From NCBI RefSeq assembly GCF_000972845.2, contig NC_040016.1:20798005-20862004 (forward strand): DNA of 64,000 bases, given 5' to 3'. The notes beneath the pieces are model-generated. The model ran no database searches and had not been told where the DNA came from. It was given only the letters and a program-made list of their open reading frames with translations. A program made the translations under genes and the position numbers. Positions within the stretch are counted from its first letter, which is position 1; every line of letters begins with the position of its first letter. The DNA is from Larimichthys crocea. Lineage: Eukaryota; Chordata; Actinopteri; Sciaenidae. Of the stretch, positions 1 through 64,000 are shown in pieces.

Positions 1-973
1 GGTTTATGAACGGTTTAACAGCAACAACACTGTCATCTCTGTCCTGTCTTATACCAGAGGTCACTGTGGTTTCTTCACCATCTCTAAACTTAACTCAGCA
101 CTTTTAGTTTCATAATTATAACCAAACCTTGGACTTCGATGCACTCAACCCTCCAACCTGTTTTGCTGACAAACTTAAAGCTATTTAATCCAACACAGTG
201 AAACGATGGGCTACTAGTACAGTATGTAGTTATTCTGGTCCAGTCTTGTGTGTGAATAACTTTACTCTCCAATTCCTCTCTCCTCAAGTAGGGCCTTTAA
301 TCAATCACAAAAATCAATCCTGGCAACCAGTCTGGCATTCATTTCAGCGAGTTACTCTGTTCCAAGCTGTTGATTTCTGTAGAAACTGCAGACATATAGT
401 TGTTACATTCTCTTGCCCTATCACTGGTTTCTGAACAAAGGAATGATTGATTCTCATTAGGAGAGCAGCTGTCGCCTGAGGTGATCTCGCTATCGATTCT
501 GTTTACTGTTTACTGAGTGATGGCAGCCTCTGTAAAAAACAAGAAGTTAAATCCTCTGCAAACCCAAATCTACCAAAGCCTCCCTACGATGCCATTTAGG
601 GTTGAACCTACACAACAGTGAGCATCCAAAAACTATTAGCAGGTTTGAAATTTGAGTTTTTCATTAAAGTTTTTGCAAACTTTCTATGCAATTAAATCTG
701 AAAGAAATCGACCTCAGTTGTCCCATACAACCAAACTTCTCTGCTCTCGCTCAAAACGCTGGTTTGACCTGCTCTCTCTGTATATAGAGGAACGGAAACA
801 CAACAATTCTTATTCTTCACACTAATGAGAACATACTAATGAATATTATATTCAGTTCCTGCCAGTAGATCCTCCTAAAATGTTACACCCTCTGAATTTA
901 GCTTGTCTCTTTTACGGAACTAAGATTATCTTAATTGCCTTTTAACTCATTGTAAGTAAGTAAGAAATATTCT

Positions 974-1190
974 TTTTTTTTAAAGCCTTTATTGATAGTA
1001 CAGCTGAAGATAGACAGGAAGCAGAGAGAGGGGGAGTGACACGCAGTAAATTAGCCGTCCGATGCGGGATTCGAACCGGGGCCAGCTGCAGCGAGGACTA
1101 TAGCCTCCACACACGGGGCGGTCGGTAGCGTAGTGGGTTAAGCGGCCGACCCGTGTGTGGAGGCTATAGTCCTCGCTGCAGCTGGCCCCG
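974..1190 (-). mobile_element. tRNA-derived SINE with inverted 5' end
   Basis: On the minus strand the body ends in an A-rich tail (974 onward in + coordinates) and contains a perfect pol III B box (GGTTCGAATCC, complement around 1067-1078). An 18-bp target-site duplication (gtaagtaagaaatattct) flanks it at 956-973 and 1191-1208, so the insertion is clear and young. The 5' tRNA-like head, with the A box TAGCGTAGTGGG, is not collinear. It is present in the opposite orientation (1118-1190) and overlaps the body, making a perfect 42-bp inverted repeat (1076-1117 against 1150-1191) around a 32-nt loop. Two ordinary relatives occur at 50882-51052 and 58230-58421. Confidence 0.9.
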
Positions 1191-2969
1191 GTAAGTAAGA
1201 AATATTCTGGACGAAATGTTTTTGTCAAAGGTGTCTGGTTTGGTAGCTTTAAACTGCTTTAGTTTCCTCTTAGAAGGGGCAGTGAATGTATTCAAAATAT
1301 AGCATACACTTAAACTAATATTGGTTCATATTTAGTCGTCTAAAACACATCTTGCTGCAGTACATCGCTTTTCTTCCGTGCCTGCACTCATGAAGATGTC
1401 AATTCAAATGTGATCTGCCACGCCTACACAGTTTTGAGAAATGTTCTGAACAGCAAAAGAGGCAGTTTTTCGGATTTCTAATAGTTTCGAACATTTATTT
1501 CCACTCAGATTTTTGTGAATGCTTAATGCGATGCTCAACTTTGATTTCTCATATGCATTTTTTTTTTTTACTATTTCATACCACATTTCCAGAGGCATCA
1601 AGTACACCTCAAACAAATCCAAGATGGAATGCAAGGCAGAGGTCATCGAATTTCCATGAAAACTTGAATATCTAAAGTAAAACTTTTTTAAAAATCAATG
1701 TTTTCATAACCAACTGAGATAGCTGCAAAAATGCCCAGAATGCTTTAAAGGTTTTAGCATAGAAAACGATCCATATTTCTAAGATGACATTATTATGGGT
1801 AAAAATATTTAATATATTTGAGTTATAGTTCTAATTTGACCCATTTTACTCATGTTAAGACGCCTTTTTTTCAGAATAATACAACTAAATCAAATGTAGA
1901 GCTCGTCAGGTGTTAGAAGGTTTATTAAAAACACTGCCAATCAATTGTGGAGAGTCCAGTCCTGTTTCCTCCGTTTTGAAGGGTCAGCCAACCCCCGTGT
2001 TTACATGCGGATTACAAAATGGGCTTTCAACAAAGACGACTACAGCGCTCGGCCGTGGAAACTGTTTACTGACGAGTAGCTTGTTTGTGGATTTGACCTC
2101 AGCCGCTGAACACCATCTCTTACTGGAAGTTCACTTTGAGTCGGAGACACTAACACACACTCAGACTGCTGCTGATTAAAATTGGCAAAAGAAGATTTCC
2201 ACAGGGCACTGCCCTGCAGGAGTGTATGTGTGTGTGTGTGTGTACAGAGGCGTGTTTTGCTTTCCTTCCGAAAGAAGAAACGAAGAAACAGACGACGAAA
2301 GAAATAAAAAGATCTGGATCGTAGAAAGCATGCACGCACTTTTCAAAGTTAGACACCAATGGGAAGCAAGTGAGGAGCATGATTATGATGAAGAGTGAGA
2401 ACATCCATCTTCTGTCTCTTTCCTCTCTTCCTCTGTATTGTTTTTCATTTCTGTCAATAACGGACTATATTTAGCGTGGCTTTTAAAGTCCTTGAGCTGC
2501 CGACCCCATTTACTCTGTCACACTGCCTGTCTGGCCTGCAGGGGAATGGCCTAGTATCACTTACACCTGTGTGTGTGTCTGTGTGTGCTTGTGTATAGTA
2601 ATGCGGCACTGCCTTTCCTTTGTGTATCTTAAATATTTATTGCACGAGTGCAGAATTTCAGTCGTCCGTGTCACTTCGCAGCTGTGGTTGCCAGATTTGC
2701 TTCGATTGGCTGAGGTTTGTGACCTCAGAGCTTGTTTATCCAAATATATCAAAGATTCGGTTGTGTCCGTGTCGTTTATATGTCTGTTTATTATAAATAA
2801 CAGAGAATACTTTAGTGCTCAGTAAATTGTGTAATCTATCTGGTCACAGTAATATTTTATTATATTTAATTGCATGTCATACTGAGAATATAAAACCACA
2901 GGAAGAGCTTTTGAGCTGTGAGCGAGTTCATATTTATTTTACGAGTTTATATTCATGCTGTCTTTCCTT

Positions 2970-3883
2970 GCCACTGTCGCCGGGTGCTTGCTCATGGTGG
3001 GACTTGTTGAGTCTCTGTAAATGTTATTATAGAGAGCACAGTCTGTCTGTGGAACGTGTCATGAGATCACTTCTATCATGATTCGGATTTATTTCAAACA
3101 TGGCTTAATGACGATGTGAAGCAGCGTATGATCGTGGTCGTCCGACATGACTCATGAAAAGATATATCATGAATGAAACTTTAATACATGATATGTTTAG
3201 TCATGTCTGCTGACTTCTTTCTTAGTTAAAGCGACTCGAGTAGCAGAGTATATGACGAGAACATGAAGCTGCACTGCAAAAATTAACTATCTAACCAAGT
3301 CTTCCAATCTTGTATGTAGCCAAAAAGTCTTTTTGATCTTGTTTTGAGAGCAATATACTATGCAAGCACAGAATGTGTAAGATTATTATTCTTGTTCTGA
3401 GAATATTTGTCTTTTTATTTCTTAGTCAGTAAGAGATCCTAAACTATATATTTTCACAGTAGTAAGCCGAATTAATGTCAGATACTCTTTCATGACCCTC
3501 CTAGCTTAGAAAACTTGTTTCAAGACCTCCAAGTAAGCATTCACACACACTCTGATCACAGGTGCAGACTCTGTTCGAACAACGTTAGACAAACTGGGAT
3601 AGTGCAAGTACACAACTCAATGAAATCTGGTCGTTTTTAGACATTTTAATGTTGGAATGTTCACTCATATTATTCAAAACAGACAAAACATATAAAAATA
3701 ATCAATAAATACTGAGAAGCAATGAGTGCATTCTTCAAAACACTTCTGAGCTCAGTAAATGTCAGCCTGCCAGTCAAAGAGAGGAGGATTACACACCTAA
3801 ACATATAACACACACACACACACACACAACACACACACCACACACCACACACACCCACCACACACAACACACACAAACCAAAC
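2970..3883. repeat. First copy of block duplicated around an assembly gap
   Basis: The block starts cactgtcgccgggtgcttgc and ends in a CA-rich tract just before a 10-base N gap. It reappears almost unchanged at 3894-4487. This copy has about 290 extra bases (roughly 3274-3563) that begin with cactgcaaaaa, a start I recognise from common fish MITE-like repeats. The extra piece is bordered by tgca on both sides. The alternative to a real tandem duplication is two alleles placed side by side by the assembler. Confidence 0.8.
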
Positions 3884-3893
3884 NNNNNNNNNN
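3884..3893. other. Assembly gap (10 N)
   Basis: Ten undetermined bases sit between the two copies of the duplicated block and directly next to a CA-rich tract. True gap size is unknown. Confidence 1.
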
Positions 3894-4422
3894 CACTGTC
3901 GCCGGGTGCTTGCTCATGGTGGGACTTGTTGAGTCTCTGTAAATGTTATTATAGAGAGCACAGTGTCATGAGATCACTTCTATCATGATTCGGATTTATT
4001 TCAAACATGGATTAATGACGATGTGAAGCAGCGTGTGATCGTGGTCGTCCAACATGACTCATGAAAAGATATCATGTATTAAAGTTTCATTCACGATATG
4101 TTTAGTCATGTCTGCTGACTTCTTTCTTAGTTAAAGCGACTCGAGTAGCAGTATACGATGAGAACATGATGCTGCAGACTCTGTTTGAACAACGTTAGAC
4201 AAACTGGGATAGTGCAAGTACACAACTCAATGAAATCTGGTCGTTTTTAGACATTTTAATGTTGGAATGTTTCACTCGATATTATTCAAAACAGACCAAA
4301 CATATGAAAATAATCAATAAATGACTGAGAAGCAATGAGTGCATCTCTTTCAAAACACTTCTGAGCTCAGTAAATGTCAGCCTGCCAGTCAAAGAGAGGA
4401 GGATTACACACCTAAACATAAT

Positions 4423-4486
<64 letters not shown>

Positions 4487-4487
4487 T
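3894..4487. repeat. Second copy of duplicated block
   Basis: Collinear with 2970-3883 except for small indels, the missing piece of about 290 bases, and a much longer, purer CA run at its end (4424-4485). The copies differ by few substitutions, which fits either a very recent duplication or two haplotypes. Confidence 0.8.
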
Positions 4488-4544
4488 AGGGGGTAATAGT
4501 CAGAGGATTATCCATCAAGACCCCCACCCTGCCTTCTGTGTATG

Positions 4545-4590
<46 letters not shown>
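4424..4590. repeat. Paired (CA)n microsatellites
   Basis: Two near-pure CA runs, 4424-4485 and 4546-4590, are separated by about 60 bases of unique sequence. Apparent His-Thr or Cys-Val reading frames here are artefacts of the repeat. Confidence 0.95.
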
Positions 4591-4593
<3 letters not shown>

Positions 4594-6337
4594 ATTATAC
4601 ACAGGGCTCAGATCTCTCAAGAACTATAACTTCCTCCCCTGGAGCCAATCAGGACCCCCCGCACTGCCATCTCTCCAGCCAATCACGTCTCCCCAGAGAG
4701 CCCCACAGGCCAAAATCGACAAGAAGCAGCTTTTCAGCAGCCTGTAAATGTAAACGCCTCCCCCGGCATCTTTACCTCCTCTCAGATCTTCATTTTCATT
4801 TTCTAATATTTTCATTTCTCCCTCATTACCTCGCCGCTGAGGCCTGGTCTACCTCAGCTGTTTGTTTGTCTCTTTCTCTCCTTTATTGTCCCAGTTGTAC
4901 AGCCAGGTCTGTTTATATTCTGCTCATTCTTAATATATATATATTTTCTATTATATTTCCACTTTACTATCACTTTGGGAATAGGGTGAATTTTAATCTA
5001 AATAAACATTAAAATTGTTCTATCCGCTTGTTTTTCATCACAGGAGCTGCTTTGACTTTTGACCCGTTAATATTATTTTACAGTCTGGATGCAAACAAAG
5101 AATTGAGACGCTAATTTAATGTTTAGTGTTGTAATCCCTAAATGCAAAACACAGAGAGATTATTTATTATTTTCAATAAAAAACACTGGCAATTTATAAG
5201 TACTTTAAAACTTGGACTCCCACTGGAAAACAATGGGAGTGAACACGTTAGTTCAAACATATTATATATTATTATTATATCTTTGGTCACATCAGCTGAT
5301 TTTAGATGTAAAAATATGTAGTTATGTTGTTGGAATACTTTTAAAAAACGCTACGTTCATAAACACTTTCCCTTCAAGCTACATTTCTTTCTTTCTTAAC
5401 TCATTTTGTTTGCAGATTTCATAAAGTTATTTCATATATTTGTGGTCCTCCCCTCCCCTCATCATACTGTCCCCCAATCTAGCTTTTTAAAACCAACTTT
5501 GTTATTGTTTCTCTTCCAGTATATGCCATATTTCATCCTATATACTACATTTTCTTTTAGACAAACCTCCCGAACAAGAAGAATCACTTACTAAATGTAT
5601 TTTTTCTCACTGCATTATACAATGTACACACCCACAGGACCTATAGGCATGCAATTAAGGGGAGAGTGAGGGATGGGGCTGCTACCTAGCGACACCCTCT
5701 GAGCGTCGGTTCAGCCCCGGAGCTGTCATCTCTCTCCAGCTCTCCCAGCACCGCACTCTGCACCGCGGTCCGTGCTGGACTGCCACCCTCTGGCTTCCAA
5801 GCCGAGTCTCCCTTGACTAAACCACTGCACCCGAAACAGCATAAAAAGCAATAAAACCCCAAAGCAGACAAAAAAAAAGATGCAACAATAACTGAGGATT
5901 GTGTCGACTTTTCATTACTCTAACTTGCTGATACGTGGAAAATGACATACAAAACACACTTGACAGTACACCTGTAAATCACTGCCGGCGTGCGGTGAAT
6001 AAGCTTGTCAGCAAATTATTTAGAATATAAGAGTGAGAGCAGACGAAGCATGTGTGGCCTACATTAGCATCCAGAGGGAGAACGCTCTTTCTGTCACTCG
6101 TCTTAACTCGGCTGGCAGGAAGTTGCAGCGTGGCTGTCAAACAGGCGTCACTCGGATGCCGATTCAGGCCGTTCGCCGTCAAACTGTCACCACCGGCTGA
6201 ATTCCTGGAGTGATTGTAACGCTCCGTCTCTTAACACCTCTTCCGGGGGTAAAAAAAAATAAATCTTTGATTCTTTTGTGGTGGAGGTGGTATCGATTTT
6301 CATGTGAACTTTGGTCGCAGCGGGCTGCCATAGCAGA

Positions 6338-6382
6338 CAAATGACAGGATACAAGAAGAGCTCTCTTGTATCCTGTCATTTG
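6338..6382. repeat. Perfect 18-bp inverted repeat (hairpin)
   Basis: The 18-base arm at 6338-6355 (caaatgacaggatacaag) is repeated exactly inverted at 6365-6382 around a 9-base centre. The flanks do not continue the symmetry and no target duplication is visible, so I cannot assign it to a transposon. Confidence 0.85.
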
Positions 6383-7763
6383 TTGGATTTTATATTCCCC
6401 GAACATGCCGCTCCTCCAAACCGCCTCTCGACTGCTGAGTCTGATTAGGCGATTGAGGCCTTTGTTTGTGATTAACAGCCCAGCTATTTATGAAGCTAGA
6501 TTTCTGTTGGTCTGCCGCTCATCTATCTTTCTCCGTCCATCCTTTTCCATCATTCTTGTGTATATTTATCTCAGCGAGAACAATACTACGGCCTGGAAAT
6601 TTTTATCACGCCATATTTAGTCCTGCGCTCGCTCTGTCCTTCTTTCTGTCTTTGTTTCTTTCTGTTTGTTTATGAAAAGTCGATGAGAACAATAGAGGCA
6701 ACACGGCCACGAAATATTATCGGACTATTGTCTGTTTCTATTTATTCCTCCAGTTAGCTTATCTCGCTGGGAACAATACAAAAGTGGGATGAGGGAAAAA
6801 AAATCCAAAGATCTTATTCGCATTTGTGTTTTTATGTATGTATGCAGAACTATTCACGCATGCATCTGCATGCACGTTGGCATTTATTTAAGGATTTTTG
6901 CATGTCCACACATCTTTGCATCGGTATGTCTTTGTGTGTATGTGCACAGCTTAGATGGTATTCGTGTTAGTGTGTGTGTGTGTGTTTGCCTTTCTATTCG
7001 TAGTGACCCAGAATGTCTTGACATTTTAAAGCCGGGGGAAGCAGCAGAACAGTCTGTCCCAAATGGAAACTTCTAAAAACAGAAATGCTGGAACTTAAAA
7101 CAATAGGTGCCTACTAGTGTAAGTACAGTGCAAGGCATGAGGTGCCAGGATACATGATGAGGGGAGCAGAAGAATAGAGAAGAAGTTTTATATATTGCGC
7201 TTATAAGAAAGTGTTAGTAAAATGTCTTAACTGAGCTGGAAGGCAGGAACGCAAATGTCAAGGTGCAGAGAGATGAGGATGTGTTCTGCACACTGAGGCC
7301 TGACACTGTTAGTGGAGAGAGTTCAAAGGCAGGACTGGAGATGTCAGCATCCCGGGAAAGGCATTGTTTTTTTTTTGTTATTATTATTTTGTATGTTGGA
7401 ACTTCAGAAAATCTAATGAGCAGGACAAGAAGTGTCAAAATACAGTCTGAGAGCAGATGTGAGATGAGTTTTCCCTTCGTACCCTGTTATCCAAGTCCTC
7501 AACAAACCCTCTTGTGGTGCATTCAGAGGCAGGATGGGAGACGGGGGAAGACAGGTGTTGCATTAAATGTCTAAGACAACAGCTTATGTTGGTGTTAGCA
7601 CAGTTGTTGCATTGACAGCTAACACAAATTAGTGTAATTTCAAATAGACGATGATCATGATGGCATCTTTAAGAAGTGAGAAAGGTAAAGAAATCACAGC
7701 TGCAACAGTTTGTTTGTACGTTTCTGTTTTAAGAACAAGAGTACAATGCAAGCCTCCTGAAAC

Positions 7764-8102
7764 CTTCTCACTCACATTCATCTGCTAAAGCTGTCAGCCT
7801 TATAGTTTTGGCGTAACACACAAAGATGCGCCACCAACACCCATCCACAGCCTCATAGACTGCCATGTTAAAAAGGCGGGAACATATCTGGAGGAAAGCA
7901 GAAGTAACGTTTCTTTGAATCGCTCTAAAGGTCACATTTCTTCACTTTATCAACACAAAATAACTATGTAGACGTTCAGGAAGGGCTCAGGATGCTCCCA
8001 GTGCTTTCGGTTCAATGATTGGAAATACGGTTTGGCCAGAAATCCTTCCTGTCACCCGGCAACAGCCCACTCGTCACTCTCAAAATTTCTGCGGGAATTA
8101 TC
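7764..8102 (-). repeat. Dispersed repeat, inverse copy of 34161-34857
   Basis: About 340 bases match the reverse complement of 34161-34857 almost end to end. The other copy carries an extra block of about 360 bases. I see no terminal repeats or coding potential, so the class is unresolved. Confidence 0.8.
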
Positions 8103-9051
8103 TAGTTGCTGTTAATGTCACTTGTGTATATAGGCGTCACATGAGAGGACGTGTGCTGAATGATCCTCTGTAGCTCTGTAGATCATTTCGAAGGGGTTAT
8201 TTTTATTATAAAGATGCATGAGGAAAGTCCTTACATGTCAGTGTAAGTCACAGAAAGCATTTCCACTTCAAACGACGGATCCCGAGTATAGAAAAGAGCA
8301 GAGGACCCCTCAAAAAGGTTTTGGGACTGACAGCGAGACCAAAAAGATTCAACACAAAGGGCAAACAAACTGAGCATTCTGCCCATAAATATCTGAGTTA
8401 GGAAGCACCATTGATGTGCAAAACTGCAGTGTAGATGAAATAAATAATGTTTTAACGTCCCAGTCCCTTGAAAACAGAAAGTTACAGGCAGTAAGTGAAA
8501 CAAACTTTATTCTTTTATGCTACTTTAATCGGCTCCAGATGAGTGCTTCCACTAAAGGCTTAAAAAGTAGAGAGGTAGTAAATAAATTGAAACTCCAGTC
8601 AAGTGAATGGTGGCGAAATAAAGCAGAAAGAACAAACACCTCAAATAGTTCCTGCTTAATTCGACATGACAGAGAACAGCAACACTAAAGTAGTGAGGAA
8701 AGAAGCTACTGCATATTTTCTAATAAAACAAACCGGAGCACAGAGAATAAAAAATGGAAAACGACAAAACTGAATTGAAATAGCATTTCTGCAGCACTGA
8801 TCCCACAACGGCACCTCGTAAACATTGTTTATTTCCATAAAACTTGGCTGGAGCTCAAAATAATGCAGCCCAGCAGGACGTGCATGAACACACACACACA
8901 CACACACACTGCAGCTGTGGTGTGTTTGATGAAGTGGGCTGCGAGGTAAAAGGTATGGCTTCTAATACTCACCGGCATCAATCTCCCGCATGAACAAACA
9001 CACACAGAGGTCTGTGCAAACACACATGTGGGTACACAACGTGCCCGCACA

Positions 9052-9653
9052 TTAAAGGGACAGTTCAGGTATTTTAAAAGTGAGGTTTCATGTGACACCT
9101 ATCCAGAGTCGGGAGACGGCGATCAGTATCCGTCAACATATTTTAGCCACATAAATCCTCAATAAAAGCTTTCCGTAGGCTATATTTAGAATATTTTCAC
9201 AGCTTCACCTTCAGACATCAGACGGCCCTTTTATTTTTAGAACAAACCGCAGAACGTCTGGCTGTGCACTACACTGTATTACTCCACAGATCAGCTGTTT
9301 GGTCGTGAGATAAGACTGAAATCAAAAATTCATATTTCTAAAGACTTCAAAGACGTGTGTGTTTGTTTCTTTTCTGCCCGTGCAGCTGTAACTGATCTCC
9401 AGTGCGAGGCACAGAAGAAATACTGAAGTTCTAGAGTTAAGGAAATGGATGTCTGAGGGCAAATATGAAGCAGCGCAAATTTTCTTAATGTAGCGTGCAC
9501 GATATTGAATTTTTTGAGATTTTTTTTATCTGGCTTAAATAGATTTTTCTGCTGACCCTGTCCACAGCGGTGCTTAACTCTGCTTCTCCAAACTGGGGGC
9601 TCAATGATCGCCACCTACAGCCCCACTTCAGAATACTTGAGCTATCCCTTTAA
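9052..9653. mobile_element. piggyBac-like MITE (TTAA-flanked)
   Basis: The element is bounded by TTAA at 9052-9055 and 9650-9653. The ends are imperfect inverted repeats, ttaaagggacagttcaggta at the left and the complement of ttaaagggatagctcaagta at the right. TTAA duplication with such ends is typical of piggyBac-type non-autonomous elements. Kolobok-type elements also use TTAA. There is no transposase reading frame in the 602 bp. Confidence 0.8.
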
Positions 9654-9704
9654 GAGATGCACAAACACCTGCAAAGGTACAGTGTTTGTGGCATTGCTCT
9701 GTAA

Positions 9705-10074
9705 CAGGGGTCTTCAACCTTGGACAAGAGACGGACAGAACAGGGACCCCCCACATGTAATTCACTGGCCTATAATAACTTTTATATTGACTTTATTTAA
9801 CTTGTATTTCACCTTATTAGCCTATTTATATACTGGGTTATTAGCCTGTGTGTGTTTATGCATAATTATTATTGGTTATTAAAGAGCTGTTTGTAGTTTT
9901 TCATAATTATTATTGGTTATTAAAGAGCTGTTTGTAGTTTTTCAAGTGTCTGCACCTTCACATTCACCATTATTTTGGTGAAAACTGTCAATTATTATGA
10001 CAAAAATTGGTGGACCCCCTGCAGTACCTCTGCGGACCCCCTAGGGGCCATGGTCCCCTGGTTTAGGATCCCTG
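9705..10074. mobile_element. hAT-like MITE with internal 41-bp tandem duplication
   Basis: Ends read CAGGGGTCTTCAAC and the inverted GTTTAGGATCCCTG. The flanks ctctgtaa (9697-9704) and ctctataa (10075-10082) match at 7 of 8 positions, an 8-bp duplication as expected for hAT. Inside, a 41-bp unit is repeated in tandem without visible change (9861-9901, 9902-9942). No transposase is encoded. Confidence 0.85.
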
Positions 10075-10131
10075 CTCTATAATAAGGGAGACTTTGAATT
10101 GGGTTTATGTGTTTATTTTTCCTGACAAAAG

Positions 10132-10161
10132 TTATTATTATTATTATTATTATTATTATTT
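10132..10161. repeat. (TTA)n microsatellite
   Basis: An uninterrupted run of about ten TTA units. Confidence 0.95.
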
Positions 10162-11861
10162 TACGTGTTAATAAAGTTGCTAATGAATTAATCTGCAGGT
10201 CTTTTTAAAAACGCTGGAGACATTTAAATAGAAGCCAGTGATTTTTTTCTTCACGAGCTGATAACAGTTAAGTTGTTTCTACTAATAGCTGATAACTGAT
10301 CCAGAAAGAATATGTAAATAATTTATTACGCATTAATAAAACTGTCGGTTACAAGTTGTAAACTGAGCTATAAAGCTCCATATAAAATGTGTGATACCAT
10401 GGCGACAGTTACCGTCTCTGTCTGTCCGTCCTGCTCTCTTTCTCTTCACGTCTCTCGTTCTCACCTTTCTTCATGCTCCCTTGATCCTTTCCTCCCTTTA
10501 TACCTTTTCTATCCTCACTTCACCTCGCTGATTTCCTCTATCCGACTCGCTAATTCAATCACACACACACACACCTGTACTCGCACATGCACCTTCCCTC
10601 CGATGAGTTATCCCCAACAGGCACACACTCTATTACCCAAGATGCACTGCCCTGCTGCACGCCTGCCTTTTCATTGGCCAATAAAACAACCCGAGCTTTA
10701 TGGCTCTACCGATTGCAAGTACATCAACTATGGAGAGAGAGAGAGAAGAGGGGTGACACAAAGGGAGAGAGGGTTTAAAGGAAAGTACACCTGAGGTTTA
10801 TGAGCCGAACTCAAAGAGGACGGGTGAGGAGTGCAAGTCTGGGGAAAATAGTGGATGAATAGACAAAGGGTGTCTGAAACATACTTCAAAGGTAAGAGTG
10901 ATAAAACAGAGAAAGAGACTCTATCATGTAATATGGGAAAAGAGGGAGAGAGAGATCGTAAAGCTCATAAAAATATAGAGAGCCATTCATGACTTATAAA
11001 ATAACAGCCATCGATGTGCAAACCAAAACTGCAGCGTAGATGAAATAGATGATATTTTATTGTTCCAGGCCCTCAGTCCCAGTCTGTATAAATAGCTATT
11101 GATTTAACATGTTTTATTCAGCCAGCCAGGCGAACTTTCAGGGCCCGGGAGACGTCACCTGCTTGTCGAAGGCAATGGCTGCTGCTCTGTCGAGAGCTTT
11201 CTGCTGCATTTAAGACAGCCGTCTTCTGTCGGTCAAAGGTTTCATCCCAAGTTCCTCAATCCAAACGGCGTTCACTCGTCTGTCTGAGTTGTACCGGGGG
11301 GAGTCAAGTACCTGGAAAAGTGAATAAGAAAACTCTTCATTGTTCTTTCTCAGCCCGCTGGCAATGATACAAAATAATATTAGAAGAAAAATAACTTTAT
11401 GTTTGTGTTCGTAAGAAATTCATTTCAACTCTGGGGTGAGTTCGGTTCATTTTGGGCAGATGGGAGCAAAACAATGTTCAGTCTCACCTTGAATTCACAA
11501 CAGAAATGAACATCCATCCATGTAATTCGTACAAAGCTTGACCTTCCAACTACTGATGTTTGCCACACCCTTCAGTGGCTTACACAGACCCTGAAGTTAA
11601 GGTGACATGAGGTAGAGTTCGGGAAAGATCATGGTATGTTCGCAATGTTGCCACACGTCAGGTATGCAACTTAAAACTCATGGTTGACTTTTGGTTTCAC
11701 ATGGGACACAAACCTTAGTCTCCTGGGTGAAAGTCCTCTGTTTGGTTGTTCCATCCATCCACCCAAAGCCAACCTCCTTACACTTTACAAGAATAGACTA
11801 TATCACCTGTAACAGATGGGTTACATTTCAGACGCACAAGGTACCCTTTAGCATCTGTATG

Positions 11862-12850
11862 TGTCAGCGCGCTTGTTGATTTGCATAGAGGAATTCTATA
11901 GCCGAATTATTCCTTAGTACGAGTATTTACAGTGATCCCTCGCTATATCGCGGTTCACTTTTCGCGGACTCGCTGTTTCGCGGATTTTTTTCAGTGTCAT
12001 TTTGCATGCTTTTTTTTTTTTTACAGCATACTGTACAGTATGAACGCGCATTGTGTTCTGCGTCCTGATTGGCTAAGGGAGAACCGCACATGTGTTCTGC
12101 GTCCTGTTTAAGGGAGTACTGTACAAAATGCCTGTAAAAAGGTGTATAAAAGTGTGTGGTTAGGGGTTTTACGGCCTTAAAACATGTATAATAATTGTAA
12201 AACTCACTTCGCAGATTTCGTTTATTGCGGGTTATTTTTGGAACGTATCCCCCGCGATAAACGAGGGACCACTGTACTTAGCATCAGGACAAAATATTAC
12301 ATGTACATGGACCTCTTTTCTTTTCTTCAGCAAATCGCAGTCTGCAAGCAGTTAGCTGCAACCAACTTCCAAAAAGAGAGTGCCTAACTTCGAATTTTCA
12401 TAAAGTTATATAATATGTGTGCCTATCTCATTGGTCCAAAAACTGTTGGGGAGCTGCCCTGGTTTAAACTTGGCTCTCCCTTGTTGGTGCACAGGCTGGT
12501 CCCAGCCTCTTGGCACTCTCCAATCGTCTTCAGCCAGCTTCCTAAAGAGGAGGAAAACCTAAACTCCCCCTTCGATGTTCAGTTGTACCTAGTCAGCGAT
12601 CTGAGACTTCTATCTTACAGTATGCCTCACATGACTAACTGCAGGGGGTTTGACTTTTGACCCTGACGGTATCTTGTCCCTCTGTTTTCAACCGGCTGAT
12701 AATCAGAGTAGCCCTCTGTTCTACAGATCCTGTTTCAATCAACTGACAGAGGTGGCCTTCTGCTCTATGGATCTATAGAAACCAGGGTGATGAGTTGGCA
12801 ACACAACTTACAGGTCACACAATACGAACATACAACATTTTATTCTAACA
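11862..12850 (+). repeat. LTR-like dispersed repeat, copy 1 (MITE-occupied)
   Basis: Matches 30457-31115 over its whole length apart from a 345-bp MITE at 11930-12274 and small indels. Both copies begin TGTCAGCGCG and end near TTCTAACA, so a TG...CA solo LTR is possible. Copy 1 is flanked by tatg on both sides, but copy 2 shows no clear target duplication. Each copy has a reading frame of about 80 codons (12415-12660 here), but most differences between copies change the amino acid, so I do not call it a gene. Confidence 0.75.
11930..12274. mobile_element. pogo/Tigger-like MITE nested in the LTR-like repeat
   Basis: Inverted ends CAGTGATCCCTCGC and CAGTGGTCCCTCGT are flanked by the dinucleotide TA (11928-11929 and 12275-12276), as in the Tc1/mariner-pogo group. 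The sister repeat at 30457 keeps the uninterrupted sequence (gagtatttatttagcatc), an empty site that confirms the insertion and the TA duplication. 345 bp, no transposase. Confidence 0.88.
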
Positions 12851-13610
12851 TATGACAAAACGTCAGTATTTGACGTCCCTAGGAATGAGAACGTTGAATC
12901 ACATTTGCTTGTCGTTCCCAGACACCGACACTAGAAGAAGTTCAAAGATTCAAAGACTGTCTGAACAAGTCAAAGGACGAAAAATGTTTCAAGTGTGCGC
13001 CGCGGGAATTCAAAGAAACAGCACTGCTTATTTTTAATGATTCCTTTCTGTTGTTTCTCCCGCCCACCACACTGTAGCTCTATATGCCCTCAGAGAAACC
13101 GGGGGGCTTTGATCAATCATTATGGATTTAGTTCTCTAACAAGACAGTGATACATTAGAAGTGAGAACATCCGTGTAATACACACCAACCGCAAGAAATA
13201 CCAACGCAACTGCTGATGAGCATCAGCAGCAAACAACAAAATGAGTCGAGCTCGGTTCAACCCCAGAGTCACACAAACTAAAATTGTTATTGATTCTGAT
13301 TCACAAAACATGATTGTGGCCAGTGACACACATCCAAACGTGGTATTTGAGTATGTCCATCCCTTCAGGTTTTTCTCTGCTGTTGCTGATTTTCTGTATT
13401 TGCATCTTTCTTCCCTCAACCTCGTATTTCCCGTCTCTCTCTCTCTCACACACAAACACACAAACACACAAACACACACATCACGCAGCAACACATCGCA
13501 CCACCTCCAGCCTGCAGGCCTATAGTGGAAGTGAGGCACCCAGCTGTTGGCGCTTTTGATTTGAGTCCGCTAATGGAGCGGCGAGGGGTCGACTGCCTCA
13601 GCTCACACAC

Positions 13611-13645
<35 letters not shown>

Positions 13646-15664
13646 ACCTTCAGCCTCCAAGGTACCACAAACATCCATCCACATCACTTATCACTCTTTT
13701 TTCTCTCTCTCTCTCTCTTTCACCTCCTCCTTTGGCTCTGGCTCTCTTTGTTTTCCAGTCTTCATTTTCTTCTCGTCACATTATTTTTTTCATTAATAAA
13801 GCATGTAATGAAACTGAATATGAGCTACTCTCAGGGCGCGATGAGAAACTGTCCTATTCTCAATGTCACTTTCCAATTCAGGAGTTCTTCCCCGGCGTGG
13901 CATTGGCAAATTGAGAACAGTAGCAGCAAATGGAAGGACATTTAGAGATAATCACGAAGACAATCACTTTGTGCATTAAATTAAATCTCTTGTATCGGTG
14001 TGTTCTGATGATCTCAACCTGAACATTCAATATTTAGAACATTCTCTGTCTCAGTATTAATTGCACATATTTCTCTCTGCAAATATTGTTTTGTCTCTTC
14101 TCGGCTCTTTTCAACTCTTCTGTGTGAATTCATTCCAAAGCAGCTTTATTGCACAAAAACAAAAGGAAGCTCCTGAAGTTTTGTAAACTCAAGCTCAGTT
14201 TCCAAAAAATGTGTTTTATTAATTCCATCTCAAATAGTTTCTTTTAGTGGACTGAGCAGGGTGTAACAGGGGAATGGTGATCGCATGCCTCCGTGGCTGA
14301 AGCCAGACTGGAGACTTTATGGTTAAACCACCGGCCCATTGTGACGCTGACACCATCAGCAAGAAGCCCAGCGTCTGTCTTTCAGCCTTTTATTTCACCG
14401 AGCTCTCGCCAATTACTAAAAGTCAGTCTGAGATTTAGTCTTGTCTGGCGCTCTCAGCTCCAGTATGTCTTGAATCTGCTGGGGTTGCAAGGATAGATTT
14501 AGTTACTAGATATTTTCTGCACAGCGATGATTGCCGGTGGGAAAGTTTTCCTCTGTGAATTCCTCCTTGGCAGTCGGCTAAACAGTGCTGCCCTTGCATG
14601 CTGTTTTTGTCAAGAAATCAATCCCAGAAGACAAATGACAGGAAACATGAACCGTTCCAGGGGCTATAGCTCTGCAAGCCGGAGAAACATTCTGCGTCGG
14701 TGGAGGTTTCCGCTGGTTCATTCATGTCGTCTCTCTTTGTTTTCTGTCTCTTTTGTTCATTGTTCTTCTCTACCTCCGTCACTTGTTCTCACCTTGCCTC
14801 CACGTGTTATATATCCAGTATTATTATATTTTTTTATTCTCACTTTGTGGCTGAAAGACAAACTCTGATGCACTCAGAGGCCCTGACACAGACACACACA
14901 CTCGATGAAGTGCTGAGATGTGTTTGGGTTGAATTGCTATTAATGTTTCTTTTTCTCTCTCTGACCATTCAATACTCTTTTGTACTGACTGTCATTCACA
15001 ATGACAGCTGACCTCCAGTGTTCTGCCGTGTGTGTGTGTGTGTGCGTTTGTCCATGTGTGCAGTCATCGACAGTCGTGCAGTGTGGAAACTTGCCAGCAG
15101 CAACATTACAACAGACATTGACAGTTCTTTTAACAGAAGAACTATTGAAGCGCTTCTGCCAGTTTTAGTGACCATGGGTCAATTTGCTCAATTTGTTCCA
15201 GTCTCAAAGTGGAGATCATGTGGAGAAACACAGACCTGTAGTAAAGAGCCGACATCACTTCGCCTCCAAAATTGATTCGTGCTACGTTTAACAGACAAAA
15301 AGACGTGGTCGATTTGTTGGATCTGCTGTGATGTGACAGTGGAAGCGGTTGGAGAGTCAAAGTCGAGTCTTTAATCAGTAACAATATCTGAACGTCAGAA
15401 ATCTTTCTTTTGGAATAAAAACATTTACACACAAAAGCGTTTCAAATTCAAAATGTTCTAGAGATTTTGAGTAATGAAACTGACACAACAGGTGACGAAA
15501 TGATGAAATAAAGTATTTTTTTTACAATACATACAAAATGGTTTGAGCATTTTAGCATCTTTAAGCTTTTTGTTTTGGCTCCCTCCCAACGCTCTCATCT
15601 TAGTATTTCGTCCATTGTCACTCAAAGGTCAGAGTAAAGCTAAAATAATCTCGTCTGCTTCCAG

Positions 15665-15866
15665 ATCACCTACAAGGCCCTGAGCTCCTTAGACCCCAGC
15701 GCCGATCTGACAACACAGAGGGGACGGGTGTTCAAGCTGAGGAACGAGACCCATCACCTTTTCGTTGGTCTCTACCCAGGAACCACCTACTTCTTCACCC
15801 TCAAAGCCTCCACGAACAAAGGCTTCGGCCCACCCGTCACCACCCGCATCACCACCAAGATCGCAG
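15665..15866 (+). CDS. ptprt: ptprt exon: C-terminal half of a fibronectin III domain (third FN3)
   Basis: A 202-nt exon between a good acceptor (tctgcttccag) and donor (gtaaca). It reads [15 protein letters not shown], continues through [17 protein letters not shown] and ends [16 protein letters not shown] with one base left for the next exon. Known R2B receptor phosphatases (PTPRM, PTPRK, PTPRT, PTPRU) share this segment. The [17 protein letters not shown] stretch agrees best with PTPRT as I remember it. NET is an N-glycosylation sequon. The protein is a homophilic adhesion receptor with an extracellular MAM-Ig-FN3 stalk and two cytoplasmic phosphatase domains. This exon contributes to the cis/trans-adhesive stalk. 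PTPRM or PTPRK is the less likely alternative. Confidence 0.95.
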
Positions 15867-18683
15867 GTAACAATCTTTAGTCGCATTTTGAAGTGCTGAT
15901 AGTTTTCGACTTTTATTTCTGGTGACACTGGTTTGATTTTTGCTCCAAACATACAAACATTGTGTCAAACTTATTGCTTATTATTTAGCAGGTGAGGAGA
16001 CACTGATTCCTTTTTCGTTGGCCACTTGGAGCGCTGACATGTCAGTCACTTTCTTTCTTTGTGCCTGTCTTTGTTTGTCTGTCTGAGTGACCGTCTTCAC
16101 GTCTATCTGACTTTCTCTTTCCATCTGTGTAATCCTCTGTTTGTGTCATCCGCCCGGGCCCATAGAAAATGTCAACAACTAAAACAATCATCTTTTGTGG
16201 CGAGAACTATGAAATGCCCTCACATGTTAATGCACTTCTTTATTCTGGAACAAGAGGATTTCTCGAGTCTTCTTCTGTCTGTTTTGTGAAGGCTGCTCTC
16301 TGTTGTTCAAATGACAGAATGACTGATGCAAAATAAAAACCCGTGCATCTCTTTGCCCTTTATCTCTCTGACTCACCCGTTCTCTCTCCCCAAATTAACT
16401 GCCGTGCATCCTCACCCTTCCCTTTTCATCTCTCAGCATCCTTTCTTCTCTTTCTTCCTTTCTGTCTCTGCTCCCACCTTTTCTCTATTTTTTTTTTACC
16501 TTCCTCTAATAATCCATCCCCATATCTCTCATTCACAGGATGTTGTTATCTCTATGTCCTCCTCATTAGGAGAGTTGTGACCTTTTAGCAGTTTTCTGTG
16601 GAGACGCTCATTGTAAGCGTGGGCCCAAAAGTAGTACTTCTTACAATCCCCAAGTCCAGCTTGAAGGCCACTTGTAGAGGAGTTATTTTTGAGGGCAAAA
16701 CAAAGTTGAATGATGAATCGTCTGCTGCACAAATGCACAATGAATCAAGGATAAATTCACAGTCCGCAAGATGCACTTTCCAGACTGCAAACTTATCTTA
16801 GAGCAACATTTATCTTCACAGTTCAACCCTGGATACGATATTCAAATCCTTGCACAGTCTGTATGGAGATTTGTTCCAGTCTTTGACATTTGAAGCTAGA
16901 TTGCACTTACTTGTCTTGTTGTACAACCTTATTTGAGTTGTTAATTCCCTTTAATGAGTATTAAAATGCCAGAAATCTATACCCCTATGTGATCCAAACA
17001 TAGCTTATTACATCCTCTGTGTTTATTAATATCATTACATAATTAATGAGTGTCATTTGACTCAATCCACATGTGATATGAAGCAGAGATTACGGCATAA
17101 GCTTTCCTTGTAGGCTTAAGTATACCCATCGAGGCTGTGCTGAGCACACACATCTTTTCATATTTATGAAAAGATGTGTCCTGGTAACAGTTCAGTGCCA
17201 CAGCAAGTGGCCACTTCTCATTTGTTACAGGAGGCTCTGAGGTTTATTGATCACTTTGTTATAATCGTACCGATGTGAACTTAAGATAAAATGGTCCACG
17301 TATCACATTTAACCCCCCCCAGGGGAATACATTTCTAGCCTAATAATGACTCCCAGATTTTCAGTCTGCAAATATGTCATTGCACTGAAATAGAACAGAA
17401 CAATATCACTGAGGGCCCAGCAGTGCCTCTTTCTGCTGAGGGATCTCAAAGGGTTCTAACGTTGGACCATTTAACGCCCGTCTACAAATCACTCATTTCA
17501 ATATCACGCCTTGGTACAACTTCCTTCCTGTTCGAAACAAATCAGAACTTTCTGGGGTCATCAAGCATGCCCACACAGTACTCTGTAGCAGATCTCTGCA
17601 CAGAGTTAGACCCTCATTACACAGGACCCATCACACGACCCCCACGACTCCAGTCTGCCGTTACAGAAACCCTCTGATCAGGACACGTCATACCAACTGC
17701 CACTGGCACGATAAGTTTTTCTGATTCTGAACTAAATCCAAAACATGGGCAGTAGGCAAACCTTCCTCTACCCACTGACCATGTTGAGTGCTGATTGAAC
17801 GACAGAAGGCTGCGATATCTAAACCTGTCATCAGCACGTTATTAGCATTGTCCTCTCTGTCAACACTTACACTGATTTTATGTTGACCTTTCCGCTGAGC
17901 CTCTCAAATCTTAACAACATGTTGTTAGAAAACACAGCGTTCCTGAACACAGACGTCGTCTCCCTCTAAATGTCACGCCATCCCCAATCTTCATTATCTC
18001 ATTCAGGGACCAAAGGATAAAGAGATTTAAATTGAATGATGCAGACAGATGGAGATGGATGGACATAGGAGGAGGGATTGGACTTGTGTTAATAACCTAC
18101 ATGTCACACCAATCAGAGAAGAAAGTGTTGATGTTTTACTCAGATGGGCACAGACGCTGAACCTGCAAAATGAGGGCATGACAGACGTGAAATTAAAAAC
18201 TGTTCGTGTTGAAGCACACATCCATCTTTCTGTTGCTCTTAATAACACCTGAGGAGATGGCTGCTGTCAAGATCTGATAGGAAAATATCAGAAAGAAAAA
18301 AGGACAGGACAGATTAGATGATTTGTTTTTTAAGCTTTACGTAATGTTTACCGGTGCTTTTATCTTTCACAAGTTTGACATTTTTTCAACTTCCTAAAGT
18401 AAACCAATCTGGAAAAGAAAGTCGAGCTCACGTTGTGTTCTGAGATCAGTTTTCCCTTTGACATCAGGCTCATTTTACAAACCGAAACTCACGTTTCATC
18501 GTGTCCGTGCGTGCGACACAGTCCGTTTGTAGAAGACTTATTGAGCTGAGGAAAATGAATAAGGGAGGAATGTGCAGGGTCAGTGTGTTTGTAATCCAGA
18601 GATTTGGGCTGGCATTAATGAATATTCATCATTATACGGTGCAGAATGCTGGTCAATAATGCTTTCGCTTTTCTTACCATCAG
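15867..18683 (+). other. ptprt intron
   Basis: A 2.8-kb intron from gtaaca to ttaccatcag. It contains a pyrimidine-rich stretch around 16380-16510 and a near-perfect hairpin at 17148-17179. Nothing else was recognised. Confidence 0.85.
17148..17179. repeat. Short perfect hairpin
   Basis: Two 15-base arms (acacatcttttcata and its complement) flank a 2-base centre. It is not followed by a T run in a way that would make it a functional terminator, and pol II introns do not use those. Confidence 0.8.
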
Positions 18684-18786
18684 CTCCCATGATGCCAGAG
18701 TACGAGTCTGAGGCTCCACTGAACGAGACGGAGACCACCATCACCATCCTGCTGAAGCCCGCCCAATCACGTGGAGCGCCAATCAG
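18684..18786 (+). CDS. ptprt: ptprt exon: start of the fourth fibronectin III domain
   Basis: A 103-nt exon, acceptor ttaccatcag and donor gtaatt. Joined to the exon before, it reads [17 protein letters not shown] and [15 protein letters not shown], with two bases left over that complete a serine codon in the next exon. The order [19 protein letters not shown] is the signature of the membrane-proximal FN3 domain in PTPRT. NET is again a glycosylation sequon. The overlapping minus-strand open frame is a shadow. Confidence 0.95.
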
Positions 18787-19638
18787 GTAATTTCTCACCT
18801 GTCCTGTCGTTACATTTCATTCTTTCATTCTACCAACACTTCCTTTATTTCTCCCTCTCCTCTCCTCTCTATACCCTTCACCCTCTCTTTACATCCACTT
18901 TCCTCTCTCGTCTTCCTCGGGGGTCTCTTTTAAAGCCATTAAAATCACTCACACATATAAGTCCAATTTGTATGCAAAGGAACTCCGAGAATAAGACTTC
19001 TTTTTTTTTTTCATAGATATAAATTTGGCAGTGAAACATATCGCCATTAGTCACTTTAGCATCTTGCAGCTTTTTAGTCACCGCCTCCATGGAGATGCAA
19101 CTTCAAGCTGACTTGACAGGCCTAAATGTTTAATGGTAATTTGGCAATCAATGTCTGGTCACTTGAGACTTCACTGCTTTAATTGAAACGCCCTGCCAAA
19201 AGCTTGTTGACATAAAAGGATAAAAAAAAAAAGCTTTTAAGGACATTGGCTCTTTTTTTTTCACATTATGCACAAAAAATGTGCAGTCAGTCATGTAAAC
19301 ACATGGTTGGCATATAGTGGCACAATAACAGAAAAATCAACTCTGAAAACTTTTCATGAAAGCATTTCATAAAAAGCCACTGACATCCGTTCGTTCGAGA
19401 CGTGTCGCAACCCCGCCACAAGCGTGACACGTTTCAGAAGCAGCTCTCCATCGAGTATACACGACTGTTCTGTTTTTGATAGACGCCGCGACCAGCCACG
19501 TCGATCAGCACAGAGCAGATCGAGCTGGCTGGAAGTCAGACACATAAACGTGGAGGGAGTCCAGACGGTTCAAAATAAAACATCAGTTTACCTATATAGC
19601 ATATTAACTGAATCTGAGCAAGTTAACAAAGTCTAGGG

Positions 19639-20383
19639 CAGGGGTCTCCAAACTACGGCCCACTTAACGATCCCAAACAATCCCTCTAAACATGGCCTAT
19701 TTTTCAAAATTGCATTTTCCTATTATAAAATATCCACACTTAATGATTAAGCTTGGCATTCTAATTAAATTCTACCTTATTTACGAACTAATTACAGTAC
19801 TAGCTAATTTTCATCCCCTCACACAATGGTATATTCCGACTAGACTTTGCTCGTGATCAACTTCCGCGCAGTCTGCCCGGGGGATTCGACTCGGCGGGTC
19901 AGGGGCCGCCGCACGGTGCGGGAGGATCCCCTCATGGGACCTCTCCCCGGCGCTGGCTGGCCTCCGCCGGGCGCATTTCCTCCGTGGTGGTGCACCGCGA
20001 CCGGCTCTGGGTCGGCTTAGGAAGGCTCAGGGGGCGAAGGTGGCTCACGGCTCCGGCCGCGAGCTTTACAGCGGCCTCCTGCCCGGACCTCGCCGCTTCC
20101 CGGGGCCGTGGACTTAGTGCTCGCTGCGCCCTCCCCGCGACTGTCGAATCGCAACTTAACACAACTTTCACTTCCTCCCGCAACAAAATCGCAACAAAAA
20201 TGTAAAAAGCACCGCAACTTTCACCGCAATTTTTTTGAAAACCTCATGCAACATCAGGGATTTTAGGCCGCAACTATTTCAAAAAAGGCCGCGAAACCCT
20301 GGTGGGACTGATATCATTTCCGGTTATAGACACAGAAAGGCAAGTTGATGTGGCCCGCACCGAAAAAAGTTTGGGCACCCCTG
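19639..20383 (+). mobile_element. hAT-like non-autonomous element carrying 28S rDNA
   Basis: The ends CAGGGGTCTCCAAACTACGG and the inverted AAGTTTGGGCACCCCTG are typical hAT termini. The flanking octamers gtctaggg (19631-19638) and gtttaggg (20384-20391) match at 7 of 8 positions. The central part is a GC-rich block derived from the large ribosomal RNA gene (19862-20138), sharply different in composition from the AT-rich ends. No transposase reading frame is present in 745 bp. Confidence 0.85.
19862..20138 (+). pseudogene. 28S rRNA gene fragment (D2 expansion region) captured by transposon
   Basis: In sense orientation this block follows the order of the vertebrate 28S D2 region: ccgcgcagtctgcccggggg, then attcgactcggcgggtc, ccgggcgcatttcctccgtg, gtgcaccgcgaccggctct, gaaggtggctc, tttacagc and ttcccggggccgtgg. 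These are strings I know from vertebrate 28S sequences. It is about 277 nt long, so only a fragment, lacks all flanking core rRNA and sits within hAT termini, so it cannot act as an rRNA gene. Confidence 0.88.
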
Positions 20384-21566
20384 GTTTAGGGGGTCAAACG
20401 CTTTCAAAACACTCCTGGTGGGATATAAAGCTGCGTGAAAAATGGGCCCAAAACACAACATCACAAATATTTGCAAATATGAATTCATGAACATTAACTT
20501 TACCGTTAACAGTTCTACAGCTGGTTGAGTATTTTTCTATAACGTAAGTACAATTAAAACTAACAAACAAAAAGAAACTCGATAAAAGAACTCACACTGG
20601 AGTTTCCGTCTTCAGGTCCCAGGTCCACTGCGCTCGCTGCTTTTGTTTTAAAATGGACACACAGCTAATTTATTCCTTTTCTCATTTTCTCAGCCAGCGT
20701 GTTTTTTAATTAAAAGTTCACTTTGAACATGTGATCTCATCCATTTAATTGGTGCAGGAGAGAACATTATTCTGCAGTTGCCTTGAGGGAAATACAGTTT
20801 CGACAAGAGTGCGTGGAGAATATATATCACTTCAATTTGGACTTGGGGAAATGGACTTTGTGAAATGTGAGCGTGGGTCAGTGGTTTAGTGTTAATTTCT
20901 GTAAATCCCATACCGTATCTCGCCATTTATCACCCACACATGGCAAATATATCATTTTGAATTAGGCTGCACTCCAACCGCTCACATCTTTATGTGTTTA
21001 TCAACCCCGGATAAGCCTCTTTGCGTGTTTGCTTAGTATTACATGCTTTAAGTGCCAACAGATGTACGTGGAGCGGCGGAGGGAAATGTATCTGCCGGTT
21101 AATGTTCACGCTGATGTTTGGTGGTGTTCTTTTATATTTATTTTGAGGAGATAAGAGCACCTCAGGTTCAGGAGCTTAGATGAGGAATGCTTACTGAGAT
21201 GGGTCATGTGCACACACACATGCATGCACATAAATGGACACAGTGAAAAGCAGTTTTTAAAGGCTAACAGTGGACACCGCTCACAGTCTCAACTGCCAAA
21301 CAGGCCCATGAAGGATCATCGGAAACGTCCTCACTTTACAAAATGTTCATTTACTAAAAGGTCCACGCGCTCCAAACTGTTCACATTTTCCAAAGCGGAT
21401 GTTTAAAACTCACAAAGAGAGAACTACAGCAACACAGGCGAATATAGAAACACCTGTAAAAAAAAAAAGTCTATATTCGCCCATGTGCCAGGCTTCATCC
21501 CTTGTGCAGCCACTGAAAGCCATTAGTTTGAAATAGATATTTCACCAGAAAGGCAGAAACGGCACA

Positions 21567-21850
21567 GAGAGTGTGTGTGTGTGAATGTGTGTGTGTGTGT
21601 GTGAGTGTGTGTGAGAGAGAGAGACTCATCTTTGGTCATCAGCAATTATCTTTTATGAAAGCTGCCAAACGGGAGCTGGGGATAATTGGCCACGGCCCCC
21701 TTCACAGAAACATACATTTCCCTAATTGCGTATAATTGTGAAGTGAGTTCTTGGCGTGGAGGACGGAGGTAATTGCGGAGGGCCGCTGCGTTTGTCCTGA
21801 CCGCTGAAGGAGCCCTCAGCCATTCATGAAGCCTCTCAGAGCAGGATGGA

Positions 21851-21896
<46 letters not shown>

Positions 21897-22150
21897 AAAG
21901 AGCCCACACACACAGACTTAGACACAGTATAGTATATAAACACACGTCAATACACCCGGTGGATAATTACACCTGTTAGATATCACACACACACACACAC
22001 CCACACACACACACCTACTAAAGCACATACAGGCACATGCACACCTCCTAGCGCCACACACACACACACACACACACACCATGCATGCATATGCAAAAGA
22101 GGATGTAACTTTATATCTGTTACTCTCTCACACACACACACACACTCTCT
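21567..22150. repeat. Cluster of CA/GT microsatellites
   Basis: GT runs at 21567-21615 are followed by CA runs at 21850-21895, 21984-22012, 22052-22080 and 22130-22145, interrupted by unique sequence. Reading frames such as the Cys-Val repeats on the minus strand are artefacts. Confidence 0.95.
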
Positions 22151-22535
22151 CACACACTTTTAATTCACACTTTGCTGCTGAGTCAGCGCAGGAAATGATC
22201 TGCCAGCTACTTTGTTAAGTTCGCTGAAGTTCGCTTCCAAAGTATATCCACCATTTGGAAAAAGAAAGTGACCCCTGGAACAAATTATATTCCTTTTTAA
22301 AGGATAGTCGGCCTTTTCCGGAGAATTCTTTGCAGACTTCAGCCGTCTTAATGCTTTAATTGCCAAAATGGATATAAAGCACTCAGGATATTGAAGCTTT
22401 TTAATGGCCGGGTGCTCTATAGTGAGAAAAGTAAAATTCAGATCAAACAAATTAAGCCAGGCTATAAAAGTGCACCTGTTTTAAGACTGATTGTTTCATT
22501 AGCAGGTATTAATGTGACTTTATCTGTGTCACCAG

Positions 22536-22812
22536 CTCCTACCAGCTCGTTGTGAAAGAGGAGCGAAAGTCCAAGACCCGCCGCGCCGCCTCCGAAGCCC
22601 CCGAGTGTTTCTCCGCTCCCGTCAGCTTCCGCAACGCCTCCATCTTGGACTCGTCCTATTACATCGCCGCCGAGCTGCCCCCGTCCAGCCTCACGGTGGT
22701 GCAGCCGTTCACGGTGGGCGACAACAAGAGCTACGGCGGTTTCTGGAATCCTCCGCTGTCGCCGGCCAAGAGCTACAGCATCTACTACCAGGCCATGAGC
22801 AGAGCCAACGGG
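22536..22812 (+). CDS. ptprt: ptprt exon: body of the fourth FN3 domain with basic cleavage-type motif
   Basis: A 277-nt exon between ctgtgtcaccag and gtgagt. It reads [19 protein letters not shown], then [38 protein letters not shown] and [14 protein letters not shown]. It ends on a complete glycine codon. KTRR followed by AA lies where R2B phosphatases are cut by furin-like proprotein convertases into two non-covalently joined subunits, so I infer that processing site here. NAS and NKS are glycosylation sequons. The cysteine of ECF should pair within the domain with the cysteine of the next exon. The GDNKSY/NPPLSP/SYSIY series matches PTPRT better than PTPRM or PTPRU. Confidence 0.96.
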
Positions 22813-22933
22813 GTGAGTGTTGCAGATATATGAAGCTTAACTCTGAAACGAATGGAGGAATTCAGTATTCCCTCCAAACCTGGACGCGTCTTCATTTATA
22901 GAGCACTTTCTAAATCCAGATTGCTTCAAACAA

Positions 22934-23015
22934 TGCAACAACTTCATAACAAGCTGATCTTATTCAACAGTTTGTGCAACAACTTCATAACAAGCTGATC
23001 TTATTCAACAGTTTG
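22934..23015. repeat. 41-bp direct tandem duplication
   Basis: The unit beginning tgcaacaacttcataacaag occurs twice without a mismatch, at 22934-22974 and 22975-23015. It lies 120 bases downstream of an exon donor site. Confidence 0.95.
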
Positions 23016-23577
23016 AAGCAAATAAAACAAAACCAGCAGAAGGGCTCGATCAACAGGAACTTTTTAAAAATTCTTCATATGGAGGCTTTAAAACTGGAAA
23101 CAGGGAAACCTGGAAACAAAATTTAAACTAATATGGAACATTAAAACAACATTGCTGCAAATATTTTCTATTTTTGGAATTTAGCGCCCCCAGTCTGCAC
23201 ATCCTCCTCTTCAAAACACCCGTGGTACAAACACTAACACTCTCCCAGTGCTCTGAGTTCAAAGTCCAGGCAGCCTGGCTAACAAAGTGAAATGACATTA
23301 ACTAACAGCAGCTACATTTTACAGCAGTTTACTCTACTGTCCATCAGGAAACTGCAACTCACAGAGAGTTAAGAGAGGAGGAGCCGGAGGACATGAAACA
23401 CTATTGAGTGCAGCTGAATATAACCCGCACCAGCTACATTTTAAAAGAAAATACATTTTGTACATATATTGGCCGCATTTGAATATTGTCTTCATGTTGT
23501 AACATGAGATATTTACACGGAAGATTTTTGTAGTTTTCATTTTTCAAACTGTGCCTGAAAATCATCAGTACGGCATC

Positions 23578-23908
23578 AACGCGGGATGACAAGATTACGT
23601 GCAGTAGCTCTATTTCCTTCTTTGAGGGCCAGATCGATTGCCTTTAACTTAAAAGCTGCATCATCTGCATTTCTTCGTGTGTTTTCCACGATGAGGGTGT
23701 GTGCATGATGCGTAAAAATGACAAAATCCAAATCAAAACTAGTGTCTTCTTCGGCGCATAATCTTTCCCTACGTCTGTCTCACTTTTGCGTTTATTGCTA
23801 GAGAGTGTTGGCCAGTAAAAAATCTATAAATAAGACGCACCGTTGTATAGGCCGCAGGGTTTAAAGCGTGTGAAAAAAGTAGCTGCTTATAGTCTGAAAA
23901 TTACGGTA
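23578..23908 (-). repeat. Transposon-like repeat with TACCGTAATTTTC end
   Basis: Read on the minus strand it starts taccgtaattttcagacta, followed by taagcagctacttttttcac and a region with caataaacgcaaaag. I recognise this as one of the very common fish repeats beginning taccgtattttccggactat. The TA at the outer end would fit a Tc1/mariner-type element, but I could not find the other terminus, so the left limit is approximate. Confidence 0.6.
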
Positions 23909-24605
23909 GTTGTTGGTGTGTGACGTAGTGCTGTAAGGCGTTACGTACTCATACCCTGAGCACAGAATGACATAGTGTAAGAGTGGAAAAGACAGACACA
24001 CCATTCACCTGATTACACGTCCAAATGATTTAAAGCCTGTTATGTCATGATAAAAACTTGTAATCGTCTGATGAAAACAGGTTTTTTAATCACAAAGCTT
24101 AAACAGCTTCTCAAAGATGAGACTCTACCTTTGGCCACACCCTAATCAGTGATGTCACGATAGGTGTCACAGCATCAAGAGACGAGACGAGGGCTTTGCA
24201 GGAACACTTTAAATGACTCTCTCAGCTTCAGTCAAGTGAATGTTACTTTCTATCAAAGAATCAACTGAAGAGTTTTCACTCCCAGAATCCATCTGTCTGT
24301 TTGCTTTCCCCTTTTTTTTTGCCTGGCAATTATACTGTCTGCAAATGTAACAGCAGCCCGCCCACCTCCGCCACCTCTCTCCTTCTCATAACTCATTCAC
24401 AACTTGAACTTGACTTTTGAATTTCCATAATACTCTGAACCCCTGTGAGGGTTGTTTTAATTTTCCACTGCTGTAACCACGGTAACTCGGCTTGGCGAGC
24501 GGGGCCCGGGAAAAGCTGGCTGACGCCGTGATGTAATATCCTCCTTCAGACGGCAGATTTCCCACAATGCACTCACACGGAGGGAGATTGTGTGTGTGAG
24601 TCTGA

Positions 24606-24735
24606 GGGAGGAGGAGGAGGAGGAGGAGGAGGAGGTGGTGGTGGTTCTTGCGTGATTGAACAAGCATGCGTGTGACTGGATGAGTACGTGTTTTTAAAGT
24701 GTGTGTGCTTTCCAGTTGTGTATATGCATGTGCTT

Positions 24736-24770
<35 letters not shown>
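24606..24770. repeat. (GGA)n/(GGT)n and (GT)n microsatellites
   Basis: A run of GGA units turns into GGT at 24606-24644, and a GT run occupies 24739-24770. Confidence 0.95.
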
Positions 24771-24772
<2 letters not shown>

Positions 24773-26639
24773 GCCCCAAATCACATAGGAATTCCTTATT
24801 TGATTGGATCTCAGTCAATCCAATCAGTGTGAGATTTGTTTGGGTCATGGATTGCAGCATTGTGGGCGGCGCTGGTGAGGAGGTTGGCGGCAGTCACCAT
24901 AACCCAGATGATTCGATAAAGAAGTGAGGCGTGAAAAATGGACAAACACTCATGAAATTCGTGAAGTTCTGCCAATAAACATATTATTTTCTGCGCGGGT
25001 CAGAGAGAAAATGATGCATGAAATAATTATTGTTTTTCTAACTTAGCAGCTACTGCGACTAACAGAATGCTCCACTTAACAGTTTTATTTTCTCCTTTGA
25101 GAAAGAGACATTGGAGATTTGAGTCTCTTAATTTATTTGTGTGTGTGTAACAGTTAAGAAAAGATATCTGCAGTGAAAAGAAAAGAAGAAAAGCAATCAC
25201 ACACAAGAGGCAGTGCTGCTGTACTGAATATTAGCACGGCATGGTATATATCTGACCCAAACCCAAAATGTGAAGTTAGCGGTTATGTAAGGTTCATGTT
25301 TATGTATTAATACTGAATTAGCAAGGGGACACTCGACATTTGACATCCTTCATCTTGTGTTTCTAGTGATGTGTTCTTACGGACACGTAGGAAACTGTTA
25401 TTCATATTTCTTACAGGGAGTTTTATTTTCCACTGACAGCACAGAGAGCTTTGTATGTTTATGTTTGAACGTTTCGTCAACACTACAGAAACACTAGGCA
25501 GCTGTTAGGTATGATAAGGTGCTCAGACGTTGACTACTGTTAGTTATCAGTTTGATTAACAGTGGTTTATTGATTACTGATGACTTATTATTAGCTTGTA
25601 TTACATGGTTGCCATTTAATAGATAATGTAACTTTAACGTAATGGTCTGAGTGCTGTTATTCTCTATATCAGCGGAATGAACTGTCTCCCACAATAAAAC
25701 AAATACACACTTTCTGATCTGATGCTCTTATTGGCAGAGCAACATTATTTGTTAGCACTTTACAAAAATATTCAAAGTGGTACAAGTTTATCACCACATC
25801 TTTGTGTCTTCACACTTTTTCATCCCAACAAGTCCTCGTACCTCAGTGCCCACCTGAAAAAGTCAAACTACCAAATTAAACCAATTTTACTGTCCACCGA
25901 ATGAATGTCCGAGCGAGAGGTGATACACACTGTGGCTCCTGTAAAAGTTTTGGGGTGATATAACGTTTGTACTGTGTTATTATCCTGACTCAAAGTGTGT
26001 GAACAAAAAAAAATACCTGCGCTGTCAGTTTTCTGCAGAGGAAATCAATGGTAAGGGGTCAGGTACACAACAGCTGCCCTGGAGCTCGAGTGCCTTCCTC
26101 AAGGACTCGCCAGCAGGGTGAATGTCTGTTGACAACCCGGCCTGTGTGGTTGAAGGACGTGTCTCCTTTAACACAAGGTGACAATACGGGTCTTACTTCA
26201 GCCCTTTTTTTTTTATATATATATTTGGAAAGATGCGCTGGCTACGGAGAAATTCATTTGGCCAGTGAATCCACTGCACCCAGCTGTGCATTCGACAGCT
26301 CTGCACAAAGCAGAATGTCAGCATTTGAATAATTCCTTCTCTGAATTCAATATCTCCATTATATACTGTTTCAGTGAGGATGTGTGGAAGTGATATTTGT
26401 CAATCAGGGATTTAAGTTATCTGCACTTCTCACAAAGTACTGTAATTTGTTTAATTTCTCTGCTGTCAGTCATTTTGCGAGAGTAGGTGTCACTTTTTTT
26501 TTTTTTTTTTTTTCCCCGTCTTCCCAGGCGGTGGATGTCTCATATTGGATAGAAGCTCCTCATTTACATTTTAGAGGACTTGGCTGGTTTGCTGGAGTTT
26601 GATCTCATGGATGAAAGTCTGGTTCTCATTCTCTGCCTT

Positions 26640-27265
26640 TCTTGGATAATCCTGCTCGCTCTCGCTCCATCTCTGAGCTCCACCTGTCCATCAAGGAGAA
26701 CGTCTCTCCTCCTCTCATTCTCTTTTATTTTCTGTCCCTGTCTCTCTTGAGAACATTTAGAAGAAATTGTTCTCTCAATCCACCCACTCTCCATCTCTTC
26801 GTTGCTCACTGCTGTCTCCCTAATAGGAAAAAAAAAAACCCTGCTACATATTTCCATGTCTTACCCTCTTTGCTCAAATTGTCTTTCTCTATTTTCTGTC
26901 CATCTTCTTGTCCTCCATTGCATTTCCCTCTGTGTGTTTCTTTCCCTCATCTCTTGCCCACTTGTTCTTTCCTTTCCTTTCTCAGTGCCTCCTTTCCTTG
27001 TTACCTTTCCATTTTACATTCTCTCTTATCCTCCCACCTTGTTGATTCTTTCTCTCCTCCCACTCTGTTTCTCTTTCTGTTTCATCATCATCTTATTTCA
27101 CTCTTTCTTTCACCCCTCCATGTCTTCCTTTGCTTGTCTCCTTTCATTCCCACCTGTTTCTCTTAACTCTACCTCAACTTTTTCCCTCCCTTTATTTCCT
27201 TGCCTCCCCTCTCCTCTCCTTTCATTCCCTCTTTCTCCACTCTCTCTCTCTCTCTCTCTCCCCCC
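26640..27265 (+). repeat. Long polypyrimidine tract
   Basis: Over about 600 bases the + strand is overwhelmingly C and T with few purines, ending in a CT dinucleotide run (27239-27262). Two overlapping long open frames (26642-27166 and 26802-27275) exist only because stop codons need purines, so they are not genes. Such tracts can form triplex (H-) DNA. Confidence 0.85.
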
Positions 27266-27391
27266 TCTGGGGTGACATCAGTCTGATGCCAGTCTCTCAT
27301 CTCCCATCATTGTGCCAATTAGTCGACGCTCTGCACATTAATACTGCTCGCCAAGGGCGATCTTGATTTCTCCCTCGATGTCGTGTGATGT

Positions 27392-27470
27392 CACACACAC
27401 ACACACACACACCACACACACACACACACACACATGCCACCCACATTAAAGGAAAACACACACACACAGA
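27392..27470. repeat. (CA)n microsatellites
   Basis: Two CA runs at 27392-27434 and a shorter one at 27459-27470. Confidence 0.95.
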
Positions 27471-28816
27471 TGAGAATAAAGTGCCTAAGGGCTGTAAGTA
27501 AGAGAAGTAAGAGCAGGAGTGATCGGGGACTTTGGGACGAGGAACGATGGAGGGAGGGGGAGTAAAAGTCTAAAAAGAGTGAAAGAGACATTAAAGAAGA
27601 TATAATACTAGAGGCAAAGATGGAGGCCGGCACGGCTGAAGAGAAATAGTGGGAGAGAAGAGAGTGAAATGGACCCTAAGAAAGACAGAAGTGCAGTGAG
27701 AGCATCTCAAATGATGCCATTCACGTCGAATAGAAGTTCTCCTGCAGCCCCCTCAGTTCCAGTTAGGGGAAATCACCAGGCTGCAGCATACAGTTAGATT
27801 TTAGAGACCATTGTGCCACCAGCTTTGTGGCAACACTTGCAAAGGCCCTTTACTGTTTCATTTATGACAGAGGCAGGTCTGTAAGGAAATGGTTTCCCTG
27901 ACCACTCCCCCATCACCCAGCACCTGAAAGGAAGAAGCTGAATGCCGACTGAGAAAACCCCTGCAGACAGATTCAAGCATCAACTGCATAGGAATCTGAA
28001 AAATTTAAAATTGGGTTAAAAATAAGAGTTTGATTTTAATAAATGTATACATATAGTAAAGATATTAGACTTATTTTCCATAGACTTCTTCAAACTACTT
28101 GGTAAGTCTGACCAACAGTCTAAATCTTTGAGAAGAGTCTGTTCAGTTCAGACCTGAAGAAGTCTCTTGGATACGTTTTCACGGATCTACAACCAAGTCC
28201 GGTTCCCCCCAGCTTCACAAAGAGCGATGACCTGGACATCTGAGGACGCTCACAAACAGTCTCAAACTTCTGAAAGTTTGAATTCAAGAATATACAAAAT
28301 AGATAAAAGCCACGAATTCTCCAATTTTATGACCCAGTCCACTTTAAATACCCTGCGTATACTCAAGTCAACGCTTGTCTTGATGCTTCAAGAGTGGCAC
28401 AAGGACACAAAAGGAGGAAAAGAAACAAAAAACTGGGGAGACATTCTGGACCAACTTTTTCACTCTACGTAGATAAGAGCATCAGTCAAATGGATAAAAT
28501 GCAGCATGTGAAGTTCATGGACCGAAAAGCAGAGGGACGGATGATTAAGTTGAAAAACCAACGGAGGAGGAGGGAGCCAAAACACAAATGCAAGAGAGGA
28601 AAGGTAGAATTGCTGGAGGAGAAACAGAGAGGAGGAGGAGGAGGAGGAGGAGAAATGGGGCGAGAAATGGCACCGAAACAAAAGGAAACGGTGGCACACG
28701 CACGAAAAAAAAAAAACATGCCCTCCCGCGCTGTGAAAAATGCAGCCAGACACCTTTCTTGACAAGTAAAAAGCCTCAGGGGTTGGCCAAGGTACTCTGA
28801 CAATCAACGTCATTCA

Positions 28817-29010
28817 CGCACACACACACACACACACACACACATGCACACACACATTCACCCACACATTCACTACGCCAAGCAAGCCAGCCTCAGAGTG
28901 CAGATTTTGGAGGGTTGTAGGAGAGAAGACACAGAGAGAGATTTTACCAGCTGACAGTCCACGTCAATCAAGATGCATTCGGCTGACTCCGAAATCCTTA
29001 AATGGACTTT

Positions 29011-29082
<72 letters not shown>
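28817..29082. repeat. CA, GT and GA microsatellite group
   Basis: A CA run at 28817-28856 and, 160 bases later, a GT run (29017-29065) that passes directly into a GA run (29065-29082). The CA and GT runs are complementary and could pair in RNA. Confidence 0.95.
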
Positions 29083-30456
29083 AAACACACCTTTACCTTG
29101 TGGGCAGGAGTATGCAGCCATGTGTACGTGAGTGTGTGTGACAGACAAACTTCACCAGCTGAAGCCACCAGTCAACTAAAAATATGTGTGTATGGATAAT
29201 GTATGGAAACCTTTCACACTTGAAACAGACAGATGAGATGGATATTCAGGAAAGAGTGTAAAAAGTTGTTACCCTGGCTACCCTGGGTTGCCTGGGAACC
29301 CACGACAGCCAATCACAACATCCAGAAGTCAGACAAAAAACACACACACACACGTGGTTGGAAATCTGGCCCGTCAGTCAGAACACTGACCCAACCAACT
29401 GTTCGACGTTAGGAGAGATAGTGGGAAGAGAGACGGGAAGATGGAAAGATGGACAGATGAAGAGAGAGAGAGAGAACTCACCCACACAGCAGCTGCATCT
29501 CCTATACACACTTAGTATTCTTGTCAGGCTCGACAAAGTTAACTACTACACACACAGAAACACACACACTGTGTCTCCAGTGTCTCCATCGTAAACAACC
29601 CCCCCCCCCCCCACCACACCACCACCAGCATCTCGTCTCCCAGCCTCTCAGGATAAAGGCAGGGGCAATAAATTGGCCTTACATTTATTAACTTTGCTTC
29701 TTGCAACCTCCCGAGGTTTGGCCCATTAGCATGAGTGAAGACGAGGCAAACGCTCTTATTCACAGCTAACCGTGAATCCACAACAGCCGGGTCTCTAAAT
29801 GGAACCGTAAATAGGCGCGGTACGGCCGATTTCTCGAGAACACAAGTCACCGGGTGCTCAGTGAGCTGATCTTATTCCCATGGTGGCCACCTGTAGGATT
29901 TGATAGGCAGGTGAGTCGAAGTTTCAGATGTACTGCTGAGGCCTCGTGTGATGCTTTATCCCGATGGGTTTTCATTACACATTCAAAGATATGCGTGTTC
30001 TACAGATCTATTGATGGAACGCACAGAAATGTCTCATTAGCAGGGGACAGACACTAACTCCTCTGGATCAGCTGTCTTTGCATATTATCTTTGCATATTT
30101 ACCGAAGCGCAAAACGCACTGTGTTCAGCATGCTCTCCCTGAGAACACGTCAAAAATTTGCATGTGCAGGACTCTGTCGGTCAAGTTAGTAACAATTAAT
30201 ATGCAACGTGCAGTTAGACTTTCAAAATAAAGCCCCACTGAAAGACTTGAGATTTCACATTTTGAGTTTAGACCGTCGCAGTGGTTCGGTTCAGGCTCAA
30301 AAGGAAGCTGCTTTGTTAGATTATGTAATATAAGTGACACAACTTAGACTATATAGAAGTTGACATGATGGTACAGTTGAGCTCAGCACAGTGGTTTATC
30401 CATCCATCGCCTTCATATGCAAACTTCTTTCACTCTTTAGAATCAAACACAGCTCC

Positions 30457-31115
30457 TGTCAGCGCGTTCGTTGATTTGCATAGAGGAATTCTGTAGCCGA
30501 ATTATTCCTTAGTACGAGTATTTATTTAGCATCAGGACATCAAAATATTACATGTACATGGACCTCTTTTCTTTTCTTCAGCAAATCACAGTCTGCAAGC
30601 AGTTAGCTGCAACCAACTTCCAAAAAGAGAGCGCCTAACTTTGAATTTACATAAAGTTATATAATATGTGTGCCTATCTCATTGGTCCAAAAACTGTTGT
30701 GGAGCTGCCCTGGTTCAAACTTGGCTCTGCCTTGTTGGTGCACAGGCTGGTCCCAGCCTCTTGGCACTGTCCAATCGTCTTCAGCCAGCTTCCTAAAGAG
30801 GAGGAAAACCTAAACTCCCTCTTCGATGTTCAGTTGTACCTAGTTAGCGATCTGAGACATCTATCTTACAGTACGCCTCACATGACTAACTGCATACTGA
30901 ACTTTTAAGGGGGTTTGACTTTTGACCCTGGCGGTATCTTGTCCCTCTGTCTTCAACCGGCTGATAATCAGAGTATCCCTCTGTTCTACAGATCCTGTTT
31001 CAATCAACTGATAGAGGTGGCCTTCTGCTCTATGGATCTATAGAAACCAGGGTGATGAGTTGGCAACACAACTTACAGGTCACACAATACGAATATAAAA
31101 CATTTTATTCTAACA
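30457..31115 (+). repeat. LTR-like dispersed repeat, copy 2 (empty site)
   Basis: Same family and orientation as 11862-12850, with about 95 percent agreement by eye. It lacks the pogo-like MITE and has the intact target at about 30521-30535. It also has small private insertions (for example at 30895). The 80-codon frame at 30666-30908 is not conserved at the protein level. Confidence 0.8.
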
Positions 31116-34100
31116 CTTATCAAAACATTACACAGGATGGCTGTCAGCATCCGAGCTCAAAGCGTGCAGGATCTCAGTCAATAAATATGCAACATGTGGT
31201 CTAGCAAGTAATAATAAATAACTAAGAAAGTTTGCGTAGGTAATGTTGAGGTTTGACAAAAAAAAACAAAAACATCCCTGCTAGGGTCAGGAAAAGATCA
31301 GCTACCTACGTAACATGAATACATTACGCAGGTTACGTAGCCTACATCAGTTAAAAGTAACTTAAAAGACGTTAAAATTTACTTTTGGTTTCACACAGCA
31401 CACGAGACCAACGAGAGAACCAGATCCAGAAGACAATGAAGCAGATAGACAGCCGGACATTTAGTCAGTCATTCAGACAGAGATGCAGTAGAAGCAGGTG
31501 TGTTTAGTCTTATGGAGAGATCCAGCTGAGAAGCTAACACCATCCATCATCCACTAACATTCATCTTCCTTGCTCTTTAACTTCATGAGCTCCCAGCATG
31601 TACACACACATGCATACACACTATCATGCACACACACACACACACACACATACACACACACACGCAGACAGGTGCATCAGTATGCAGACACAAGCGCACA
31701 AACGTGACAAAAACAAACATTCTGCATATGAACACAAATGTTCCTTTCTCCTGTTTTGCTCTCTATTATATATTTTCCCCTTTTTGCTGTGACTGATTGA
31801 TTGCACAAAAAAAAAAAAACTGAAATCCAGTTTCACATAATGCAGCCGCAGTATTTCAGAAACACTGAATGTAGAACTTCATGTATGTCTCCCAGTTTGC
31901 TTCTGTGCCGTCTTTTGCCATCATATTCTGACAGTGTGACACTTGCAGGTGGATGTCACATTGCAGTGACACCGTTCATCAATCAACACGATCAGATTTG
32001 AGCATTGCAGGATGATTTTCTGGCTACCTTATCCCTGCATATCTATATCTATATCTATCTATATATATACGTGTGTGTCTGGCAGCTGTTATTTAGTCCC
32101 AGAAATACCAGTTCCCCACCATGTGCACTTTGTCTTTAATGGAACTCGCGATGTTGAATTTTCCATATCTGAAGTGTTGGAGCTTGCTACAATCACACAG
32201 CTAAAATTAGCTCTTCTGAAGGTCAGCAGCATCAACAAAAGAATAGTCCGAGAAGGTTTTAATGTGCAGCGAACAGTCTTACTGAGCTGTAGCTGTAGCT
32301 GAAGAGTCATTCACATACAACCTAAACTCTACATCTCAAAATACCCGAGAGGCTACGCAAAGCAACTGCCAATCACTAGCCGTGAAATGACTTATTATGC
32401 AAATTAAATGTCTTAAACCATACATATAAAGATAGAGGGTGGGGAGCCAAAATATATCATACACCTGACCGACTCAATCGTGAGCAGGGCTCAGCAGAAA
32501 AGCCTGGAAGCAAACTTCACCCACATGCATAAACAACCAGCACAAATCTGGGTTTCCTAGACCTGGGCGGGGTTTATGACATATACTGCAGCCAGCCACC
32601 AATCGAGATTTAGCTTCACTTTTTGGGCGCTGTCATGTTGTCCTTCTCTATATACAATCAATGCATCAAGTCTGTGTGTTAAACCGGTTGTGTTTTCGTG
32701 AGTAGCAGCTCCGTCACCATGTAGAGGTTGTGTGCAGACGTATATTGTTTCCAGGTTTCAGTTGTCAAAGAAAAAAAAGTTAACATGACCTGAAAATGCC
32801 AAATTTAGAAGAAAATGAAGGTACATGGGCAGTACCTTGGGAGTGATTTTGTTCAAATGCTAAAGTGACAGGCGTCAGCGTCGGCAGCTGCCGCAGTCGT
32901 CTTTGATGAAGACAAATGGGCCAACATGTGAAGGAGGCCAATCTCTGCCTGACAAGTGGGTTACATACGTACACTTACTGATGACAGCACATTATGGAGG
33001 GAAGAAAAGAGGAGAAGACGGGCGCAGTGAAGGAATGAAGAAGAGCCGGAATAAAGAAAAAGCACACGTCTTCAAGCGGTGACAGCCCGTCAGAAAGAGA
33101 ATGACGGGAGCGGTGGAACCACGGGGACATAGATTGTGAGGGCGAGAAAAAAGGAGGGCGCGGGAAGTGTAGGTTCAACAGAAAGAACGACAGGATAGAC
33201 AGATAGAGAAGGCAGAGGTTAGCACCGATTTAGTGATTTACAGAAAGGTCAAAGTCGAAAGACGTCGAGGTGAGATTGATTGTAATCTTTAAAACACATT
33301 TTTACAAACATGTTCTGAGATTGGTGATAATTTACATTTTAATATGAGAAAAACTGAGAAACAAGACGAAGTGACAGTGAAGGATGCTGAGGAGTGTCCG
33401 TGTGTTTGTGCTTCTGTGCCTGTACCTGTACAAGGTGAGCGGTGTGGGCGACCGTGCTTCGGTTATGATTGTACGTATGAACTGAGGATGATGGATCTAA
33501 TCAGCTCCAACACAATAACTTATCGATCCTGACATTAATAACTTGTACGTGTGTTTTGAGAGTAATCAAGCTGGTCACTGTATTGCAAACTAGGACGAAA
33601 TACGAAACTAATAACATGGTCTAATGATCTCATTGATCATCCTTAAAGACTAATGGCATCATGGAGTGTATACTGTGTGTGTAAGAGCGAGGTATGAGCT
33701 TTCTCCTTCAATCGACATAATGCAGGTTTTAACTTGTTTTACCCCATTAACTACAAATTTAATATGATAAGTTAGTGTATTTTCATTAATTTCACTTAAA
33801 TATAAGAATGTGGTTCACTTCTTCACCTATATGCAGAGGTGAGCGTCTTTTTGAACATGGTCACTGTTGCATTCAGGGTTTTTTTCTCAGCCTAACCAAA
33901 CTAGGACTGTGTCACATCATCAACCACATGTTCATTATTGTGTGTATCATCATGACACCGACTTCGTCCTTGCTTGCACGTCCAATCCACACACACATAT
34001 AATGGCTGCTTTAAATGAAATGTATATTCTGTTTTTGGAAAATGTTTAGCAGTCATAAGGTTCTGATGTTTTTGCTTGGCCAGCGCTTGAAAGCACATAG

Positions 34101-34160
34101 TCATTGTCCTTCCTTTGTGATGGCTGACCATGCTGACTCTTCAAACATCCATTTAAACGA

Positions 34161-34857
34161 GAAAATTCCAGCAGAAATTTTAAGAGTGACGAGTGGGCTG
34201 TTGCCGGGGTCTTAGCATGTTAGTGTTAGCAATTAGCACAGCTAACGTGCTCTCTGCTGTCTCTGTCATTTTAGACAGACGAGTTCAAGTTAAGTGCCAA
34301 TAACTGCTAAAATGGCCGCCGCTGGGCTTCTGCCTGCCGGCCCTAATCAGCAGAGCAGTTACTGAATACACATATAGTCTTTTATTTTGAAGGGACTCTT
34401 ATTTTGAAAATAGCCCCTCCCCCCTCTCCTCCTTCAGGCAGGCTTAAGGTTGCCAAGCAACCAGGACCAACTGCCGGCCCTAATCAGCAGAGCAGTTACT
34501 GCACCTGTTAGAATGTCAGTTGGAAATGCTGACAGAGAGAGAGAGAAAATGCTGAGACCACCCCTCGAACAGGAAGGATTTCTGGCCAAACTGTATTTCC
34601 AATCATTGAACCGAAATCACTGGGAGCATCCTGAGCCCTTCCTGAACGTCTACATAGTTATTTTGTGTTGATAAAGTGAAGAAATGTGACCTTTAGAGCG
34701 ATTCAAAGAAACGTTACTTCTGCTTTCCTCCAGAAATGTTCCCACCTTTTTAACATGGCAGTCTATGAGGCTGTGGATGGGTGTTGGTGGCGCATCTTTG
34801 TGTGTTACGCCAAAACTATAAGGCTGACAGCTTTAGCAGACGAATGTGAGTGAGAAG
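34161..34857 (+). repeat. Dispersed repeat copy with 360-bp insertion
   Basis: Matches the reverse complement of 7764-8102. Between about 34209 and 34568 it holds a block absent from the other copy. That block contains a 31-base sequence twice (34334-34364 and 34471-34501, starting ctgccggccctaatcagcag). No terminal inverted repeats could be defined for the insertion. Confidence 0.75.
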
Positions 34858-35518
34858 ACACATTTTCCTACGTTTCTATGTATAAATCATGTCTGTAGTG
34901 GGGCATTTGAGGCCATGGTAGTCGAATACATTTTATTTTTTCACAGATTTTTCTCTCTGCTCCTCACTCTAGCTGATGATGTCATCCACTCTAGCTCAAA
35001 CATTCCACGAAATACACACCCATTATGAACCCAGAAATTTGAGTAAAAACCTGCTCAACTTTAAGCCTTGATAGTTTAAAAACGGTAAAAGCTGTCGATG
35101 AGTGAAGTAAATCACTGAAGAGAAGGCAAGAGTACCTACATTTTAAAGTTTAAATGAAGTCTCTCGGTGAAAGTATGCCAGAGAAGTTCATTGTTGAAAA
35201 TGTCTGTTGAATTTTTCTTTTTTTCGGGCTTTCCTATTCATTCCTATGTGAAATTTTTCTCTTAGAAAAGTAATAGCACTCGATTCTGGATGAAAACGCA
35301 CATCTTGATATATAATTTGTTGGGGTCCTCTCATCGCTGTGGGCCGCATTAATTTTCCAAAAAGGGCGGAAGATGAATAATAAAACTAAGAAGAGACACG
35401 CAGAAGAACAATAGTTGACTCGTGTCGGGGGCACTCGTCAGTAAATATGAACGCTTAACATTTACCACAAGGTTACCTAAACAGTCTGTCTGTCTTTCTT
35501 TGTCCTCTCTCTCTGCAG

Positions 35519-35555
35519 GAAACCAAAATCAACTGTGTCCGCCTGGCTAACAAAG
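35519..35555 (+). CDS. ptprt: ptprt 37-nt microexon
   Basis: Between a strong polypyrimidine acceptor (cctctctctctgcag) and the donor gtatga lie 37 bases reading ETKINCVRLANK plus one base. With the preceding exon this gives ANGETKINC, the end of the fourth FN3 domain in PTPRT. The cysteine is the expected partner of ECF in the exon before. A very short exon at this point is, as I recall, a conserved feature of R2B phosphatase genes. Skipping it would shift the frame. Confidence 0.94.
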
Positions 35556-38500
35556 GTATGAGCACCCTTCCATTGATACTTAACAGTAAAGACAATATTA
35601 TTTGATTTTAACTTGAAGATTAGTTTGTTACATGACCCCCTCCCCCCCAGACGAGTGTTACAAGTTAGACGAGATGAACACACACACACACACATGTGCA
35701 CAAACACACACGAGTCTTGAAACAGGTGAACCCAGGCAACCCCACATCCTAACCATGTTATCCTGCATGATTTCGTTGCATAGCATTCTCTCTCTCTCTC
35801 TCCATTTCTTCTCACCTAATCTTTCTCTTTTATTGCACTGTTCTGTCTCACATTCTCCCTTTATAATTTTCCTCTATCCTGCTCTCTCTTTTTCCATTTC
35901 GTACCGCATCCATGTTGCTCATCAGTGTATAAAGTGGAACATCAGGGCCATTACATACCGATTGACCGCCTTCATTAAACCCGATGGATGGAGGCTAAAG
36001 CGTTAGCCCCCAGAACCCATTTCATCCTATTCTGTTTTGCTTTCCCCATGTCTCCCATCTTTATTTGCTGCTCATCTCCAGCAAATACACCCATTTGTGC
36101 GCCAGGCAATGTGCTTTGAAAGCTTTTCAGCTCGCTATTGATTTTCCTCACCTCTTTATTTTTTTTCTATTTTTTTTTTCCATCTGCATCAAACATTGAT
36201 TTGATTTTTCCACATCTCCTTTCTCTGTTCTCTGTCGCTCTCACTCTCTTATTCCTCGCCTGCGTCAAACATTCATTGCTCATTTGTGCACATTTTTCCT
36301 CTTTTATATCATTCTTTTTTTTTATCTTGCTCTATCCATTTCCAGGCTGTGTTTTTTTTTTTTTTTTTTTGAGTGGAAAGTACTGTGGGTGGAGGTCTAC
36401 AGTGCATAGACACTGCTCTCTGTCTGTCTGCATGTGTGTGTGTGTGTGCTTGGTAAAAGACATGCTTTTAACTTTGTGGCTGTCTTTCATGTGACTATAT
36501 ATATATATATATATTCGATATGTAGAATGATCAGTGTTCCAAAAACAAAATTCAAATCTACTTTAGATGTACTTTTTGGAAGTTTTTCCTATGTGGGCAG
36601 TGCAGATGGCACGCCTATGACTAATTTATTTGCAATACCTGCTAGCCACTCACAAGAGTAGCTGCTTTTCAAAGATAAATGCCACTTGTCTGGTTCAGTG
36701 TGTTTTAATCAGTGTGATCAGTTAGTGTACTTTTTCTGGTTAAGATAAAAAGCTACAGACGGTATCGAGGCAGAGCCGCTGTCAGAGCCAAAGAACCAAT
36801 TTGTTGGCCAGATTATGGAAGCATTCAGGTAAAGAGGAAAAAAAAACAGCAGAGACATGGTGTGCAATGATCATGCCTAGCATTTCTGATAATAACTGAA
36901 AAAACACAATTGTCCCACTAAGATGCTCTGTAATGCGCTGCTGTTTTAGCTCGTTTCCACTCGCAACCCGTCAAATACTGGCACAGCGACCCTGTGGTTC
37001 AAAATATGACGCTGTAGTTACCCCTTAGCATCATGCTTGGACACACCTGTGCAGCTTAATGGTTTGATGTGTCGTTGAGGTCAGGTGACATGGTATAAAG
37101 AACGAGGAAGTCTACAGATGAGGGAAGTGGGGAGATGGATGGGTCCATCAGGACTTTCACCACAGAGGATAGAGGAAACATTTACTTCTTTTAAGTAACT
37201 TTAATTATGTTTCATTGCTTACCTAAGTTACGTCAGGTATGTAACAAAACTTATGATGTCCTTAAAAGTTCTTATACATCCAGATCATCTTTGTTTGAGG
37301 AGAGATTCATGATTAGAGGAGGGTGCGTGTCCAGAAATTACGCCAGACCGGGGAAATACAGCGTCATATCTTGAAGTGTAGGGGTGCAGACAAAACATCA
37401 GCAGTAAATGTCATGAAGTTGTGTTAATGCTAGATAGTATTATTGGCAAAAGAATGTGGTCCTAAAGGTTTTTGTACCATAGTTCTGTGTACAATAAGCG
37501 ATAATAGGTTTTCTTACCTATGTTGCCTCGTATACTATTTGAAAACTTGGTTCTTTGGCTTAATCAGTGAGATTCCTTCATTCTGCCTCCTCGAAATGTA
37601 GATTAGAAAGATGAAACTTTCCTTTTTGAGTCACAATTGACACAATTGAGTCATGAAACCCAATCAGTGTTACAACAAACTGTCACAAATGTTTCCCTGT
37701 TAACCCGTAATGAAAGTTTGAACGGATCTGATTGTGTCTCTGGGTGAACTAAACACTTGCAGCAGAACCCGGAGGACAGATTGTGTCTTTGCACCAACTT
37801 TGCCACGCCACAAAGTTCATACTTTTTGTTTTTATTTGTTTTTTTGTTCGTTTGTTTGTTTTTTTAAAACACCACTTCATTTCTTTTCTCTTCCATTTCC
37901 TACTTCCTTTATTTTTATTAACCCGTCAAGCCAAGCTGACAGAGTCAACAGACTCGAATGTTAACCCCCAGCACCATATCTGCATCCACTGACTCACCAA
38001 ACAACAACACATCTGTTGGCCTTTCCTGGTAACGGGCCAGTCAAGATGCTCGTTGACATTTACCTCCTTGGCTATACGACCAATCATACCCAAGTTCACA
38101 TCTTGAGTGCTAGTTGTCCTATTGATCTTAATGTTCGAGTGCTATCTCTCACCACTGCAATTTCTCTCCTCTAAGACAGATTGTGCAATTGAAAACCAAG
38201 GGAGATCTAAACCTTGATGAAATGGATAAAGAAAACTATACGTCTTTTTTTCTTAGACTTTTTTCTTCTTTCTTTTTTTCTTTTTTTGTTGTTGTTTGTT
38301 TTCTCTCTTCCCTCTCTCTTTCTCATGCTTTCCGGCGGGGACGTGCGGCCCTTGGCCTTAGTGGTAATAGGTAGGGGACAAATAACAACGCCGTACATTC
38401 TAGTCATCCCAAGCGAAGGTGATTATTGCTTTATAGGCAGAATATTTTCTTCCCTATGTTATATTTTTTTCCATCACAGTACAACCATAAACACGACACG

Positions 38501-38714
38501 AACCCCTGTTTCATTTTGGTTGTCCCCTTGCCCTCCCCCTTCTCCCTCCTTTTCCTCCTCCCTTTTTTTGTTTCTTGACTTTTCTCTGTTTTTCTTTGTT
38601 TCGTGTTTTTTTTGTCTTTCCTTCTCATCGCCATCTTACTGCATATGTTTGCATGTCTGCTCTGCTTCGAGTGTCGCTGGCTGTGTTTGAACCTCCTCTC
38701 TCTCTGTCTTGCAT

Positions 38715-38718
<4 letters not shown>

Positions 38719-38752
<34 letters not shown>

Positions 38753-38756
38753 ACAG
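38719..38756. repeat. (CA)n microsatellite
   Basis: A CA run with one A interruption. Confidence 0.95.
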
Positions 38757-41081
38757 CAGTGAAACCATGCTGCTTTCAATAGCCTGCGTATTGGGACAGA
38801 AAGCTAACATTAGTGTTTGTTTGTCTTGGCTTCTAATCGACAATGCAGCAGATTTTCTTATGAAGACTTGAAATCAATAAAAATATTTCATTAGGATCTT
38901 TATTGCTGTGTCAATTAAAAGCCAATTTGACTTAGAACACATAAGCTATTTCCTCTAAGTATGGTTTCATTCTTGCATGTGTGAAAACCAAAACAGGACA
39001 TGGTTGGACGTGGTGAAGATGTCAGGCTTACCCGAGCATACCCACCCCTCTCAGCACAAGTTAGCCAAGTCCACTGCTTTAAAACTATTCCACACCCTAT
39101 ATCAATATTCCAGTTACAGACCATAACCCTCTGAAACATTCCCAGTTGGTTCCTTGTGCGGTGGATTGATCTCAAAGAGGTTTGGTTTGGGTTGAGCCCT
39201 AGCTGAGATCTATCAATCTACCCAACACTGATGCCACTTCTCCTCAAACACACCACACAAACTCACCGCATCCCGTCATGCTTTCATTTACGATAAGTCC
39301 CTGGCATTCGTGACGAACACTGAACATACTTACAGTTCAACTGTATGTCACACTCACAGACTTCAGCGAAGTATCTGAACTGTTGTTAACGGCAGGACAA
39401 GGACACAGAACCATCTGTTTGCTGCCATTATGTTCATTTTCAAAGAAGCGGCCTTACACTTTAGTATACTTATATTTATAATTCATCGTGATTATCAGCA
39501 GAGTACTTCGAAAGTGCCGACCTTCTACATTGAATAAGCCTTTTAAATACTGAACATAAATGGGCTGCATTCCAAAACGAGAAATTCCATAATGGTGTCA
39601 CCAATACTTGATATGAAATGAAATCTTATATTTTATATTATGAAAGTTGATAGCTAACATGAGCCTTTCTGAAAATGACACATATTACAACAGGAATTTT
39701 ACATTTCATATATGACTGTTGTTTTCAGTGCAGTTCTTTAAAATCCACGATATCCAATGCTCTATAATATGAATGCAATGCAATAAAAAAACCTGAGTTA
39801 AGTCATTGTTTACTGGATTGGATTTTATTTTGCAATGCAGAGGCGTGACAGCAGAATACAAATGTATGGTATTGTGTACAACAATCAAAATGTTGACTTC
39901 AACAATGGGACACAACAGGGAATCGGTCACCAGCAAGCACAGTCGGGGAAAAGAAACAAAAAAAAAACTGCTGTCACAGTTCTTTGTCAAGAATATGAGA
40001 TGATTGCACATGAATACAATAACACTTATTGTCCTGAGGGAAATTGAGGTTTCAAGGCCCAGCACAAAGAATTATGCACATCATGCACAACAGCGGACAC
40101 TAGTGAAATCCTAATTGAATAAATATAGATTGCATTCATGTAAAGTGTGGTCGCTCGCCTCGATGCAAATGAAAGCAGAAAAGCTCTGCGTGCATTAGGA
40201 TGGCATTTCGTTTCAGTGCTCGGTAACTTATTAAACATTGATTACATTCATAAACAACATGTCCTGTATTATCTTTAATAAATGAACATGTAATATAAAG
40301 AACAGAAGCACAGTTCAAGATACCAAACTACAATAAGTCTGTGAGCAACATACAACTATTTATTTTACAGTTTCATCTTTTTACCCTCGTCCACTCCACC
40401 TGTGTTCAGCATTCTCATCCAGCACCACAGCTTAGCCAGTGACAGCAAGTTAACTCACTGTTTAACCCTGAAACTCGATGTCGTCTAACCCTAACAGGAC
40501 TGAAACGTTATATTAACGGGTCTACTCTGACATTGTGTCCGGGCTGAGAGCGACTCACTTTCAGTTCAATCAGTTTAAACAGCGAAGATGAGAAAGTGGA
40601 ATCAGCTTGAGCTTGTTTCTTCCCTCAGCGGTCTGTCAGCTCTTGTTTTGCTTCCATCAAATTTTAAATCCGAATGTTTAAAATGGAAATTAACTTTTTT
40701 AACTAAAAAAAGTATCTGTTGACGGTCTGGTAAGGATGACCCCTTCAGATTTTCAGTCCACTTTGTTGAACAGATTGATTTGATTGTGAAGCGAACGCAG
40801 CCCTTGGTTTTTATATCACACCCACTCTGTGCAGCACCCGCCAAGTGGCAGAAGTCCCACTTGGTTCATCTGTCCTGTTCAGTTCTTTTAGAAATGTATA
40901 TTTTAACTGTTACGCAACACAAACAAGTCCGAGGCTGACTTTGCTCTGCATCTCAATTACTGTCCTTCTGCACGAGGCACAAACGTGATCGTTTTCATGT
41001 CCAAGCTCACTCCCGACTTGTCAAACACAGCACGATCAGTGTCCCTCTGCTTCAAACGATATCCGGATATGCCCTCTAGTG

Positions 41082-41270
41082 CAGTGTTTTTTTAACCCTG
41101 GTCCTCGGGGAACACTGCCCTGCATGTTTTAGATTTCCAACACACCTGATTCAAATGATCAGCCTCTCATCAGGCTCTGCAGTGGCCTGATAACGAGCCA
41201 CTCATTTGAATCAGGTGTGTTGGAGCAGGAAACGTCAGTGTTCCCGGAGGACCAGGGTTGAAAAACACTG
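41082..41270. mobile_element. Palindromic hAT-like MITE
   Basis: The element is almost a single long inverted repeat: cagtgtttttttaaccctgg at the left, its imperfect complement at the right, and matching inner arms (acacctgattcaaatgatc against the complement around 41203-41221). The flanking octamer ctctagtg is duplicated exactly at 41074-41081 and 41271-41278. This is a familiar fish MITE type. 189 bp, non-coding. Confidence 0.92.
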
Positions 41271-44200
41271 CTCTAGTGTAATGTTCTGATGGGCAGTTGA
41301 AGTCAGGTGATGTAGTATAAAGTTGAGGTGGGTGGATGGGGCAAAATGGCACTGGCCTTTAATCCAGGAAAGAAATGTTTGCATCTATATTGTCTTTTAA
41401 AGTCCATGTAAAGTCTTTCAAAACACATTAAATATGTTGGAAAATAGTTGCTAAAAACACGTGAAAAGACTTTGAATGATATGTCACAGAAATGTGGAGT
41501 TCAAACTGTTTTTCACCAGTTTTCAGGATTTTGTGGGCGGTCCTTAAAGGCCGGCTCGATGACACGCTGAGGCCACGCTGAGCAGAACAGATAGAGATGA
41601 ATTCATCTCAGCTCAGAGTGTTTTTAAAGTTAGTCAGGTGATTTTCTGAACTCACCTGACACGTTTCAGTCGGCTGCTTGACTGCTCCCATGAGTGGGCG
41701 TGGCTTCAGCACATTCAGAGGACACGCCCCCACAGTCCTGAAGCTGAGAATTCATTTTTACCTGATTCCTATTTCATGATTTTATCGATATTGTAATAAT
41801 TGAAATCTGGCTGGGTGGTTAATAACACTTTGAAAACTCCTCAGAACACACATTTATTCTGACTTTACACTTTTTCTAAACCTAACCAAACTGCAGTAGT
41901 CAGTCAGTAAGCTTTATTCTGAAATTAGAGGGCACTTACAGCATCACAGTTTGAAGCGAATAACTGATCATGCTGCTGCTTTCGACAAGTTGGGAGCTTT
42001 TAATGCCTTCCAGTCCAAATGCACTTCCAATATCTCTTCACCAGCGACGAGATCATGTTTTATCTTTGAATGATTTGATTGGCTGAAGTGCTGCCTTTTC
42101 CGCTCACTGTGGCAAAGGTGCAGCAGAAAACATGCACCAACCGATAAGTGGGACTTCGACACTGGCAGCATCCGTATGCCCTGCACCCGTTTAGGTGGTG
42201 CAGCTCACAGGAGCATCAAACCAACCCCTTGTCATCCAGACACTGGTATCACATGTCAGCTTCGATTCCCATTACCATTAGTCCCGAGGTCGATTATAAT
42301 TGGTGGTGTGCAGAGTTGTGTTGTAACTGACTGTGGCGCTGTGCAATACTGATGCAACATGTGGCTTACTATTGTGTGTGTGTGTGTGTGTGTGTGATGT
42401 GAGTGTGCATGACTGAACTGCAAAAGTTAAACGTTGAAGGATTCATATCTGAATTGTCTTCGTCATTGACCTACACTGTGACACACACACAAACACATGC
42501 TATTCTTTACAACCTCCCCTCCCCCTGTTTTCCTGTCATCACGAGCGCTGCCTGCTTGCTGCTTAGTGAGTCAGTTTGCTTTTCTGAATTTGCAACAGAT
42601 TGAGTCAGACTCTCAAAAGAAAGAAAGAAAAAAAACTCCTCAGGGGTGTTTTTAGGTGAATATCTGGCAATGATGTGACATTTTAAGGGCACAATACCAG
42701 TCAGCAATGGATGAAATGCTGTTCAAGCTGTACTGGGAGCAGGCAGGGGTTTTCAACTGCAACTACAGCTGACAGAGAAAATAGAGGAGAGAAAACTGAG
42801 AGCAAAAGAGAAAGAGACCACATTCCAGAGAGGAAAATAAATAAATCCCAAGAGAGAAGGAGAGGATCAAAAACTGAGAGAGACAGAGTGACAGAAAGTG
42901 ACTTGAAGAAAGTCAGAGAAAAAGAAAAAGACAAATCCAACAGTGGAGACAGAATCAGGCTCAAGGATTCTTCTGTTTTTCTGTTTTTTATGGTAGCATT
43001 GTGTATGCAGACAGGTGTACCTGCCTCGCTCCCTCCACCAGACAGACATTGTGGAGAATTGTTGTCTTATGCTAAATTCGCCCTTCCTAACTCCGCCATG
43101 AATTTTCCATCTGCTCCACAGCACAGCGACAAAATGTTCAATTGTCCCTGCGTAAATCTTCGGGGCCAGGCCATAAAGTACTCCACGAATCTGGGGATAA
43201 AGAGGAGGAACGAGGGAGGGAGGGAGGAAAAAAACACCAGCAGAAAGTAAAGGAGTGCATACTAACTTTAAAACACTTCACATTCGGCTTTTTATAGTTG
43301 TAATATAGTTCATAAACTGTATATTTGAGTTAGAATGCAAGATTGTGGTGAGTAGTGTTTCATTAACAAGCTTTTTTTTCTCCACCCGAGTAACCTTTAA
43401 TATTCTGCTTCGTCTTTTACTTCCAAATTAACGCTCATAATTCTCGAGTTACCTGGACTAATTGGGCTCTATTGTTGTTAGAATGTTCCAACTTTTGCAA
43501 AGTTATACTCACCCGAATGTCGCTCGGTAATTGAGACACAGTGTGTTGAGCCTTTCCGAAGAAAAATCTCCATAGAACAAAAAACTGGATTTATGTGATT
43601 TAACTTAATGTTTCACACAGAACTCCTGAATTAACTGATTATTTAAAAGCACTTTTCACAAAGTTTTTTCTTCATCACATTGCAGATTGCTCTGTCTCAC
43701 GGACGTCGCACACTGTTGCACAGCAATCTGTAGCTTTCGATTAACTGCAGCCTCGAACTCGTACGCTTGGCACAAAACGCTCGATTCATAAAGCTTCGAA
43801 CAGATGTTTTGTTCTTGCATTTATGATAACATATGGTTATGCATCAACTTTGAGCGCCGTTCATGAAAAAATAAAAATAAAAAAGCTGTATTTTGCATAG
43901 TCATGTGCGCTGTTGAATACACTTTGCGCGCTTGGCGTTTATGGAGAAAGCGATGAGTCGCTCTGAGTTAAATGAGGTTTTAATATAAAGTCAAATGTCT
44001 TCCTGTGCGTTGACTTCAAGTCTCTCCTGTGTTGATTTGTCACTTTTTGCTCGGTGCTCGTGTTTCATAACTTCAAGGCCAGCCTTCCTGCTTTTGTGGC
44101 TGTCAGCTTACAGCAGCTGCGTCCTAACATGCAATTCACTTTGGCCTTTGGCTGTGTTACCTTGTCAGAAACAAAATTCCCTTCAAGGGGGAATAAAAAG

Positions 44201-44918
44201 TTCCATTCCAGCACGTCATGTTTGTGTATCCCTGTAATTGATTCGGTCATCATACGACGATGTTGCATTGCATTTTGGGATTGTTTTCAAAAAATGGGTA
44301 CATGGGGGATAAAGGAGCTGTCATGTAGCTGTCAGCAGATCTGGATTGGAGAGAGGACACAGTCAGTATAACACACACACACACACACACACACACTCAT
44401 GCTGTACATATGCTCACTACATTAACCTCTTTATATTCACTGTTTGTGGTGAAACCGGGATGGACCTTACTTCCTAAAAACACATCAGATTTATAATTAA
44501 GTAAGTAATAACTAATACGTTTTGCAGCATTCATGCACTCCCTGTACAGATTGTAAAGCCCTCAGAGGCAAATGTACTTTGTGACTTTGGAGTTATACAA
44601 AAAAAAATCTGATTTGATTTGAATAACATATTTTTAAATTGTGTAATATTTGGGGAATAAATGCTGCCACACATTTCTGGATTTAGAGGATGCAAATTGT
44701 CAATAAAAAACACATTTTATTAATGTCAACAACCTCTCACCACTCTGAGCTGGACTCTGCAGAGACCACATGAGTCCAGAGTAAACCGTGTCCCGATTAC
44801 CTCAGCATCGATGGTGACCGGTGTTTGTGAGAGACAGACAGGCAACCGGTAGCATTGTCCATTGTTTACTAAATTATTGAGACTATAAAATATGTTAATC
44901 CATCATCATTTCAATACA

Positions 44919-44960
<42 letters not shown>

Positions 44961-45079
44961 CACATTTACAAAGACACCCAGGTGCACACATGTATACACA
45001 GGTGCATTGTTAAACACACACACACACACAAGCATGCACACAAATACTCACAATCAAAGGCACATTTAAGAATAGATAT

Positions 45080-45117
<38 letters not shown>

Positions 45118-45464
45118 TAGTAATCCTATTAAACACACTCAGCCATGCTGACGTTAATCCACAGAGCTCCCTGCAGACGCTGACAAACAACCTGAACCAC
45201 AAATCAACCCTCATCTAAGACGCACACACACACACACACACACACACACCTACAGTACGTAACCTGTGTGTGACATGCACACAATTTGATTTCATTTCAT
45301 TATTTCCATTTATTTATTTATTTATCTGTTTTTAAGGATCGGACACACACACACACATTAACACTGAACAAAGGTTAAAAGTTAACTTATTTGTATACAC
45401 ACACACACACATACACAAAAGCTGCACCCACGCTCAAACAGCGATTTGTACCAGCTACATGTAG

Positions 45465-45492
<28 letters not shown>
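44919..45492. repeat. Array of (CA)n microsatellites
   Basis: CA runs at 44919-44956, 45013-45030, 45080-45116, 45221-45249, 45343-45356, 45397-45410 and 45461-45491 alternate with unique sequence containing more CA-like motifs. The resulting His-Thr reading frames are artefacts. Confidence 0.95.
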
Positions 45493-45495
<3 letters not shown>

Positions 45496-47819
45496 CAAAG
45501 AAAAGCGGCGTTTAATATGCCGTTCAGGGCTGCTGCAGTGCGTCGGCAGCTAGGAGAATCAATCTTCTCTCCATTTGGATGAGATTATGTTTTTAATATC
45601 TCTGGTTTTACCCATAATTCCTCCCTGATAATTTTATCATGCTCTCCAAGTAGGAGAAATAAAAAAGATGGAGGAAAGAAAAATGTGTAAATGAAAAGGA
45701 TATTACACACACACTCACACTCACGGCTTGTGTGCGTTCGGGACAGAAAATTCTGGGGATTAATGCTTTTTGGAAGCAATCAATATCATGACTAACCTGA
45801 TGTTGTCACAGTTATAATGGCTAACACTGAGGTAGTCTCCTTTAATGCATTCATGCTGCAGTAATACTGAAGGCAGCTCTCTCAGACATGACGACCAAAT
45901 TAGTGTATTCCAACATAATACTTCACTTTCTCTCGTCGGGATTTATGTAACGGGAATGCCATCCTGCACAAAATAACCTCTCTAGGTAATAAAAAAATAA
46001 CACCTCATGGGTGATTATTAAATAACTTTAATCACACCGTTGTTACTGTTGAGAGGAAACATTTAACCAATCCATGTCCCCCAAAAAACAAACATGCATC
46101 TCTCTTCTTCTGTACCAAATACTTGATGCTATTCTAAGACGCCGCTCTAACAATAGAACATTTCTGTGAAAAGAATAATCTACCAAATGTTTTCTCCTCA
46201 ACGTTGGCAACGTTTTCTTCCCACCATAATTATGAACTATGGAGCTGCTATTATATTCCCCCGTGGCCACCAGTAAAATATGCTGCTGTCCAGGCTTACA
46301 GTATTCCCCTGGTAGGACAGCCTATCATTGTCAAGGCCAAGTGTGAATTCTGGCGTGTACGGAGACAGTCGGTTGTTGTTATTTTTTTTTTTTTTACCCC
46401 ATGGATCGATATTTCATGTCTTTCTCCTGGGAGGATTTTACAGGAAAAATAAAGAATTTAAGGCCCCCAGTTTTCTGGCCATTACCATGCAGGCAGCTCG
46501 CTCTAAGAACTCGGACACCACAAATACAGATGAGCAGCAAACGATGAAGATGTTTATTATCTATTATTACAGACACGGTGAAAGCACATTTGATCTATTA
46601 ATATGTGGTGAAGATTTACTACAGTATTTATGAAGACAAATCCACATTCTCGGGGTGTCCTGGTCCCCCCACGGCCTGGATTTAATTCCAACCGGTGGCT
46701 CTTTGCTGCATATCTTCCCCCTCTCTATCACCGCTGTCTCCTGTCAGTCTGCAGCTGTCACTATTACAAATAAAACCACAAAAAAAAAACCCATAATTAA
46801 TACAACAACAAAACACATTCTGCACGCTCTGTCTCTGGTCACATATTTGGTTGCCCATGGCAACATTGCCCACTACAAGGCGAAGTGTCAGCGAAGACCT
46901 TTTCAACTAGTGATGTGTAAAGAAGTAATGATCTTGGGTAATTTTGGAGACTTTTTGATCATTGGAGAAATGAAAAAAAAAATGCATATCCAAACCTTTT
47001 AATCTGACACTTTTTCAGTCTTATCTTTTTTCCATGAGCACACTGTGGCTGACAGCTAATGTCCACTGCTGACACTTAAGGGCCACTTTTTGCTTGGTAT
47101 AAATTCAGTACACCAAATTAAAATATTCTGAAAGACATCAAGTAGTTCTATAATTCTTTTGATTGGACATCAAAGCTGCTGTTTGACCTTAAAGTAACAA
47201 CATTTGAAATATTATTGATGCTACGCCGACTTGTAATCGAATGCCGCCTCTACTGTTCTCACTCCGTGCCCCTGAGACCTCGTCTCATAGATTTATGATG
47301 GACAGGTAGGGAATAAATTGCTAAGCTACTTGTCTCAATCCGTGCCACGCCAAATTGGAGCTGCGTAAACTGCGTGATTGCCCGGCGAGTGGGCATTATA
47401 ACCGAGCCCAGCAGCCTCCATGGACACGGAAGAGGTTAAGAGACTCATGAAGGAAGCTAAGAAGAAAAAGGAGTAAATGTGGGACCTAGTTTTAGTTTTT
47501 GGTGGGAACTGTGTGACGTAAAGACAGATGCTGAGCTGAGCTTCTGGCTGTGTTGCTAGTCGTACAGGGTGCTGTCATTTGTAGGACCATTGTGAGATGT
47601 TGTGGTGTTCTGTGTGACACATATGGACTTTTATAAAGGACATGATAAAGGCACACACACAGACACACAGATTACACAGCTGGGACAGTATTGAATGTTT
47701 CTGTGCCACCAGATCACATTCAGCCAGTCTGTTTCCAGGTCGGCCTTGACCAAGAGTAAGGAGTCAAGCACACACACACACACACCATGCAGGCTCATGG
47801 GAAACACATAGACAATATT

Positions 47820-48460
47820 GAAGCTGCAAGCAGAGATGGTCGGGCCCTCGCACATGTGCGCACGTCGAAATGTGCATAACATCGGTCTGATGTCTTAATA
47901 ACCACAAGAAGTTTCAGACCGCTCTGAGAAGGTGCTTCCTGCCGATTTCTTCTTTAAATTTTTTTATGGATCGCCATGCTCCCACCGTTTCCCCAAATTT
48001 ATCATTTTGATAACTTTCACTCACTATATGAACACACCTACTAAGTTTGAAGTCAATGGGATAAAATCCCTATGAGGAGTTCGTTCAAATATGACCCCTT
48101 CTCAAACAGCCTGAAAATTGGACGCCGTACGCTTCACTGTAACCCGGGTCACCAAGAGACTTTTTTGTGCGTCTGGGCATGTTACATACTCCCTCCAAAT
48201 TTCGTACATGTGGATGAAACCGTGGCGAGGGGCACCGCCAAAAACGCACACCTAGGTGGCGCTGTAGAGCCATATGTGTACGTCCATGTGCGAGACCCCC
48301 AAAATGCGTAATTTTACGCCTGTCATTGGGGGGGTAGGCAAATTTTCATGAGTTTTCGAGGGGATATGGGCCGTCGGAAATGCGATTTACTTTTAAACGT
48401 CGTTCAGCGTTAGAAATCCAATAGGGCCTCGCTCCAGCGTGCCGTGCTCGGGTCCTAATT
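47820..48460 (+). repeat. Dispersed fish repeat, class unresolved
   Basis: The stretch from gaagctgcaagcagagatgg to cgtgccgtgctcgggtccta, with an internal ttttacgcctgtcattggg, is a pattern I recognise from many fish genomes. It has no protein-coding frame of its own and I cannot define its exact ends or class. Confidence 0.5.
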
Positions 48461-48799
48461 ACATTCACATGACGCTCAGAACACGGACATATGATTATAA
48501 GAAAGTACAGGACGGTTGGGTCCAGATCTGAAGATCTGACTATGTAACAGTGATGTAAGAGTGATGTAAGCAGGGTTATAAAAGGTTGTGAAAAGTAAAA
48601 GTAAAGGGACGTTCGGATTCAGAAGCAGCTGTCACCGTGTTGTTATTTCATTACGTTTTGGAAGGTTTGAGTAACCTCCTGATGGACACATCCATTTGAA
48701 ACCAGTTGAGGACATTCACCTGGATAAACAGCATTCTGTTTAGGTACGAGTCTCTCTTCAGGCTCTCCAACTGTCTTTTTTAGAGACCTGATGTGTGCC

Positions 48800-49437
48800 A
48801 AGGAAGTAATACCCACACCACCTGCCAGTACCTGTGGCAAGACCACAGGATGGAGCCATAAATTGTACATATCACGAGCCACCTGTTAGCTGACAGTGAC
48901 AACACAGTAATAAATGAGGCCACGGTGTCCTCCATATTGTGTTTGCACCGGTTGTCAAACAATCCTATTTTGCTTTGACGATTTGCTTTGTCCCAGTAAT
49001 GGACACAGTTGCATTAGATCACTTCTCCTCCGCTACGGTCAGAACCCTGTCAGAGTTCGTCTGATTGGCTGAACGGCTCCCGAGCTGGCCAATCACAATG
49101 TTAAATGGAGCTGAACCCGTCGCCAGATGGGGTCCTCTGCTGTTACATCATGAACTGTTGAACCCAATCAGCACGTGGTGAGCCGGTGAGGTGTGAACAA
49201 ATGAGGTCATACTGTAATGTGTCAGGTGATACATATCGTGGATCACTCATGGGGGAAATTGAGGTTTAATACACCTGTGGGGTGATTACCGGGGCATAGA
49301 GTACGGGGCTATGTGTGAACTCGTCTCTTGCATCGCTAGAGGCTGTCATGTAACTATAATGTGCTTGACACGCAGACAAGCACTTTTATACATTTCTGCT
49401 GATTACAGACTGTCCCAAGGTGTCTTCCAACTTGGTC
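48800..49437 (-). repeat. Unit A, reverse copy of 54823-55453
   Basis: About 640 bases are repeated in opposite orientation at 54823-55453 with scattered differences. Read on the minus strand it begins accttgggacag, then has a TATA-like tgtataaaagtg and ends near tattacttccttgg. On the retroelement side it abuts the leader of the GT6-carrying element. Its nature (a second LTR or captured DNA) is unknown. Confidence 0.75.
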
Positions 49438-49439
49438 CT

Positions 49440-49654
49440 GGGGCAGGTTCGGTCTCCACTTGTCGACACCGTACAGGTGTGTGACGTCACACGCCCGCAG
49501 AGCTGATTATTGATCCCTCACAGTCAGACGTGAGCCCAGACACGACCCGGAAACAGGACCGGAGACGGTACGGATGGACAGGATCAAATACTTCAGACAC
49601 TGACCGAGTCCACGCGCCGGTCCGGATCACTCCCATCTGGGGTGCCAATTTTTA
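49440..49654 (-). other. Retroelement leader with putative primer-binding site, copy I
   Basis: Directly downstream (minus strand) of the LTR at 49655 comes taaaaattggcaccccagat, where TGGCACCCC is a plausible primer-binding site. A leader shared with 51901-52153, 53839-54150 and 56432-56713 follows. It ends where unit A begins, without a GT6 frame. Having a leader on the outer side of a 3' LTR means two elements share that LTR in tandem. Confidence 0.7.
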
Positions 49655-50228
49655 TGTGACGGTTTTCAGGTGTAACTATTATTTGAATTTTGTTTAGTTT
49701 TCTGGGGTGCCAGCCAGGACTCAGCCTGACAATTTAAAACTAGTTGACCTCTAATGAAAACCACACAAAGGGTGCATGAATCCAAATGACAATTCATACA
49801 ACCTTAAATCAACTACTCAACAAAACAAGATACCACTTTAAAATATATTTACACCACAAAAAACCCCAAACAATGTCCACCTCAGTTCAACTTTAGGTCT
49901 CAAAAGTTCAGTTCAGTATCAACGATTTCCAACGAAAAAAAGGGGTTCAGGAAAAAAACACAAAATCCTCCGATAGAAAAAAGGGAAAGCAACAAAAAAA
50001 AAAGTTTTTATATTCCTTGTTATTTCCAGCTCACCAGCCGACACACCGGGACTCCTCCTCCGTCATGTGGAAACAAACGTCTTTCGTAGCGGGTCCGATC
50101 TGCTCCAGGACGGACGCGTAAGGGAGTCGAGGGGCTAAGCTGCCTCAGTACTTCACTCTTACTACAGTATAATCTCCGCAGTGTGCGGGAGAAACGCCGA
50201 ACTGTCTCCTCCAAAATGTCTCGTTACA
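49655..50228 (-). mobile_element. Retroelement LTR, copy I
   Basis: 574 bp, minus orientation, from TGTAACGAGACA (complement ends at 50228) to AACCGTCACA (49655). It has TG...CA ends, is preceded by a polypurine tract and followed by the leader. It shares its sequence with 52154-53156, 56714-58510 and part of 54427-54621. At 49849-49856 it keeps tttacacc as a single copy, the empty target of the hAT element found in the LTR at 56714. Compared with that LTR it lacks about 130 bases next to its outer end. Confidence 0.85.
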
Positions 50229-50560
50229 TCCCCTCCCCCCTGAAAAAAGTCCGCACAGGTGACTCCTATCTCCAGTAAATTAGAAACCTAGAAAAGTTAA
50301 GTTAATCATTTTGAGGTCCATTCCTGAATCCTCCAGGACGACCTGGTAACAGAGTGGGCTCATTTTCTGCACCACTCTGTAGGGACCTTTCCAACGTGGG
50401 GCCAGCTTGGCTGAAAAAGACCTGTCAGCTTTGGATTGAGGGTGAGTGCGGACCCAGACACGATGGTTGTCTGTGATTTCCCGTCCCTTCTCCTTTTGTC
50501 ATAATTTAGTTTTTGTTTTTGTCCTGCTTTTCCCACGTTGGTGTTCACAAACCTTTTTAA
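50229..50560 (-). pseudogene. Polypurine tract and remnant of Gypsy-type integrase C-terminus
   Basis: On the minus strand a short frame contains LNYDKRRR and, after a frame change, VWVRTHPQSKADRSFSAKL followed by APRWKGPYRVVQKMSP and YQVVLEDSG. This is the pattern of the C-terminal part of integrase in Ty3/Gypsy elements of fish (VWVRTHP...FSAKLAPRWKGPYRVV). The rest of pol and all of gag are absent. Next to the LTR lies ttttttcaggggggagggga, a polypurine tract exactly where second-strand priming occurs. It lies between the GT6 frame and the LTR. Confidence 0.85.
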
Positions 50561-50633
50561 TTCTGTTGTGGTGTAAGCATTTCAGTCAGGATCACATCGC
50601 TGTGGCTCCAGCTCCGCGTCCAACCCGGTCCTT

Positions 50634-50871
50634 TCATTCGACATTGGGTCGAATATCAGCATAGTTCTTGACAACTCCAGAGAACCTGATGATGTGAACC
50701 TCCGGGTTTCTGGCTTTAAAAGTCCTGCTACAGGTACTCAGGTGACAGCACCTTACTGGGCTTGTTGATCCACATGTACCTGTTCAGGTGACTCTCCTCC
50801 TGCCAGGCTGCCTCGGTGCCTTCTTTGGCATCAGCCTCGAAGTTAGCGCGGCAGGTTTTGGCGAGCTGGTG
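50634..50871 (-). pseudogene. GT6 glycosyltransferase, 3' end fragment (copy IIa)
   Basis: Minus-strand translation gives HQLAKTCRANFEADAKEGT, then EAAWQEESHLNRYMW and INKPSKVLSPEYL, the C-terminal catalytic part of family-6 retaining glycosyltransferases (ABO-type WHDESHLNKY and KVLSPEYLW). At the expected tryptophan there is TAG (50728-50730). An extra base then shifts the frame, after which NPEVHIIRFSGVVKNYADIR and PNVE continue to a TGA at 50634-50636. The fragment stops at an assembly gap. Its sequence agrees with copy IV rather than with the piece right of the gap, so it probably belongs to a different copy. Confidence 0.85.
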
Positions 50872-50881
50872 NNNNNNNNNN
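50872..50881. other. Assembly gap (10 N) inside GT6 cluster
   Basis: Undetermined bases separate copy IIa from the SINE. About 60 bases of the same GT6 segment occur on both sides (50809-50871 and 51053-51117) with several differences, so the join may skip one or more element copies. Confidence 1.
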
Positions 50882-51052
50882 CTTTAATGATAGGACAGCT
50901 GAAGATAGACAGGAAGCAGGGGGCAGAGAGAGGGGGAATGACACGCAGCAAATGGCCGTCCGATGCGGGATTCGAACCGGGGCCAGCTGCAGCGAGGACT
51001 ATAGCCTCTTACACACGAGGCGGCCGCTTAACCCACTACGCCACCGACCGCC
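50882..51052 (-). mobile_element. tRNA-derived SINE inside GT6 copy IIb
   Basis: Same family as 974-1190, minus strand, with an intact B box and the full tRNA-like 5' head ending at the GT6 sequence. Its 3' end is cut by the gap. The insertion interrupts the GT6 frame right after the codons for GTEA. Confidence 0.88.
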
Positions 51053-51900
51053 CCTGCCTCGGTGCCTTCTTTGGCATCAGCCTTGAAGTTAGAGCGGCAG
51101 ATTTTGGCGAGCTGGTGGACTTCTTGCAGGAGGCCTCCAAACGCTCCCCCACAGTAGTAGAAGTCGCCCTCTCCGGTAGCGATGTAGGCTCTGGACTCGG
51201 GCCTCCGCTCATAAGGGAACTTTTTGCAGTTGTCTCTGTAGTAACCTGGATGGATCACAGCAATGAGTCCGCCCAGCGACTCGGTCCCCCAGCGGCCGTG
51301 AAACTTAGAGTCAGCGTCCAGACAGAAGATGTAGTCGCTGTTGTTACGAAGCTTCTCCTCAATTAGCTTCTGGATCAACTCCATCCTCCGAGCAGAGATC
51401 TCCTGCCAACGCTTTGAGCTTGGCACCGTCAGCTGACCAACGAAGAAGTGCTGCTCTGCTGTCTCCAGGAAGTCTTTCAGGAACATGACATACTTTCCAA
51501 CAGCAAACACCGTAGCTGCGACTGTGATGTTCTGCGGTTTGTAGATGCTGTCAAGTAGAACCGGGTTAAAGGTTCCCTCCCAGACGACCGGAGCCAACCA
51601 GGGCGTCACTGTCACTACCTCATTACGACCGCTCACGATGCTGGGCTGGTCGTACTTCAGATGGTCAGGAGCCACCATGTGGAGCTCATGACTCTGAAAG
51701 TGGACTTCAACATGTCTGCTATCAGCTGTTAGCTCCTCCTGCTCAACAGACACGAAGCTGTAGGTCAGATAGTTGGAGTAGTACAGCACTCCCAGCAGCA
51801 GAAAGATCAGCAGGATCCCCGTCAGCACATTGCGATTTAACAACATCTCACGGTCAGAGATCAGAACGGTCCTGATCCTCGACACAGACCACAGCAACAA
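51053..51900 (-). pseudogene. GT6 family glycosyltransferase, intronless copy IIb
   Basis: An open frame of about 280 codons from ATG at 51900 to the SINE. It has a type II membrane topology: a short tail, then a membrane segment (VLTGILLIFLLLGVLYY, about residues 26-42), stem and catalytic domain with TVTPWLAPVVWEGTFNP, KYVMFLKDFLETAEQHF, FCLDADSKF (DXD motif as DAD), IAVIHPGYYR and EGDFYYCGGAFGG. This is the ABO/GBGT1/GGTA1 family, which moves Gal or GalNAc from UDP-sugar to glycans in the Golgi. Host GT6 genes have several introns, but here there is none. Between HFFVG and QLTV about 24 residues with the expected YYVFTD-type UDP-binding motif are missing. The C-terminus is cut by a SINE. 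I infer an inactive processed copy inside a retroelement. Confidence 0.88.
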
Positions 51901-52153
51901 GTCTTTACTTTAGTTAGTCTTTGTTGGTCCTGGTCCTGGTGCAGGTTTAGTCTCCACTTGTCGACACCGTACAGGTGTGTGACGTCACACGCCCGCAGAG
52001 CTGATTATTGATCTTCTCACAGTCAGGCGCGAGCCCAGACACGACCTGGAAACAGGACCGGAGACGGTACGGATGGACAGGATCAAATACTTCAGACACT
52101 GACCGAGTCCACGCGCGGGTCCGGATCACTCCCATCTGGGGTGCCAATTTTTA
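51901..52153 (-). other. Retroelement leader with putative primer-binding site, copy II
   Basis: Between the GT6 start codon and the LTR end at 52154. It contains taaaaattggcacccc next to the LTR and a region rich in gaccaggacc-like repeats near the GT6 frame. It is shared with the other leader copies, so the GT6 frame is preceded by element sequence and not by a host promoter. Confidence 0.75.
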
Positions 52154-53156
52154 TGTGACGGTTTTCAGGTGTAACTATTATTTGAATTTTGTTTAGTTTT
52201 TTGGGGTGCCAGCCAGGACTCAGCCTGACAATTTAAAACTAGTTGACCTCGATACACGATATATATCTCAATATTTTTATTTCTACTGTAAATCACTATG
52301 AATGTGAAATTCAACCCTTTGATGCAAAAAATAACATCAGTATGATGATTCAAGTAGACCCTTCTATTAGATTAGTAACAGCTGCGTCCTCTGCCCTGCG
52401 TCAACTCACACCGGGCGCGTCTTGGCAGCGTAGCGAGCCGGCCGTATTCACGCGAGATCACGTGAGAATCCTGAACGTACGCGAGACCCCGCGATAAACT
52501 GTGTATAAAGAAAACAACAAACAGCTGACTTTGCTTCTCCGACATGGAGGAGATTATAAAAAGCATCTGTTGTGTCAAAAATTATTGTGTGATGTTCCAC
52601 TTCAACAATTAGTCTCTCGTCGTTCATGTTGAGACCCTTTGATCGATTGACTGATCACCTGGTGGGGAAGTGTGCTGCGTGCTGTGAGCAGCACCAGGAG
52701 TGACACAGGCAAGACTCTGGAGAATTAAATGCAGACATTTACGTGACAAGTACTCGATGGTCGCGATATAGTCATTTCATACATCTCACGTAGAACAAGC
52801 CGCGATATATCGAGTATATTCGATATATCGCCCACCCCTATTTACACCCCAAAAAAACCCCAAAACAATGTCCACTTCAGTTCACCTTTAGTTCTCAAAA
52901 GTTCAGTTCAGTATCAACAAAAAAACAACTGGCTTCTTTTTTTCAGTTTATTTCCTGCGAAAAATAGGTTCAGGAAAAAAACCCCACTAAATCCTCCGAT
53001 AGAAAAAAGGCAAAGCAACAAAAAAAAAAAAGTTCCTTGTATATTCCTCGTCATTTCCAGCTCACCAGCCAATACACTGGGACTCCTCCTCCGTCATGTG
53101 GAAACAAACGTCCTTCGTTGCGGGTCCGATCTGCTCCAGGACGGACGCGTAAAGGC
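52154..53156 (-). mobile_element. Retroelement LTR, copy II, disrupted
   Basis: Starts (plus orientation) TGTGACGG like the other LTRs and reaches gacggacgcgtaa at 53152, where it is replaced by another repeat instead of continuing to the outer end. It contains a hAT remnant (52251-52840) whose left end and adjoining LTR bases are deleted. Confidence 0.8.
52251..52840. mobile_element. Truncated copy of the LTR-borne hAT element
   Basis: Its right end (CGCCCACCCCTA followed by tttacacc) and interior match the complete element at 56928-57765. The left terminus is missing and the sequence joins gttgacctc of the LTR directly. Confidence 0.8.
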
Positions 53157-53762
53157 CAACTCACACCGGACACGGAACGGAAGCGGAACGGCACCGGCGC
53201 GGTCACTGTAGCAAATAGAATCCAGTCTAGTCAATGAGAGCACTCACACCGGGCGCGGATCAGAAGCGTCCCAGAAGCGGCTCTCCGCGCCACGGCGCCA
53301 GCTTTCCGCAGGATTTCTATTTTTTCTGCCGCTGCTAAACCTCGTAAATTTCAACAGAGCACTGCGCACCAGACAGGAAATCCGACACAGAATCAACATA
53401 ATAAACTTCCGACCCCCTTTCAAAATAAAACACAATACGCAGTTCATGTAGCTTTTTACAACTTCACATCAACGTTACGTCATGACCGGTGGCACCAGGT
53501 GATCAAAGATCGATCAAAGGGTCTCAACGAGAGACTAATTGTTGAAGTGGAACATCACACAATAATTTATGACACAACAGATGCTTTTTATAATCTCCTC
53601 CACGTCGGAGAAGCAAAGTCAGCTGTTTGTTGTTGTTGTTTTCTTTATACACAGTTTATCGCGGGGTCTCGGGTATGTCCAGGATTCTCGCGTGATCTCG
53701 CGTGAATACGGCCGGCTCGCTCCGCTGCCGTTCCGCGGCTGATACGCGTCCGGTGTGAGTTG
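53157..53762. mobile_element. Inverted-repeat element with caactcacaccgg ends
   Basis: About 600 bp begin caactcacaccggacacgg and end with the inverted gtccggtgtgagttg. Much of the interior is an inverted relative of the middle of the hAT element at 56928-57765 (the sections around the catgttgagaccctttgat motif). There is no coding frame. The class is uncertain, and it may be a rearranged piece of the same hAT. Confidence 0.6.
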
Positions 53763-53792
53763 ACGCCGGGCAAAGTACCGTTCCGCTGCCGT

Positions 53793-53802
53793 NNNNNNNN
53801 NN
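53793..53802. other. Assembly gap (10 N)
   Basis: Undetermined bases at the switch from minus-oriented element II to plus-oriented element III, so the inversion point is not actually sequenced. Confidence 1.
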
Positions 53803-54150
53803 GCCCAATGTCGAATGAAAGGACCGGGTTGGACGCGGCACATAAAAATCGGCACCCCAGATGGGAGTGATCCGGACTGGGCGCGTGGACTCAGTCAGTG
53901 TCTGAAGTATTTGATCCTGTCGTCGGTACCGTCTCCGGTCCTGTTTCCTGGTCTGTCCGGGTCGCGTCTGGGCTCGCCTGAACTGTGAGAAGATCAATAA
54001 TCAGCTCTGCAGGCGTGTGACGTCACACACCTGTACGGTGTTGACAAGTGGAGACTGAACCTGCCCCAGGACCAAGACCTGAACCTGAACCTGCCCCAGG
54101 ACCAGGACCAACAAAGACTAACTAAAGTAAAGACTTGTTGCTGTGGTCGT
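53803..54150 (+). other. Retroelement junction and leader, copy III (plus orientation)
   Basis: The first 36 bases (cccaatgtcgaatgaaagg and on) correspond to the 3' end of the GT6 frame and the bases after it. They are joined directly to the LTR terminus and primer-binding region (cacataaaaatcggcacc). A leader with two gaacctgccccaggaccaag-type repeats follows. Element III therefore lacks its 5' LTR. Confidence 0.7.
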
Positions 54151-54303
54151 GTGTCGAGGATCAGGACCGTTCTGATCTCTGACCGTGAGATGTTTGTTAA
54201 TCGCAATGTGCTGACGGGGATCCTGCTGATCTTCCTGCTGCTGGGGATGCTGTACAACTCCAACTATCTGACCTACAGCTTCATGTCGTTGAGCAGGAGA
54301 GAA
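54151..54303 (+). pseudogene. GT6 N-terminal fragment (copy III)
   Basis: Reads SRIRTVLISDREMFVNRN and VLTGILLIFLLLGMLYNS, the cytosolic tail and membrane anchor of the GT6 protein, then breaks off after YLTYSFMSL at about 54303, where about 30 bases of unknown origin and a hAT end follow. No catalytic domain is present. Confidence 0.85.
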
Positions 54304-54329
54304 CAAGCCACGCCCACCGGAGGCGTTAC

Positions 54330-54621
54330 GCGCTGCGTTACGGGATATATATATTCATGTATCGCGATATAGCTTAAAATATCGAGATATTGGTTATAGG
54401 CCATATCGTGCAGCCCTAGGTGTAAATAGAATATTTTTTTAAAGAAAAGTGGTATCTTGTTTTGTTCAGTAGTTGATTTAAGGTTTATGAATTGTCATTT
54501 GGATTCATGCACCCTTTGTGTGGTTCACTAGTCAACTAGTTTTTAAATTGTCAGGCTGAGTCCTGGCTGGCACCCCCAAAAATAAAACAAAATTCAAATA
54601 ATAGTACACCTGAAACCGTCA
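54330..54621 (+). mobile_element. hAT terminus and 3' part of an LTR (copy III)
   Basis: 54330-54418 is the left end of the LTR-borne hAT in reverse (gcacgatatgg complement, ending CCCTA), followed by ggtgtaaa, the complement of its target octamer. 54427-54621 is then LTR sequence in plus orientation ending ACCGTCA. The LTR was thus already occupied by the hAT when this copy was made or rearranged. Confidence 0.75.
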
Positions 54622-54822
54622 TAAAGTGTTCCGTCAGCGTAAGAATGTCTATTACTCATTATCTTACCTGTAGTTGCCATTCATACTGTGGAGATGCAAG
54701 TGATCTTTGATCAGACTATAGAAAAAAAAAAAAGCTGAACCGTGCATTTTCAACCCCAAAAGTTCAATAACCATCTGGAGTGGCCTGCTGTTTTGCATCC
54801 CATTAACCCATCAGAATCGACC

Positions 54823-55453
54823 TTGGAAGGACCACCTTGGGACAGCTGGTAATCAGCAGAAATGTATAAAAGTGCATGTCTGCGTGTCAAGCACATTAGA
54901 GTTTACATGACAGCCTCTAGCAGTGCAAGAGACGAGTTCACACATAGCCCCGTACTCTATGCCTGCGTAATACACCCCACAGGTGTATTAAACCTCAATT
55001 TCCCCCATGAGTGATCCACGATATGTATCCACCACTGACACATTACAGTATGACCTCATTTGTTCACAACCTCACGGCTCCCACGTGCTGATTGGGTTGC
55101 AACAGTTCATGATGTAACAGCAGAGGACCCATCTGGCGACGGGTTCAGCTCCATTTAACATTGTGATTGGCCCAGCTCGGGAGCCGTTCAGCCAATCAGA
55201 CGAACTCTGACAGGGTTCTGACCGTAGCGGAGGAAAGTGATCTAATGCAACTGTGTCCATTACTGGGACAAAGCAAATCGTCAAAGCAAAATGGATTGTT
55301 TGACACCGGTGCAAACACAATATGGAGGACACCGTGGCCTCATTATTACTGTGGTTGTCACTGTCAGCTAACAGGTGGCTCGTAGATGTTACAATTATGG
55401 CTCCATCCTGGGTCTTGCCACAGGTACGGCAGGTGGGGGTATTAACTTCCTTG
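54823..55453 (+). repeat. Unit A, forward copy
   Basis: Reverse-complement partner of 48800-49437, beginning accttggaaggaccaccttg. It ends at acttccttg, where it joins the truncated 3' end of GT6 copy IV. No protein product recognised. The two copies lie 5.4 kb apart in opposite orientation. Confidence 0.78.
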
Positions 55454-56431
55454 TCGAATATCAGCATAGTTCTTGACAACTCCAGAGAACCTGATGATGT
55501 GAACCTCCGGGTTTCTGGCTTTAAAAGTCCTGCTACAGGTACTCAGGTGACAGCACCTTACTGGGCTTGTTGATCCACATGTACCTGTTCAGGTGACTCT
55601 CCTCCTGCCAGGCTGCCTCGGTGCCTTCTTTGGCATCAGCCTCGAAGTTAGCGCGGCAGGTTTTGGCGAGCTGGTGGACTTCCTGCAGGAGGCCTCCAAA
55701 CGCCCCCCCCCACAGTAGTAGAAGTCGCCCTCTCCGGTAGCGATGTAGGCTCTGGACTCGGGCCTCCGCTCATAAGGGAACTTTTTGCGGTTGTCTCTGT
55801 AGTAACCTGGATGGATCACAGCAATGAGTCCGCCCAGCGACTCGGTCCCCCAGCGGCCGTGGAACTTAGAGTCAACGTCCAGACAGAAGATGTAGTCGCT
55901 GTTGTTACGAAGCTTCTCCTCAATTAGCTTCTGGATCAACTCCATCCTCCGAGCAGAGATCTCCTGCCAACGCTTTGAGCTTGGCACCGGTAGCACCGTC
56001 AGCTGACCAACGAAGAAGTGCTGCTCTGCTGATTCCAGGAAGTCTTTCAGGAACATGACATACTTTCCAACAGCAAACGCCGTAGCTGCGACTGTGATGT
56101 TCTGCGGTTTGTAGATGCTGTCAAGTAGAACCGGGTTAAAGGTTCCCTCCCAGACGACCGGAGCCAACCAGGGCGTCACTGTCACTACGTCATTACGACC
56201 GCTCACGATGCTGGGCTGGTCGTACTTCAGATGGTCAGGAGCCACCATGTGGAGCTCATGACTCTGAAAGTGGACTTCAACATGTCTGCTATCAGCTGTT
56301 AACTCCTCCTGCTCAACAGACACGAAGCTGTAGGTCAGATAGTTGGAGTAGTACAGCACTCCCAGCAGCAGGAAGATCAGCAGGATCCCCGTCATAACGG
56401 TTCTGATACTCAACACAGACCACAGCAACAA
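55454..56431 (-). pseudogene. GT6 family glycosyltransferase, intronless copy IV
   Basis: Same protein as copy IIb, starting ATG at 56431 with a shorter tail (IRTVMTGILLIFLLL), because a stretch around the DREM residues is deleted. It shows FCLDVDSKF, so its DXD motif is DVD as in most GT6 enzymes, and QLTVLPVPSSKRW. It shares with IIb the gap of about 24 residues after HFFVG. A run of nine C (55703-55711) against CTCCCCC in IIb shifts the frame within FYYCGG. It also carries the TAG (55533-55535) and extra base seen in IIa. The frame is cut at the codon for the final arginine by unit A. Non-functional as it stands. Confidence 0.88.
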
Positions 56432-56713
56432 GTCTTTACTTTAGTTAGTCTTTGCTGGTCTTGCTCCTGGGGCAGGTTTAGGTCTTGGCCTGGTCCTGGT
56501 GCAGGTTCAGTCTCCACTTGTCGACACCGTACAGGTGTGTGACGTCACACGCCCGCAGAGCTGATTATTGATCTCCTCACAGTCAGGCGCGAGCCCAGAC
56601 ACGACCCGGAAACAGGACCGGAGACGGTACCGACCGACAGGATCAAATACTTCAGACACTGACCAAGTCCACGCGCCGGTCCGGATCACTCCCATCTGGG
56701 GTGCCAATTTTTA
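56432..56713 (-). other. Retroelement leader with putative primer-binding site, copy IV
   Basis: Same leader as the other copies, with taaaaattggcacccc next to the LTR and proline-like gaccaggacc repeats near the GT6 start. It places the GT6 copy IV frame immediately downstream of the LTR. Confidence 0.75.
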
Positions 56714-56927
56714 TGTGACGGTTTTCAGGTGTAACTATTATTTGAATTTTGTTTAGTTGGGGGTGCCAGCCCAGGACTCAGCCTGACAATTTTAAACTAG
56801 TTGACCTCTGATGAAAACCACACAAAGGGTGCATGAATCCAAATGACAATTATCTACAAACTTAAATCAACTACTGAACAAAACAAGATACCACTTTTCT
56901 TTTAAAAAAAATATATATATTTACACC

Positions 56928-57765
56928 TAGGGCTGCACGATATGACCTATAACCAATATCTCAATATTTCTAAGCTATATCGCGATACACGATATTTTTA
57001 TTTCTACTGTAAATCACTATGAATGTTAAATTCAACCCTTTGATGCAAAAAATAACATCAGTATGATGATTCAAGTCGACCCTTCTATTAGATTAGTAAC
57101 AGCTGCGCCGCGTTTTAGCTGCGTCCTCTGCCCTGCGTCAACTCACACCGGGCACGTCTTGGCAGCGTAGCGTGCCGGCCGTATTCACACGAGATCACGT
57201 GAGAATCCAGGACGTACGGGAGACCCCGCGATAAACTGTGTATAAAGAAAACAACTGCTGACTTTGCTTCTCCGACATGGAGGAGATTATAAAAAGCATC
57301 TGTTGTGTCATAAATTATTGTGTGATGTTCCACGTCAACAATTAGTCTCTCGTCGTTCATGTTGAGACCCTTTGATTGATTGACTGCTCACCTGGTGCCA
57401 CCGGTCATGACGTAACGATGTGAAGTTGTGATAAGCTACATGAACTGCGTATTGTGTTTTATTTTGAAAGGGGGTGGAAGTTTATTACGTTGATTCTGTG
57501 TTGGATTACCTGTCTGGTGCGCAGTGCTCTGTTGAAATTTACGAGGTTTAGCAGCGGCTCGCGTCAAAAATAGAAATGCTACGGAATGCTCGTGCCGTGT
57601 CGCGGAGAGACGCTTCTGAGACGCACCCTGTGTGAGTGCTCTCATTGACTAGACTGGCAGCTATCGTGACAAGTACTCGATGGTCGCGATATAGTCATTT
57701 CATACATCTCACGTAGAACAAGCCGCAATATGTCGAGTATATTCGATATATATCGCCCACCCCTA
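56928..57765. mobile_element. hAT-like element inside LTR IV
   Basis: Ends TAGGGCTGCACGATAT and the inverted ATATCGCCCACCCCTA, bounded by an exact 8-bp duplication tttacacc (56920-56927 and 57766-57773). LTR copy I has the same site once, empty. The interior of 838 bp has no transposase and includes a GC-rich part shared with 53157-53762. Confidence 0.9.
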
Positions 57766-58229
57766 TTTACACCACAAAAAAACCCAAAACAATGTCCACC
57801 TCAGTTCAACTTTAGTTCTCAAAAGTTCAGTTCAGTATCAACAAAAAAACAACTGGCTTCTTTTTTTTCAGTTTATTTCCAGCGAAAAATAGGTTCAGGA
57901 AAAAAACAAACACTAAATCCTCCGATAGAAAAAAAGGAAAGCAACAAAAAAAAAAAAACACGTTTTTATATTCCTCGTTATTTCCAGCTCACCAGCCGAC
58001 ACACCGGGACTCCTCCTTCGTCATGTGGAAACAAACGTCCTTCGTAGTGGGTCCGATTTGCTCCAGGACGGACGCATAAGGGAGTCGAGGGGCTAAGCTG
58101 CCTCAGTACTTCACTCTTACTACAGTATAATCTCCGCAGTGTGCGGGCGAAACGCCGTACTGTCTCCTCCAAAACGCTGGTAGCGCTCGCCATATTAGTT
58201 TAGCGATGTCATTTTTTTCTTTTTAAAGA

Positions 58230-58421
58230 TAATTTTTTTGGCCTTTTATGCTTTTAATGATAGTACAGCTGAAGATAGACAGGAAGCAGGGGGCAGAGAG
58301 AGGGGGAGTGACACGCAGTAAATTAGCCGTCCGATGCGGGATTCGAATCAGGGCCAGCTGCAGCGAGGACTATGGCCTCCACACACGGGGCGGCCGCTTA
58401 ACCCACTACGCTACCGACCGC
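58230..58421 (-). mobile_element. tRNA-derived SINE inside LTR IV
   Basis: Third copy of the SINE, minus strand. The B box is mutated (GATTCGAATCC) and the tRNA-like head is complete (ends ctaccgaccgc). It splits the outer part of the LTR. A target duplication was not resolved because both sides are T-rich. Confidence 0.85.
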
Positions 58422-58846
58422 GCAGCAACCTCATTTTTAATGGCCCGTCGCACCTGTTGCTAGGCGACCAGGGGGTGATCACATGGTCAGAGAAGGGTTG
58501 GCTCGTTACAACTTAGAAAGTGTGCTGAAGTGTATTGTTTTATTTAATTTATTGACGTACTGCAGACAGAATTATTTCATGTAAGCGATGCTTGAACATC
58601 ACGACACCTCTCTGCCATAAAAAAATGTCAAAATGTCTCCTATAAAAAGTGATGTGCGTACACTACTTTGTCCCATCTTGAAGGTAAATCATTTCTAATT
58701 GTAAGGATGAGGTAGCAATTGAGGCAACATGAGGCTGAGAGAAAGCGACCAAAGCAACAACCACTGTGGCTGTGAAATCGAGCCAAAGCAGAAGTGCCAG
58801 AAACTGCAAACGTTCCTCAAACGTCCACTCGAGGCTGACTGCAGAA

Positions 58847-59160
58847 CAAGTCATCCTCCATAAGCCCCCATGTTAAAAACCTCACAGCAGAAATAAACAC
58901 ATTTACAGCCTGGTACCAAAAACACTTTCAGTCTTTGAGGGTGAACTCACCTGTTCATAAAGGGTTAAAGTTACACATAATTTAGCACATTTCTGCTTTG
59001 ACTGACAGGTGGCTTGTTTGAGCAACCAGGCATCATTCAGCCGCCCTTTTAGAGGCAGGACTGGCAAGATGGCGACAAACTCTGAGGTTCACAAACTCTG
59101 CCGAGTTGCATCCCGGAGACTACATCCATGTTTTATACAGTCTATGGATGGGACCATTGG
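58847..59160 (+). repeat. Degenerate percomorph dispersed repeat
   Basis: The sequence of motifs agcccccatgttaaaaacct, cagcagaaataaacacattt, acagcctggtac, aagatggcgacaaactctg and ttatacagtctatgg follows the order of a repeat I know to be very abundant in percomorph fishes. Its class and name are not recalled with certainty. Confidence 0.55.
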
Positions 59161-60559
59161 TTCTGACTTTCAGTTGTGAAAACGGCCCTAAAGGGAATCT
59201 AAACTGGAATCAAGCTCTCAGTTCTGGGTGGTTCACAGCTAATAGAAATACTCTCCGTACACCTTTTCTCAGTGTCTTTGAATCGAGACAGCAAAACTTT
59301 TTCTGAGTATCTGCAGCTGTAAGTTACTCCAGAACTAAGAGTTACAATCTTTTCTGGTAGGAAGCAGCATAATTCATTCAGAATGCACTGAATGTCCTGT
59401 TATTCATTAAGAAATATGCACTGTGCGTGTTGAGAATTCGGCGCTTTCAAAAAAAGTACAGCACTTAAACTCAACGACGCCATTAAAATGTCTATTTGAC
59501 GTCTCATTTCCATTGAAAGCATGCTGGGAGAAAAGGGATGCTTTTTTTAGGAGGATGGAGAGTGACAGGTGATTTCTGTTTTTTCAAACATGACACATCT
59601 TCGAGATGAGGACGCTGTCCGTGATCAGGTCAACGAGGACGGTCGTCACGTACTGAGTGAAGGCATTCAGGGTTTTTTAAAAAAGTCACCGCGACGACCA
59701 TCGAGGACCGCGGCAGCTATCGGCGAGCGTGCCAAGGTTAGGCGTTCGAGCCGTTAGCTCAGTGGATTCCACTGCCAACCTTGTGTTGTTATTGCAGAGG
59801 GGGCGAAGATGAGAGAGACAGGGGATTAAACTCAACTCCCACGCAGTGGCATTACTCTATTAATCGGCTGTCTTTGTCTATCAAGGTTATAACAAGAGGC
59901 TGCATGTCTCTGAGAGAACAGGTGCATTCATGTGGAGGGTTCCAGGGTCCTTCGCTCGAGGGGCTGTTGTCGTCGTTCTCTTTCCAGTCTTCTTTTTCCC
60001 GTCATGTCATATTTTGTGTAATTCTTCCCCTTCTATGTCTTTCTCACACATTCTTCCTTTTATCTTTCCATCCCCACATTTATTCCTGTTTGTTTCCTGC
60101 CAAACATTTCCGACTTTTTTAGAATTTCTTGACGTTTCTCTTAATTATCTTCTCCCACGCATTCTGTGTCGGGTTATTTCTCATGTATTTCTTTCTTTTT
60201 ATTTTAATTTCACCTCTGTTCATCTCTGCTAATACCACTGTCATAATTTCTTTAAGTTTTGTATTTCTGGGTTTCATTGATTCTCCCGCAGATAATGGCA
60301 GTTATATTAACAGCAGGTCTGCTTTCGCTTTCTGTCCAGCAGAGCAGCATCTCTTTGAGGGTAGAAAGTGTAACTTGGACTAGAGCTGGTGTGTCAACGA
60401 GATGCTACCTGAGAATATTAAAGGATTGTGACGAGTTGGCAGGTATTCAGTGGAGATGCAGTTTTGTTCTGTTCTCACTACAAAGTCGGAAAATGTGACT
60501 TGGTCAGTTGCCCAACGGATCAAACCATGACGTACCCTTCTAGCACCATTCCTGGATAT

Positions 60560-60850
60560 GTCTGTCTGGCGTATTGTTATGACGTGCCATTGCAATCAGG
60601 TGATGTAGTAAAAAGAGTGAGAAAGTCCACAAATGGAGGTGGTTTGGGTGGATGGATGGGTCAAGAAGACTCCTGTTTGTGTCCTGTGTGAAACCAAAAG
60701 TCAGCGTTGACTTCTTGTTGACTGACGCATATTATTTTAAACCAAATCATGATCTTCTTCTAATCTGAATAGTTTTTGTGCCTAAACCTAAACAAACTGT
60801 GACCATTAAAAAAAATAATATCTGAAATGTTCCTGACAAAACAACACATG
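60560..60850 (+). repeat. Degenerate dispersed repeat (tcaggtgatgtagtaaa family)
   Basis: Motifs tcaggtgatgtagtaaa, tggatggatgggtcaa and gtgtgaaaccaaaagtcagc recur, in part and diverged, at 11685-11800 (reverse), 36960-37230, 41285-41380 and 63830-63990. No termini could be fixed. Confidence 0.5.
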
Positions 60851-61932
60851 TTCACTCCACACCTCCAACAAACGAGCTCATCCTCAGGTGAGTTATGAAG
60901 TTCTGGAGGTTGAGAGTGGATGAATGGATGTGAGGAAGGGACTGAAAGGGAACGAACAATCAGTATGGAGCAGATGTCTCAGGAGTGGAGTCTCCTCAGC
61001 CATTTACTGGCCCCAGATAGAAGAGGACGAATAAGAGGGAGTGTCGATAGGGACGGGCAGAGGGAGGGATGAGGAAGGGAGGTAAATGCTTGAAGGGGAG
61101 GGATAGGGAAAGTAAGTAACGTGATTAGAGGTGTGGCTGAGGCGTGGTCCTCGATCCAGAACCAGAACAGAAAGAAAACTCCACACTCAAAAAGAAGAAG
61201 ACATTTCAAAAGAAAACAAAAGAGCTTGATTACACATGGAGCCTAAGCAGCAAGCAGAAAGTAAAGGTGACACTCACTGAGAGTCTACATCAAACTGTAC
61301 AGATGATGCTGTATATGTAATATGTATTGTCCGCTCTGTACACCATGTTTGCGTTCACCTTGCCCGCGTTTGTTCATTTTGTCGTCCAGCCTTCCAGTCT
61401 ATTTAATCCCGCATGTGTTGCGTTGTTGTGTCGCATGTGTGGAACTAAAACCTCGACGTGTTTTTGTAACTCATTCATCTGTGTGTGTTGTTTGTCCTTG
61501 GGCTGTTTTTCAATGTTTGTGACTTGGAATGACTTCCAATGGTGTTCAGAGATGTACAACTTTTTGGCAGTGACACCTCCGAATAAGTTTACTCTGCTGA
61601 ATCTGCGGCGTTTGTTTGTATGTGTTCAGCATGTTGCTCATTTTTCATACCCTCCTCCCCCCCAGCTTGATGTTTAGAAGTCGTGTTTATGCTCTTTGCA
61701 TACTGATGTGTTTACAGTATCTTCACTTTGGGATCAACTGTGTCCAGTGTGTCTTTGTTGTGGCTAACGTGTACGTCCAAGTGCCTATGTGAGAGTATTT
61801 ATCAAGGCTGTCCAGGACTTATCTTTGTTTGTCTGAGTCGGGTGTTTGCATGTATTCGTGTCCTTCCTCTGAGCGTGTACGTGCCTGGCTATTTGTACGC
61901 TGTTGCCCACTGATGTGACTATGTGCATACCT

Positions 61933-61974
61933 TTGTGTGTGTGTGTGTGTATGCGTGTGTGTCAATGTGTGTAG
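61933..61974 (+). promoter_or_regulatory. UG-repeat at the 3' splice site of the transmembrane exon
   Basis: The acceptor of the transmembrane exon (atgtgtgtag) is preceded not by a normal polypyrimidine tract but by an almost continuous TG repeat. UG repeats next to acceptors bind TDP-43 and CELF proteins and can promote skipping, as known for CFTR exon 9. A similar effect here is inference. Confidence 0.55.
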
Positions 61975-62110
61975 GTGCGTCCACCCAGGACTCGGATGCC
62001 ATGGAGCCAGAGAAGCAGGTGGACAGCACGGTGAAGATGGCCGGAGTGATCGCAGGGATCCTCATGTTCATCATCATCCTCCTCGGCGTTGTCCTCACCT
62101 TCAAACGCAG
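61975..62110 (+). CDS. ptprt: ptprt exon: juxtamembrane region and transmembrane helix
   Basis: A 136-nt exon, acceptor gtgtgtag, donor gtaagt. It reads [18 protein letters not shown], then [19 protein letters not shown] and [15 protein letters not shown] and VKMAGVIAG are close to identical to PTPRT as I know it (PTPRM has EPEKQTDHTVKIAG). The hydrophobic segment (MAGVI to VLTF) is the single membrane span, followed by the basic stop-transfer KRR. The last two bases open an arginine codon completed by an exon outside the window. The exon length is not a multiple of three, so skipping it would shift the frame and remove the anchor. Confidence 0.96.
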
Positions 62111-64000
62111 GTAAGTAATAAGCCCGTCATCGGGACGTAGCGGACACTTAAAGGTGCTATATGTAGCGTTTTAACAATAATAAATCGTCAACACATCCTT
62201 TTTAAATCTATCCAATTCCCAGCCAAGACGAGACAGTTGGTAGCCTCCATCGGACGTCGTGCTGCGTTTTTTTTTAGCCAAATTTGTACAGCCATGTTTG
62301 CTGTTGAGTTTCATTGAGGGATGTTCCTCCACAGGAAACTTTTATAGTTTCTGGTGAGAGCAGATGGTGAACAGGGGCAACATAAAGAAAGAAAAAAAGA
62401 TCTCCAGCAATAAGAGCAGCATTGGTCTTTAGATGGAGGCTACCAATCATCTTTACGAGCACTGCTCGGATCTGTGTTGAATAAAATACTACATTTAGCA
62501 TCTTTAAACCATATGAATATATCAGACTGATAGACCTAATGTCAAGTCAAGTGTCCTCATAGTTGATAGAAGATAGGAATGAATATGAATGGACAGACAG
62601 ACAGGGGAGGAGGTAAATGTGTTGAGGTGAAGGTGGATTTAGTGAAACGAGTAATAAAAAATTAGATTTTTTTAAGTTAGTTTCAGTCAAAAGATTAGCA
62701 TTTATCCAAAAATTGCAGGTTGCACACTGTTTGTTACGTTTATGAAGGCCACAAAGTTCTATTCATTTCTTAAGGCGATGTAAAAGGTCAGAATTATGTA
62801 TTAAATCTGCTGATTTGCTTAATCCTCTCTAACCCTTAAAGGCAAAATAAATAACAATGATAGATGTGCCCAGAGTTTAGATATCTCAAACCCAGATGAA
62901 TTGTATTCTACTTTTTTTTCTTTCAGCGAGCAGGCGTACACAGCTTCCCGTGTCTGTGTTAACATGCACACTGGCTTGCCACCATCACCTGCCTCTCTTT
63001 CCTTTGACTTTCTCTGATTCTCTAGATCGCCTCATCCATCCTTACATCCCTCTCTACTCCATCCGCAGCACGCTTTTACGTTTTATTTTGCATTTGTTTG
63101 AGTTTCTTTTGGCATTTTTATTGTTTTGTATTGTTTCTTACTTACACCCAAAACCTATAAAACAAAAGGATTGCTGAGGAACAATGATTAAAGTGAAGGA
63201 ATTCTTCAGGGCGCTGAGAACAAATAGAAAGTCGACACAATAACTTCACTGTGGCACTTTTTTATGCTGATTTGCACAACAAAACTAAGACAGGAGCCAC
63301 AGGGAGCTGAAATGTAAAGGCATGGGGATTACTTGGTCTGATTGCTCAAGGACTTAAATTGTAATACTTCCATACAAACAAACAGCAGAATAAATTATGG
63401 CGTGGACTCCGAAGTGAGTATAATCATTTTCAAAGGGAATTCAGCTGCTTATTTAAATCAAATGTATTGTAAGACTTTGTGTCATGTCAAGCTTGGACAA
63501 TTATCACATCAGCCAAGAGAGGCAAATAATTATTGACTCAATTTTACATGTTTACTACAAGTCCTCATTAATACTGCAGCCATCAAGTCTCTCCATTAGC
63601 AGCAGCCGCCCGTCCATTAACTGCAATTTTCACCTTTCAGAACGACTTCCACGCCGAGCGTCTGTGGATGTGAACAATACTGATTCTGAATAGCTTAAAA
63701 TGATTTGAAAAGCTAAGACTGGCTTATAAACCGGTGTCATTCAACAACCGTGCGCTTCTAGTCAAACAAATGTCATCCTAAATGAAGTCATTTCCAGTGT
63801 TATCACATTACATTTTTTTTGCTTCCCACGTGTCATTTCACGTCTCTACTGACTTGTCTGGTGACACGGCACAAAGAGAAACAAAGTCAGCATATGGAGG
63901 CGGTTAATGGGTCAAACACAGGACGGCTAGTGAACCGGGAGACTGCTGCTAGTGTCCCGCGTGAGCCAAAAGTCTACTTTGACTTACATCATGTTCGTAA
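62111..64000 (+). other. Start of next ptprt intron
   Basis: Begins gtaagtaata. Contains a TTAA-flanked MITE (62148-62507). I searched for the next cytoplasmic exon (in PTPRT beginning RNAYSYSYYLK or LAKKQKET) and did not find it, so it lies beyond 64000. The region 62510-63830 shows nothing recognisable. Confidence 0.8.
62148..62507. mobile_element. TTAA-flanked MITE just downstream of exon donor
   Basis: TTAA at 62148-62151 and 62504-62507. Ends ttaaaggtgctatatgtagc and inverted ttaaagatgctaaatgtagt. An inner inverted pair (ttggtagcctccatc, about 62230, against gatggaggctaccaa, about 62432) adds a hairpin. piggyBac- or Kolobok-type non-autonomous element, 360 bp, starting only 37 bases after the exon. 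Confidence 0.8.

What the first reader, a model, noticed from the sequence alone, without database searches (positions are those of the whole stretch)
49655..58510. LTR retroelement that appears to have captured a host GT6 glycosyltransferase
Seen: on the minus strand an intronless GT6 (ABO/GBGT1-like) frame lies between an LTR plus primer-binding-like site and leader on one side, and an integrase C-terminal remnant, polypurine tract and second LTR on the other. The arrangement occurs more than once (leaders at 49440, 51901, 53839 and 56432; GT6 at 50634, 51053, 54151 and 55454). Known: GT6 genes have several introns, and Gypsy elements have gag-pol here. Inference: a processed GT6 mRNA replaced most of gag-pol, giving a non-autonomous transducing element that then multiplied. 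I know of no described fish element of this kind.
Basis: partly seen in the sequence, partly recalled or inferred. Interest (0 to 1): 0.93.

Follow-up and report, generated by a model that had tools for sequence, protein, structure and literature searches.

The report
LTR-captured blood-group enzyme gene copy
In this fish a spliced message of a blood-group-type sugar-transfer gene was apparently copied into an LTR retrotransposon in place of most of its own genes, and, as far as this assembly shows, the hybrid multiplied only where it landed, which makes it a clear case of a known way of copying genes rather than a new roaming family.

Summary
The core observation holds and can be sharpened. 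On the minus strand the parts are a Gypsy-type LTR, a 17-nt tRNA-Arg(CCU) primer-binding site (PBS), intronless GT6, an integrase C-terminus, a polypurine tract and an LTR. The intron-bearing parent is in the same genome (contig C2976, at least 11 exons, 91-100% identical exon by exon to copy 1). So GT6 mRNA is joined directly to the PBS, and about 16 nt after its stop codon to integrase, without poly(A). That points to template switching during LTR reverse transcription, a described mechanism. A mobile family is not supported: the PBS-GT6 junction was found at 4 sites, all within 7.3 kb here. Copies share 31 sites unlike the parent and a hAT-like insertion in the LTR; a 4-bp AAGT flanks the outer LTR ends. 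One LTR-LTR comparison (4.0%) resembles copy-parent divergence (3.4-3.9%); others are higher. Later duplication in place explains the copies best. Limits: no single copy runs unbroken from PBS to integrase (a 10-N gap and a repeat intervene), and genome-wide searches for the LTR, integrase, GT6-integrase junction and flank did not complete.

The parts
58511..58514 (-). Probable target-site duplication AAGT at the 5' end of the insertion (ACTT on +)
   Evidence...CTAAGT|TGTAACGAG; same four bases after the LTR end at 54624-54627
56714..58510 (-). 5' LTR of copy 2 (TGTAACGAG...CCGTCACA), carrying a SINE-like insertion (58253-58421) and a hAT-like insertion (56906-57763)
   Evidence: start seen by comparison with the relative at C16:1953351 (L035)
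56690..56706 (-). Primer-binding site, copy 2 (TGGCACCCCAGATGGGA), complementary to the tRNA-Arg(CCT) 3' end plus CCA
55453..56689 (-). GT6 processed copy 2: 5'UTR and CDS, with a 39-nt deletion over the start codon, the shared 72-nt deletion, a 2-nt insertion, the shared 1-nt insertion and stop near the C-terminus; cut off about 4 codons before the normal stop
54823..55452 (+). Inverted copy of block U (presumed host 3' flank)
54628..54822 (+). Presumed host 3' flank, in the inverted segment
   Evidence: inference
54624..54627 (+). Probable target-site duplication AAGT after the 3' LTR end (inverted segment)
54441..54623 (+). 3' LTR remnant (ends CCGTCATA), preceded by a hAT-like remnant at 54345-54440, inverted segment
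53867..54299 (+). GT6 copy 3 (inverted): 5'UTR and N-terminal CDS, truncated
53850..53866 (+). Primer-binding site, copy 3 (one mismatch)
53804..53834 (+). GT6 3' end (RPNVE-stop plus 16 nt of 3'UTR) in the inverted segment, followed by 4 nt like the integrase side and then an LTR end
52154..53155 (-). LTR upstream of copy 1, 5'-truncated, with a hAT-like insertion at the same left boundary as in copy 2
52130..52146 (-). Primer-binding site, copy 1
51054..52129 (-). GT6 processed copy 1: 5'UTR (52129-51847) and CDS from ATG at 51846, open to the break at 51054; 72-nt and 9-nt in-frame deletions
50872..51053 (.). 10-N assembly gap (50872-50881) and a SINE-like repeat, also at 58253-58421 and near 979-1124
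50618..50871 (-). GT6 3' end: C-terminal coding part with the 1-nt insertion and stop, normal stop at 50634, about 16 nt of parental 3'UTR
50283..50617 (-). Integrase C-terminal remnant of a Ty3/Gypsy-type element (SH3_Tf2-1 domain in 50283-50498), broken by stops
   Evidence: the part upstream of 50498 is my reading of the frame
50229..50240 (-). Polypurine tract next to LTR0
49655..50228 (-). LTR0: integrase and polypurine tract on one side, PBS and GT6 5'UTR of c0 on the other; no hAT-like insertion; a deletion near its 5' end
49631..49647 (-). Primer-binding site, c0
49433..49630 (-). GT6 5'UTR of copy c0, cut off by the join to block U
48400..49430 (-). Block U, presumed host 3' flank, joined to c0; only 48788-49430 is shared with the inverted copy
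   Evidence: inference

Best explanation
During reverse transcription of a Ty3/Gypsy-type element primed by tRNA-Arg(CCU), the enzyme switched from the element RNA (inside the integrase C-terminus) to a co-packaged, spliced GT6 mRNA, entering it about 16 nt after the stop codon. It copied the mRNA through its 5'UTR and returned to the element at the primer-binding site. The cDNA (LTR, PBS, GT6 mRNA, integrase end, polypurine tract, LTR) integrated once, with a 4-bp AAGT duplication. Shown: the parts, the multi-exon parent, both junctions, and that the PBS-GT6 junction was found only here in this assembly. Inferred: the template switching itself, the single insertion, and that later tandem and inverted DNA duplications (after a hAT-like element jumped into an LTR) made the copies. 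Most likely it has no enzyme function now.
For: Parent with at least 11 exons, 10 of 10 donors GT and 9 of 10 acceptors AG, the introns absent from the copies. 5' junction directly after a PBS complementary to tRNA-Arg(CCT) gene ends of the same genome, called by ARAGORN at 4 of 9 pattern places. GT6-integrase junction without poly(A) at 50618/50617, and the same with only 4 nt of the integrase side at 53834/53835. AAGT at both outer LTR ends. 31 of 1254 columns where the copies present (at least two) share a state unlike the parent. LTR c2 to LTR0 22 of 544 against parent-copy 42 of 1226 and 42 of 1073. PBS-GT6 junction at 4 sites, all here. hAT-like insertion: same boundary in c1 and c2 on one side, in c2 and c3 on the other.
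Against: No copy is unbroken from PBS through GT6 to integrase: in the copy 1 unit a 10-N gap, a repeat and a 64-bp overlap intervene, so the whole is pieced together. Divergences are uneven: LTR c1 to LTR0 29 of 279 (10.4%), to LTR c2 23 of 316 (7.3%); parent to c3 32 of 413 (7.7%), to c0 12 of 199 (6.0%), to the 3' piece 15 of 267 (5.6%, some bases beyond the junction counted). The 3' AAGT is read from an inverted copy with one substitution in the LTR end, and four bases is little. 10-N gaps and a 224-bp identity at a contig edge leave room for misassembly. The intron 1 acceptor of the parent reads ACGG. The shared 31 sites could partly be changes in the parent. Microhomology could not be judged: 2 nt overlap at the PBS side, and no close element relative was seen.
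Confidence: 0.85

Rival explanations
1. A non-autonomous transducing element that retrotransposed repeatedly.
For: Several copies with the same junction, each with PBS and LTR end; L. crocea P0001 is a long frame without the 72-nt deletion; uneven divergences among LTRs.
Against: 4 of 4 junction sites lie within 7.3 kb; the three L. crocea relatives among 120 listed of 378 hits carry one contig length; neighbouring units share an LTR; a shared hAT-like insertion. The GT6-integrase junction, LTR and integrase searches of the genome did not complete, so this is not closed.
Confidence: 0.08
2. A LINE-made processed GT6 pseudogene that fell by chance inside a Gypsy element.
For: Intronless copy; LINEs were proposed as the main source of retrocopies in non-mammalian chordates too (PMC3136929, passages).
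Against: No poly(A) after the 3'UTR piece; the 5' end abuts the PBS; the 3' end lies beside integrase coding sequence in the same orientation.
Confidence: 0.04
3. The multi-copy and inverted layout is largely a scaffolding or long-read artefact around one true LTR-GT6 copy.
For: 10-N gaps at 50872 and 53793; 224 bp identical at a contig edge; U against its inverted copy shows 14 indels to 40 substitutions.
Against: Copies differ by about 2-7% substitutions, much for one sequence; three different annotated frames exist in L. crocea records, P0001, P0026 and P0114.
Confidence: 0.15

Closest known systems
LTR-mediated retroposition in animals (Tan et al. 2016, as reviewed in PMC5408686; passages seen; the DOI I tried for the original was not held)
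   Same: Host mRNA copied into LTR-element cDNA by template switching between element RNA and packaged mRNA; the review names mosquito, zebrafish, chicken and Drosophila.
   Different: Here the retained mRNA includes the 5'UTR and abuts the primer-binding site itself; the locus was then amplified in place.
Crocodilian ERV captures of KIT-ligand and nectin3 mRNA (PMC4299795, passages seen)
   Same: Host mRNA inside an LTR element.
   Different: There nine copies keep a KIT-ligand frame (purifying selection reported) between pol and env, and six insertions carry nectin3 in place of env, thought to have spread by retrotransposition; here one locus, gag-pol replaced, frames decaying.
Maize Bs1 retrotransposon (named in PMC5408686, passages; details recalled)
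   Same: An LTR element that took part in making host-gene retrocopies.
   Different: A plant element with parts of three genes; here one nearly whole mRNA.

Membership tests
LTR-mediated retrocopy | Copy lacks the introns of an identifiable parent | tested here: met
   at least 11 exons in C2976, their introns absent from the window copies
LTR-mediated retrocopy | Retrocopy lies between PBS and polypurine tract of an LTR element, same orientation | tested here: met
   pieced together from units, none unbroken from PBS to integrase
LTR-mediated retrocopy | No poly(A) at the 3' junction | tested here: met
   about 16 nt of 3'UTR then integrase sequence
LTR-mediated retrocopy | Microsimilarity between element and mRNA at the switch points | tested here: inconclusive
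   parental match starts 2 nt inside the PBS; the only relative seen (L035, LTR 78% similar) has other sequence after the PBS and no integrase was found near it
LTR-mediated retrocopy | Target-site duplication around the LTRs | tested here: met
   AAGT at both outer LTR ends; only 4 bp, and the 3' one lies in an inverted segment
Ty3/Gypsy element | Gypsy-type integrase C-terminus | tested here: met
   SH3_Tf2-1 above cut-off; 61% identity to P0121
Ty3/Gypsy element | gag, protease, reverse transcriptase, RNase H genes | not tested
   No systematic scan of all frames was made
Mobile transducing family | Dispersed copies with the same PBS-GT6 junction | tested here: not met
   4 of 4 junction sites in one 7.3-kb stretch; 5 of 5 candidates scored
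Mobile transducing family | Dispersed copies with the same GT6-integrase junction | not tested
   search unanswered
LINE-made processed pseudogene | Poly(A) tail at the 3' end | tested here: not met

The most novel reading that the evidence does not exclude
The hybrid was, or still is in some croaker genomes, a small non-autonomous retroelement whose only gene is a cell-surface-glycan enzyme, packaged by an autonomous Gypsy partner; near-complete frames such as L. crocea P0001 could still be expressed from the LTR.
Probability: 0.07. Interest if true: 0.75.

Novelty: new member of a known kind. Interest (0 to 1): 0.42.

Why it matters
It is an unusually complete fish example of LTR-mediated retroposition: parent gene, both junctions, primer-binding site with its tRNA, polypurine tract and a probable target duplication can all be named. 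The 5' switch at the primer-binding site fits what retroviral-type replication needs (the minus strand must end in a PBS copy for the second transfer; recalled textbook knowledge), so it is a clean natural case of where switches must fall. It also shows that several copies at one locus should not be read as mobility.

Tried and rejected
Leader as element sequence: rejected once it matched the parent's 5'UTR exons. The 72-nt internal deletion as exon skipping: rejected, because it removes part of an exon. C6:2898974 as the P0001 copy: rejected, no DNA match to window 48001-59000 at E 1e-6. C16:1953351 as an intact relative: it is a remnant with LTR and PBS; no integrase match at E 0.01 in 10 kb on either side. 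A tRNA scan of the window and an Rfam scan of 48000-60000 gave nothing. Paper searches for a GT6 or croaker precedent (20 listed of 242; 30: 8 of 8; 31: 2 of 2) and for LTR capture (3 of 3; 26: 20 of 42; 57: 2 of 2; 60: 11 of 11) showed no GT6 case in the titles and abstract starts listed; that covers only the held library. Whether the parent frame is intact was not shown: the exon model joined had edges off by a base in places and does not translate through.

Not achieved: genome-wide copy number of the LTR, the integrase piece, the GT6-integrase junction and block U, because the genome search stayed busy. Whether the window locus is an intron was not tested.

Full report
Where it is. The window is G000:C6:20798005-20862004 of a 657.85-Mb assembly in 9907 contigs. 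The closest proteins include three Larimichthys crocea entries among 120 listed of 378 (P0001 86% identity, P0026 80%, P0114 77% over 93, 79 and 37% of the query), so large yellow croaker or a close relative is likely; that is inference.

GT6. Frames at 51028-51900 and 55589-56431 (minus) match Glyco_transf_6. Against P0001 and P0047 the window holds two long copies, a separate 3' piece (50634-50871) and an inverted N-terminal piece (54190-54303). Copies 1 and 2 share a 72-nt in-frame deletion in the catalytic part; copy 1 lacks 9 nt more. The 3' piece and copy 2 share a 1-nt insertion and a TAG near the C-terminus. P0001 has the frame-shifted tail of that insertion, without the stops, so this annotated croaker protein is probably a retrocopy too. 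None of the window copies is likely to make active enzyme (inference).

Parent. PF03414 in the own genome gave 20 matches. Contig C2976 matches the window GT6 exon by exon, at 91-100% for copy 1 and 86-100% for copy 2: at least 11 exons between 102442 and 107673, GT at 10 of 10 donors and AG at 9 of 10 acceptors. These introns are absent from the window copies.

The leader is parental 5'UTR. Window 51780-52156 searched in the whole genome hit seven places: five in the window (four sites, one of them in two pieces) and two in C2976, parental exons 1 and 2. Parental similarity starts two bases inside the end of the primer-binding site.

Element parts. The PBS TGGCACCCCAGATGGGA is the complement of the end of tRNA-Arg(CCT) genes plus CCA (the added CCA is recalled knowledge). 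A pattern for that tRNA end occurs at 9 places, and ARAGORN calls tRNA-Arg(cct) ending exactly there in 4 of the 9 loci (L023, L024, L025, L029); at the other five it calls no tRNA-Arg ending there. The PBS with one leading T occurs exactly at 4 places genome-wide, three here and one at C16:1953351, where LTR and PBS recur (LTR 78% identical) but other sequence follows. The integrase C-terminus scores above the Pfam cut-off. LTR ends are TGTAACGAG and CCGTCACA.

3' junction. After the GT6 stop at 50634 about 16 nt match the parental 3'UTR, then integrase sequence begins at 50617; no poly(A). In the inverted segment the same GT6 end stands at 53834 with 4 nt like the integrase side before an LTR end takes over, which is weak support. 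In the copy 1 unit the 3' piece and the main copy are separated by a 10-N gap and a SINE-like repeat and overlap by 64 bp, so no single copy is unbroken.

One insertion. The outer 5' LTR (58510) is preceded by AAGT; the LTR end in the inverted segment (54616-54623) is followed by AAGT. In 31 of 1254 columns (parent and at least two copies present) all copies present share a state unlike the parent; in 52 columns copies disagree; 1171 are alike. LTR c2 and LTR0 differ at 22 of 544 sites; GT6 copies 1 and 2 differ from the parent at 42 of 1073 and 42 of 1226, and from each other at 27 of 1042. Capture and integration therefore look close in time. Results that do not fit neatly: LTR c1 differs from LTR0 at 29 of 279 and from LTR c2 at 23 of 316; the parent differs from c3 at 32 of 413, from c0 at 12 of 199 and from the 3' piece at 15 of 267. 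Gene conversion, unequal decay or assembly errors may be at work; I cannot tell which.

Multiplication in place. LTR0 has integrase and polypurine tract on one side and PBS and GT6 5'UTR on the other, so neighbouring units share an LTR. A hAT-like insertion has the same boundary in c1 and c2 on one side and in c2 and c3 on the other; LTR0 lacks it. Block U occurs once beside c0 and once inverted beside copy 2. This is what DNA-level tandem and inverted duplication leaves. The 4 junction sites span C6:20847437-20854720, and no other place was found (5 of 5 candidates scored, counts being lower bounds by the tool's note). In the protein collection the first 85 residues of P0001 found 5 proteins: three from L. 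crocea, all with contig length 36,252,001, and two more distant fish entries.

Mechanism and known kinds. Template switching between an LTR element RNA and a packaged mRNA is described for animals and plants (PMC5408686, passages). Crocodilian ERVs captured KIT-ligand and nectin3 and are thought to have spread (PMC4299795, passages). The structure here is of that kind, but spread is not seen. I therefore file it as a new member of a known kind.

Limits. There are 10-N gaps at 3884, 50872 and 53793. Genome-wide counts of the LTR, integrase, GT6-integrase junction and block U could not be had: the genome search answered 4 requests and was busy for the rest.

Noticed in passing
L009 (G000:C6:2895000-2903999), match at C6:2898974-2899708: Another GT6 frame of 340 codons without a stop, with no DNA match to window 48001-59000; it may be a second, independent intronless GT6.
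   Followed up: partly
window 56906-57763, 52254-52838, 53222-53778: hAT-like element (my reading; copies in both orientations) inserted in the LTRs, with an 8-bp TTTACACC-like duplication.
   Followed up: partly
window 979-1124, 50883-51051, 58253-58421: SINE-like repeat (my reading) with a GATTCGAA box in three places, two of them inside the captured array.
   Followed up: no
window 48400-49430 and 54823-55452: Block U, taken here as host 3' flank, contains TATAAAAG and ATTAAA motifs and could instead be another repeat; its genome copy number is unknown.
   Followed up: partly
proteins P0001, P0026, P0114: Three annotated Larimichthys crocea GT6-like proteins look like products of such retrocopies rather than of the parent gene.
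   Followed up: partly
G000:C2976:102970-102980: The acceptor of parental intron 1 reads ACGG instead of AG in this assembly.
   Followed up: no
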